Source of the DNA: Branchiostoma floridae
Lineage: Eukaryota; Chordata; Leptocardii; Amphioxiformes; Branchiostomatidae
Length of the DNA stretch: 64,000 nucleotides
Reading direction: 5' to 3'
NCBI RefSeq assembly: GCF_000003815.2
Contig: NC_049984.1
Coordinates: 13,835,985-13,899,984 of the forward strand
Part shown: one piece after another, positions 1 through 64,000 of the stretch
Layout of the letters: each line of letters starts with the position of its first letter
Numbering within the stretch: the stretch's first letter is position 1
Position numbers and translations under genes: made by a program
Notes under the pieces: model-generated
Database searches by the model: none
What the model saw: only the letters and a program-made list of their open reading frames with translations
What the model was told of the DNA's origin: nothing

Positions 1-603
1 TCCGTCGGAATAGAAGTACCTCTACAATTTCAACTATTTCGTTTTACCCTACTGCCCATCCGTAATAGTACTGTTATTGCATCGCCTTCTGACCTACATA
101 ACTGATTGAAAATGCCCCAGGAAAATGTCACAAGCCACAAGAAAAACGAGATTTAATCCCATTGCTTTTAGAGATGCAGAAAGTGTGCATTACCCAACGT
201 GGAAAATATACAGTTAACGTTATACCTCTGAACTAGCAGCTGCTGCTGTCATCCATAGTTTGAATTCGGTTTCCCGTTACTTTGCAGGATTTGCGTGAAC
301 AGTGGCGGGGGTGTATGTGGGTGGTTATCTAATATCACAACCTCAAGAAACAGCTTTTGAATTTCTAAAACTGTCTCGGCCGGAGGATGAGAATGTCACT
401 GGGAAAAGCGTGAGGCCTTATACACTGCCATATCGGTACATAGAAACGCTCCTTCACTGCCAAAGAGAGAGAAAGAGAGAGAGAGAGAGAGTACATTTTC
501 CATACGTTCACCAGACGCGTGAGACGGATACAATACACTACAGTTTTCGGTAGCCCCCTTCGAAGACTTCGAGGAGGATGCACCGGTGGCTTTTATTTTA
601 TGG
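1..603. other. Left-edge intergenic sequence
   Basis: No exon or gene is recognisable here. The only structure is a short (AG)n microsatellite at about 464-491. Confidence 0.6.
464..491. repeat. (AG)n microsatellite
   Basis: Simple run of GA/AG dinucleotides with one interruption. No coding context. Confidence 0.85.
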
Positions 604-772
604 AGGGGGGGGGGCTGTTTCGGTAGTTTCAACGTTGGCTAGGTTCTCCTGTGCCGGAAATGGACTGTCGGAGAGGGGAGTTTGTCTAGAAAAGTAGTTT
701 ACCCTGCAAACTCCCTTTCCCGGCATAAGAGAACCTAGCCAACGTTGAAACTACCGAACCAGCGCCCCCTAC
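604..772. mobile_element. Hairpin MITE with about 45 bp terminal inverted repeats
   Basis: The left arm (from about 613) and the right arm (to about 770) are inverted copies sharing the core CGGTAGTTTCAACGTTGGCT and continuing to TTCTC.TGCCGG. The outer ends are G-rich (GGGGGCGCTGG-like). There is no internal ORF, as expected of a non-autonomous fold-back DNA element. No target-site duplication could be fixed with confidence. Confidence 0.75.
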
Positions 773-939
773 AATAGAATGAAAGCCAGCACCGCTCGAA
801 TGAAACAGTTGACCTGTAAGTGGGTACATTGTCCGGTGTTGATTAACGGGAGTGCCTGTCCAAGCAATATATTTGATGGCTTAATCAACCCTGACACACC
901 GCGTGTCTGATTTGATGGAGCCGGGCCATTACAGTCCAC

Positions 940-2190
940 ACGCCCTACGGTAGGCACGTGCCTGTGTCAATCTGAGGCGTCCGGGTACAGGTATAATTCT
1001 TTAAATACATCCGAGATGCGTGGAAATCACCCACCTTCTTTGGTGGGAGATTCTGGTTCTCAGAGGGGTCCGACGTCGTCAGGCGGGTAGTCAACATTCA
1101 CAGGATGTTTCGACCTTGTCCCGCTACATCCTCGTGCTGACCGGTCAGCAGTGGTGGCCACTCACTGCTCGCCTCGCCCCTCTGGTCTCCAATTCTGCTC
1201 GTCTCTCTTGAGCCACAGCCAACAGGAGGCCTTCTCTGCTGCTTCCCCCAACAGTCTTGTTGCTTCCTTCCTTTCTCTACCTGTTAGGCCCAGGTCTTTA
1301 AGTAATTTCCATGATGATGCTGCCGGGAATCCTCTGCATCCAATTTCCACAGGGAACAGCCATGTGTTGCACCCTTTTCCCCTGCATTCTAGCAGCAGCT
1401 CTTGATATTTACTTCTTTTCCTTTCATGCGCCAGGTCACATCCCTCTTCCCAAGGCACAGTCAGTTCTATCATCACTATGTTGCCATCTGCGAACAGGAC
1501 AATATCGGGTCTTAAGGTCGTGTGGACCACCGATGGAAACTGTAGCTTCTTTCCTAGGTCAACCCTCATCTCCCAAGCTTTGGCTTTCTGCAAGAGGTTG
1601 CTGGATGGACGTGAGGTTGCTGGTCTTTTTTCCCCCTCCCTCACAAAAGTGATTGATGCTGCTGTTTTCCTGTGGGGCTGTTTGTTCTTCTTTCTTTCCT
1701 TCTCCAATATGCTGGCCAGAACTGCAAGGACTTTATCGTGTCGCCATCTGTATCTTCCTTGTGTGAGGGCCACCTTACAGCCTGAAAGGATGTGTGCCAT
1801 GGTGCCTCTACCCCCGCAGAGTTTACATGCTGGGTCCTCGACCAATCCCCACCTGTGCAGATTTGCCGGAGATGGGAGTGTGTCATAAACTGATCGCAGT
1901 AAGAAGGAAATACGGTATGGTTCTAATCTCCACAGTTCGGACCATGTTACTTTCCTCTGTGGGAGCTCCCATTTACACCAGGCTCCCTGTACTCCTAGCC
2001 CTACGGCCTTTGCTAGCATAACAAGAGTTATGGCGTTTGTTGAGGTCGCTAAGGTGTTTGATAATCCCTTTACCAGGAATTGCAACTTCCTTAATATCTG
2101 TTTCCACGTATGTCCAAGTAGTTATCATAACACTAGGCAGTAACCAAGGCAATGTACACGTAGCAAGGGGGCGTCTTAAACAACCCATAG
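940..2190 (-). mobile_element. 5'-truncated non-LTR retrotransposon, R2/HERO-like 3' end
   Basis: A minus-strand open frame (1162-2085, 307 codons) matches the C-terminal part of site-specific non-LTR retrotransposons. It has a CCHC zinc knuckle (CKLCGGRGTMAHILSGC, about residues 87-103), then an R-H motif (YRWRHDKVL), then a restriction-like endonuclease signature PDIVLF followed about 10 residues later by IELTVPWE. The reverse-transcriptase core that should lie upstream is absent, so the copy is truncated at its 5' end. Sequence from about 940 to 1161 is probably its 3' untranslated tail. The endonuclease frame carries no stop, which suggests a fairly young insertion. The exact clade (R2, HERO, NeSL) cannot be settled by eye. 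Confidence 0.75.
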
Positions 2191-2199
2191 CCTGGATAG

Positions 2200-3030
2200 T
2201 AAGTACTAGTCATCAGTGGTTGCCAGGCGAAAGAGATCTGATGAGTGAATGGTTGTACTACCCTACCTTCAAGATGGGGGTGTCGTTTTAAAAATTGTAT
2301 TAGCTGAAGATACTACCATGATTCCCACAGTCGGCATGCTTTATCGGGACGTGATTAACTGACATACAAAAATACAAACACAGACTCCGGCAAAAACAAT
2401 ACCCTCTAAAAGTAATAATCTTTTATTTGCAAATACATGCCCAATGGCTATGATAAGCACAAGCACAAATAGCATGGAATGATGATGATGAGTAAAGTGA
2501 CATTAACAGATAACATCTATACCAAGAAAGAAAAGTACTAAGATCTAGAACTGCCTTTGTAGGGATTGACTTCTTCGTAGGAGGCGGGGGAAGACGAATT
2601 CAACTGCTTCTTCAATAATATGTGCGATCCTTAAATTTCATTAGAAAGATGATTCTTTGTTCATCTGTAATGATGGGGAAGCAAAAATAGATTTTTGACG
2701 CTTCTGTAAGTAATTGGTTTCTTTTTTCCTCATTAGGTGAAATGACTTTCGTCTTCCGCTGCAATATCCGCAAATTCTCCCGACGGAGGTAATAATTGGT
2801 TGGATAGGAAACAGTGGCTCATGTAGGATACAAAACATTTGATGGTAGAAACAACAATGGATTACAAAATATGGACCTGAAGATGTACATCGAAAACAAT
2901 CGCTTAAAAACACACCAATGTTTGAAACCTCAGGTCTTAACCTCACTTGCAAAGCCATATTTGTCAAGTCTGTTTGGGTAAAGCAAATCCAGAGTTTAAC
3001 ACAACTCCATTATTGGTCCCTATTCATTAT
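2200..3030. other. Intergenic / possible 3' UTR of the left VWA gene
   Basis: No exon was recognised. A minus-strand AATAAA lies at 2422-2427, about 1.1 kb beyond the stop codon of the VWA-MIB/HERC2 gene. If it is used, the SINE at 3031-3369 would sit inside that 3' UTR. This is weak inference only. Confidence 0.3.
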
Positions 3031-3369
3031 ACAGTACATTCTTAGGGTATCAATGTGTGTATCAATATCTTAGGGTATCAATGTGCGCCAAGCCGCAAGT
3101 CAAGTCAAATTTCCTTGGCGACCTTGCTGTTGTTTCAGTACACGGCAGGGTATTTCTTTTACAGGAATGCTTTGCTAGCCATTCCCCTTTAACGTGCTCT
3201 AGACATCTCCTCGGATACGGGATCCCCATTTAATATCCCACCCGAAAGACGGGTGCAGCCTTAACCGAAATGCCCTTCCCAGGCTTTGACCGGGGGTCTC
3301 CCAATTACAAACTCTTTGGGACCAGGCGCTCATCTGTTAGGTTGCTACCAGTTGAGCTACAGGGACATC
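3031..3369 (-). mobile_element. tRNA-derived SINE
   Basis: Read on the minus strand the element opens with a tRNA-like head: an A-box (TAGCTCAACTGG) close to the 5' end, and a B-box-like GGTCAAAGCC much further on. A unique body follows, then a tail made of repeats of a unit like CATTGATACCCTAAG. A second diverged copy of the same family lies at 22262-22434, which confirms it as a dispersed element rather than a tRNA gene. Confidence 0.7.
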
Positions 3370-3502
3370 CATTCAGGACATGACGTACTGTGAGAAAGTT
3401 TCAAGCGGTGGCAGAGGCTGCAAAGCACACTCGATTGACAACATCGCGACGCATTCAAACGTTTCTGTACAACCCTTTGTCTGAGGTTCACGGTAGTGCC
3501 GT

Positions 3503-6500
3503 CTACATGATACTGCAGGCGCGAGACTTTGTAGACCGGGCTGAGGACGGCGGGCTGTCGTCATCACTGCTGTCATCCCCTCCTATGGCTCCCACCAGCT
3601 GAAGGGCAGCCAGGACAGTGGCAGTCCCCACAACGACGTGTTCTAAAAAGTAGGGAACAAATCATTCAAACCTGTCAATACAATCATCACATGTACATTC
3701 CTCTATATCACGAGGGTATGTTTACTTACAGATAGCATGGTTTGGTTCCATGCAGATGGTATGGTTTTGTCCCATATATGCAAATCAACGGTTTGCATGT
3801 TGCCCACAGATGTGATTCTCTTTTCTATAGTCTTTAGATAGAATCATTTCACCGTTAGAATTTTACCTACCCTCCAGCTCAATTTCCTTTGTGCCGGGTG
3901 GGCGATAGCGGTAGTTGGCCTTCGTTCCATTGGGCCAGCGGACCTAAGGAAGGGAACAGTGAACGTGATCTCGAAGAGAACATGTCCAGTAATCCCAACG
4001 GAAATTGTTAGATTTCCAGAAATTGTCTCTTAACACAGATAAATCAATAGATCAATGTATCTAGCCAGCAGTGAGAGAAAAGTCATAATTTTAACCATGT
4101 CAGATTGGGAGTCGTGTGGAAAAGATGAAAAGAAAGTGTCTGACGTGAACGTTGAAGGTCTCCCTGGGCTGGACCTTGAACACGGCTCCCACACTGCCCC
4201 TGCCGCCGTCCTGATCCCCGTAACGCGCCTGCCAGTCTCTGCCTGCAACGGCAATACATAACATTACAACTACTAAGTTTGCAATGAAAGAAACAGGTTT
4301 TCGGCTTGTACGTAGAGCGGTACGTAGAACTACCGGGGCTAAGGGTGCTCGCGATAAACAGGATAAAGTGGAGAGATTTGAAGAAAGACTGATTGTAGTT
4401 GCAATGTGTCCAGAACACTGTGGATAACGTATAACGTATAAAAGTGATGTCAAGGGGAAATAACTTACGGTAGTTAACGTTAGTGTGGATAACAAGGTCT
4501 ACTCACCCCTAACCACGCGACATCCGACCTTGACCCCACCACTTCCCACGGCGCGTACTTCGTCGACCACCTGTACGAAACCCAGCGTGTGACAGAAACT
4601 TTCAGTGTACCTTCTTTAGAAGACTCAATATACCACGAAGTACGGAAATATATCAGAACACATCCGTGTGTGAATCATACATTATACCATGTGTTGACAT
4701 GGCCATCAGGAATTAAAAATTCTTCACTTAGTCATGTCTTGTTCATATACATGCGTTGGGTTTTTGCAGCACGGCTGCTCAGGCTTGTCACATAGTTTCT
4801 GTACTACGTGGCTTAAAGCCTTGTGATGCTCACAAGTTCGCTAGCGTTGACCTCTACTTACAAAGAGACCATAGATAGATAAAGTAGTCCATACCCTGAC
4901 GTCTTTGGCCCCCTCGGCTCCAAATCGATAACGGTAATTGGTGGAGTCATCGTAGTCCCACTCCACAACAAGCTGGCCTGGAAGGAAGGAAGAACAAGAA
5001 ACAAATCTTAACTATGTGTGCCCAAATCACGCTAACAATGCTGTGCCAGGTTTTAAACTGCAGAATTTAAGTTATTTTTTATCATTTATATAAGACAGAA
5101 GACTTTCGTACGGAAGCGTGAGAAGAATGAGTTTTTCGTTAATTGTGATGTTCGTGACGATAGTACTGAAATGTGTGACATTTTCCTCACCATCACCCCT
5201 GTGCTTGACGACAGTCCCGACACCAAAACGGTCCTGCGGGCCCCATTTCCAGTCCCTGCCGCGGCGAACACGTGACCCGAATGGTGGCATGTTTGGCTGC
5301 TCGCTCTACAAACGACACATGTGAAAGTACCGTTTTATGATATGATGTATTGCTTTGCGACAATCTATACAATCCTTGCATTTAATTTTGTGACTTAAGA
5401 AGATATCTTGATGCTCTACTGTCAAATGTATCACACAGCTGAGCAGGCCCAAACGTGGAACCAACAGGGCAAGCGAGAGAGGGGAAGGCCCAAGAGCAGC
5501 TGGAGCAGTGACACCGAGGAAGAGATGAGGAGCATCAGTAACAGCTGGTACGACCTCAGAAGGAAGGCCTAGAGACCTGTGCAGTGGAGGACGATCATCG
5601 GTGGCCTACGCTCCGACCGGGGCAAAGGGCCCAAGTAAGTTAGCCTCTGGCCGGCTAACTCCCTTAGCGTACAAACTGTTATAGACTGTATTTGTATTTC
5701 TACAATTAGACCACCGATCCGCGGAGCCTGGTAGAGGCCACAAGTAACGTTAAGTAATTGTCAAATGAAGCATGTCGGTCTGACTTACGTCATCGTCGTC
5801 GTCATCGTCGTCTGCCGCCATCAGCAGCATGGCGAGCAGCAGAGTCTTCAGACCGGCCTGTGGGAACGGTTGGGATGGGAGGAGTTAGAGCTGCTCCTGA
5901 TGATATCAGTTGCCTTGGTAATATCGCATGTTCCAATGGACCGATAGGCTGGTCATGTCTGTCAGGCAGCAGGTTATAGAGTCCTACAGTATGCATGATT
6001 TTCTGTGACTAAATTTATATTCAAGCTCTTCATCGCTTCCATGAGACCTTCGAATATGGGCGTGGTCCCCCTGCTTTTAGGTTGTCTGTGAATGTATAAA
6101 GTCACATGTGTCTGTATCTGTATCTGTAGCTAAATTTATATAGCCGGTATAACCGCCCTTTTAAAAGTTTAAACATTACGTCATATGAAGAACCAGTCGT
6201 GAGGATTTGTGACCGATTTATTCATCTACTTTACCATTGCTTTACCTTCACTTTGCAGCAGACTATCCCACACGACGTTTGAAACAGTCCTTACCAGTTC
6301 ATCGCTGTCCACACTTTCCCCCATCTTGGCCATGAACTGCCGCAGGACCATGATGTCTCGCAGCTTCTGCATGTCTGAAGTTCAGATAGAGTTAAAAGGC
6401 CGAAACGGGGGTTGTGAGTATATGTTAAGGAATATACAAAGGTTTTATTGAAGAATAGTACAGTGAAACTGGGAACAATGATTTTTAAGGTTCTTACCGT

Positions 6501-8420
6501 GGCCAAACTGGGCCGCAAAGCGGATGAGAAGCACCTAGATATCGAGCATAAAAATGAGCATCAGTACATGTTCATGTATTATAACATCGTATAAGAGCGC
6601 AAACGATGTTGAAATGGCACTTACGAAATTGATTAAAATAGGAGGAAAGTTACTTATACCTACCTGTCTTCGGAAGAACTCGGACAGCTGACTGACGTCA
6701 CCCAGGATGTACATACCGTTGGTGAGTTTGGCGATGGCTTGGAGGAGATCCTTAGACAGTGGCAATCAACGGTGTACATAAGAAGAAGTACCAAAACAAT
6801 ATCAGTGCAAAAACCGTGAGACTCATCCGTTCAATAGTAGCGTCCTTGATCTAGACTTAGCCCGCGCCCGACCAAACACTTCGTTAGATATACATAAGGA
6901 TATCAACACTAAGTCACTGTTTTGTTGGAGAAGACAGACAGTGTCTGTACCTTGTCCACGTCATCACCACACCCCACGCAGGCTATGGGGATGGGATGCG
7001 GCAGGCCCACCGCCTGCCAGCCCGCCGGCCCGAACGACAGCGCTGCCTTCAGGACGTTCTCCTTGTCCTGTGTACAAGGATACTGTGTGAATTGTACGTA
7101 CGATTTAAACGGTACTCCTAAAACACTGACCATAGAAACAATCAGGCGGTAAATTGGCAAGATCCTGATAATACAATTGAAGTAGCAAATTATGAATTAC
7201 GTCAGGGTAGCCGTCTGTCATTAAGATGACACGAGGGGTCATCTTCCGACCACCTGGCAGGGTCAGCACGCCACCTAGCGGCAGAAGTGTAAAAGTGTCA
7301 GTTTGTGAACTTCACAAGAGGTGACTGCATTGCAACAACATCACATGCGGCAGATCAGTCATATTCCTTCACCACGCTTTAAAGACAAGGATGGCAAAAG
7401 CTAACAAGCCAAAGCACGGAAGTGATGTTTGTCATCATCAGTAAATAGCAAGGGCTACTCTCACCAAGCGGAGGCACGTTGAAAGCACTGTTGATTTCGA
7501 CAACACAAACGTGCCTCCAACGTGCCTCCAACGAAATCCAACGCGTCTCCGCTGTGTTTTTGAAATTTACTAAACATCTTACCGCGCTGCAGAATTTCCT
7601 TCATCGCCTCCATGAGACCTTCGAACATGGGTGTGGTCCCTCCTGCTTTTAGGTTGTCTGTGAATATAAAAAGCCACATGTGTTTGTATCTGTAGCCGGT
7701 ATAACCGCCCTTCGGCGTAACATAACAGCATATGCATTCTGATGGACCGACAATGAAAGATCTAACATTACATCCATTCTTAGATACGCAGCAACTTACT
7801 AGTATCTATGACACAGTGAGTCTATACAGTTATCTAGCATGCCCACTTGATAATGTTATGTTGTCATTCTGACGTACCAACAGACTGCATGACGGTCCCG
7901 TAGTTCCCGGACAGCGGTTGGATGATGCGGGCTCCTCCACCAAACTCTACCACGGCCACGTTCTCTCGGAGGCTCATCTTGTTCGCGGTTTCTGTTTTGC
8001 AATTAAGAATACCCCATAGGAGAAGATGAAAATGAAAACTGTAACTACTTAGATACCAAGAACATGTCGGTGTTTAACAATCTAATATGGCCTTGTACAC
8101 TTTTCGTCTCTCTTACACTTCCAAATGCGGACTTTTACAGCATATATAGGTCAATGATTTATTGAGGAATTTTTAAACGAAACAACATGTCTAGATTGAA
8201 CTGACCATTACAATTTCTAGTATCCATTTTTTTAGCCACATCGTCCTATTATATCACAATTTAAATTTGTTGCGCAGGTAAAGAGTCCGAAGCTCCGATC
8301 ACACATTACGTTACCTTGTACGCCGAGTAGGAAATGTCGGACTCCCTTCTTCAGTTCGGCCATCCCGCGGCCGTTCATGGAGCCTGAGGTGTCCAGGCAC
8401 AGGACCGTGTCCAGCGGCAT
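3503..8420 (-). CDS. VWA + two MIB/HERC2 domain protein with C-terminal CaaX box (copy A)
   Basis: Fifteen exons (minus): 8315-8420, 7878-7991, 7583-7657, 7201-7274, 6951-7067, 6664-6750, 6498-6534, 6295-6374, 5789-5857, 5191-5296, 4895-4977, 4507-4570, 4145-4242, 3871-3943, 3503-3642; 440 aa. The VWA domain starts at residue 1 (MPLDTVLCLDTSGSM) and keeps a full MIDAS: D10-x-S12-x-S14, T82, and D119 in MTDGYPD. A hydrophobic segment and eight consecutive Asp (246-253) follow. Two MIB/HERC2 modules are at about 258-316 (GRDWKWGPQD..., YRYRFGAEGAKDVR) and 330-395 (GRDWQARYGDQDGG..., NYRYRPPG). The C-terminus has a hydrophobic stretch (396-415), an acidic/Ser linker, a basic patch and CSIM, a farnesyl-type CaaX box. 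No signal peptide, RING or ankyrin repeat is seen, so a cytosolic membrane-tethered protein is inferred. Function is unknown. All introns are GT-AG and phases match copy B exactly. Confidence 0.87.
5441..5637 (+). mobile_element. LINE 3'-end fragment in intron 9 of copy A
   Basis: Translating the plus strand gives TWNQQGKRERGRPKSSW..., then a stop, then RPVQWRTIIGGLRSDRGKGPK. This is the characteristic carboxy-terminal tail of LINE reverse transcriptases found widely in animals (GKRxRGRPxxxW ... RxxWRxxVxGL). The premature stop and missing upstream RT show a dead, 5'-truncated copy. Confidence 0.6.
5638..5745. mobile_element. Short MITE with GCCTGGTAGAGGC-type end
   Basis: The left end TTAGCCTCTGGCC and the right end GCCTGGTAGAGGCCA are imperfect inverted repeats. 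The same right end, preceded by GATCC(R)CG(A)G, appears at 40329-40352, and a degraded version near 20720-20746. These represent one small non-autonomous family inserted in introns of three genes in this window. Confidence 0.55.
6028..6162 (-). pseudogene. Relic duplicate of exon 3 in intron 8 of copy A
   Basis: This stretch closely matches exon 3 of the same gene (7583-7657) plus about 55 bp of the adjacent intron 2, including the splice acceptor and the rare string GCCGGTATAACCGCCCTT. Compared with the true exon it has lost one base near the GGGACCAC motif, so the frame is broken. It also lacks the 5' splice donor end. It is therefore a partial intragenic duplication, not a usable alternative exon. 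Confidence 0.8.
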
Positions 8421-11400
8421 GGTCAGTGGACAGCAGATATATAGTCAGCACAGGAATGGGCTGGCAAAGGACGAGACAACGAAAGAATGAAAACGAGAGA
8501 AAGACTGACATGATTGCTAAACACAATTTACAATATACTAATGTAGATAAGAGATTGTGGGGAACATCTAACTATGCCAGAGTTAGACATTTAGGTAAAT
8601 TTTCATCCGTAATTGCATCTGTTTGTTTCCTGACGATTAGCCATCGGACATGACTATGTAGATAACTAATACATAGATAATACAATCAACTGATCAAAGT
8701 TATGATCCGTTAGACAACGTTTATGATATCCACAGTAGCAGAATAGTTAGGATAGATGGTGCTTTTTAATCTTCCTGCTAGGTTCTAAACTAAGTAACTT
8801 CATACGTTGTTTGACTCATATTCGTACCCTTCGATTCACCAGTCGCCCAGAAAAAATAGGCAACGAAGCAAGCATGCCGCTGGCAGTTATGTTAAAAGTT
8901 TTGTTTGTGTGCCGTTAAGGCAAGCTGTGTTTGAACATATTATTTGCCATACACGACCTCAGTAAACTATAATCCATCTGTAAAGCATTACATTCTCCCG
9001 CTGAGTCGATCGGAACATTAGATAATGTTCGCACAAGTGCACAAATGACAACCCGCGTCTTGACTTTAACCTTATCGGTACGGATCGCTGATGTTCAAAG
9101 CTGAGAGTATTGTGGTGTCTACACCGTACATAATTATCATGTTTTGAACAACCCTCAAAGGCATGGACATGTTTTGTTTCGCCTGACAGGTGGTTGCACA
9201 CGAAAGGGGAAGTTCTTGCCTTATCACAGGCAAATACTTTCCTTTATATAGCGTGGATTAGGTACTTAAATTTTGCGTTTCGTTTAACCTAAAGCTTTCC
9301 GTTATTACATGACGTGGGAGCATAGCGGACTAAAAGAAGGTTTTGTTGCTTTGTTAAGTGATCAGCGAGCCTATTTTTGATAGTCACCCGCCCCTTTTAT
9401 ACGGGAGGGAGCGTTATTGGCAAATAAGTTCACCAGAGCGCTGCACTTATCTAAACATATTTTTTCCTATCTTATATTCACGTGAAACTAAACGTTGGCC
9501 AGTCAATTTCGACCTTAGCGGAGGTATATGTATTTCCAGGTGGTAAATCCCACGGTTGTAAATTGGTTTATGAATCGATGTTCCTTTGTAACACTTTTGC
9601 TCACATGCAGAACAGGTATACCTGGCTTTGAAATCGATCGTTTTATGAACTGATAAGTATCACTTGGGTTATTTGTAGCCTTCCCACTTTACATGGATTA
9701 CATTCCGATTAAAACGGATCTTTTACCGCCTTTGCTCTTTGTCCTAAATACACATTGTCGCCATTTGTTGACTTTCACCCTAAACTTGACTTTTCTGGCA
9801 TACCATCCTTATCCCGTCTCCCAGGTAAACTTCTTAATTTTCATTACACCTGGTGCTTCTTCAAACAGACAATGCGTCTTATTGACATGTCTAAGATTTA
9901 AACTTACCTGAGTGTAGGTTTTAAGACGTGCGGTCGCGCAGTTCTTCTGGACGAGTAGAAAAACAACTTGAGTAAACAACCGTGCCGATGGCGTAACTTT
10001 AAACCTTATTAAGACCCACGCCTGGGTTCCTCCATTTCTCAGTGGGGGGCGAAGAAATAGATATCTAAATAAATTCCGTATACGTGTAAAGAGAAGTGTG
10101 ATAGTACTCCACACCTCGAGCAAAAAGGCACAACATATGAGGACACTTATCTACTACATCTGTGGCAATCCAGTTTAACGTTACCAGGAACGAAACTGCC
10201 CGCTTCTTAGAAAATGATGTTGACGTTACCATCTCCTTACCATATAAGGTAAAAAAAGTTAGGTCTGTACCCTTCAATTACCAGAACTTAAAGTTAATCA
10301 GTAAACTTTAAACTTGGACTATAAAACAGAAGTAAATTTTGTATGATTTAGTGACCTCTTGATGCAACACACGATCTCTTGCAACAAGGTCATTGTAGGA
10401 TATGCTCTTGGTAAGAAAGGGTCAGAGGAGTTAAATGTACGCAGTGAACTGGTGACAACTTGTTGGTGTAGTCATGGCTCATTTGTCGCCATTGTTTAGA
10501 TTCAACTTCCTCCTGGGGAAGAACTACTTTCACTTTTGCGCAAAAGCCGTTTGTTTGTTTGATATATCTAGTTACAGTGGGTAGGTAATCCAACCTGCAC
10601 TTGAGAATACCAGAAAAACCCGGTGTCCCTTTGGCGTAAACCTTAAACTTGTCTTTGAACTATATTTCTTCAAACTATAACAAAAAATCTATTCACATTG
10701 GACAACATTTAACAATCGAAGTGTTAGCCACTGAACTGCTATGATGACTGAGCAATGGGTTCTTACACAAAAAGAGGGTAAACAAGTTACCTGCGCACCT
10801 GCAGTTGCCCTGACGTCCTGTGTCAACATTAAAGCAGTAGATAGTGTAAACAAAGTTAACTTGGCTCCGGTACATGGAAACTAGGTCGTTGGTATCACTG
10901 TACTTATGGTACGAAAAATGGTAAAACAACGGCGAGACATGAGAAAGATATAGATTGGTACTTTCAACGATTTTCTGGCGAACCATGGTTAATGTTACTT
11001 TCATTAGTTTGTTACACTTTGGTGAACCATTTAACCTCCTTGGGTGAACAGCATGATAAAAGAATAAGCTGGTGTTTCAATATGCCATATGTTTATGATC
11101 TAAAGAAGAGATCTAACTCAGGTTTTAACAGCACAGTTTAATGTCTAAGAAAGGTACTAACTGTAATTTATTAAAGTACGTAACGTTAGCAATGATTCTG
11201 TTACAAATAACGTTAGTTAACATAATAGCGGTTACTGTGTCAGTTATCCTTTTACTGTCACTAGTTTGATCTATGTATACATTAGTAAAATTTACTCCAG
11301 AAAAAGGCAAACTCGAGAGCACATGGTGCCTTCTAGTCCAGAAACATTTCTTTCGATACCGATGATGGAATTCTGGAAATGGTAATCCCATTAACTTCGT

Positions 11401-11943
11401 ATAGCTTTGAAAGTTACCGCATTACTAGTATATACTTCCTCTTATTCTTGTTGAGCTCAAGCATAAATGCGCTTGAGATGAAGCGAAATGCTCTCTGCTA
11501 TCTAACGTTGATAGTACAATGTTGCGTCGCTACAGCTCACATTCATATAGATTACAGCTAAGCACATTGGGTTAACCCTACTCTTCTCGATACGTGTATT
11601 GGGTTCTTTAGTTATTATATAGACAACAATATACCAATATATTTTATATTATATAAGGTAACAATATAACATTACCAACATAAATGTTAATCAAAGGTTT
11701 TGCATGGAGGGTTGCCTTCATCTGAATAACCATATCACCAGCTAATAGTGTCCTCGGGTAAAGTTTGTTGAACTAGTAGAAGAATGTGGCTTAATGTAGT
11801 ATTTTCGTTCCACCTGAAAGCATACAAATTAAGAAAGCTGGTGTGACCGTCTCAACCGTGTTCATCTCCATTTAAGGGTACATCACCCACTAATTTCGTA
11901 TTTTTCTCCATCTGTGGACCTTTCGCGTTTACGCCTGGCGGGT
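8421..11943. other. Intergenic region between the tandem VWA genes
   Basis: About 3.5 kb of AT-rich sequence between the 3' end of copy B and the 5' end of copy A. No open frame here resembles a domain or splices into the neighbours. It should hold the promoter of copy A and the 3' UTR of copy B, but I see no decisive TATA box or poly(A) signal. Confidence 0.5.
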
Positions 11944-14900
11944 TTACATGACACTGCAGCCGTCAGAGGAACCCCGGCGTGTTCCCGTGCCGGGCCGGCC
12001 GGAGGAGGGGCGGGAAGAGCCGGACGGCCCGCCGGACCCTGCCAGGCTCAGGGCCGCCAGGGCAGCAGCCGTGCCCAGTACCACGTGTTCTGTAGGCAGG
12101 GGCAAACGGTCAGTGAGAAGTTTCGTAGAAGTTGAAAGTTAAAGTGACGGAAATCACACGTGTCACAGAAGCAAATAGAACTGTAAAACGTTACGGTACC
12201 TTCCATCTGAATCTCCTTGATGTTTGGCGGCTGGTACTTGTACACGTTCTTGTGCTTGTTGGGCCAGCGGACCTGCAAATAGTGTTAACACTGTCCATCA
12301 TGTAACGTTACTGTTTGTCTTTCTATAATAAGCGTTTTAAAAGAGACCAGATATCTTACAATTCATTGATTCAGTCTCACATCATCTGTGTTATACTTGT
12401 AGATCGTGACTTAATACGTGACTGAAGCATGGTGACATCAGAGATGTTTCTTACGTGCACGTTGTAGTCCTCCCCTTGTTTGACCTTGTAGACGGAGCCG
12501 ACACTCCCCCTCCCACCGTCCTGGTCACCGTAGCGAGGGGCCCAGTCTCGCCCTGAGGCAAGGACCACACATCAACTCTCGAACTGTAACCTCCAATGCC
12601 ATTATATCTAGGCGCATACATCGGTACAAATGTAACCTAGCTCATACTTGTATGAGATGATGTAAAAGACTGCATGCAAAATACTAGCTCTACAACTGTC
12701 GCCCAGGGCTACTTAAGTTACACAATATATCGTGATATCTCCATAAGTTGGGAAAATTATAGAAGTGTACACTTCAGAGAGACATCCTCACCCCTGACTA
12801 CCCGGCATCCTGGCATGATGCGTCCGTCCGGACCGACAACTCGTGGTTCGTCCACAACCTGTAGGTAAAGACAAATATTGCACGACAACTGTCCTATCCC
12901 CACAATACGTAAAAACGCTCACTGATTTGTGTTTCTGTCTTAAATGCAATGGTTTAAGGTTTTCCATTTTAACTAATAAGTATTTATCTGGTTCCTGTGA
13001 CAGAACTTTAGACTACGATTATGGGAGAACTTTAAGTTTTAGAACTGCTTCTTTCTTTCTTCTATCCGGTCCTTTTCATCATATTGAACGACGACTGCGT
13101 ACCCGACACTTACCCTAACGTCTCTTGCTCCCTCTGCGCCGAACCGGTACTTATAGTTGGTGGAGGAGTCATGGTCCCACTCAACCACAAGGTTGCCTGA
13201 AATCATGTACGTCATAATACCCCCTCACATGTAGCGAAAATCGATCGGACGACGAGTCTACGAGCTCTAAATTACGAGGAGGCATGACCCTGACGGGAAG
13301 GGGGGGGGGGGAACTCTACCATTTCTTCGTCGGCAACAGGGTCATTCCTCTTCGTAATGTAGAGCTCGCAGACTCGTCGTCCGATCGATTTTCGCTACAT
13401 GTGAGGGGGTATAAAGAGGCTAGAGCTACGACTTCTCAGGGATTCTCATCATAAATGTAATAACCTTCTATCACAAACATACGTCCCATCAAACAGACAC
13501 ACCGCCGAAGGCAGAAAAGAAGCAATCAGTACCGAAAATGTGCATATCCATTCTTACCGTCTGACTTGTGCTTGACGACCGTGCCGGTACCCTGCCGGTC
13601 CTGGTTCCCCCACTTCCAGTCCCGTCCGCGCTGCACGCGAGATCCTAGCGGCGGCATGTTGTCCTGCTCCTGGTGCAACAGAAAATCAGTTTCCTATCCA
13701 TACTTCTTGTTGCATGTTATATTTTCTCTTAGTTACGAATGCAGCGATATTGTGTGATTATCAGAATATTGTAATCTGAGTTCAGTTTAGTTCATCTGTA
13801 ACAAGTAATAACGATAATAATTTTCACTTCTGTCATGATCTTAGCCTGTACATCCAAATACAACAAAGGCAAATGATTCCTGAAAACAACAAATGTGACG
13901 GACGTTCATGGTAGCTCCGGTTTATACCTATCTTACTGACCCTTACCTCATCGTCGCTGTCGTCATCCTCTGCAGCACATAACAGCATGGCGAGCAGGAG
14001 GGTCTTCAGTCCGACCTGAGGAGAACCAAGGTGTGGAATGAGCAAATTTCAGGAGGACTTCTTGTGGTGAATTCGTGAAAAAATAACTTTATTTTGAGTT
14101 TGATCTGTGCCATCCTCAGAGTTAGATCTTAAACATCTTCGATATGAGTTTGTCCCAGAACTGCGCGTGCGCGCTCACCAGTTCTTCCTCGTCCACACTC
14201 TCTCCCATCTGGGCCAAGAACTGGCGCAGTACCATCAGATCCCGCAACTGGCGCATGTCTGAAATAGCAAAATTAATCAAATGACTGGAAATGGCAACTA
14301 CTGAAAGTTGATAAAATGGATGGACAATATTTTAATTATCGTTCCTTACCATGCGAGAACTGGGCTGCAAAACGAATCAGAAGCACCTGAAATCGAAAGA
14401 AAGATTTCAGATCCGTGTGAAATCGAAATAATCAAAAGGCTTAGGACACAAACACAAATAGCGTAGAAAATCTTTTAAAACTATGCGATATGCAACCGAT
14501 GAATATCTTATTATTCCACGTGGAACAAACAACACAAAAGACAAATTGTTTCCATGTGATGCATGTGATGCACCTGTCTGCGGAAGAACTCGGACAGCTG
14601 GCCGATGTCACCCTGCACGTACATGCCGTTAGTCAGCTTCGCCACTGCCTGGAGAAGGTCCTGGGACAAAAATGAGCGTGTGAAAATCCAATAGTAATAC
14701 TACAGAACCACATAAAACGTCGGAGGAAATTGAAGTGTATAAATTGTTGCTGACTTGCTTGGCTGACAGGTACTTACTCCGTCCACGTCTCCGCCGCAGC
14801 CCACGCAGGCTATGGGGATGGGATGCGGCAGGCCCACCGCCTGCCAGCCCGCCGGCCCGAACGACAGCGCTGCCTTCAGGACGTTCTGCTTGTCCTACAC

Positions 14901-16486
14901 GTGCGGAGAACCAGGGAGGTATGTATTTAGGGTTTTCCTTGTCAAGGTCTCTACTTAGGGCAGAGACTACTAGTATCAAAGTTGACGTACATTTTAAATT
15001 TGCACGTTATATTTGCCATCTAACTGGCAATTGTGTTCCCGATTCTTGTTCTGCCTTTGGTATTAACACTTACGTCAGGGTGTCCGTCGGTCATCAGGAT
15101 GACCCTTGGGGTCATCTTCTTCTGACCAGACAGAACCAGTACGCCGCCTTGGGGGAGAACGGGAAGGAGTTACAAGACTTTCGGTATGTGACCTTAAAAA
15201 CCCTTTACAGATCTTTTGATCTCTCGCAAGTGATATGCTGAAAAAATAGTCTACCAATCTATTTCCTATGTTGCAATGTCATTATCTTGTAACAATAACA
15301 TCCTCCCATTTCAGTCACTATCCCTGCTACCCCTCTCTCTGTATCAGAATCGTTGAAATCATCTCTTCATTGAAAACTGCCAATTGCTAATGTTGATATA
15401 GATGTGCAGAAAGTTTATCAAACTGTACATGTCTGAATGAAAAACAAAAGAGTATATTAGAGAAGATGTACCGTTCTGCAGGACCTCCTTCAACGCCTCC
15501 ATGAGACCCTCGAACATCGGTGTGGTACCTCCTGCGTGCAGGTTGTCTGTGCAAATTGTTAACGATGCATTTTACGATGGCTATACTTACGCCATGAGGA
15601 TTAACCAGATGGCTTTGAACAATAACACAGGGAATAAACCTGACACTTAACACTCAGAATGTTGCAAAACGTAAGCTCGCTGGTGGGACAGAGGCGTTAG
15701 TCTAAATGTGGAAACAATACTACTAAGCATTTATCTTTATCATCTAATAGTTTCCTCTGAGATAAAAACGCATTCTATTGAAGTGAAATGACTATATGAA
15801 GGAAAGGTAGTATGTCTCCCGTACCAACAGCCCTCAGAACTGCGGCGTAGTTATTGGTGAGTGGTTGGACGATGCGAGTTTTGGCGCCAAATTCCACCAC
15901 CCCAACATTCTCCCGGAGATTGTGCTTGCTGGCCGTCTCCTGTCGACGAGAACAACGATATCGTTTTTGAAGACCAATGATTTGCATGGGATTAACCCTG
16001 GTAAATCAAATTGATTTTACTCTATGTAACCGCAGTGCACATGTAGCTAGGGAACAAAGATTACGATTAGAGCTCGACCTGCTCGAACTCTGACATCGAC
16101 TTTTGAAAAGCTTCTCCGGAGGATGTGTCGATGTGAAGTTATTGTTAAAAAGCGCCCCCTGTCGGTAACATCAGATAGGACACAAACCCGTATATAGTAC
16201 TCTTCATGTGGGGAAAGTCCATGATATCGTAGAAGGAAAGATCTTCAATTTTCTGAGCATACTGTGTGACATGGCAGTCTAGTCTCCCACCCTTTAGTTT
16301 CCATTCAACAGTATTACATGTAATGTTTACATAACACATCGCGCGTCTGGGGGAAAAGAAACACAGTGGATTCTTCCTCACCTGAACGCCCAGAATGAAC
16401 TCTCGGACGGCCTTTTTGAGTTCCCTCATGCCCCGTCCCGCCATGGAGCCCGACGTGTCCAGACATAGCACGGTGTCAAGCGGCAT
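11944..16486 (-). CDS. VWA + two MIB/HERC2 domain protein with C-terminal CaaX box (copy B)
   Basis: Fifteen exons (minus): 16382-16486, 15825-15939, 15472-15546, 15074-15147, 14778-14894, 14574-14660, 14350-14386, 14179-14258, 13947-14015, 13558-13663, 13114-13196, 12792-12858, 12455-12552, 12200-12272, 11944-12089; 443 aa. Same layout as copy A: VWA with MPLDTVLCLDTSGSM and MTDGHPD (full MIDAS), a hydrophobic helix plus acidic EDDDSDDE, then two MIB/HERC2 modules (GRDWKWGNQD, YKYRFGAEGARDVR; GRDWAPRYGDQDGG, VYKYQPPN). A hydrophobic segment, a Gly/Ser/Pro/Arg linker and CSVM at the end follow. Exon lengths are identical to copy A or differ by a few bases; junction phases are the same except that donor/acceptor 1 is shifted by one base. 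The start at 16486 was chosen because it aligns with copy A; an upstream non-coding exon is possible. Exon 12 is one codon longer. Role unknown; MIB/HERC2 modules bind peptide ligands in ubiquitin ligases. Confidence 0.87.
13220..13409. mobile_element. Hairpin MITE with about 70 bp TIRs and TA target duplication
   Basis: Nearly perfect long inverted repeats begin CCCCCTCACATGTAGCGAAA and end with its complement, flanked on both sides by TA. The arms extend through GATCGGACGACGAGTCT to CATGACCCTG around a small poly-G loop. It sits in intron 10 of copy B. TA duplication fits a Tc1/mariner-type transposase source (inference). Confidence 0.85.
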
Positions 16487-19400
16487 GCTGACTACACCTA
16501 CATTACATGGCACTATCAGTCACAAGACCATCGCAAGTTGTCACGTACACCTGTTCACCTTTGTTCTTTACCTCACGAACATGTCGACCGAAAAGTTGTT
16601 CCGCTGCTTGCATTTTATATTTATCACCATTTCCATTGTACTTACAACTACCCCCAACAGTGACTGCCACTCATTTCGACTTAAAGCACTTAGAGAAATA
16701 GCAACGATAGCTGCAAGCAGTTAGCTTGCAGAAAAATAAAAACATTAGTATCGCTTACGTTGATATTAGTATCGCTTGATAGTTATGCTGACTAAACTGT
16801 TTTAAGAAGTATACCCCCACCCACCCACCATTTGCCACCCACAAAGTCCAGAAAATACATTTGTAGTGATATTTTTTTTTTACTTCTGCTTCCTAAAATT
16901 TAAAGGGAACGACATCACAACAGACGCCATAATGGTCCTGGACTTTGTTTACATTAGGTACAATGTACATGTATGTCACATACGCATATTGCTCCATAGG
17001 TCTAAACATGTATCAACTTATCTACACATAAACCACAAACATTGCAATAATGACGGGCAGCTAGGAAGCTTTTTGTTGTTATGAATGTAAGCAGCTGCTG
17101 TTTTTGACCTGAGACCCACACCTACAGCCACAGGTAAAAGGTAATAGTGTAAAAGTGAAAGTGAAACCACTCACATCCACCCCTTTGTTGAGCCCTCAAA
17201 CTTGCATATGCACATTTCAGCTTTGCTTACAGTGAGACATTCGTTTTATACCGTGTTGTGACATTTTTCGCATTTGAAAAATGCCATTTTACATCTATTT
17301 GGTGCCCTTCATACCTTACACCGTAGCCGCCACACCCAAAATCTCCAGTGTCTCTGGCGACACCAAAAACAAAGTTCTGCAGGCTTTTAGAGCTGCTCAT
17401 GACTTCTCGCATGCAAAGCAACTCCGCTCACCTGTCGTGTATGAAGACGTTAAGAGATCTTGGTCAGTTGGTGCGTGTACGCAGCTCTGACTCTTTCTTG
17501 AGGTGACAATGTCCAGGTTTCGATGACGCAGATCAAAATTTCCCAAACAAGTGCGCTTGGACTTCCCCTCTTGGTCTCATGGCGGCGTTGATTTGGCCAA
17601 ATAAACTCCGCCACGAGACGAAGAGCGGGAAATCCAAGCGCACTTGTTTGGGCGCAGGTGAAGCAAATCGTTGGAGATAGTTACCCCTGGTACAAGTTGT
17701 ACTATAAAACAAAGAGAGCCAAATAGTTCATTGATAGCCTAAATCATTGATTGCACCTCGCGCAAGACTTGGTCGCTGATACTTTTCCACCCGTCATGGT
17801 TTTCCCCGTTTAGAAGTCGCTGATGATTGACAACGATACCATGGTATCATCGATTGATATGACGTGAGCTCATGCGACTGTCTAGTAAACTGTGCCCCAC
17901 GCAAACTACACAAAGGCAAATGTCAATGACAATGGTTTCTCTCAAGTTTAGTGTAACCTGGACCATTTAAATTTATCTGACTTCTTCTCTTTATTCGCTA
18001 TATTATTACAAGTAGCTTGATTAAATCACACTTATACAGCCCCGGACAGAGGAGTTTGCGTTAGACAGACTATACTTCACCCCAATGACACGGGAACATG
18101 CTTAGAAACTCATCTTGATGTGGCTCGGAGGACAGTGTTATGCTGGTGAAAACTGAAGAGAAGACACATACAGCATGCACTGGGCAGTAGTAAACTTGGC
18201 GTGTCTCATTGGTTATATAAATGGCTAGGAACGTGACCATACAGCCTACCGTATGATATGAGCATTACTAAACATACAGGTAGGCTCGTGAGGATTGAGC
18301 TCGTTAAAAGACGCAATTTCTCCTTATTTCTCATCAAAAAGTCGTCAGAAATGACGAAGACGTGTCCGCCTGGGTATCTGCTTTACGATCCCACCACATT
18401 TGGTCAGCTGACTCCCACCGTAAGGGTGTTATTCCGCAAATTTCCCCAAACTTCCGGAAATCGTCCCATCATCCTAATATGGCACGCCGGCGGCTAGCTA
18501 TACAGAGAAACGGAGAGCCGACCATGTTATTTTCTGGGAAAGGGGCCGCGTCAGCCGGTCGCCTGTCGCTAAAACACCACCCACACTGGGCACACTGCAC
18601 TCATTTAACCATGGTAGGTGAGGATGTACCATTAGGAGCATATTTGTAAAAAAATCAAGCTCTATCTTCAAGTGAGTTTTCTGTAGAAATAGACGAATTG
18701 GTTTACATGTTAGCCGATGGCACAGGCCTGCTCAGTTCGGCGAAGCCTCAATTTTCGTGGAAGTGATTTGCATTCATGTTTCTCAATACAAGCAGCTCCT
18801 GACGCAAATGCTATTCCTGTAAACCACGCTGACGTATCAGGTCCTAACTGTAGGGCTGAGCTACAAATAACAGAACACGGGAAGACAGAAATGTGTATTT
18901 TGTACAAAACGGTAGAAACCCGGAAGTGCCCAGCGACTCAGGTGACTTGTTTTGAAACCTGAGCACGTACTTTGTACAGGGACTACAACAACAACAAAGA
19001 ATGGTCAAAGAGGCTGTGAAAGGAGTTTATCGCACATTGCGAATCATCGAAAAGTTTAAAACATTTTGCATCGGCATGTTATAAAGTAGGTGCAGTTTCT
19101 ATTTAAACCGTATTCTAGGAACAAAGGCGTTATGCCTGAGATATGATAAGATCGGAACGTCGAAGAGTGGCAAAGTTATCTCAACAAACGAAGACATTAA
19201 ATTCCCCAACGTGATCTTGATGTTATTGGCAGGTGGAGTGGTGCGACACCTGTTGATATCTGCTGGAATCACATGGATCAGTCAGTAACAGAAGGACAGG
19301 GCACAGCACATAGTGATACTTAAACGTACAGATACATATATATTCCCGTGTCCAAACGTCATAAGGTGTGAAACGATTAACAAAAGTCGAACAGAGTACG

Positions 19401-19580
19401 CGTTTTAACTCAGTTGAAACAAGGCGGTAAGCGGTCAGAAGATAGAAGATAAATGTCTGTATTGGTTATAAGTACGCGGTGAAAAGGTTACCGCGAAAAC
19501 CGCGAACTTAAAACCACCGAGAACATTTTCATCTTTACAGTACTAGTATATCTGAAAAGAACAACACATGGAAATTATCA
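16487..19580. other. Intergenic region upstream of copy B
   Basis: No coding exon was recognised in about 3.1 kb. It contains one hairpin MITE (17541-17653) and a degraded piece of the CGCGAA-rich element (about 19468-19550). The open frames present show no domain and no flanking splice logic. Confidence 0.5.
17541..17653. mobile_element. Hairpin MITE, about 50 bp inverted arms
   Basis: The two arms, starting CCCAAACAAGTGCGCTTGGA and its complement, are inverted copies with few mismatches, including the internal GGTCTCATGGCGGCG / CGCCACGAGACG part. Total length is about 113 bp with almost no loop. It has no coding capacity. Confidence 0.8.
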
Positions 19581-19584
19581 CACT

Positions 19585-19590
19585 TTTATT
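19585..19590 (-). promoter_or_regulatory. Poly(A) signal for the minus-strand CUB-LDLa gene
   Basis: AATAAA on the minus strand (TTTATT on plus), about 500 bp past the stop codon at 20092. This gives a plausible 3' UTR length. Confidence 0.5.
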
Positions 19591-20091
19591 TATGAAAATA
19601 ACTCATTTGCAATGAAATAGAACACTCACATTATTTAGGCAAGCACTGACTATGTCATGAAGCAACGTTAACAGTCTATGTTTGTCGAAATGCATGGGTA
19701 ATTCATCTTTCTTCTGTACGTTCTCCCCTACATGTATTTGAAGACGCCACAGGGGTCTCATGGAGAGTATCCGCAATTCAGACATGTTGGCGTCATAATT
19801 ATACAAGTGTACAAATAATAGTATAAAGTCTCACAGCAAAAACACTGGTTAATGCGTTTCACACAAGACAAATTTCGACAAAATCGCTCAGATGCTCCAA
19901 TCAGCTACATGTATACAGCTTTAAGTACACTTCTTGTACAACTTGAAGGAAGATAAATCTTAAAGTAACATTGATATTGACGTGCCGATAGCCTTGGATA
20001 CAAGAAAATCGCAATGCTCAACAAGCATTTTTGCTGGGTTTAGCTATAGTGTCACACCATCGGTAATGGAAACGTTTGAAAGTCAGTAACT

Positions 20092-23000
20092 TTAGCGGCT
20101 CTCCCTGGCATGCCCGCAGTCGGCGTTGAGGTACAGGAGATACCCCTCGTCCTCGGGCACCCCGGGCCCGCTCTCCCCTTCCATGTCCACATCCACCCCG
20201 GTGTCCAGGGACCCGCGGGCCCTCCCGGGCTCTCCTCCCGGGGCAGCCCCGCTTGGGCCCCGCCAAGCAGAGGGCTCGCCCGCCGAGCCGCCGTACAGCC
20301 CAGATATACCCGACTCCCTACAGTACACAATATAGCTGTCATCAGTATGATAACCTTGACGTTTGCCTACAGATTGGCAGTGCCGGTTGAATATGAAAAC
20401 ATATAATGCTCCTATGTAATCAAATATTAGCAATTTTGATCCATATATTTCTTGGATATCTCAGACTAAGTATGGAAACGCAAGCGGTGCATGCAGAATC
20501 CAGGCCACAGCCGTTGGCATCTGATCAAGAATCAGAATGCAGTGGAGTTTGTTGTACTGTGCCGTACCGTACTAACGTTGGCGAGAATATGCAACTTCTA
20601 TCAACATGCATGAGGAGTTTATAATACCTGGTCGAGGAGTATGGTTTGCGACCTAGCTAACTCCTCTGGCTTTTTGTCTGTCTAGATTTGACAATGGCCA
20701 ATTTCTACTATTTTCCCAGTGACCTGTGGAGCATAGTAGAGGCTAATACGGACCTCATACGGCCTTGAAAATATACGCACGTGTAGGCAGGCAGGTGTAT
20801 CACAGTAAGACCAAAATGTAGTTACCTGCTGAACGCAGTGCGCAGGGTGTCGAACGACGCGGCTCCACTACCGATAGGAGCACCGGTGGTGAGATGAGCT
20901 TCACGAGTGAGGCCTACACAAGATAAACACGTATCCATTAGACAGGGACGAAATAAGTGATTGTAGTTTCATAGCTACACGTGTATAGAACATGAGATAA
21001 GTTATAAACATACAGGAAATGTAAGTATAAGTGCAAATCATTTTGGAGAACATACCGAAGGGCCTAGACTTATCCGTCGAGGTTGTCCCACCCTTCCCTT
21101 TCCGGTTGGCGTCCTTGGGAGAGACCTTGGAACTGTCGCTGGTCTGGTTCGAACCCTCTGGTTTCTTCCGCGTGCAGCTCTTGAGGTACCGACAGATTCC
21201 GAACCTCCACTGGGCCCAGCCCGGCTTCCAGAAGCACCAGTATGACAGGTACGCCAGCAGCAAGGCGCCGACCAGCCCACAGGCGGCGTACACGGCGGTC
21301 AGGTCACTGCCAGCGGTCGTCTCCTCGTCGTCTGGACTCAGAACAATATGCACACAGTTTAAGTTTTTAAGTTTAAGGTTCCTGCCTGTTGACATAGGCC
21401 AATAAAACTGCAACTGAGTTCAATATGCATATGGGCCTCTTATAAAAAGAGAAATAAAAAATCAGAAATATTGAGTCATTGTTGAGGTAAATCTACGTAC
21501 AGTTTTGCATTATAATTTCTTGTACATGTAGACGTTTCTTAAATACGGAGACCTGTGACTTGTGAGTAAATAGTGCCACTTAGCGGAGTGACCGGGAGAT
21601 GCACCGGCGGTTCAAACTTTAAGTTGCATCCTTTAGATACAAGTGACTAAAAGACGACATCCTATGTCTCCCTTTCCGACTTTTGTTCTGTGTTCACAAT
21701 CTTGCGATTCATGCCAACGGAATCAAGATTAGTCAGAGTATCAAGAATAATTTTGTCCTGCCATAGGGCGTCACTTGGAGGTTGATATCTACTGACCGCT
21801 ACAGTTGGCCGGAGGTCCCTGTGACCCGTCCGACGAGTCCCCACAGTTGTCCACGTCGTCACAGCGCAGGGAGCGGGAGATGCACCGGCCGTTACTGCAC
21901 TGGAACTGGGTCTCCTCGTCCGCACACGTCTCTGCAAGGGGCAGAACTTTTTTAATTAGCCATGGGCTATGAAGGCACACTGATACTGCATACAGATGCA
22001 TGACTGTCCATAACTTAAGCCGTGTTTATCTATCTACACTTCTCTTAGTTCTTGAGACTGTATATGCAATTAGCTTAGTTCTTGAGACTGTATATGCAAT
22101 TAGCTTAGTTTGCAAATAAAACAATATTTGTATAATTATATATTGGCATTGCCCTGCTTGTGATGTTGTTGTTCACCTTGCAATGTAGTGTAGCACATTG
22201 GTCAGCAAGTATCGAATTCCTTTCTGTTTCAGAAGCAAGGTATATTTTAAAAGGGATGGATTATCAGCTCTTACCCTTTAACGTGCTTGGGACAGTCCTA
22301 GAACACCTGCGAACACGGAACCCCCATTTCACGTCCCATCCGAAAGCCAGGTGCGGGGTTTCCCTTTTACCAACTACTTGGAATCAGGAGCTCAACTGCA
22401 AGGTTTCTACCAGTTGAACTACCCGGACTTCCCTATTGCCTTGCTCACAGTCAGGCGTGCAAATTCCTCGAGTTCCATTCATCGTTGGTTATAACTTTTA
22501 GTAGACTAAAACAACGGATCAAAATTCTGAAACCAAACTGCATGGGAAGCTACTACACCCACCCACCTTCCTTGAATGCGGTGTAATCTGCTGTAAAGTT
22601 GACGAAGGTAGAGTTCCCCAGCAGTGACACCACCAGTAACATGTACTTCCCTGTGGACACGTACTCTGTCTCCATGGCTGACTCCTGACACACGTTAGCC
22701 AGTTCTGTTCCGGCGTTACTGTTTCCGTCGTACAGCTGATGGATAGATGGATGGATGAACAAGACATGTTTGCAATAGTTGCCACAGCCCTAACTTTCTT
22801 TAATTTAAATCTAACAGAAAGATAGATAAGAAAGTGAAACTCTAAGAATGCATATTTTTCAATACTTGCAATATCTTTGTCAGTTTAGCGTTGAAATGGA
22901 TTTGAACAATGTACGTTACGCCAAATAGCAATTACGCAAGCAACTGGATACCTTCGTCGACGTAACAATGAATGATGTTTTCACTCTTGTTAAAAATTGG

Positions 23001-23831
23001 TAATATTTACACGTAACCAAAACGTACAAAGATAGATACGGATACCTGAAGCAGGGAGGGATGCTGTTTTGAAAACCCATTTCTTTATTCAAGATTGAGT
23101 CACTGTATTTAAGTTTGTATGTGACTGTGTAAAATTCTCTCCCCACCCACCTTGACGAAGGTGAGCGAACAGTCCCCGGGACTTGCCGAGAAGGACCGGA
23201 AGACGAAGCGGAGCAGCTGGTCGTCTGTCTCCGCCTGCATGGTGAAGCTACAGGTGGCAACGGTTCCCCATAGCCGGGTGACGTTCAGCGGCTCGTACGA
23301 GTTCACAATCTTCCCGGGGCTGGGGAGGTCCGTCGTGCCGCACCCCACGTCACTCAGGATGCCCACTGCGTGAGAAAATGACGTTACGTGGTCATACTTT
23401 GTATATTAATCTTACGTACCATCAATCCTCCTCGCTCCTACTAACTACATAGACATATGTTGCAGCATAAGTAAATTGCGATATGAAAAATTGAGACAAA
23501 ACTGCGATATGGAAAATTGAGACGAGGCGGTCTTGCAGGCAAGACAGTTTTGCACCACTTTTATACCCAAAGTACCACAGCCCTGCCATACATTGTGTCT
23601 GTGATGGTCTGTGTCTGACAAAAAGTTAATGTAACGATGTATGTGATCATATCTAGAACACAGAAGATACTGTAATTTACAGTTGGACCTGAAGGTTTAG
23701 AATGAACGATTGAAATAAGAATATCACTCAAGAAAGCTGTACTTACCGCTGTCAATCGCTTGACCGACGCCCGCCGACACCAGCAGAATGCTCCAGACAA
23801 CAGTTATCTTGTAGGTTCCGTCAGACGACAT
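20092..23831 (-). CDS. CUB + LDL-receptor class A single-pass membrane protein
   Basis: Seven exons (minus): 23747-23831, 23151-23365, 22567-22735, 21797-21931, 21056-21331, 20826-20913, 20092-20317; 397 aa. An N-terminal signal peptide (about 1-25, core VVWSILLVSAGVG) precedes one CUB domain (about 36-155, VGCG...KIVNSYEPLNV...CSF, LYDGNS). An LDLa module follows (about 157-200, FQCSNGRCI...CDDVDNCGDSSD) with the acidic calcium-binding residues intact. One TM helix is at about 212-234, directly followed by FWKPGWAQWR. The cytoplasmic tail (about 160 aa) is basic, then Gly/Pro/acidic, and ends in DEGYLLYLNADCGHARESR. It is a cell-surface protein; the layout resembles NETO/LEV-10-type auxiliary proteins but with a single CUB, so the ligand is unknown. 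It is head-to-head with a paralogue at 26528-29845. All junctions are GT-AG and in phase. Confidence 0.87.
20653..20746. mobile_element. Degraded member of the GTAGAGGC MITE family
   Basis: The left TAGCTAACTCCTCTGGC and right GCATAGTAGAGGCTA ends resemble those of the elements at 5638 and 40200. It lies in intron 6 of the CUB-LDLa gene. It is diverged, so this is a moderate call. Confidence 0.4.
22044..22111. repeat. 30-bp tandem duplication
   Basis: Two identical 30-bp units (starting CTTAGTTCTTGAGACTG) followed by the first bases of a third. It is in intron 3 of the CUB-LDLa gene. Perfect identity implies a recent slippage or replication event. Confidence 0.9.
22262..22434 (-). mobile_element. 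tRNA-derived SINE, second copy
   Basis: On the minus strand it begins GTAGTTCAACTGGTAG (A-box) and shares with the 3031-3369 element the body words CTTTCGG.TGGGA, AAATGGGG and GCACGTTAAAGGG. The tail is lost. It lies in intron 3 of the CUB-LDLa gene. Confidence 0.65.
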
Positions 23832-26527
23832 CTTCTTCTCCTAGTGATCAAGCATGCCAGAAAACCGACTTTTTAGGGGTCTTTTTTTTCGTAAATCGCC
23901 AAAACGAAGAGGTTTTCAGACGCTTGCCGAGTAAACCTAATGTTTCTTCAAACTCTGAAGGTTCAAAGTCGTCTGATGTGGGTATTTGTGTGCCAACATT
24001 CGGCTTGCCTCGCAGTAATCCTAAGAGTGGTATTCTACGGGACACTCCGAGTCCAGCTTTCCTCCACTGTGTGAATGGGGATCAGATGTTAATAGGATTT
24101 AGGGAAGACCCCTTATTGAGGAAAGACGGGACGGGTCGTGTGTAATCCCGCAAAGCTAGCTTAAATGGCGTACTGGCGGACACTTGAGAAATGTAGCAAA
24201 CGGGAACAACACGGAAAATTTCCCCATTGGACAAAGGCTGAGCTGACATTTCATTTATTGGTTACGACCAGACCAGGCATCTCTGCTATTTCTAATACGT
24301 GGTCTAACTAGTGAAGCAAACAATTATTGTTGACCAGATATTCCGTTAGTCGCTTAAACTACGGTGCATTTATGTACTTACGCTGTGAAATGTTTTTGCA
24401 CACATATCAAAGTCGTATCGGCCTGGTATCCAGTTTATTACATGCAGCACATTGAACAGAAATAGATCTAGTTGCAGGTAGTAGTTGTACGTGTCAACTC
24501 TGACAGTTGTTTGGATTTACATCCGCTATTTATGCATTCAAGCATTCCGTTTTAGGGCCCGGTTGTGAGGTATAGAAAAAACGTCGACGAGGGTTATTCC
24601 CTCAGGCGTCTGGTTGGTTTTTGACATTTTTGGAAGGCGTTTTTATTGGACTTTCTATTTTGTCTGGTTTCTTTTTGTCCGAAATAATGGGGGGGGGGGG
24701 GCAATAAAACGCATAACGTAAAAACCAGCCGAATCCTAACTTCAGCTTAGAGAGAAGATTAGGATGGGTTGGGCGATCGCCCCGTTCAGATTGGGCGGTG
24801 GAAAGGTTTCTTTTACATCATATCGTTTCGACACAGTCCGACAAACAAGTCTCCGTCACGCCCTCCTGCTGAACCAATCAACGGTGACCAACAAATTCGC
24901 TCTCGGAATGTTCCACGAAGTTCGATGGGAGGATTCTGTATTTCTACTTTATCTTTAAGCCGAGTTCACTTTCTGTTCATGATGGGGACGTCGTGAATGG
25001 TAAACCACAGGCTATGAGAAACGTTTTCGTCTATGACGGCAGGCTTGATTCTTATATTTAGCAACACTAACCATCTCTTCTCATGTAGACCCTGCAAGGC
25101 CTTAAACTTGTCATGGCACAGTCTATTACAGTGTAGACGAGCTCAGCAAGTTTCCTGTACTAGCTGTCCGTCCCCATCCGGACCACATATCTTTTAATTT
25201 AGTCCCAACGCTAATGTGTTCTAATCGCTATACCTAAAAACAATCAAACAATCACCGGGGGCAGCAAATTCATTTGGATATTTATGAGCGGAATAGGACA
25301 AATTGCTATTTGCCACGCATATATTTTTTTTAATTCTCGGTCGGATAATTGTGTACATCGATATATCGATATCGTTACTGTTGGCCTTCATATAACATGT
25401 TTTGCATACTCCTAGCCTAGATAGGCATTCAGGGGTACAGTGTCATCTAATATTTGACGACATCCATGCACCTGATGATGACGTCATCGGTGTCTGTGAC
25501 ACTAGTCGACTTTGCCCCAACGCTGCTTGGATACCGCGCCATCGTACTGTCAGTATTACAATACTGTATATGTGTTTCGCGAAGGAAACTGTATGCTGAA
25601 CGTTGTCGTTGTGAAGTTTGAAATTTCAACCCAAGACAAGCAGATTCAATGTAAGCTTGGCGATGGAAGGTCACAACGGCACACTGTGAACCAGCCACCT
25701 TGCAGGCGAATGAATGTTGAAAACAAGTTTAAGCTGATGAGCCCTAACAAAGTCCTCGGCACAAACACTTACTCTGGAGTGGCAGGCTCGTCACAAACAC
25801 ATTAACCCTGCCGTGGGTAAAATCATGATCCCTTACAGCGCCCCTCAAGCATCAGGCCATAATCCAGCCTGGTTACATTGGCAGAAATCCCTCTTTTCTT
25901 CTGCTGTCACCAGGCGCAGGGATTATGTCCATGGAGACGACAGACGCCCTGGAAACTACCAAACAACTTCCTTGGAGTTGAGTTTTAAGTACTCGCTAAA
26001 AGGTTGGGACCATAAGGTTTAACCAAAACTGTTGAAAAGGGCAATGGGAGACTTAAACTAACAGGTACACTGTGAGGGAAGTGAAGTCACGACGTCGTTA
26101 GTTGAAGAAAGGAGCTGATTCTTGTATTCCTGTGTTTTTCTTAAGCTTTCCACACTTCAGTTAGGGAAGCATTGGGAGCCAAAACGCCGTCCCCTGAGAG
26201 AAAACACGTGCATGTCACACGCTTCAGTGTCAATGAATGACCCGCAAACATCCCAGAAAATCCGCACACAAGTCCCTGTAGGCATCCCCCGTTTGTTTGG
26301 GCACCAGGGATCAGGTAGCCGGTCGTGTAAGTGATATCAATTAGTGCCATACTTCTGCTCAATGAGAGGAGAATACTGAACGACAAAGGAGAGGAGACAA
26401 AACCAACAAACCGACTGAACAGGCCAATATTTCTTCCTGTCACCGGCTTTTCTTCACCACAAGAGACTCGAGTACTCGCGGCGTAGGACAACATGTACCC
26501 GGGCTGCACGATGGGGTAGTATCGGTC
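23832..26527. other. Shared upstream region between head-to-head CUB-LDLa genes
   Basis: About 2.7 kb separates the two divergent start codons. No exon was recognised. A 73-codon frame at 23924-24145 shows no known motif. A poly-G run lies at about 24690-24701. Promoters of both genes are expected here, but no core element stands out. Confidence 0.45.
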
Positions 26528-29500
26528 ATGTTCAACTCAATGGGACGGGAGCGGAGGGGACGTGTTTGCGCAAGGTTGGACGGACGGCGCCAAGCGCTGC
26601 CGACATGTGGCCGTAACCTTCGCCTTCTCTTCTTTCTCGGCTTTGCGGTGTCACTTTGCCAAGGACAGGGACTTCCAACCAGTAAGTGTCCGCATCCAAT
26701 CACATGTAACAAACTATAGAATCATTTGTATGATTTGATTCTATGTTCATTGGTTGTGTTTTCTTTTAGACATGGAAACATAATTTTGTTTTTTTTTTTT
26801 TCATTTCATTTCGCACAGTTATTTGGGTGTTTAGCATTATTCAAGCTGACCGACGAAACTGGCCGCTGATACTATCTTCCAAAAGTTGGTGGGAACAAGA
26901 AGAGAACTGAAAATATCAGAATAATTTTGCTTTCATCAAAATTGAAGACTACGACAAACTGCTAGCCAGCTGAACTCACAGAAAGCCCCCATTTGTTATC
27001 AGCTGTTCATTTTCTAACCGTGGCGAAGTTTTCCTTCATGGTTGACGTGCTCTTTGTGACTTGCCTGTCGGGCCTAACGTGTTCTGTATCCGCTCACTTG
27101 TGTTTCTTGCTCTTCGTATCCTAGTTCATACATATCATCCACATGCTTTCAGACAAAATGTTCACCTGAAAATCTATATCTACTTCACACCTGAACAAAC
27201 TGTAACACTTTGAAGGCCAAATGTCGTTCACGCTTTTTGCATTGCGTTTCAAGCGGAAAAGAGCGGATGTGTAATACTGATGGCCCAAGAAGGAGCTAAC
27301 CTTGTACTCACAGCGATGATGGTCAATCTAGCTACATATTTCGTCTGTCGTATTTCAAATGGTAATATTCGTGGAACACAACACCGGAGAATTAGGTCCA
27401 CGTGTTCGGAGTCTTGAAGTGTGGTAGATATCAAAGGATGATGTTTTCAATTTCCTTGTACAACATGCCGTTTTTATGTCTACGTACATGTATTTCCAAG
27501 TCAAAAGATACCAGAAGCCCCTTGATCTGCCGCTAAATCACACAATTGCAGCAACCGCACGTTTTACTCACATGTATGTCCAGAACACGAGCTCTGGTAC
27601 GGGGGAAGGGGAGACAATACGGTGTTACCACGGATCAATTTTTGACTTGAAGATAAAAGAACAGACGTGCCATCGGTACAACTTTTTGTACATTATACTA
27701 GCAGAAAATTGGTTGAAATATGTGCGTGCGTGCCACATGGTGAAAATCAGAAGGCATGCCAGCAGGACAGGTAATCCGTAAGGACAACAAAATTTCTCAG
27801 CGTTTCTAAAGTGTGTCTTTGGTTCACGTGGGTCTAACTAATAGTGTCAATGTTACACAGTAGTTGGCATGGGTCTGGTAAGGACAAGCTCTCAACACAG
27901 TTTAACTCTAATCCTTCCGTTTGGCGCAAGGCAGACTGAGTAAGGTCGTCATTTCACAAAACGGGTTGACATGTATTGAAGACGTGGAATAGATACACAA
28001 CTTGAATGAATAGAAATCTACAACTAACATCGCAGACTCAGGCTCCACTGCCGTGGCACTACTAGTCATTAGCCGTGGACCGTGGACTTTAGCCTGAGCC
28101 TGATCGAGGTATGAGAGAAATGTCCCTTTTACTAAACCCTGACTGGCTACATGTACTTTTAGCCACGTGATCCATATAATTAAAACTAACTCCGTATGTT
28201 CTCCTGCAGTAACTATGGTGAACTCATGTGGCACATCAGACCAAGACAACGGCAAGATCGTGGAGTCCCATGACGACTCGGTCAGCGACTACGTCACGTC
28301 ATCGCCGCTGGATTGTAGCCTGACCTTCCAAGTCCCCTCCCCGTACACAAACATCCTGTTTCAGTTCAGATTCTTCGAGATAACAAGTTCCTTGACCACC
28401 ACAACTACAAGTAATCCTACATCTATCAGCCCTATCGGGACGACCCAATCTGCGGCTGATGTTTGCGACGGTGTCGGAGCCCATGTGACATTTTACGACG
28501 GTTCGTCGTCGTCGGCGCCCGTCCTGTCAGGACCAGTTTGCGGTAGCAGTACCCCGGGAAGCGTCATCACGACTACCGGGAATCTGACGATGCGATTGGT
28601 CATCTCTGCTTCGTCTGCTCAAGTCAGCTTCGTGGGGGACTACACATCATTCCACTCAGGTGTCACAGCCATTATTTTTTTCATTTTTCGATAAGCACGT
28701 GTAATAGCGAAAGAAAAACAAAACACCAAAGTCACCGTTGTTACTTTTGATGAAGGCTACAAATAGTTTTTACTTGTGATCCCCACAGAACACATCGAAG
28801 CTGTGAAATGACATACATTGATAAGTGTCAAATAAAAAGTTAGTTTCAAGTTGTGAAAAGTAGCATCTTTGCAAAAAGCAAAGGTAAGATGCTCTGCAAA
28901 AGAACACCGAGCTGGTTCAAGTTTCTTCATGAGAAGTCTAAAACATGTTCATTGTTTATTACCTATTTACAGACACAGGTTCCTGTACTGGAGGTAACCT
29001 GTTCCAGTGTACCAACAACAGATGCATCGCGTTCGACCTGACCTGTGACCAGACCGGCATCGACAACTGTGGAGACGCCTCGGACCAGTCCTTCGGGCCA
29101 CCAGCAAACTGCAATCGTAAGTCGGTATCGTTAAATACTTGACATTACGCGTTTTTGCGTCAGCTTCTGTCGAAAGTTCTCTGTTTTTGTGCTTTGTGTG
29201 GCAGTCATTACGAGAAGATTCACGTACTATTCAGGATGACACGTTTTACGTCATTTCACAGCGACCACTGCGCCCCCGGCTGTAGTGCCTGAGGACGGAC
29301 TGAGCCCTGCAGTAGTAGGAGTGGTGGGCACCATGGGAAGCCTCACTTCAGTGGCGGCTCTCTATTGGCTCCTCTGGAAACCTGGCTGGCTGACGTGGCG
29401 CCTCAGCTCGTTACGTCACGTGAAGTACTTCTCATCCATTGGTCCTCACTGTCTCTCGTGTTCGCAGTTCTGTCAGAACAAGCTCTGCTCTCCGTTAGAC

Positions 29501-29845
29501 GCCTGCCTCGGTACAGGTGCCACGTTAGTCACAGTCACCCCTGTCGGTATCACCATCGTGGTAGCCGAGGCAGAGGCATCAACCTCCACAACAGCATCCC
29601 AAAATGCCCACATCGTGAAGAAAGAGCCGACTAAAACGCGACTTCCCAAACGACCAGGCAATCCATCGGTAGCGGTCGCTCCCGCCGCCTCCGCCGCTGC
29701 TGCCTCCTCTCCCTTCCTCTCCGTAGACTACGGTCGGAGCGATCTGGTCAGGCTCACCACGGACAGGGCAAGACCCAGGGAAGGTGATTACTTGGACCAG
29801 TACGTCTGGGCCAACAAGAAAAGACTCGGAATGGACCTGCTATAG
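26528..29845 (+). CDS. CUB + LDL-receptor class A single-pass membrane protein, paralogue
   Basis: Four exons: 26528-26681, 28210-28659, 28973-29116, 29262-29845; 443 aa from the first Met, or 439 aa if the Met at 26540 is used. A signal anchor or signal peptide (LRLLFFLGFAVSLCQG) is followed by a complete CUB domain in a single exon (NSCG...GKIVESHDD..., VTFYDGSS, VSFVGDYTSF). That domain has a Thr/Ser-rich insertion (about 110-125). The LDLa module (FQCTNNRCI...DQTGIDNCGDASD) ends in FGPPANC, close to the paralogue's QGPPANC. A TM helix (about 263-284) runs into LLWKPGWLTWR, the same juxtamembrane motif as the paralogue. The tail has a Cys-rich segment, a Lys/Pro and Ala-rich stretch, and the C-terminus DYLDQYVWANKKRLGMDLL. 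Intron 1 is 1.5 kb. The function is not recognised beyond cell-surface binding; it is convergent with the guanylate cyclase gene. Confidence 0.86.
26682..28209. other. Intron 1 of the plus-strand CUB-LDLa gene
   Basis: About 1.5 kb without a recognisable exon. A weak inverted repeat (about 28033-28105, ends CAGGCT/AGCCTG) may be a small fold-back element. Confidence 0.5.
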
Positions 29846-30260
29846 ACCTGTTCTTTATCAATGATTGGGAGCAACAAAAGCAGAACATACTATTAACTTA
29901 AGCGAATTTCGACTGGAAATCTTGAAAATATAATCTATCAGAGAAGGACACTCTACTGAACAATATACGATTTTCAATGAAATATGACAGACAGTGAATC
30001 CGTCCATCATTTGACTCCAAATGAACCAGTACCAACTACACTAACTTTTGTTCGCACAGCTAGGAGGTGCCGTTATCGGTGTTCTTTCAACTTTCAAAGA
30101 AGCTTAGAAGACAGGCGCATAGAAAGCAATTTTCCAAATGAGGTTATATAGAGAAACGCCTTGGTTTTCTTTAACGCTATCTACCCCTCCTAGAGGGCTA
30201 AATGCTGTCCATGTATGTTTTCGAAGTGACCAAGCAGGCTCAGCCTGAAGTTTGTCTGTT

Positions 30261-30482
30261 TACTGTAAATGCAGAAATGTTCGCGGTGGATTAATGTTCG
30301 CGGTTTTCGCGGTGACCACTTCACCGCGAAATTAAAACCACCGCGAACATTTTTCTATAATGATATTAGATTGCAGTCTATGGTGATACCGCGAACTTAA
30401 ATCCACCGCGAAAAGTCCTTTTTCCCGCTACCGCGAAATTAAATCCCCGCGAACTTAAAAACATTTACAGTATTTTTGTGTA
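30261..30482. mobile_element. CGCGAA-rich palindromic MITE
   Basis: Terminal inverted repeats TACTGTAAATG / CATTTACAGTA bound an interior of alternating TTCGCGG and CCGCGAA words separated by ATTAA-type spacers. Related words occur at 19468-19550 and 52745-52860. The interior could fold into several hairpins. Not coding. Confidence 0.75.
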
Positions 30483-30646
30483 CAATATCGCAATGTTACA
30501 TCAATGATAGCCTTTTGTACCACATTATCAAAACGGGTTTCTGAGTTGTGTAAATAACATTCATTTGGCAGATTCCGGTAGCGAATACAGGACGTTTGAG
30601 ACGTTTACAACTGGTTGCAGAACAAACGAAGTTGTTTGCGCTTCTT

Positions 30647-30652
30647 AATAAA
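30647..30652 (+). promoter_or_regulatory. Poly(A) signal for the plus-strand CUB-LDLa gene
   Basis: AATAAA about 800 bp after the stop codon at 29845. It is the first canonical signal seen downstream. Confidence 0.5.
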
Positions 30653-31444
30653 AGATGGTATATTAGTTTTGTATATTTTGAGTATATGTGTATGAATTAT
30701 GTTCACCTCATACATGTAGTGTACATTATTTCTGAAAGGTAGGTCCAGTCGGTTCCCTCTTAAGTAGTGTCATCATGACCCAATTTCTCTGTAAACGTGT
30801 TTGTGCATAACAGAAGAAAGTTTCGAATCCAGGCAAGCAAAATTCCGACGAAGCAATAAGTACATGAAACGTTTATGCCACCATCGTAACAACCGAATTT
30901 AGTTGCTTCAAGATTAATCTATATTTGCATACGGAAAAAATCGGACATAACTTCGCCGATGTGACACAAAATGGAGCTACACCCATTTGTACAGCCGTAC
31001 CCATTCTTCGTTTACGCTATGCTGCAAATCCTATACTTCTGGACTTGCCGACACTATATTGCTAAGTATGTGTAAGCATTTGATATTGCAGTAGTAATGT
31101 ATCAGGCGATGTAACTCGAAATATCAGAAGAAGAATCTTACGCTGCATCATCTTATTACATCTATCATACAATGATCCAGAAACTAATTCTATGACTAAT
31201 TCATAGCTTCAATTATGGACAATGAAAACTATTACAGACCCTGTTATTATTAATCATATTTAGGTGAAGGTCTCACGTCTGATGATGAGAAGGACCCTAT
31301 ATTGTTACAATGTTCCTATGCACGTCACGAAGCATCACCAATGCATACTATAAAGTGGCCATTGGTCTTTTTATCCCGTACTATGAGTGGGGTCACACAT
31401 AAATATGTGCTTCTTGCATTGCTATGTCTGTACTGCCCTCACGG

Positions 31445-34400
31445 CTAACATTCTAACTCCGGGACGATCTCCTCCGGTAAGGGCTTGTTGAAACCATCCT
31501 TTCCATAAATCCAGTAGGTTTTGATGGACTTCCCTTCCTGAGGAAAAATATGAAATTGTAATCAGAAACTAATACAGGCTTTGTAGGTTTTTTTACCCCC
31601 ATTGCCTACGCTTATTTTTGTCCATCTCCTCATTAAAACTGTGTAATTCAGTGTAACGGATTTCAATATTTAAAAATTTCTAAAGTAAATGAGTCAAAAC
31701 AGATTAGAATTGATAACTACTTTGTAGAACATTGGGCTCAATAAAATATCGGGTATGATTTACACACTAAATGTGATAAAGTCTCACGAGTAGAGTAAGA
31801 ATATGGAGTAAGTGACCTTGATATCAACATCACCACGTTGGACCATGCGGAAGCCACCTATACCTAGCAGAAGATTCGCACAGTCCTCGCTAGCCTGAAT
31901 CTTCATGCCTGAAGTAGAAAAAAGTCCGTGAAAGTTACCAAGGAAAATGTAGCCAATGCCATAAGATGGACCAGCGTTATCTTAAGACATTAAGAAGAAG
32001 GTTCGCCATCTTAAGTTTTATCCACACTGTTAGGGTTCGTGGTCCACTACACTTCTATAGACGTCTGCGTGTTGTCGTCAGGATAGCTCCGCATCAAAAT
32101 ATCACTAAAAGGACGCCCTATTTTCTACACTTTTGTACGTCTAAAATCAACAAAGTTGGCTTTTCACCTGAAAGAGAGATATATACCCACATAAGCCGCC
32201 CTTTCACATAAGGTGTGAGTCTTTCCATAAGAGTGTTAGTGCAGTCGGAAAAGCTGCTTACGTTTCATAATGGACAAAATGGGACTGTTGACGTCATCTC
32301 TTAATCACGTGAGTACCAGGAGTTAATACCGTACAAGTGGTAAAACATAACAGATGATAATCTTCTTTGAGAGTCGATCTGAGTTAAGGGGCTTAACCTA
32401 ACCAAGAACATGCAGTATTCATCATTTTGTGGCCTTGGAACCAGATTAAAAAGAGTACATATAGCACATATAAAGAAACACGGGTCATGGTGATCCTTGG
32501 TGACATGTCCAATGATACTAGCTGTGCTTTAATCGTGTCTTTTTTTTTTTTTACATTTCCTCCTTACCTTCCCCGGTTGTTTCCATCGTTAGTGCGACGC
32601 CGACAGTGTCGCCGAACACCGAGTAACGCGGCATGTTAAAGCCGACCACGCCAGCTACAACAGGGCCTATAGGGAACGATATGGAACAACGTGACTCATA
32701 AAGATTTGATTAACCAATGGCAAGCTAGAGCTCTGATGAACTTACCATACAGTCAAGAAAACATTCAAAGAGCCGACGTTGAAATAGATTTGAAAATAAG
32801 TCATCTATTTTTTTCATGCTGCCTGACCTCCTTCCTCTCCCTCTCACACTCTCATTTATGCTTTCTGTATTTTGCTGCACTTTTCATTGTTTGACCAATC
32901 TTCTGTCATTGCCCTTTCTCCCACCTCCGCGATTTCTCGCGTCTTATCTGATCAAACTCCATTCTGTCTAGAATTTAGAAATAAATTTACATATACACGT
33001 TGTCAACTTGTCAGTGTTTAGGCTTACCCGTGTGCATCCCCAAGCGGACCTGCAGGGCCCTGTCCCCGAGGAACCTGCTGCTGAAGCCGCAGACCGTGCT
33101 GACCAGGTCCAGGGCCATGGTGGCGATCTGACCAGCATGTCTGTTTCCATTCCGGACAGGGAGGCCGGACACTACCATCGTACTAGCATCAGCAACGCTG
33201 TCCAGCTGAGGAAAACCGAAATACTACAGTTTCTCGTGTGGTTCAGTTTGATCTTTGGAAATGATATTTTCACGTCTCAAGTCTCTTATCAGTAATCAAG
33301 GGTATATGAAGTACCACAAAAGAGCAGATAAGATAGAGTAAAAAATGCCGGCCAATCTCTGCGAGATAAAAACACCAAAACAATTCACTTAGAATATTGT
33401 ATAGTCCGAGCACCTTGATAGAAAAATTAATATGGCCAAACGCGTTTGCGCGCACCTACCTGGCTCACGTCATAGCGCTCAAACACCTCATCAAAACTGT
33501 TGTACAGGTCATTCATCAGGTCAATCACCTGAGGAGACAGGATAGAGAATTATGGATACTTTTATAGGGAATATGCTCTAAACACGGTGTCTTGCTTGGT
33601 ACGTCAGTATACAATGCAAGCTAGTCCCATATCTACTTTAAAGGATGTTAACTTGACGTTTCTGGTCGCAACCTTGAAAATGTATACGTAGTGATCAAGT
33701 TTCTTCTTTGAACTTTTTGTGAATAGAAACAAGGAGCTTTTATAAAAGCTTTTATAAAAGCTCCTTGATAGAAATGAGCAGATAGCCAACTCCGTAAGCT
33801 GACCTCCATCGCCTGCAGCTCCGAGCAGATGGATGAGAGGTTGATGACGTTGCAATGGCAGATGGTGACCGTCTCGAACGCTTCGGCGTTCACAGGCAGT
33901 CCTGCTTTCAAGTTGTCAGCAACTCCCCTGGACAAAAACAATAGACATGCCATTTCTTTCTGCAAGAAACTTGTTACAGAGTGATCATTGAATGTATGAT
34001 TACAGTTAGAAAACGCCTGGTTCGTTGATAATGCTACAACAGTCAGAACATTGGGGATTACCTTGGAAGCATCCTGTAGAGGATGAGGTCGGTTTTGTGT
34101 TTCTCTGCCCGCAGCTCCTCAGTCCGTCTGTGCACCAGGTCCTCCAGGTTGTTCGTGTAGGACTCCAGCATGGAGAACATGTGATCAACGATGTTACTGC
34201 GTCTGCATAGGAATAAACAACATAAGTCAACATGGATTCCCGAGGATCAATTATCACCTGAAAGTCCAAACCTATAAAGATATCTTTCGTAAATTCATGC
34301 CCATTTTGTCAGAGAATCCCCTTGACGAAATCCAAGGGGTTATACGAGTCCTGATACAGAGAGGAAAAAGAACTTAATTGTGCCACAATACAATTGTAAC

Positions 34401-37400
34401 GGGTACAATGTATGGCAATCTGTATATACATTGAGCTATGTTTCTAACATCTAACAACTTGTATCATCCAATCTAATCCAACAGTACCCGTATAGACAAT
34501 CTATTTAATGTTACACAAACAAATACTTTAGACCATTTTGTCAATAACATATGTATCATATTTAGCAATAAACCCCTAAAAAGGAAACAACTTTGACATG
34601 ATTCTTACTGGCCCTTGTTGAGCTGCCCGATGGCAGTGTCAATCAAAGAGAACTCTGGGCGGGCCTCCGGGTCCTCCTCCCAGCTCTGCTCCATCAGTGA
34701 GATGTACTGCCGCGGTACCATGGCGTCCCTCACCCACGGGCGGAACAATGGACTCGTCCGAGCTTTCACCCTCTCTATGATGTCTAGAAGAGCAACGGAG
34801 TTGATTCATGTGAAAGTAAGATAAGAAATTGAAAATACAAAAAGTCCTTACCGAAAGTTATCACCAGATTACCAATCACTAGATTACCGAACACAATGAA
34901 CAGCAGCGGGAGGAGAACATTAATTAAAGATCAGTTAAACAGTGGGATCTGCTACCCAGAGATTTCAAGATTGTCTCCGATACCCGATTGTTTAAGAAGA
35001 TGACAGACCAATTTTCGGATCATAAGTTTTAGTTTATATAAACCTCTGACCTCACTCGTGATACATACTTTATGTATGTATTCGTATGTAAGTCTGACCT
35101 GTTTTGAGGGGATGTTATTGTATCTGTTTATGTATTTGTATATATTGTATACCTTCTTATTTGTATATGCCTGGGAAGATTAGCTCAGTCTGAGCTAAAG
35201 GGTATCTCAATAAACTAAACTCACTACATACAATTCCGTTGTCATGAATGATCAAGCTATCCTGAAAGATCAAACAGTTATTGGATTGTGCTGTAAACAA
35301 ACTGCAGTTTACCTTGCGGCGTCATGAGTGACATCATACAGTACGGCGCGCCCCGAACAAATATCTCCTGCAGGATGATCCCGAAACTGTACACGTCACC
35401 CTTCTGGGTACCCTTCTTACTGGCAGTTTCCACAGGCTCCCGTAGGTGTTCAGGAGCTGTCCACAACATTGCTGAAAAAAAAAGCAAATACATTACACTT
35501 TAGTGTATAATTTCTATCGTCTGCCATGAAATGAGAAACAATAAATGTCGTATCTCAGGAAGATGGCGTCAGGGTGAAAATGTATAAAATGTCACATGAT
35601 GGTAACTGAACATGTTATTGGCGTTCAATACTCAAGCCCACGAACTCGTCCCTGAAAATTGGTAAATGGTCTATTCTCTAGGATAAACCTAGGGTTTCCA
35701 GGATTCTCTAAGGGTCTCCAGAAATCTCTTCAGTCTACGGTTTCTTACCGGCATATTCCCCCCTGGCCCGTGCCCGGACCGCCGAGCCGGCCGACATCTC
35801 TCCGTAGTCCGTGATCTTCAGCATCCACCGCGAGTCGATAACACAGTTGGAGGACTTCAGGTCACCGTGCGACACTAGCGCACTGCGGTGGAGGAAGTCC
35901 ATACCCTGGAAAAGCGATAGATCAGAAGCCAAACATTCGTTTAAATTTTCATCAAATTATACCCTAAGTGGAGAAGACACTTCATCTTTCAACCACCCTA
36001 GTAGATTTCTGCATGTACAAGAAAAGACAAATATACATTGGCACCAAAATGTCAATAGCTCAATGATTCCATGACTTTAAAAAAATGTTGGTCATAGTTT
36101 CGTTAGTGAAAATGATGTGTCAGTAAAGTTTCTATTACCTTCACAATGTCTGTGATGAAAGACGACTTGAAGTTCCAATTCAACTTGATGTCATCGTTGT
36201 GCAAAATATCCTGTTATAACGTAAAAAGCAACAGAATCGTATGTCATCGCTGTGGGGGGAACATTTAAAGGTAAGAAGGCTCCTTGCCCAACTTACCTAA
36301 CAACTCTTATGTAGGCTTGCATGTTTGTCTCGGTGGTAAAAGTGAAGAAAAATCATAAATTACTCTAGCATTATGTTACTACGAAGTTTACCAGAGGGGG
36401 TGGTGGGTTTACCTGTAAGCTCCCTCTTGTACATAGCTCCATAACGGTGCAGATGTTGGGCGCGTCCACGCATGCTCCAACAAACGGGGTCAGGTTTTCA
36501 TGGCGAATCTTACTCATCTGTGAAAATATAACTCAGTCAGTCAGTGGACATTCCGCACTTCAACTTTCATCTTGGCAACAGCTTTATTTTCTGTCTTATC
36601 AAATATCAATTTGTTCAGTACCTCTCATAAAAATGCCGCAACTAACTGTAAATATGAAAGTCATATACGAGACACCACGTGCCCGTCATGATAACTCGTC
36701 AAAGTCATGTGTGATTGTTGGCTAGGTAACAACATCACCTGGAAAAGCTCATAAAGACGAGCTGGAGTCAGCTCAAACTCATCAGGAGGGACATGCTTCA
36801 CTGCTACCATGGAATTCTGTAAGATATCAAGGTAAGGGTAAAACCTCCATATAAAAGCTGCAAAAAGATTGGTATTCAGATCCAGTGCTCTCCATAAAGC
36901 TGACTTTTTTGCGAAACTCTGTAATCCATAGATAAATGCTGGTGTATCATATTCCTGTATCATTGACGACAGCATTAATTAATTACTGCTAGCTATGGCG
37001 TTGCATTAAAGTTCCTGCATACGTCATCGTTGGTGATATCACGTGATGACACATAAACTGTTTTGATTGGTTGAACTTGATCCTGACCTTGTGGTGCGCG
37101 GCGTTGACCTTCTTCTTGTCGTGCAGCAGCTCGACCATCTCCAGGTCGTTCGAGAAGGAGGAGCAGAAGGGGTCAGCGTACGTGTGGCCGGACGACTTAC
37201 TGGAGCGGGACGTGCGTGATGTGCGGGACATCCGGGACCCGTACTGAGGAACGGACAGACCTGACATTGTATTTTCATTCTACACTTTATTTCATAATGC
37301 TAGATTTTCGATTTTTGTATTCATTGGTCGGGCAGTGTAAAAAAACAACAACAACAGTATACCCGTGGCTCCCAGCTAGGCAATTTGCGTCATCTTTTTC

Positions 37401-40400
37401 TATAACTTATCAATTTTTCGCAACAAGACGCCACGTTACTACAAATATACTTTCTAAAAGAATGTTCGTCAGGAAAACAGCACGGTTACAAAACATAAAG
37501 CTATCCCGCAATACATGTTTTTGCTTGCGTAAACTGTTCAATGTTTGATTACACTACGTTATAACGCGTCATCGTCAAACATCATTTGCCTATCTAGTTA
37601 TAACTCAGACCCACCGTAGGTACATATTTGCGTTACAGCTGATAGTGAAGAGTTATTGCGTAGTGTAGTGTAGTGTAGTGAAGTGTTGTGGCGTATTGTG
37701 GTGTATGTAGTGTAGCCCTCACCTTTCGCCGGTTTACGTGCCTGTTCCGACCGGGGTCAATGAAGGTCAACTCCTCGTAGTTTATCTTCCACATCATCTG
37801 CCACACTTCCTTCTTCACCATTTTCCTCCTAGATTAGGAGGTTTAGAGGTAAAGAAACAACTGAGCTGATCATCATTATATTTCAGCCATACCATAGGTA
37901 TGGTGAAATATATTGTATTCGTAATGTTTCTTCTTTCTTCTTCTTCTTCTTTCTCCTGTCAAATCTTCAAATCGATTCAACTCCGTCGTTCCTGGACCGA
38001 ATTACTTGAAATTTGGCACAAGGGTAGAGTGGGTCAATACCCATGTGTTTTTTTCTCATTTTTTTTCATATCTTCCTTTAAAATGATTTTATTCATGTTT
38101 TTTGCAATTGTTATGTACATTTTGCCCCCCTGTACCCTGGTATTGCAGCCGAATGACCTGATATTTGGTACAGAGGTGCCTTGATCATATGCCCACAATA
38201 ATCCAAAAACAATTTTGGCATACGGTACAGAAAAATGCTTAATTTTGGCATTTTTTGCCATTTCTTGCCCCCAAAATGACATTTTTGGCTCCTATACCCC
38301 CATTTTACAACCAAATGACCTGAAATTTGGTATAGGAGTGCCGTCTACATATGCGCACATAAATTCATTAACACTTTTGGCATACGGTACAACAAAATGC
38401 TTACTTTTGGGATTTTTTGGCCATTGTTTGACCAAAAACGTACGCTTTTGGCTCCTGTTCCCTGGTCTTGTAACCAAGTGACCTACATTTTGGTAAATAG
38501 GTGCTCTAGATATTCATTCAAATGACCCATGCATAATTTTTGGCATAAACCACTTCAAAATGATATATTTGGGGACTTTTTTTTGTAATTCTCCACTGGC
38601 CTCTCCCACCTGAAGACAGCATGTGCACGTCTATATATACTAGTAACTTGATTAAAGAGGCAACCAATCACGTAGCCTGAGTCAACATCCCGAAGGGGAT
38701 TGGCAGCCAATCAGTGAGCCCGGTGTTATCTGGATGAGTCCATTCTGGCACGGAGGGGGTACATATTTTTTTAATTCATCTTTGGACTGTTGATAATATA
38801 ATGTCTGTCAGTGGGAGTATTTTTGAACCGGACTATTTTACATGGGGTGTACTGGAAGAGTCCATTCTTGCATGGAGGGGGGCATTTAAAAAAAAATTGT
38901 TTATGGACTTGGTGATTTGATATGTCAAAGTGTTTCAGTGTGGTTTTTCTTTGACTGGTCAACTTTGCAATTTTACATAGGTTGTGCTGGAATAGTCCAT
39001 CCTTACATGGGGGGATTTTTAAAATCCATTTTTGGGACTTTGGTGATTACGTCCAAGTCCAATTTTACCGGATGTATTTTTGGACTGCACCACTTTACAT
39101 AGGGGCATCGCAAGAAGAGTCCATTCTTGTATGGGGATGTTTTCAAATTTAGTTTTAGAAAGGTGATGATTCAATATTCCATTTTTAGTGGAAGTGTTTT
39201 TGAACTGGTCTATTTTACCTTTTCATGCCTTTTTTGCTTAGTTCAACCTTGGCCATGTTTTCAGTGGGAGTATTTCTGGACTGGTCTATTGTGCAAATTC
39301 ACATGGGATGTACTGGAAGAGTCCATTCTTGCACTAGGAATTTTGTAAGATTCATTTTTGGGTGTCATTAAGTGTCATTAGTGGAAGTGACTTTTACACA
39401 AAAGTGTTCGATTTTTGCACATGGGTGATTTTGGAATAGTCTATTATTGCATTGGGAGGGAGATGGCTGAAATATGCTGCATTTGCTCTCAAGCAAATGT
39501 CGGCCTTTCTAGTTGAAAAGTTTGTTTGTGTCAGTAGTATCTTTGTTAATGGACACCTAAATTTGGATCCAGTTCGCAAGTACGATAAAACTATATTTCC
39601 TAATAGGAGCCAATTGAGGGAAATATGCATCTTTTGTATCAGTGGGGTTCAAGCACCACCAACTGGTCATTTCAAGTGGTCCGGACTTTTTGGCGTAGTG
39701 GTGATGGAGTTGGGTCGTGAACTGGCGGGTCCGGAAGCCAGGAGACTGTTTCTACTCGCCTCTAACGCTTCACTTGATACGATTTTTATTCTTTACACGC
39801 ACTTGCTTCATAGTTTCCAACAGTCCCGTCGTGTTTGGCAGGCTTACCTGATGATGAAGAACACGGCGAAAGCGGCGAGGGTGAGCACCAGCAGGGACGT
39901 GGTGGTGGCCGCCACGATGGTGCTGGAGTCGATAGTGAGTCCGCTGTCTGTGGGCAGCTCTGGGGAGGGACGTACGGGCAAAATCTAAGGATGCTTTCCT
40001 GATAGTATCGTTCTTTCCTCACTTAGTAGTTCATGTAATCGAAAGTTTATTGTTTGCAGTTGAAACTGACCATGGAACAAAACAGACCCTTTCAAGAGAG
40101 TCCCTCTCTAGCTTTTGCCATCCTGACCTCCCTTCTATCCTCTCAAATTATTCCGCTTGACTTCTCTTTCACCTTGCCATTGGCAATATGCGTTCAACTT
40201 AGCCTTTACAAGGAGGTGGATCTCTGGTCAAATAGTAGAAATTGGACTAATGTAGGGACTAGTCATCTGGTCGGTCGACTCCTCTAGCATACTATACCTG
40301 CGCAGTCCAGTTTCTACCATTTGACCAGCGATCCACGAGGCCTGGTAGAGGCTACGTTCAACCAAAAAACCTTTGACGAACACAAAGAACCGTACCGTCT

Positions 40401-43400
40401 TTGGGAGGCCAGACTCCTCCGGGCCAGTTTTGGTAGGACTGGCCCACGAGACTGTGGAACTGCCTGGCTGTTTTGTTGTACTGTGCTATCATCCGGACCT
40501 GTTTAACGCCGTGGTGGAACAGGGCGTAGTCACCAACACTGTCGCCATCCTCGTCCATGTAGACTGTCTCATTGCAGAAACCTGTGTTTAAGAGAAAATA
40601 GATGTTGACTCTGATGAAAACTATACGAGCTGATGGCAAGTAATCGCTTGGAGCGGGAGACAAATACACGTTACTATTGTCTTACAGCTCTTACAGTTTT
40701 TTTCAGCATAGGTACACTTCTTTTAGTCATCTTTGATTTTAGATTTATTTTGTAGTTACTGTCCTCACATTGGACTACTTACCCTTACCGGTTCTTTCAC
40801 TTTTTATAAGATACGTGAAAGTCTGTTTAACTCATGAAGAAGTAACATGGAGGAACCCACCTATAAAACTCATGTTGCGCATGTTTTTACTGATCTGGAT
40901 TTCATTTGGATCAGGTAAGGCATCTGGAATTACTGTAGCAGGAAAAAGAAACGAAATTAACGACATCTAGTACATTTGAGTATATATAGCTGCTATTGCA
41001 TACAGTACCAACACCTGATGGTCTGAAAATGCACAGAGGGTTGAAACAGTCCTATTTATTGTTATTGGATAGTTAAAGTGGCTTAAACAGTCTTGTCCTG
41101 GTGTACATTGTAGATGCCAGGGGTTGAAAACCAAGTTCAGACCAAGGTAACAAGTCAAGGGGAACAGTAATTCATTCATTGTTGATACGGGTGGCCAAGA
41201 CTATCAATGATACGCACACATCAGAAAATAGACATCAATCGAAAGGCAAATAGTTGCCAGTTCCATGTTGCTGTTCATGATATAGGAGGTCTTACCAGGC
41301 AGCATCCCGGACCCCTCGTCAGCCCTCCCTTCCCGGCCATCATTGTGGATCAGTCCCGGAGCGAATGTTCTCAGTAAGGACTGGTACAGTAACTGTACGG
41401 CGTTATACAGGTTAGACATCTCTACCAGCCTCTCTATGTCCTGACGAGACAAAACAACACCAATGTCAATGTTATGGCATACACTGTACAGTATACACAT
41501 TTTTTATCCTAACCATTTGCTCCAGGTCATCTATAACAAATATCAAACGTCAATGGGAAGGTCGTAACATCATGCCATACCTCAATGGTTTTGTACCCGT
41601 TGTCGTCTCCTTTCTTGGGAATGATATGTTCAGATACAGGCATCTTGTCGTTGACCCTTCTTTGGAACTCCTTAAGGTCACAGCCGATGGCCAGTGTCCA
41701 GCCCAGTCTCATAAGAGAGGCGTAGGCTTCCCGCGCTTTTCCGTCTTCTGTGTCGTTCATCCGCCATGCTCTGTGAGGACGCCAAGTGTCATGTATCAAA
41801 TATATGAATATCATTTCCTCAGAAAAATTGTCTAAGATTGTTATTAATGGTTCTTGATAGAACTGCCTTGAAATGTTTTTAGTCCTTTGGTAACTATGCA
41901 CAATATACTGAGGACTTGTACTTTGCCATTACAACAATAAGGTGTAAATCTAGATCTGTTTTATGATTTTGTTTTTCCATTCCTTTTTTTAATACATTTC
42001 AGAATCATCACACAATATCTTTGAATGTTTTCGAGGCATTACACTGGCACCAGGCATAGTTGTCACGATGCATATGCATGTATTCTATCACATTTGAAGA
42101 CAGTTATTCCCGTCGGTCACCAAGGAGGTTTCTGATCACACAGAATTTATGCTGGGAGTAGGATGCAACAAAATGCGCTATACCTCTCTAAGATGGCCAG
42201 GTCTGTGATCGGTTTCCTCTCCAGGGAGAGGAAGACGAACGATCCGTCGGTCATCCCCAGCTCGTGCGCCGCCAGCATCAGCTGCCTCTCGTCCCCGCCG
42301 TTCTCCTCGTGGTGCACCAGGGACGACACGCACAGGATGATGACTGTTGCAGAGCACGATGGGAATCGTTAGAGGGCGTTCGTGGGAGGTTGCAATGGGG
42401 GGGGGGGGTTAGAAGATTGGCAATTTTAAATATTTCATGAAGCATTTAAGGCTTTGGGTGGAAATTGAGTGACTAAAAAGCATTTTAGATAATAAAAGGT
42501 GAAACAAGAAACGCCAGGATCATTTCGATATGATAGACCAGAAAAAACAATCTGCCGATGACAGCTTTATAGATTTATATTTATGCCTGGGTGGCTTCAA
42601 TTATTTGCTTCAACCACATATTTGTGTGGGAATATATTTGTCTATCTCACTATATTAAAAACGTGTCACGTTCCATGCAATTTATGAGTATGAATATTTC
42701 CAATAATTGAGTCCACCGGTTGTCTCACAAACGCACAGTCATTACACATAGAATATTTTACTGCACAGATATTAAGCAATGAGCCCCATATATCATAACA
42801 ATATGTGACTTATTACATCCGTGCTGAAGGAGGAGTTTCCTGTGGAGTTGGTCGTGCCACCCTTTTACAATGGGAAGCAACAGGTGGCTGGTGGTGGGTA
42901 ATAAACAATTTTTGTGTCCAAAGTACATAGTGTATGGGTTAATGGCCATTTTGTCATTCATGAAATGTTGTTTGAAAAATATTATGGAGAAAAATCTTCA
43001 CAACCATTTATGCTAACGTCACATTTCCAAACCGGGGCCCGGCCGGGATGTTTGTGGAAATGTAAAATAGAAATGTATACGTAACGATGTACACAAATAA
43101 TGCCAACGACTTTTCTCTTTACGTCTTGTGTAGTTTGGTGTCTTATATATGATACCTTTAATTCCCGAAAGCTGTCGACAGTCCCGAAAGCCGGGTCCTG
43201 GTTTGGAAATGTGACGTAGGCCTTACTTTAAAGTAAAGGTAGAGTTATCGTAGTTTAATAGAATGTCCACCACATGTACAAAGCAAAATTCTATAGAATG
43301 TGAACGCTTACTTTGAGAGTGTGTCGCAGCTTCTCGCAGCTTCGTCTTCATCGTGTCTCTGCTCGCACCTGGCTCGACGTTGATCCGCTTGATCAGCTGA

Positions 43401-43993
43401 ATTTCTCTCTCGGGCAGCTGAATGGTCAGGTGGCTGGCCAGCAGCTGCCACGACACCTCCTGAGAGGCAACCACGGCCACTTTGGTCCAGCCGAAGTGCG
43501 TGACCACCTGGGTGTATATGGCCGTGGTCTTGTCGGCCGGCCATGTCGTCCGAGCGAACGTTTGATACTTGGTCTTGTCGGATAGTTCGGTGGGAGTAGA
43601 ACAGAAGGGAGAAATGAAAGGGATCTTCAGCCGCGTCATGGTCTCAGGCATGACTTTACACATGTCCTCACACTTTACACCGATCAACCCCACCGTCGTC
43701 GTCTGGGACGGGCCGAGAAAGATGCTGAAAAACGACGTCATGCCGTAGAAAGCGTCACATTTCCCGTCTATGCTGCTGCTGCGGTACTCGTAGCTGAAGG
43801 TGATGTTGGGGAGGGATCCCGGCCCGTAGTTTATGTTGTCCACGGCGACTTTTGTCACAGCTTCCAGCTCCGTGTCCTCGGGAAACACCAAGGCGAACGT
43901 AAAGCGTTTGTTAGTCCCCTGAACCTCTCGGTTGGTGAGAAGAAAAAGTATCAACACAGCAACGAATTCCAACAGGTGCTGAAAAAGCATCAT
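31445..43993 (-). CDS. Membrane guanylate cyclase homologue with degenerate cyclase domain
   Basis: Twenty-one exons (minus): 43312-43993, 42184-42343, 41581-41770, 41296-41440, 40396-40581, 39848-39959, 37723-37828, 37088-37243, 36739-36816, 36413-36517, 36139-36210, 35749-35905, 35313-35471, 34609-34783, 34062-34202, 33804-33927, 33460-33528, 33028-33205, 32568-32666, 31817-31908, 31445-31537; 1092 aa, normal for the family. Signal peptide 1-26; ANF-receptor ectodomain 30-440; TM about 467-489. The kinase-homology domain (about 495-815) has VAVK586, HGD679LKSSN684, D697YG and [10 protein letters not shown] linker helix (830-872) and cyclase domain (880-1062) follow. The cyclase fold is clear but key residues differ from active enzymes: metal Asp is N901 (HCNVINL), guanine-binding Glu and Cys are D941 and S1014, and transition-state Asn/Arg are G1021 and T1025. 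cGMP synthesis is therefore doubtful. The Met at 43993 was chosen over an upstream in-frame ATG because it heads the signal peptide. Confidence 0.92.
33730..33767. repeat. Perfect 38-bp palindrome
   Basis: Centre AAGCTT with arms CAAGGAGCTTTTATAA on each side, and no spacer. It lies in intron 16 of the cyclase-like gene. It can form a cruciform or, in RNA, a tight hairpin. Confidence 0.95.
37829..39847. repeat. Diverged tandem repeats in intron 6 of the cyclase-like gene
   Basis: Two repeat arrays fill this 2-kb intron. From about 37960 to 38590 a unit of roughly 150 bp recurs about four times, marked by GACCTGAAATTTGGTA and TTTTGGCATA(C)GGTAC. From about 38750 to 39450 a unit of roughly 110 bp recurs about six times, marked by AGTCCATTCTTGCATGGGG and GGAAGTGTTTTTGGACTGG. 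Both are imperfect, so they are old arrays. No exon was seen. A (TTC)n run lies at about 37927-37950. Confidence 0.7.
40195..40352. mobile_element. MITE with GCCTGGTAGAGGC-type end, intron 5 of cyclase-like gene
   Basis: The left arm (TTAGCC...GGTGGATCTCTGGTCAAATAGTAGAAATTGGACT) and the right arm (AGTCCAGTTTCTACC...GGCCTGGTAGAGGCT) are inverted copies around a short loop. It shares its ends with the elements at 5638 and 20653. Confidence 0.7.
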
Positions 43994-46900
43994 TTTGCCG
44001 TGAAGCGTATCTATCTCCGTACGGTAGATACAGACAGCTCCAGGATACAGTACGTGTCCGCGAAACTTACAGAGAAGTACCGACTCGAAAAATTGGTTGA
44101 CTAACTCCTGTCTATGAAATACACAAATGTTTCCTTCAGACAATCTTATTCAATACAGACGTCGCATGGCACCTGAGAGGTTCTTTCCATTTACAACCGA
44201 TTGAATTCTCTTCAACTGCGAAAGCACCAGAAAACATGTGTCCGGACTGCATGGCTGTTTTCGTAAGAAGTGTGTGACAAATGGCAACAAGCGATAGTTC
44301 CGCCGTTTGTTTGAACAGGTAAAATGGCAATACGCGACAAGTGACACGTGACAGGACTGGCACGGTACGGTCATTTCAGAGCAGCGACATGTCGCCGGAA
44401 GGAAGGGACTACATCAGGCTGTAAATGTTGACTTGCCGTTTATAGATTAATAAACATTAATACCAGTATGAATGATTGTATTTTTTGTCTGTGCAGAGTG
44501 ATGGCAAAGGTTGGAAATTCATTTTTCCTGGCAAATTGCCTTAGTAGGCCCATGGCTTCTATTAATCAGTCTTATTACTTGTACTGTCCAACTTAGCTTT
44601 AAAAACCCCAAGTATTTCTTTGTTTGAAACGTTGTTTATTCATGAAAGCTCAAATCGGCCTGCAGGTCGTTTTTCATCAAATCTGTATCAAAAAGTCAGC
44701 AAATTGCTCTTTTTTAAAAATCCATACATAGGTTGTTTATGCTCGTAGACTCGGTTGTATAGATGCCCTGCCGAAAAATATGTTTTTATCACTACCAGTG
44801 TGTCATATAAAGTCAACAAGAGGAGTAAATACAAATACCTCTTTCTTTGCGTTTCTCCAAGTTTCTGCCCTGTGGCCTACATATCTTTGTTTGCGTACAC
44901 TCGAATCGGCTAGATACGTCCGCGTCTTCCGTTGGCATATAGGCAGGGCCGGTAGTTTGTATCCTGGGAACGGCATGTTGCGCAACTTACCATGACGCAG
45001 TGCTTTAAAAAAACGAGACTTTGAACTTTTTTTTTTAATATCTGGACATGTCATGGGACTTCAAAAACATTCTAGGAACTACGGAGATGTTTGCACCATA
45101 TCTTCTTGTAAACATCTCCGTAGAGCAATTTGCTGACTTTTTGATTACGAAAAAAAATGTCTCGGACCACAAAGCGTAATGAACTGGCTATACCTCAGTA
45201 TTGTATATTTGTGTCCACTTTTACCAACTGCTAATACCCGGACCGCCATATTGATTGTTACGTGTAGAACAACACGGTTAGTTTGGAGGAATGTGAAGGA
45301 CATGACGGGGAGGACCGACCATGGATACTTCCTTTATAATAGCTTCCTCGTCCTTCAGTTTATAGCGGAACAGGAAGGGTCATGTGGGGAGGGGTATGTT
45401 CTCTGGGAATGTGACTTAGCAAACGTCCTTTTCTTCTAACAAACGGTTGTTGCAGTCTCGTTCTAAAATGACGGGAAATTTCTAATAATTTGGACATACA
45501 TATATTTAAGTTATAGTCTGTCATGCATTTTTCTTGTCCCGACCTCCATACCTTTTACTACTCTCCACTGGCAGTGTCATCAATAAATTCCGAGTGTGCC
45601 GAGAAACAAAATTATGTCATGACAGAATTACAACGTTGTTCTCATTTATTTGGTTGTCAAGCAACTTCTGACCAGAAGACAAAAATGATATTAGCGACCA
45701 TTTTTTATTTGAAGTTGAACACAAAGTTGAATACAGAACCTTTCTATAATTCTGAGTAGTTTCCACAGTAGTTATGAATACTGCATGCAGCGATATAATT
45801 TCATCAGGCATATCACACTCATTTTGATAAATACATCAGCAGACTTATATGTAACTCATACAAGGAACAAAAATGGAATGAACAATCTGATTGATGAATG
45901 TGATATTATCATAAGAAACTAAAAATAGCACAAACTACCTTAATCTAGACATCTATATTACAATAAGGGCATTGGGTCGACAAGTTACATACATGTATGG
46001 CCTAGAGACTGAAGCATGTCTGTTAAAAGACTTAAAATCCTACCATGGAAACAGCAAGTCTTGAAATAAATGAAGATTACAGTCATATGTTTATCAGTGA
46101 TATCTGTTCAGAAGTTGATGCAATGCACCAGAGAAGCTTATGGACAACTTTGAATTATCCTAACATTAATTTTCTGTAATGTTAAGGCCACATTCAGTCA
46201 CCTTTTTAGTGTTTATGAATGGTAAAAACACCTTTAAGAGTCTGACACAACTCTTTATTTCTTGAAACATCACATACTGAAACTAGTGGTATACAATATC
46301 TACTATCATCCTTTACCAGCTAGACACACCATAGTCTTTACAGATCAGATGATACATGAGTTACTTTATACATTTATAGATATTTCATATAGTATAATAT
46401 CTGTATAGAGTTTAATGTTGAAGGCACTCCAGTAAATGTATTTGTACCTTTCCAGGATGCTTTACAATTAGGAGAAGCTACTTACAATACATGACAACAA
46501 CTCTGATTGATAAACACAAGCTATACTACGTATAGAGAGGATTGATGAAACATTGATCCCACATAACAACACATTGCATAGCTATGATGGTAAGGTTAGT
46601 AGCCAGTGAAGCTTTTTCCCTTACTGATATGTATGTTTGGTTGATGGGAAATAATATGTACAAGAGACAAAAATGGTAAAAATATGATCTATCCATATGA
46701 TAAAATAAAATAAAATGCAAACTAAGAAAAAAGCTCTGCCCATGAGATGGTGCAAAAAAATAACAAGCGAGTCAAGGTATGGAACATGAATGACAGCAAC
46801 AAAACCTTTAAATGATAACACAATGTTAAAATTGCATGACGGAACCTACATTGAAGATTTCAATTGATTGTATCCAATCCGTACATCAACAAAGGTGACA

Positions 46901-47399
46901 GGCCTCTTATGTAAAGCAGCATTCCAGCTTGTCAACTACATTCTGGAATAACATGCTATTCAACCCTAGCCTGGGACTCATTTTTGTTTATCAAGAATAC
47001 TGTTGGACTTACTAAGTATGTTCACCACATTTCCACAGTCCAAGAACATTACATAGTTTGATTGTCAAGAGCATTTCTGGTCCCATACTAATAGATACTA
47101 GTACATCACTGTCCAAATAAATATTGCACACAAAGTCTTAAAGTACAATTGCATCATATAAGTGCTGAATAAAGTTTGCATGGTATGCAATATAAATGCA
47201 GCATAGGCATTTGATACAGACGAATGAAAACAACACATCAGTCAACATTGCAGCAAGCCTTGATTGTGTTTTCTTCACACATAAGTCACTCCCCCTATCA
47301 AATAAAAGCGTTATATAGCCCCTATCAGCTCCATTAGAAACCTAAAAACCCTTGTTATGCTGCAAGAAGCTGCCGAGATTGTCACCTATAACACGCCCC
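43994..47399. other. Intergenic, with 3' UTR of the Sel1-like gene
   Basis: From about 45.5 to 47.4 kb the sequence is AT-rich without repeats, consistent with a long 3' UTR of the minus-strand Sel1-like gene. Minus-strand AATAAA signals lie at 46254-46259 and 45645-45650. The part from 43994 to 44686 should hold the promoter of the cyclase-like gene. No additional exon was recognised. Confidence 0.45.
44687..45145. mobile_element. Non-autonomous DNA element with perfect 24-bp TIRs
   Basis: ATCAAAAAGTCAGCAAATTG... at 44687-44710 is exactly inverted at 45122-45145. The 459-bp interior has no intact transposase-like frame. Next to the right TIR lies a hairpin (45079-45123) with a perfect 14-bp stem, CTACGGAGATGTTT. 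No target-site duplication could be defined. Confidence 0.75.
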
Positions 47400-50135
47400 C
47401 TAGCAGTTTCCGCCAGCATAACAGACATTGTGGAGCACATCATGTGCCTCCTTCACACCATTGTTGTTTGCATGTTCGAGAAGTTTCCTGGCCTCCCTGT
47501 ACAAATAGATTGGAAAAAATTAGATAAGTAATAGATGAATGTACATAACTGATCCCTTACCACAACTTAAAGTGCAATTTTTAATGCCCTTTGACTACAA
47601 ACATAACTGGGTCTTACCCATCCCTGACATCTGTCTCCAGCCCCTTCAGGTGAGCGATGGCAAGGTTGTACGAGGCATGGGCGTGGCCCTGGTCAGCTGC
47701 CTTCCTGTAAATGATATAATAAAACACCAATAGATAAACAATTGGGAAGAATCTGAGTCTCATAGAGATTTTGATCAGGGGATTGGAAGAAAGAAGACTA
47801 TTAGTATACATAAGGAGATTTTCAATTTTGTTTAAAAACAAAAATGAAAGGAGGAAGGTAAACCGATCACCATGCAGGTCTTGCAAGTACTCATAAAAGA
47901 AAAGCTACCTCATCCAATCCATGGCCATCTTATGGTCCTTGTCCACCCCTCTCCCCTCCAGGTACCTGTGGGCTACAAAGTGCTGGGCCTGTGGGTACCC
48001 CAGGTGGGCGTAGCCATTGGTCACGTGGAAGTGCAGGTGCTCGAAGTAGTTGTAGGCATAGTAGGCAAACCCAACCACAAACAGGATGACCAGGACCTGG
48101 GGAGTGAGTACAGAGTTTAGAGTGGATAACCTCAATCATTGCTGAAAATTGTGCAGCTCAGTTTCAATTCAAAACAATTACTGTTCACATCATAAATAGG
48201 ACCAACTTTTTTGAAAAGTGAAAAATGTAATAAGATCTTTTTACCTTGCTAATATGCACTTTAAACTTCAATACTGTAGCTTTATGTGAATGTACCTCGT
48301 CAGAATACATCTTTAAAACACCTCGCAAGACACACGTAGGTCTTCAGCCGCTTTACCTACCACCCACACAAGCGAATGCTGCTGCAGGAAATGGTTACAT
48401 ATATGGCTATGGAATGCAACTGTGGCATAACCTTCAGTGCTGGCCTCTTAGGTTTGTATCTAAACCCTGTCAATACCCTAACCTAAACATGACCTCCTGA
48501 GTCAGGCTGTATCAACAAGAGATAAGAAAATATTTAGGAGATAACAAACCCTCCACAGAAGTGGATCTACAAACACGGAACATTTGGCAACTTGTCATCG
48601 TCTAGAGGGTGTTAAGATGTTTCTCACAATTCTTTGTTTATAATCTGATGTTGACTTGAATCCAAGAAATAACTTAACCCAAATTGGCTCTATGTGATGA
48701 CTACATGGGTCTTTTGTTATCACCAGAATTCTGGAGTTCTGATCCAATTTATAGTTAAAGGGCTAACAACTGATCATGTTAAAAATAGGTGACACTCAAC
48801 ACCTTAATTGAGCTAACAGGCTAAATGCACAGCTAGGACTTGTGGTTCTTACCCATAATACTGGAAAAGAAAATAATAGCAAAACATTTTTCAACCCTAA
48901 ATAATTTATTTTTACATCTGACAGATAATACCAACAAACAAAATATTTTTTTCCATTTCATTTTCCATTGCTTTTCAACCCAACCACTTAGCCAGATAAT
49001 AACAGACAAAAGGACGACCCTCCCTGACGTATCAATAGTTGCCATGGTAACAAGAGCCACACCAAGTAATCCTGTCCAATCAACCACTGAATTATTGATG
49101 CCCCTATTGTTGTTCTGCATAACGTTACACACCCCATGCAGTCAAACATTTCAATGCAGCATAACATTATAGAAATTTTCTTTTACGGAATGCATTATCA
49201 CTGATAACAAGAAAGCTTGCCTTTGTCCTTGCTGATATTAGTGATAACATGCCACCTCAATGCAAGGAAGTCAAAGTAAAAACAAGTTTCCAACTGTGAA
49301 GGTTGCACACTTACATAATGTGCAATTTCGACCTGATCTCTGTTTTGTAGTATGGTGTTCATTTGGGGTATTTCAAGAGGAGTTACTTCCTCCTGGAATT
49401 GAAATGAAAATAATGTACACTTTGGGTACCTACTGGTTGCAAAATACACCTGATATTATTGTTATTATTATTATTATAGACAGGCCCAGAAGAAAAGTTA
49501 GAAGAATTGTGGTTGAGTTTTGTCTGCAGGGAGTGGTTTGGAAAATTCTAGATCCTACAGATAACATTCTATCCAATGTTTACTGGCAGGTGTTGAAGCA
49601 TCTAGTATTTTTGTTTTCTTGACATGCCTTATCATAAAACTTAAGAAATGAACACTGAAAAATTTTATAGAACACATTTCATATTGACTTGTCTGTTTCT
49701 TTTGACCAAATTTTTCTAAAGCATTCACTGTATCAACTCAACCGTTAACGGTGTACCTGTATAATTTACGAACCTGTAATGTGACATAACTATTTGATAA
49801 ACTGCACGACATCAAAACCAGAAGTGTGGAAGAAGAATTTACTGTTATCCTCATTGTATCGTGAAGAAATTTCAATCCCACAACCTCGACAAGAACCTAC
49901 TTCCCCAAATCTTTCACGGAGACAGAATTCTGCATACCTCTAAGGCGGTGACCCACCACGGGTCGGGCTTCTTGCGCCGTGCCAGGTAAACTTTCTTACT
50001 GAGCTCGTGGAACCACTCCTCCTGGGTGATGTCCCGCTCCCCCTTCTCAGCCTGCTCCGCCGAGCCCGTGTGTCTTTCCCTCACACCTGCAGACCCCTGG
50101 CCTAGGAGAGGCTCCCGATCACCCATACCGTCCAT
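47400..50135 (-). CDS. Small membrane-anchored Sel1-like repeat protein
   Basis: Four exons (minus): 49938-50135, 47909-48096, 47618-47704, 47400-47496; 189 aa. The N-terminal 66 residues are hydrophilic and carry DREPLLG, an acidic dileucine (DxxxLL) endolysosomal sorting-type motif. A single helix follows (VLVILFVVGFAYYAYNYF, about 67-84). Then come two Sel1-like (TPR-related) repeats: YPQAQHFVAHRYLEGRGVDK...AMDWMRKAADQG and HASYNLAIAHLKG...EARKLLEHANNNG. They end at VCYAGGNC and stop. Sel1 repeats are protein-interaction modules. An in-frame Met at 50231 would add 32 residues; I prefer 50135 because the added part looks like untranslated sequence. I cannot name the orthologue. It is divergent from ZC3H18. 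Confidence 0.8.
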
Positions 50136-51200
50136 AACGGACCCAGGAGAAGCGCGGAGACCAAAAGTTCTGCCCCACCGCTTGACGTACCCTCTCTCCA
50201 AAGAAGGAAAGGAAAATCTGACTTGTCTCACCTGTTCGTGTCACGTGACGACTGGAACATGCCATTGTCAATGATTGTGGTGGGGATACTGGAGACTTGA
50301 AACTTCTGCTTGAGTTAAGAAAAAAAATCACTTCATTTTCAAATCTCACTTTTACCATATCTAAAAGTGAAATTTTCTCTCCCAAAGAATGGAATATGTG
50401 CTTAGAAGAAACTTTACACCACACATGATATTCCTTTGACGAAGCAACCTGTTATTTTAAGATATCCCGCCAGATGGCCCTGTTTAGGTCAGGTGATACA
50501 AACTGACCAATGAGCACGCAAGACTGCTTCTAGTAATGGCGGCGCTTGCCGTGCGTGAGTGACCGCAATCTGTTGGCTTCTTTGCGTACTTTTTGAACAA
50601 TTGCTGATCGTATGGTCTTTCCAAAGTCTCAACCTTTAACCGTGGAAATCGCTACTGTAAATCTTGTCCAATTTTGTTGGTGATCGGCTTCCTGTACTGG
50701 CTCAGTGGGTAAGAGTTTCTAGTAGACATTTCTAGGCCATGGCGGCGTTGTTGTTCCCAAACGTGTGATGGGCGAAGAAAAATCGTCCTGGCGGTTTTAT
50801 AACCCATGCTTTCGTGCTTTGGTTTCCCCGAAAGCTTGCTATATCATCCAAGTTGCTAGCAGGTATGGGAGTTTGACGCCTGGCTAAAAGCCATACATTT
50901 TTCTCTATGTTCGACCCCTCCGTAAAATTCTGCCCTCCCCACCTCTGTTCCGGATTTTCGAACACGCTTGCCATGCTTTCTTTAGTAATTTGATGAACCC
51001 AAGTTAACGAGATTGCTATCGATACAATTTTGACAATCACTCGCACATTTGCCCACGGATTACCAGCTTTGTACTAACGGACAGCTTCAATTTTAGTTAT
51101 TTCTTATGAAATCGAGAGAAGTTGATAATCTTTTCCTTCCCGGTCAGAAATTCATGTCAGCTCAGGTAACGTTACTCAAAACAACTATCTTTCAATGCAG
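50136..51200. promoter_or_regulatory. Probable bidirectional promoter, Sel1-like gene / ZC3H18
   Basis: About 1.1 kb separates the two divergent coding regions. It contains a CCAAT box (GACCAATGAG near 50508) and two ATGGCGGCG words (50537, 50738) like YY1 initiator sites. A good splice donor (CAGTGG|GTAAGAG at about 50709) could end a non-coding first exon of ZC3H18, joining the acceptor at 51200. Transcript ends are not visible, so this is inference. Confidence 0.5.
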
Positions 51201-51242
51201 GACCAGTAGCAGAGAGACCTGTTTGGTACAAGAGTAGCTGCA

Positions 51243-54200
51243 ATGGAGGCAGCTGATGATGAAGGTTCTCCGGTGAGTCTGGGGGAAGAAGAGCTCGGCC
51301 TTTCAGATGACAATGAAGATGAGGCTGACGATGCCTTGCTGGAAGAGGATCCAGCAGATGACAGTGATGTTTCGGACGGAGAACTGAATTCACCAGACAA
51401 TGTTATCGNNNNNNNNNNNNNNNNNNNNNNNNNNNNNNNNNNNNNNNNNNNNNNNNNNNNNNNNNNNNNNNNNNNNNNNNNNNNNNNNNNNNNNNNNNNN
51501 NNNNNNNNGAGGAAAGTGGGACACACAGTGAGAGGAGAGAGGAGGTAGAGAGCAGCAATGAGAGGCGAGACGGAGGTGCCCAGCATGTAGGAAGTTCCAC
51601 CAGTCCTGGTGATCTGACAGATCTGGCCTTCAGTATACCTGACCAGTCAGATTCAAGCCAGGTGCCGGTTGGTAGATCAGATTCCACAGTCCAGGCTCCT
51701 GACCAATCAGAAAATGGCGGCCAAAAAGCTGACCAGTCAGCTCAGGGGGCAGTAGTCGAACCATCGGGTGTTAGCATAAATCAATACGCATGTGATTCGG
51801 CTGACCAATCAGGTCATGATGCTGCTGACCAATCAGACAACATCACCACTGGTAAGTCAGAAGGCGCTGTAGCTGACCAATCAGATGGCAGCAGGGCAGA
51901 GCAGTCCGGTATGGCTGACCAATCGGATCGTGTCTCAGCCGACCAATCAGTGGGCAGCACTGCAAAAGTGCTGTTGAATGTGGACCATGTGACTGCTGAC
52001 CAGTCAGATGCAGCCACGCCTGTGTTAGATGAACATGAAGCTGAGCTGGACTATGATGAGGATGTGGAGGAACACACATCAGTCCACGGGGGTGAGGAAC
52101 CAGAACAACCAGAACCAGACACTTCTAACAAACTGGGTCAGGAGGACAAGGAGGAAGGAGATGGGGAGAAGAAGGTTCGTGTCTGTAAGAGTCATTCTGA
52201 TTTTCTTGACTTGCCCAAAGTATGATCCAGCAGTTGCCAGGTACATTAATCACTACTCCATGAAGTGCATGGGATTGTACAATAGTTGTGCTTTGTTACA
52301 AACGCTTACTAGAAATAGTAGAATCTTACCTGACCATGCAAAAACAAAATAGGGTTGTAAAGTAAACTAAGTAGTAATATCACATCAAAGGGCATCAGTC
52401 TTACAAATGTGTTTTCCTCCATTTTTACTCCCCTTGAACAATTTTCAGGAGGCCACTGATAATGGAGAGAAGAGTGAGGAAGGTGAAGATGATGATGATG
52501 GTGAACTTGGAGAGGTAAGTTTGTCTGAATATTAGTTGGTCAGCTTATAAGTTATATCAATGACATTCACTCTTCAAAAGTGGGTAAGTTCTGCATAACT
52601 TACCTTGTTTTGAATGTATGAATATACTTTCTTAAACTGGATGGTCCTGTCTGTCCATTGCACGACCTAGGTGTGTGAGGGGGGAGTGGGTGCATGTTAC
52701 CAGTGTTTCCGCCTCACCTCAGCTGGGAGGCCGTCCACCTTGGGGCGCGAAAACCGCGAAAATTAAATTTAATTGCAAAACCGCGAACATTAAATTCAAT
52801 TGTAAAACCGCGAAAATTAAATTTAATTGTAAAATCGCGAAAATTAAAGTTAATGGTTAACTGTCGCAAGAAAAAACAAAACAACTAACGTCCGATTAAG
52901 TTCAGTGCCGAAGTGTTATGATCTGTGCCGCGTACCGGTATGCCGCACCGAACGGGTACTACGACTTTTAAAAAGTTCTAGAAACGATTCTTGGACTTTC
53001 AAAAAAGAAATAGCATTTACATATATTCTCTTTTATGTTGTAGTATACTTATAAATCATCTAAAACCTTCCATAGATTGAGAAATTTGCGTTCAGAAATG
53101 CAAAAAACATCGTCTATCGGCGACAGTGAGCGTAATGGCGGCCGAAATCCCGCAATCTCACGTGGTGACTTCTCGCGAGATCTGGGGAAGCTAGCGACGT
53201 CACGGGAAACTAGCGCTGTGATTGGCTAGGATACACAACAGCTACTGACCGCCATTTTTGATGCGTATTTATCCCGAAAATTTCTGCCGTTTTCGGAGAT
53301 TTTGCGGGCTCAAAACTCATATAAAAAGGAACCAAAGTTATACTTGATGTTTTTTACGTCCAGCACCTCTTATGTGAACACTTTATTTTTCCGCTGTGTT
53401 GCCGATAACGAACTTTGAAGGTCGGGGATTTCCCGTGCCAAGCACCCGGTGGGCACATGTTTCTGATCATTGTGTTTTGTTTCGTTTACGATGATTGATG
53501 ATAAAAACAGAGACTAGAGTTTTTAATATCTAGACAAAGTTAGTGTGTTTTCTTATTAAGTTACCTCTCCCAATAACAACTATTAGTTTGTAGTGTAATA
53601 GCGAGATCGACCTACCGCCAAGTTTTCGAAATGTGGCAGGGAAAATTCGCATAACTGAGACCTTGAAAAACGGGTTTTAATGAGATTATCGTATGCGAAA
53701 GGGCGCCGACACACATTGTCAACAATCATAACAATAGCAAAACAAACAGTAAGCGGCTTTCTGACTGTGGACGGCGTCCCCAAGCGTCTAGCTTCAATAC
53801 AAAACACAAAACTGCGGTTTACATTTATCGACTTTGTACAGATTTCTCGGCAAAATGCGGGTCGCATTTTTTTTATGAGGACGGCCTCTGTTTGCGTTCA
53901 AGCCGTCCAAAACGAAATGAGACCGTCAATGGACGGGTGGACGCCCCTCTGGCGGAAACACTGCATGTTACAATGTAGATATTAAGTACTATGTATATAA
54001 GTTCAGCATTCCGTCAGTGAATTTTTTTGTGTCCTGGCAGGCAGTACTGTTTTTTTTTAAATATATTTTTCCAGAGTTAGTAAGACAGAATTTACATGCA
54101 CAAAGTGTAAATAGAAACGCATCTATTTGTACAACAAAAGAAAGGATAAAGAAAACTGAATGATAAAGATATTGTGTGTTGTTTTTACAGGATGATGACC

Positions 54201-57200
54201 TGGAAGAAGGAGAAGTCAAGGATCCATCAGGAAGAAAACCCATGCAGCGCTCCTTGTGTAGATTCTATGTAAAAGGTGTGCAATAATATATCAAGTCTTG
54301 TGTTAACATTCCTTACTTAGAAGTTAGATATCATAAACATAATCCAAAAGTCCAAAGTTGCATCATACAGTGATTCATTATAATTGCCTTCTCAAGCAAG
54401 TCAAGTATGTTTCTTTGTTTATCTGTTTACACAAGAAAAAAGCAATACATGAAATAGGTGCAGGAAGAGGGAAAAGCATATGTACATGTGTATCATGGAA
54501 TGAAAGTAATTTTATTCTCCTGATTTCTACAGGCAACTGTACTTGGGGAGCATCATGTAGATTTCTACATCCAGGTATAAACGACAAAGGTATGCAATGT
54601 CGGTTACTTTGTGTATCCTGTCTCAGGTTTTTGGTCTTACTCTAGTTGCATAAGAATGAAATGAGAATAGATGGAAGAGGGATTTTGAAAGATGAAATAT
54701 AGGATGTGTGTATCTCATCATCATCATCATCCGGGCATGCTGGTTGCACGGATGGACATGACTCTGATCCTCCACCCTTCCCTATCCTCCATAGCCTTGG
54801 GCAGTTCTTTAGCCGAGCAGCCAGTATCTTCACAAAGTTCATGTACATATGTTTTGCATGGTCTGCCTCTGCTTGCATCACCATGTTTGGGAGTCCAGTA
54901 TATACCACTTTGGTTGGTGTTGGAATGTGGTGTTTGTTGTGAATTAATTTTCTTCCCATTGGTGTATTGTAGGTGCCTACTCCATGATTGACAGGTACCA
55001 GAACCAGTTTGGTGGGCCAGGCATCCTGGGTCCCCACCCCATGGGACCCAACATGTGGGTATGTACCAACTTTTGCCTTGTTGTATACTTAATCATATAT
55101 TCATTCTTCTCATGTGATAACGCCAGGGATAGTACCTGATGTTCTGTAATGTACATAAGTGTCAGAATGCATATACAATAATGAATACTCACTGTACTAT
55201 ATGTAGAATCTTCTATGCCTGTTAATGTACAATGTCATTTTTTTCAATTGTACTACCTATCTTATTCACCCATTCCTACCTGTCTGCTTGTCTCCCTAGG
55301 CTGGTCCAGTCCATGCAGAGGAGGACATGCCTCCCCCTCCCATTGCGGAGCCTCCTGTAGAGTCAGCCTGGGAGAGGGGCCTCAGGCATGCTAAAGAGGT
55401 AGGAGACTCTTATTTGATGTACCAGAGAGATGTGACTTGAAACATGATTGGTTCAACTTTGAAAAATATACCACAAGGCGAAACTTTCATGTAGGAATAA
55501 CATCAGTCTCTTAGCTAAAAGATACCAACTGTTTCCATGATTTGGCGGAAGTTGAACGTATGGACAAAATCCGTAGTCGTACCTGCCTCAGTCAAAATAT
55601 GGAAATGCAAAGTAGAAACATAAAAATGTGATAAAATTCACATGCAGCCACTCGCATTGGCAGAGCAATAATGGACCCTTCCAGCCGATCACCATAAGCC
55701 CCGCCCCCTGTTCGATCTCGGGTTCTATTGCCAAACCTCGGTCAAAAACGGCGCGAGTTGCAAAAACATGGCCGCCGCCGCTATACAAGCTGAGGATACC
55801 ATATGACTTTGGTTTAGCTTCTTGGGCCCTGAAATCCTCTCACAACAGGCAGAAAAAAAATGCTATGCATTCTTTGTGTAGGGCTACATCCACTGGGTAC
55901 AGTCGTTTGAGGAGGGGACGTATAAAGTTGCGGTAAGAGCGATATAATTTCAGTCAAAGCGGTAGCGGGAGGCGCTCCATAACATTACCTTGTTGGTGGG
56001 CAAGAGTGCCCGGTTTCTGACATGCGGTTGATGCAGGTGTAAAGCTGGGTACGTATATATGTGACAGGTTTTCTACCGCGTTTGTTGCATGCATGGCATT
56101 TGCATACATGCTCTGGAGAAAAAAACAAATTAAGAAGAAAGCAACTCGGTCACTCACGGAGAGGAAGCTTGTACCACATGACAAATATGAGACCCTACTA
56201 CAAAGTCCGCTAGTGCAGAGTCCCGTCTCTTCAACGTACACTGCTTTACATGTGCATCCTGCCAAGGAACAAAGCAATGCTTTGTAGTGCCTACCCTTCC
56301 CAAAACAACTATACTCAGCTGGTGTAGTCTTAAACAAAAAAGGCATAGCATTTTTTCTTGGCCATTCCAGTCCCACTAGGGCTGTTTTTGACCGAGTATT
56401 CGAAATAGAACAGGGGATTCTATTTGTTCAATATGGTGTTCAGCTGGAAGGGTCCATTGCCATTGGTCCTTCCTTTAATTTAATGACTGTCACTTATCAT
56501 TCACTGAATAGTGGATTGTCTGACTAGTCTCTAAAGATTGATGCTTATAAGTTATATCAGCACATTTGTGTTTCTCTGTAGCTTCGTAAGAAAGCCATGC
56601 AGCGTAAGGAGCAGGACGAAGACTTTGAGGACAAGCGGATGAACCTGTCCCTCCCCGAGGAGGAATTTGACAACAACAAGGAGAATGACTTCTTCAGGAG
56701 GCAGGCCAGCAGGACAGAAGGAGGGCCTTTTGGGTAAGTTTCTTACAACCCAAACTATTTAGTAAGTATATAAAGGCAACAGTGTTTTGATATAGCTATC
56801 ATTTTGTCTCCCTCTCCTTCATTTTTAAGGCTACCATAACAAGGTTTCTGGTATCATTCCAGATAAAAAGGTTCCTGTTGTGTCCTATTTGTTGTGGATG
56901 GCTGTTCAACTTACTACATCACTATTCTAAAGTGTTAGCGCCCCCTGTGTGCTTCTATCTGAATTGCAGGTTCCAAGAAGAAGAGCCAGATTACCCGTTT
57001 GAGCCACCTCCTCCAGATCAGTACTGGCAGCCCGGTCAGTACGAGAACTTCAGTGTTCGCTGGACCCGTGAACCTGAGCCCCACTACACTGTACATAGGG
57101 TGAGTACACAGTCCTAGTACATGTAGGATGTATGGTGCTTTTGTATTTTCTGACCATAAAAAACTTAACGTCTTACTCTTAGGTCAGCATCATGTTGATA

Positions 57201-60200
57201 GAGAAAAACCAGGGGGAACCTGATGACATTGACTGAGGAGTTTTACTATAGGCTACAGGCACACATTCAAACAGCAAACCAGAGATGTTGTATCAAAACT
57301 CCAACAACTCAGCTGTGGTTGAAGTACATGTAGCCTTCTACTTGTTTCTGCACTGGAATGAAATGGTTTTTATTCCACGATGTTGCTTTAGCATTTTGTA
57401 TAGAATATACATATTTTATGTATATGCAAAATATGTGTTTTAAAGTGTTATTTTATGTAGGAAAATAAGAAACACAAAAGAGTCCTGTTCTTTGGATGTA
57501 ATTTTCATTATGTAGAGGTATGTTATTTCGTAGTAACTTTTCCTGTTTCTTGTTCTTTGAGGCGGCGGAACCCTCACCTACAGGAGGGAAACAAAGACAG
57601 GTTAGGAGGAAAACAAAATAAGCAAAAGCTAAAAACTCTTATGGATTCTTGTTGGTTAGCTAAAAACACTTATGAATTCTTTTTAACAGTTTGTGACTGG
57701 CTCAGATGTAGTGTGCATGTCACAAAACTACAAAACGTTTGTTTGCAGCAAAGCAACAAAGCAAAAAAGCTGCATGGCATGCACTTTAATGAAACTGTTA
57801 AATCTTTTGAAACTTTTTTGTTTGGACCTGTTCATTTTAGGTAAGAGTGATCATATTGCTTCTGGTTATTCGGTAGCTCAGTGTTCTAAATACCCAGCTT
57901 CCAGTTTCCTTGAGTTGTTTAACAAACTGCATTGCTCTGCATGAAACTGTTGTTAGACTTCTCCTTTGAATTGTGGCTAGTTTGTTTGCACTGAGGCTAG
58001 TTCCTCTGCATTGTGGCTAGTTTGAAGCTTTGTCTGATGTAAAAACAGGAACATTTCTTCATGGTTTTGGTCTGATTCCAGGAGCGAATGCGAGAGAGGG
58101 AGAGAGAAAGGGAGATGAGAATGAGAGAACGTGAGAGAGCAGACAGGGAAAGAATGAGGGAGCGAAGAAGGGAGCGTCGGCCAAGATCTATGTCACCCCC
58201 GGAAAGGTAGGCCCATTTAAGTATCGGTGTAAAACATGTGGCTGTATGGGGACTCATGTCAGATGATCTAACAACTTTTTCAAAAATCATTTACACTATC
58301 CTTGATGGAACAAAGGAGTTCAGATTAATGTTTTCAACCAAAAAGGAAGCAGTAGCCTCCAAATAAGTCACGAAGCAAGGACTGGATCAAGTTCAATATA
58401 AATAGCATCATGGCGTAGCTTCTATATTTGCTTGTGACCTTGATTGATACTAGATGGTGTCTACTATGGACTCAGTTTGTCATCACAAATGAAGTATGTG
58501 AACTTTTACTGGTGATGCTTTCGCTCGTGTATAATATTATAATAGGCAAAGTTAGATTAGTTTTGTTCACTGAGACTTGATCAACATGATGTAAAGGTTG
58601 ATCCAGCCTGGTTGGATATGTTTGTGTATGGATGATTTTTGTCGCAAGGAGAAATATTGTACTGTTTTCTATTTACAGAAGAGGCCCCAGACCTCCAATG
58701 CCTCAAAGGTGATTGATTTCCTTTTACATTTGTTGTACATCATTACCCATTTTTGTGTTTTGTGGCATGATTCAGTTTGATGAGAAAGGTAAACACATAT
58801 AAGTTATGGCGCACAGGATAGTATGTTTCATTCACCTTTTGAAGTAAAGCATGATTTCTGACCAGAGATATTTGACATTGTTTTATCAGACCACCTCGCC
58901 GACCCAGAGACGACCGGCCAGAGCGGCCGAGACAAGAAGGGAGACCAGACCGAGCAGACAGGCCCAACCGTCCCGACCGGCCTCCGCGATCAGAGGCAAC
59001 GGCCCCGCGGGTGCGAGCGGATGAGTGGAAGGATCCTTGGCGTAGGTCGAAGTCCCCGAAAGGTCGGAAGCCATCTCCCCGTCGCAGCCGGTCGCGGGGT
59101 CGCAGAAGAAGGCGGTCGTCATCTCGAAGATCATCTGTGTCTTATTCTGGCTCCTCCAGGTACCGAGTTTGAATGGTCTTACATTTTTTTAATTGTAGCA
59201 GTGACATTTTGGTATAGCTCCACCTTGACATACTGTTTGGTGTGTCCTTTAAAACACTTAATGTTTCTTGAGTCCTAAAAAAGTAAATGTAACAAAAAGA
59301 TTGATTAGGGTTTGACAAATTTTCTAAAATTCACTTGTCCTATTGGGCAAGTACATAACAAACCTTCTTGTCTGAACCAAATTTTCATTTGCCCGAAATA
59401 TACATAACATTTTCATGTAGTTTTCACCTCAAGCAATAAAAATCTTTTACTATTGTATCTCTTTTTCTGTGTTAATAATTTTTTGATGACATGATTGTGA
59501 AAAGTTATAAGTAAGTCAAAATCTTACTCATGGAAAAATGTCCAGTCAGACAAGTGCGGTAGGACATGCGCTTGCTTGATCATCATTTTCACTGTATTTT
59601 CAATGGGCTTGTCCAACCCTGTTGATGAAGATTCAAACTTTTATTGCTCCCATCCACAGCTTGTCATCGCGTTCCCGGTCCTCCTCCTACTCCTCCTACT
59701 CCAGCCGATCCTCCTCGGGAAGCTCGTACCGCTCTGGGCGCAGCAGCAGCCGCTCGGTGTCGCCGTCCCCGGAGAGGAAAACCAGCCAATCACCAAAGAA
59801 GAAAGAAGGGGCAGAGAAAGAGGGGACGGCTGAGAAGAAACCACCAACTGTTGCTAAGTAAGGACCTTTCCTCAAATGATCCAGTAACTAGGAATGCATT
59901 AAACTCAACTTCTGACTGCATCTCTGTTGTTTGCTGTTATGTCTTTCTAGTGGTAATTTGCGTAGGCTAAAGTACCTCGGTACTGCTAAAACTTGGGGCC
60001 TGATGCATGTAACTAAATGTTACAATATCTTGTAATTTCACAGGAAGGAAGTTTCATCAGAAAAGACATCAAAGGCACCACCTCAGAAGACAAAAGACAA
60101 GGCACCAAAGTATGCATTTTCTTATCTTTTCTCTGCATGTATAGAATTTATTGTGGTCCCTTTTTCATTAACATAATACCAATTGTAATTTTAAGGTGCC

Positions 60201-63200
60201 AGGACCTAATTCGAAGCTTTATTATGTTACCTTCACAGAAGGTACATACTGTTTTTGCTTTGTTTCTTCTTCTTTTCCGCACAAATAAAAAACATGAATA
60301 TCTCCAAAACTAGACCTTGGAATATCTCGTAATTCAGCAAGCTGGTAGGTCTGCACATAAGACACTGCACCTTGGTCATTTGGTCCCCCAAAGATACAAA
60401 AAAATGATTTTATGGGGCAAAAAAGGGTGAAAAAACTAACAATTTTAACACAAAATCGAACTTTCGAGCCCCTATAGAACGTTAGAACCCCGAGGTCAAC
60501 GACCGGTAGCTATGGAACCCGACCGGGAGTTATGGAACATGGTATTCGAACGAGGTCAACGACCGCCGCTACGCAACACGGAAGTGTCCGCCCGCCAAAT
60601 GGTGACTTCATCTTGCTTTAGACGGCCTGAATTGAGGCAGAAGCCGTCCTCTGAATGATTTGTGGAATTCATTTTACCAATAAGTAATAAAAGATCAAGA
60701 AATTCACAGAGCTTTGACTTTATTTTGCCGCATATCGGCACCTTTTGCATACTAGTAACGTTATACACTTCAAAAGAAGGTAGAAATACTAGAATGAAAT
60801 TGAGCGCACGCAGAATGAAATTTAATGCCCCCAAAGTATAATGTGTCTCGGTTAAGGTCTAATCGAGTCAGATTCTAAGTATTTGTTTCGATACTTTTCT
60901 TGATTTTGTTTAAGCTATTGTTTTGCAACCTGCACAAGCCAGTTTAACTCTGAGCCATCCAAACATTGTTCAGATTCTATGTTGTGTTTGAGTAACGTAG
61001 AATCGAGAACACACACGATGTGTAGTACGCCAGCACTCGTGCGTGCTCACGCGATAATTTGGTGAACAAACGCATTCAGAGCACTACTGCAATTTTCTCA
61101 GACAGGCCGACAACTGACAGTGGTAACGTTAACGTTACGTGTATGTGGTAACGTGGGGATTTCGTTGGATGTCTCCTGACATGATAAGTAACTGGCATAA
61201 AAATGTAGCGAGACCTGTTCGTTTTTCAAGTTCATACATAGAGCTGTCCTCTAAATGAAACACGGATTGGTGTCACGGTTGTAGTTAACCGATTTTTTGG
61301 TCAACAAGAACATTTGAGCAGAAAACAACAACACATGACTACGTTAGACGCAAGGTCACTGCGTGTTGCCGGCTGTTACATAAAAAAAACATGCATAACG
61401 ATCGTCATGCAAACTCAAAGTTTTACGCCTGAGACATAAAGGTATGTGAAACACAAACAATGGACTTGATGAGTTTATTTCGCTATTAAACTGACCTGAA
61501 CAAACAAGATTAACTGCAGCGTGGAACGCCCTCCCCATGTTAGGTCACGGTCATTCCGTTCACCTTGTTGTTCATCATGTAAGTTACCACAGCGCTGCGT
61601 TGGTCCCCAGCAAGCAAGTGGAGCACGGAAACGAAGTCTGGGTGAATTACAATTAATCTACTTAACCGTTACAGCTTTATACACGGTGGGAGTGGTCGGC
61701 ATAGCACAAAACCCCAGGCACAAATCAGCATAAGCCAACGCCGCGGAAAGTTTAGTGTAGCAGAAACCTAACCCCTTGAAGTTTGCATGATTGACAGGCG
61801 GACGGGTTTGAAGTGTGCCGACTGCGGCACGTATTGATAATGAGGGCATAAACAAACTATGTACATCAAACGTAAATCAAAATTGTTTCCTAAAAATAAA
61901 AGAAATTTATGAAATATGAATTGCGGACTCTGACAAAAAATGATTGAGCCGTTCAAAATATGAATGAATTTACACAGATTGACTGTGACAGGAAGCATAG
62001 CGGAGATGTGCTGCGTACTGTGAAAATCACTTGCAGTGTGCAGAGGTAGCCATATCAATTTCTGCTCTGAGAGTGTCCGGCAACTGCGGGACGTGAACGA
62101 ATATAATAGATTTGTGGCAATTTTAGCGATTACGCTAATCAGCTGTTTCTGTGAATTTGTGCGATTTACAGTAGTTTGTAAGGCCCCCTTTCCACTAGAC
62201 GGCGATCGCGCTGCGCTCTTATAATTTCTGCGACATAAACAGGATATGTGTAACCTTCGATTTCACACTGGGTATGTGGTTCATACCTACCTACCTACCT
62301 ACCTACCTAGTTCATAGAAAACGTAAAAGTGTGACTGAGCATGCTGAGGAGAACCCTTCGCGCTGCGTAGTACAAGGCAAACTCTGTGAGACGTTTTTGT
62401 GAATGTACCTTCCGATTTTGTGCTACGCAGTGTGCCGTAACTTGGTACGCTTGTTTTAATTTTGCTCTCTTCAGAAGTTAGTCTAATTCAAGTAGACAGA
62501 AACGAGAATTCAATTCTATAATATTTGACAATAAAATTGTGACTGTATGTACTTCTTGTCTCATGTGAGGCTGTATCTAGCACAAGCTAGCTGATGTTTT
62601 CACGGGGAAAAAACAATTAAAGAATCAAAAGCAAACCTATTTGTCACGTTTAATTTCATGTAGGGCCCCGCCCCCGTATAGAGCGCAAGCATGTGAGGTC
62701 CGATCGGCTTACCGGAGACTATTTTGAAAGTACCATACTATTTTGAAAGTACCTTATTTAATTTCACATATTGTTCGATTTTTTTTCCTTCTATGGTAGC
62801 AACAACTGACAGTTAATCGGGGCCGGGAAAATGACAACAAAAACATCGGCGCTAGCACGATGCGACTGACCAGAACAGTAGGGGGAGGGGCGTCGACCAG
62901 GTTCGACCAGTCGCTTCTTGCTTCTCTCTCGCCGCCGGCGGGCGTTAGGAATTATCATCTAAGTCTGCACCGTCCGCAAACATCCGCTGATTTTTTAGAG
63001 ATTTTTGCAAAATTTGTCTATACTTACGCGCCGAGTTTGTTCGTCAACAATGACGGAAAGCGCAAAATTGAACTTATTCTTATGTTACCAACTGAACTTC
63101 GCGGCGCGCGTCCTGCACCAAGTCAGAGATTATGAATTTCCCGAGTGATTCGAAGCTTTATCTTTTTTTTTTTTTTTAATTTGAATACATATTGTTGAAG

Positions 63201-63902
63201 GAAACCAGTTTTTGCCATGGCTCTCCCTCCGCAAGCCAAGAAATTTCTCCCTGGACCTCCCCCAAGCCGAAAAAAATCATAGGCCCTGACGCTCCCGCAG
63301 ACGACACGCTAAATGTCGTCGAGTAAACCCTGTTGACGACCGTCAGAAATGGAAAACCTTTTTGGACAGACTGCCCCTGTGGCTTGTAGCTATGGGGCTG
63401 TGATGAGATGATGATGAGAAACCCTGTTTGGAACAATATTGGACGTTGTGTTCATTATTCAAGATGTATAACGTTACAGATAAAAAATTATCAAAATTTA
63501 TTTGTACCTTCTTGCATGTCTTGACTTATCCTGTGTCAACTTCTGCAACTTAATCAGTTTACCCTTCCAGGTAGAAATGCTAGACTAAACCATGTGAAGG
63601 TAACATTCTGTATTTGCTTGCAAATATTACCTTTCTAGTTTGTAATGGTGTTTTGAAGAGAAGTTTAATCAATCCATGTAAGTATAGTTTTTGCTCATAA
63701 TGTTGTAGATGTTGCAAATGTACCCACCTCCCCATCCCTGAAATGCCAGCTATAGCTGGCCTGTACAGTACATGCCGCACTCTGATTACTTTGCTGGAAT
63801 GTGGCAGTGCTAGCATTGCAGGGATATTCATCCCTACAGATTTCCAAGTTTTGTTTTCCTTTGTCATTTCAGACCTGAAGCAACAAAAGACAAAAAGCCA
63901 AG
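51243..63902 (+). CDS. ZC3H18: ZC3H18, CCCH zinc-finger nuclear RNA-processing protein (5' part, runs off window)
   Basis: Exons: 51243-52174 (contains the N gap), 52449-52514, 54191-54275, 54533-54589, 54973-55058, 55300-55398, 56582-56733, 56970-57099, 58082-58206, 58679-58708, 58890-59159, 59660-59857, 60044-60109, 63873-63902, continuing right. Hallmarks of vertebrate ZC3H18 appear in order: an acidic N-terminus with ELDYDED, DDDLEEGEVKDPSGRK, and the CCCH finger CRFYVKGNCTWGASCRFLHPG (C-x7-C-x5-C-x3-H). Then come LGPHPMGP, ESAWERGLRHAKE, GQYENFSVRW, an RE-rich tract (ERMREREREREM), VRADEWKDPWRRSKSPK, and RS repeats with SYSSYSSRSS. In vertebrates this protein links the cap-binding/ARS2 complex to the nuclear exosome (NEXT); the same role is inferred. 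The N-terminal exon carries an unusual DQS repeat. The first intron donor is GTTCGT, weak but phase-correct. Frame across the gap cannot be checked. Confidence 0.93.
51409..51508. other. Assembly gap (100 N)
   Basis: Exactly 100 N inside the first coding exon of ZC3H18. The size is probably a placeholder. The frame before the gap (starting 51243) and after it (GAGGAAAGTGGG...) differ by two positions, so the real gap length is not 100. Confidence 0.98.
51635..52010 (+). repeat. Degenerate coding repeat, GCTGACCAATCAG unit
   Basis: A word close to GCTGACCAATCAG occurs about ten times with variable spacing, encoding (A)DQS each time. All copies are in the same frame of the ZC3H18 N-terminal exon. 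Confidence 0.85.
52515..54190. other. ZC3H18 intron 2 with CGCGAA-rich repeats
   Basis: No exon was seen. At about 52745-52860 four to five copies of a unit AAACCGCGAAAATTAAATTTAATTG are arranged in tandem, related to the MITE at 30261. The remaining 1.3 kb has no feature I can support. Confidence 0.6.
60110..63872. other. ZC3H18 large intron 13
   Basis: A 3.8-kb intron, much longer than its neighbours. It holds a (TACC)n run at 62283-62308 and a T-run near 63163-63178, but no recognisable exon. From about 60.3 to 62.9 kb it looks like inserted repetitive sequence, which I could not classify. Confidence 0.5.
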
Positions 63903-64000
63903 GTGATTAAATGGATTAACAAGTGATATTCTTTACTCTGCATTCTCCTTTCCCTGAAGCTTGGCTAGGTTACCAGCACTAAGATGCGTATATGAAAATT

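Follow-up and report, generated by a model that had tools for sequence, protein, structure and literature searches.

The receptor gene described here, found in a 64,000-nucleotide window of the Branchiostoma floridae genome (positions 13835985-13899984 of contig 6), is a case of a natriuretic-peptide-receptor-like (NPR-type) protein that is predicted from its sequence to have kept the fold of a guanylyl cyclase and lost the synthesis of cGMP. Five of the eight residues that line the active site are replaced, the replacements fall on both faces of the composite site, and the remaining inner domains have changed at ordinary rates. Its sequence carries the features of a pseudo-guanylate cyclase whose gene has been retained, and its most likely role is that of a dimer partner without catalysis of its own, a reading to which we assign a probability of about 0.5. 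Receptor cyclases with missing catalytic residues are already known; in this receptor both halves of the site are broken.

An intact gene with the domain order of a receptor cyclase

The gene occupies the minus strand from 43993 to 31445 and is modelled as 22 coding exons that join into a single reading frame of 1113 codons. All 21 introns are bounded by GT-AG and no stop interrupts the frame; neither a broken frame nor a broken splice site, the marks of a pseudogene, is present. A small gene finder based on dynamic programming produced the model, anchor peptides being supplied in one of its runs. Two places were then set by hand, the start of exon 5 from the reading phase and the joint of exons 20 and 21 from the reading phase and the GC-A alignment, and for this reason the limits of the ectodomain are more uncertain than other parts of the model. 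The parts of the gene are as follows.

31445..43993, minus strand: whole gene of the predicted receptor-type pseudo-guanylate cyclase (gene model and Pfam)
40396..43993, minus strand: exons 1-6, ANF_receptor ectodomain (Pfam, residues 45-435), preceded by a start that by eye resembles a signal peptide
40923-40861, minus strand: exon 5, 63 nt
39848..39959, minus strand: exon 7, hydrophobic membrane-spanning segment of 26 residues, judged by eye
34609..37828, minus strand: exons 8-15, juxtamembrane stretch and kinase-homology domain, KHD (Pfam, residues 597-839)
34062..34202, minus strand: exon 16, linker, a coiled-coil region by homology to GC-A
33804..33927, minus strand: exon 17, first cyclase exon, YFSDIVGFT changed to CHCNVINLS
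33460..33528, minus strand: exon 18, cyclase domain
33028..33205, minus strand: exon 19, cyclase domain, KVETIGDA changed to QLDSVADA (the Q is the end of exon 18), followed by one additional residue
32568..32666, minus strand: exon 20, cyclase domain, YCLFGDTVNTASRM replaced by another 14-residue stretch
31817..31908, minus strand: exon 21, end of the cyclase domain with the phosphate Lys kept, joined to exon 20 by hand
31445..31537, minus strand: exon 22, C-terminus and stop codon

An earlier, sequence-only reading of this DNA had placed the altered cyclase exons at 32568..33927, where exons 17-20 indeed lie (33927-33804, 33528-33460, 33205-33028 and 32666-32568, minus strand). It had also held that all 21 exons are open and in phase; the open frame stands, together with its GT-AG sites, whereas the exon count is 22. 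Its residue numbers are all shifted from ours by exactly 21, equal to one 63-nt exon, and exon 5 is such an exon.

The third codon positions are of the coding type, with a GC of 0.69 in the cyclase part and 0.73 in the remaining codons, and the introns have an overall GC of 0.38. If stops occurred at 0.056 per triplet, as they do in the gene's own introns, a stretch as long as the cyclase part (217 codons) would stay open by chance with a probability of 4e-6. Among the 71 matches listed in a protein search of the animal's own genome there is no close second copy of the gene, the matches outside it being short exons of at most 68% identity.

Pfam recognises an ANF_receptor domain (residues 45-435), a protein kinase domain (597-839) and a Guanylate_cyc domain (908-1094), the last nearly full-length (profile positions 1-182 of 183, E 1.5e-40). 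With the membrane span and the signal peptide, both judged by eye, this gives the order of the receptor guanylyl cyclase family: ANF-receptor ectodomain, membrane span, KHD, linker and class III cyclase. The KHD retains the VAVK lysine (K607) and the HGD and DYG motifs. In searches of the PDB the linker and cyclase match GC-A best (E 2.9e-69), with GC-C at 7.9e-53. A query running from the ectodomain through the KHD likewise finds GC-A best (E 1.2e-74). The match takes in the membrane-proximal ectodomain and everything from there through the KHD, and in the same search the outer ectodomain did not align significantly with GC-A. GC-A, also named NPR1, is both the best PDB match and a receptor of the same domain order.

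Replaced residues on both faces of the composite site

HMMER alignments to GC-A (9bcv) and GC-C (8fx4) supplied the active-site residues, which were then checked column by column. All eight are present in GC-A and in GC-C, whereas the lancelet receptor has three, namely the second metal Asp (D966), the phosphate Arg and the phosphate Lys, and replaces the other five. The codons concerned, with that of D966, are listed below.

33849..33851, minus strand: codon AAC, N922 in place of metal Asp 1
33200..33202, minus strand: codon GAC, D962 in place of the guanine-specifying Glu
33188..33190, minus strand: codon GAT, D966, metal Asp 2, kept
32620..32622, minus strand: codon TCG, S1035 in place of the guanine-specifying Cys
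32599..32601, minus strand: codon GGC, G1042 in place of the ribose-orienting Asn
32587..32589, minus strand: codon ACG, T1046 in place of the transition-state Arg

Within the set that defines an enzyme (two metal Asp, Asn, Arg, Glu and Cys) metal Asp 2 is the one residue of six that is kept. The loop DIVGFT, in whose vicinity phosphate is bound, reads NVINLS, and a single residue is inserted just past the second metal Asp. The same five replacements, numbered N901, D941, S1014, G1021 and T1025, had been described from the sequence as five independent changes; the HMMER alignment bears out every one (as N922, D962, S1035, G1042 and T1046), yet their weight is unequal and three of the eight active-site residues remain, which that description had left out. 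Exchange of Glu for Asp and of Cys for Ser is mild, and the weight of the case lies on Asp to Asn, Asn to Gly and Arg to Thr.

Winger et al. assign the residues of the guanylyl cyclase CYG12 as follows (PMC2576301): the metal ligands Asp 482 and Asp 527 and the phosphate-binding Arg 571 lie on one subunit, Asn 599 (ribose), Arg 603 (transition state) and Lys 640 lie on the other, and the base is recognised by Glu 523 and Cys 592. Counterparts of Asp 527, Arg 571 and Lys 640 are present in the lancelet receptor and the remaining five are absent. Class III cyclases are dimers with two sites, each composed of the metal face of one subunit and the Asn/Arg face of the other. Since the receptor lacks Asp 1 on its metal face, and both Asn and Arg on the opposite face, neither its homodimer nor any heterodimer would contain a complete site. 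In an obligate heterodimer half of the ODR-1/DAF-11 kind one half-site is intact; here neither is. We conclude that the cyclase is very probably dead, in agreement with the loss of activity proposed from the sequence earlier. Weak nucleotide binding may still occur, given that metal Asp 2 and the Arg and Lys that contact phosphate are retained.

Several routes by which the residues might be restored were considered. Alternative exons supplying the missing Asp, Asn or Arg, which would have spoken against the sequence-only reading, were sought by running GC-A and GC-C as tblastn queries against the complete window; at E<0.05 this returned the gene's own exons alone, a search that very short or very divergent exons could escape. 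In exon 19 there is one further early AG, 8 nt in, and its use as an acceptor would shift the frame. A-to-I editing of RNA could turn the AAC codon into one for Asp, but could not convert GGC to Asn or ACG to Arg.

Distribution of the changes and what it favours

Are the replacements part of a general decay of the protein, or are they confined to the catalytic surface? In the cyclase domain, where the receptor is identical to GC-A in 85 of 182 columns, GC-A and GC-C share the same residue in 106 columns, 42 of which differ in the receptor. Departures are concentrated in the three active-site motifs (21 of 32 columns, against 21 of 74 elsewhere, p=3.7e-4, the motif segments having been chosen after the alignment was seen). 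For the eight catalytic positions alone the contrast, 5 of 8 against 37 of the 98 other columns shared by GC-A and GC-C, is not significant (p=0.16). The test was then widened to 12 comparators, namely GC-A and GC-C together with ten loci from the animal's own genome (L016, L017, L028, L029, L040, L041, L043, L044, L045 and L046) that were picked for having no replacement among the catalytic residues seen, the first motif being unseen in L044 and L046; it was restricted to columns with data in at least nine rows. The receptor breaks 17 of the 48 columns that are invariant among the comparators, 13 of 21 in the motifs and 4 of 27 in the others (p=9e-4); at the catalytic positions themselves the choice of comparators with intact residues favours this result. 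When the comparators are left out one at a time, each breaks 0-5 of the 39 to 53 columns invariant in the others, the most being the five of L016, four of them in motifs.

We then compared three proteins, counting the changes unique to the first and to the last: the receptor, GC-A and an intact paralogue on contig 12 (C12:15876600-15892000, L049 and L029). In a comparison of 36 rows none has a cyclase domain more similar to that of the receptor than this paralogue (identical in 72 of 139 columns). Exons for its KHD, linker and cyclase domain are found, and seven of its eight active-site residues are seen and all are kept, the Lys-bearing exon end not being found. Its sequence was pieced together from tblastn matches, is without the start of the KHD and one cyclase exon, and has one or two doubtful columns at that joint. 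The alignment of the GC-A and GC-C KHDs was left out of the counts. In the KHD the receptor has 24 unique changes and the paralogue 34 (202 columns, p=0.24), and in the linker 10 and 5 (58 columns, p=0.30). In the cyclase domain the numbers are 45 and 10 (158 columns, p=2e-6), made up of 21 and 0 in the motifs and of 24 and 10 outside them (p=0.024). The contrast between the cyclase and the remaining domains has p=4.9e-5.

Whether this paralogue is the sister gene is settled neither by KHD identity, in which the receptor is closer to GC-A (106/202) than to L029 (97/202), nor by phylogeny. Two FastTree trees, each of 37 of 42 rows (L030, L031, L034, L035 and L037 were dropped as too short), disagree on the receptor. 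With all columns it stands on a long branch with the soluble and adenylyl cyclase group (0.714), L029 being next (0.834), and with the motifs masked it joins a NIT-like group of four loci (0.740), L029 again being next (0.165). The three-way test is therefore used as a contrast between domains and no sister is claimed.

Taken by domain, the counts indicate that ordinary constraint continued to act on pseudokinase and linker as the catalytic surface disappeared, selection after the loss being read from paralogues only. Since even the nearest paralogue has only about half of its residues in common with the receptor, silent sites should be saturated. The damage lies in the cyclase domain; the moderate acceleration outside its motifs could reflect general relaxation. 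With KHD and linker under ordinary constraint, a slow death of the whole gene and a pure ligand trap are both disfavoured, and a KHD as conserved as that of an active-looking paralogue argues for a function inside the cell. In the reading that we prefer, the receptor would still dimerise through its ectodomain, KHD, linker and cyclase fold, and would serve as a non-catalytic subunit of receptor cyclase dimers. A dimer formed with an active receptor cyclase would have zero complete sites, and the most likely action of the receptor would be to damp the cGMP output of receptor cyclases in the same cell, as a putative dominant negative.

The same conservation would be expected if the receptor signalled on its own and without cGMP, its homodimer acting as a ligand-controlled scaffold through the KHD. 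In identity to GC-A the KHD matches that of the paralogue (106/202 and 96/202), and the VAVK, HGD and DYG motifs are kept. Use as a dimer partner would, however, conserve the KHD equally, and the literature consulted names no output of a receptor-cyclase KHD alone; autonomous signalling is a possibility that we hold to be distinctly the less probable of the two. A sink or clearance receptor for ligand, similar to NPR-C and with an inside that is no longer relevant, would account for the intact ANF_receptor ectodomain, but an idle inside should decay throughout, which KHD and linker do not, and we regard this as unlikely. More unlikely still is a recently dead gene on its way to becoming a pseudogene. 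The excess of changes in the cyclase domain outside the motifs (24 against 10) would fit such a gene; its 22 open exons with GT-AG sites, the GC3 of 0.69 in the cyclase codons and the lack of acceleration in the KHD would not, and the alteration of 13 of 21 invariant motif columns needs time. Some residual cyclase activity, weak or altered and perhaps directed at another nucleotide, with Asn as a metal ligand or with residues borrowed from a partner, could draw on the retained metal Asp 2, Arg and Lys and on the mildness of the changes at Glu and Cys, but is very improbable given that the opposite face has lost its Asn and Arg, that the phosphate loop DIVGFT is gone and that no heterodimer could supply both faces.

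Other cyclases of the genome and known systems

The genome of the animal (513 Mb, 431 contigs) was searched with Pfam, giving 101 exon-level matches. These were grouped by place, and the motifs of the 39 groups outside the window were read by tblastn. The Lys column was not used for paralogues, because a Q found at that position probably comes from the CAG of a splice acceptor. Apart from the ten comparator loci, three loci of another branch (L019, L020 and L022) are without a replacement at the residues seen. In L019 the normal MPRWCLFGDTVNTASRMES exon is preceded upstream by a degenerate exon-like copy, MPRYTVFGKDVTNASIIEK (L019:2869-2988), either an alternative exon or a neighbouring remnant.

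Catalytic residues are replaced at several further loci. Metal Asp 1 is Tyr in L015 and Asn in L021 and L042, and a Tyr takes the place of the Arg in L023. L018 (3015-3236) has lost both Asn and Arg, which are Thr and Met (TVTMANMMES), and keeps both metal Asp; this is a half-dead site of the nematode heterodimer kind. L021 (2964-3690, contig 4) and L042 (282-1009, contig 2) differ by 4 nt and by no amino acid in 504 bases that include some intron, and are 94% identical over 1118 aligned bases; their other seen residues are intact. The list also includes halves of adenylyl cyclases and subunits of soluble cyclases that lack some residues, and such gaps are known for their asymmetric heterodimers.

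The NIT-like four (L024 and L025 on contig 4, L047 on contig 3 and L048 on contig 14) all have Gly for metal Asp 2, at a joint confirmed by splice modelling. In all four the base Cys is replaced, and in three the transition-state Arg is changed (Gly, Ser and Lys). Their upstream exons give weak NIT matches below the curated cut-off, and no KHD was found within about 4-5 kb upstream of the first stretch. They differ from the receptor in architecture, as the latter has an ANF_receptor domain and a KHD, and in the residues lost, as it keeps Asp 2 and they lose other residues. We suggest tentatively, and with rather more doubt than belief, that lancelets keep dedicated dead receptor cyclases as regulators, beyond rescue by a partner, that silence cGMP by dimerisation or signal through the KHD alone. 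On this reading both faces of the composite site would have been lost in at least two separate lancelet architectures, the NPR-type receptor and the NIT-like group.

Family receptors without cyclase activity of their own, as proposed here, include NPR-C and dominant-negative NPR-B. NPR-C and the NPR-B mutant lack the cyclase domain, whereas in the lancelet receptor the domain is present and predicted to be dead. NPR-C has neither KHD nor cyclase domain, and Pfam finds both in the lancelet receptor. Thompson and Garbers reportedly showed in 1995 that GC-A with D893 changed to Ala is a dominant negative; residue 893 of the GC-A chain aligns with metal Asp 2, which the lancelet receptor keeps. 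Dominant-negative NPR-B is in use in rats (PMC5157132).

Closest in the kind of loss are ODR-1, DAF-11 and other receptor cyclases of C. elegans without GTP- or Mg-binding residues, which likewise lack catalytic residues and for which heterodimers are proposed (PMC8045692, PMC5225109). According to PMC5225109, ODR-1 and DAF-11 each supply part of one site, their residues complementing each other. Compared by this published description, the nematode cyclases are complementary halves of one site, whereas both halves are broken in the lancelet receptor. Complementation of the nematode style cannot explain a chordate receptor with two dead half-sites. Among the literature matches listed, none is a receptor cyclase with both half-sites dead and the rest conserved, and none of those listed describes by title or abstract a dead receptor cyclase of amphioxus. 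The receptor is a natural case of separation of function: if it has a phenotype, that phenotype would show what ligand binding, KHD and dimerisation do without cGMP, which is a question for the whole receptor cyclase family.

Relatives outside the animal were also looked for. A scan of contigs for bacterial relatives gave one distant locus, L001, which was left out of the comparisons, and a single scan of viral contigs gave none. Elsewhere in the window, open frames at 28143-29845 (plus strand) have a borderline CUB match and a hydrophobic segment, and a stretch WKPGW at 20901-21419 (minus strand) is similar to them, which suggests that the window holds related genes. An open frame at 1162-2121 (minus strand) has a zf-RVT match just under the cut-off and is probably the reverse transcriptase tail of a mobile element. 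Repeated words, TTCGCGGT and ACCGCGAA, fill the region 30280-30470, which by eye resembles a dispersed repeat element.
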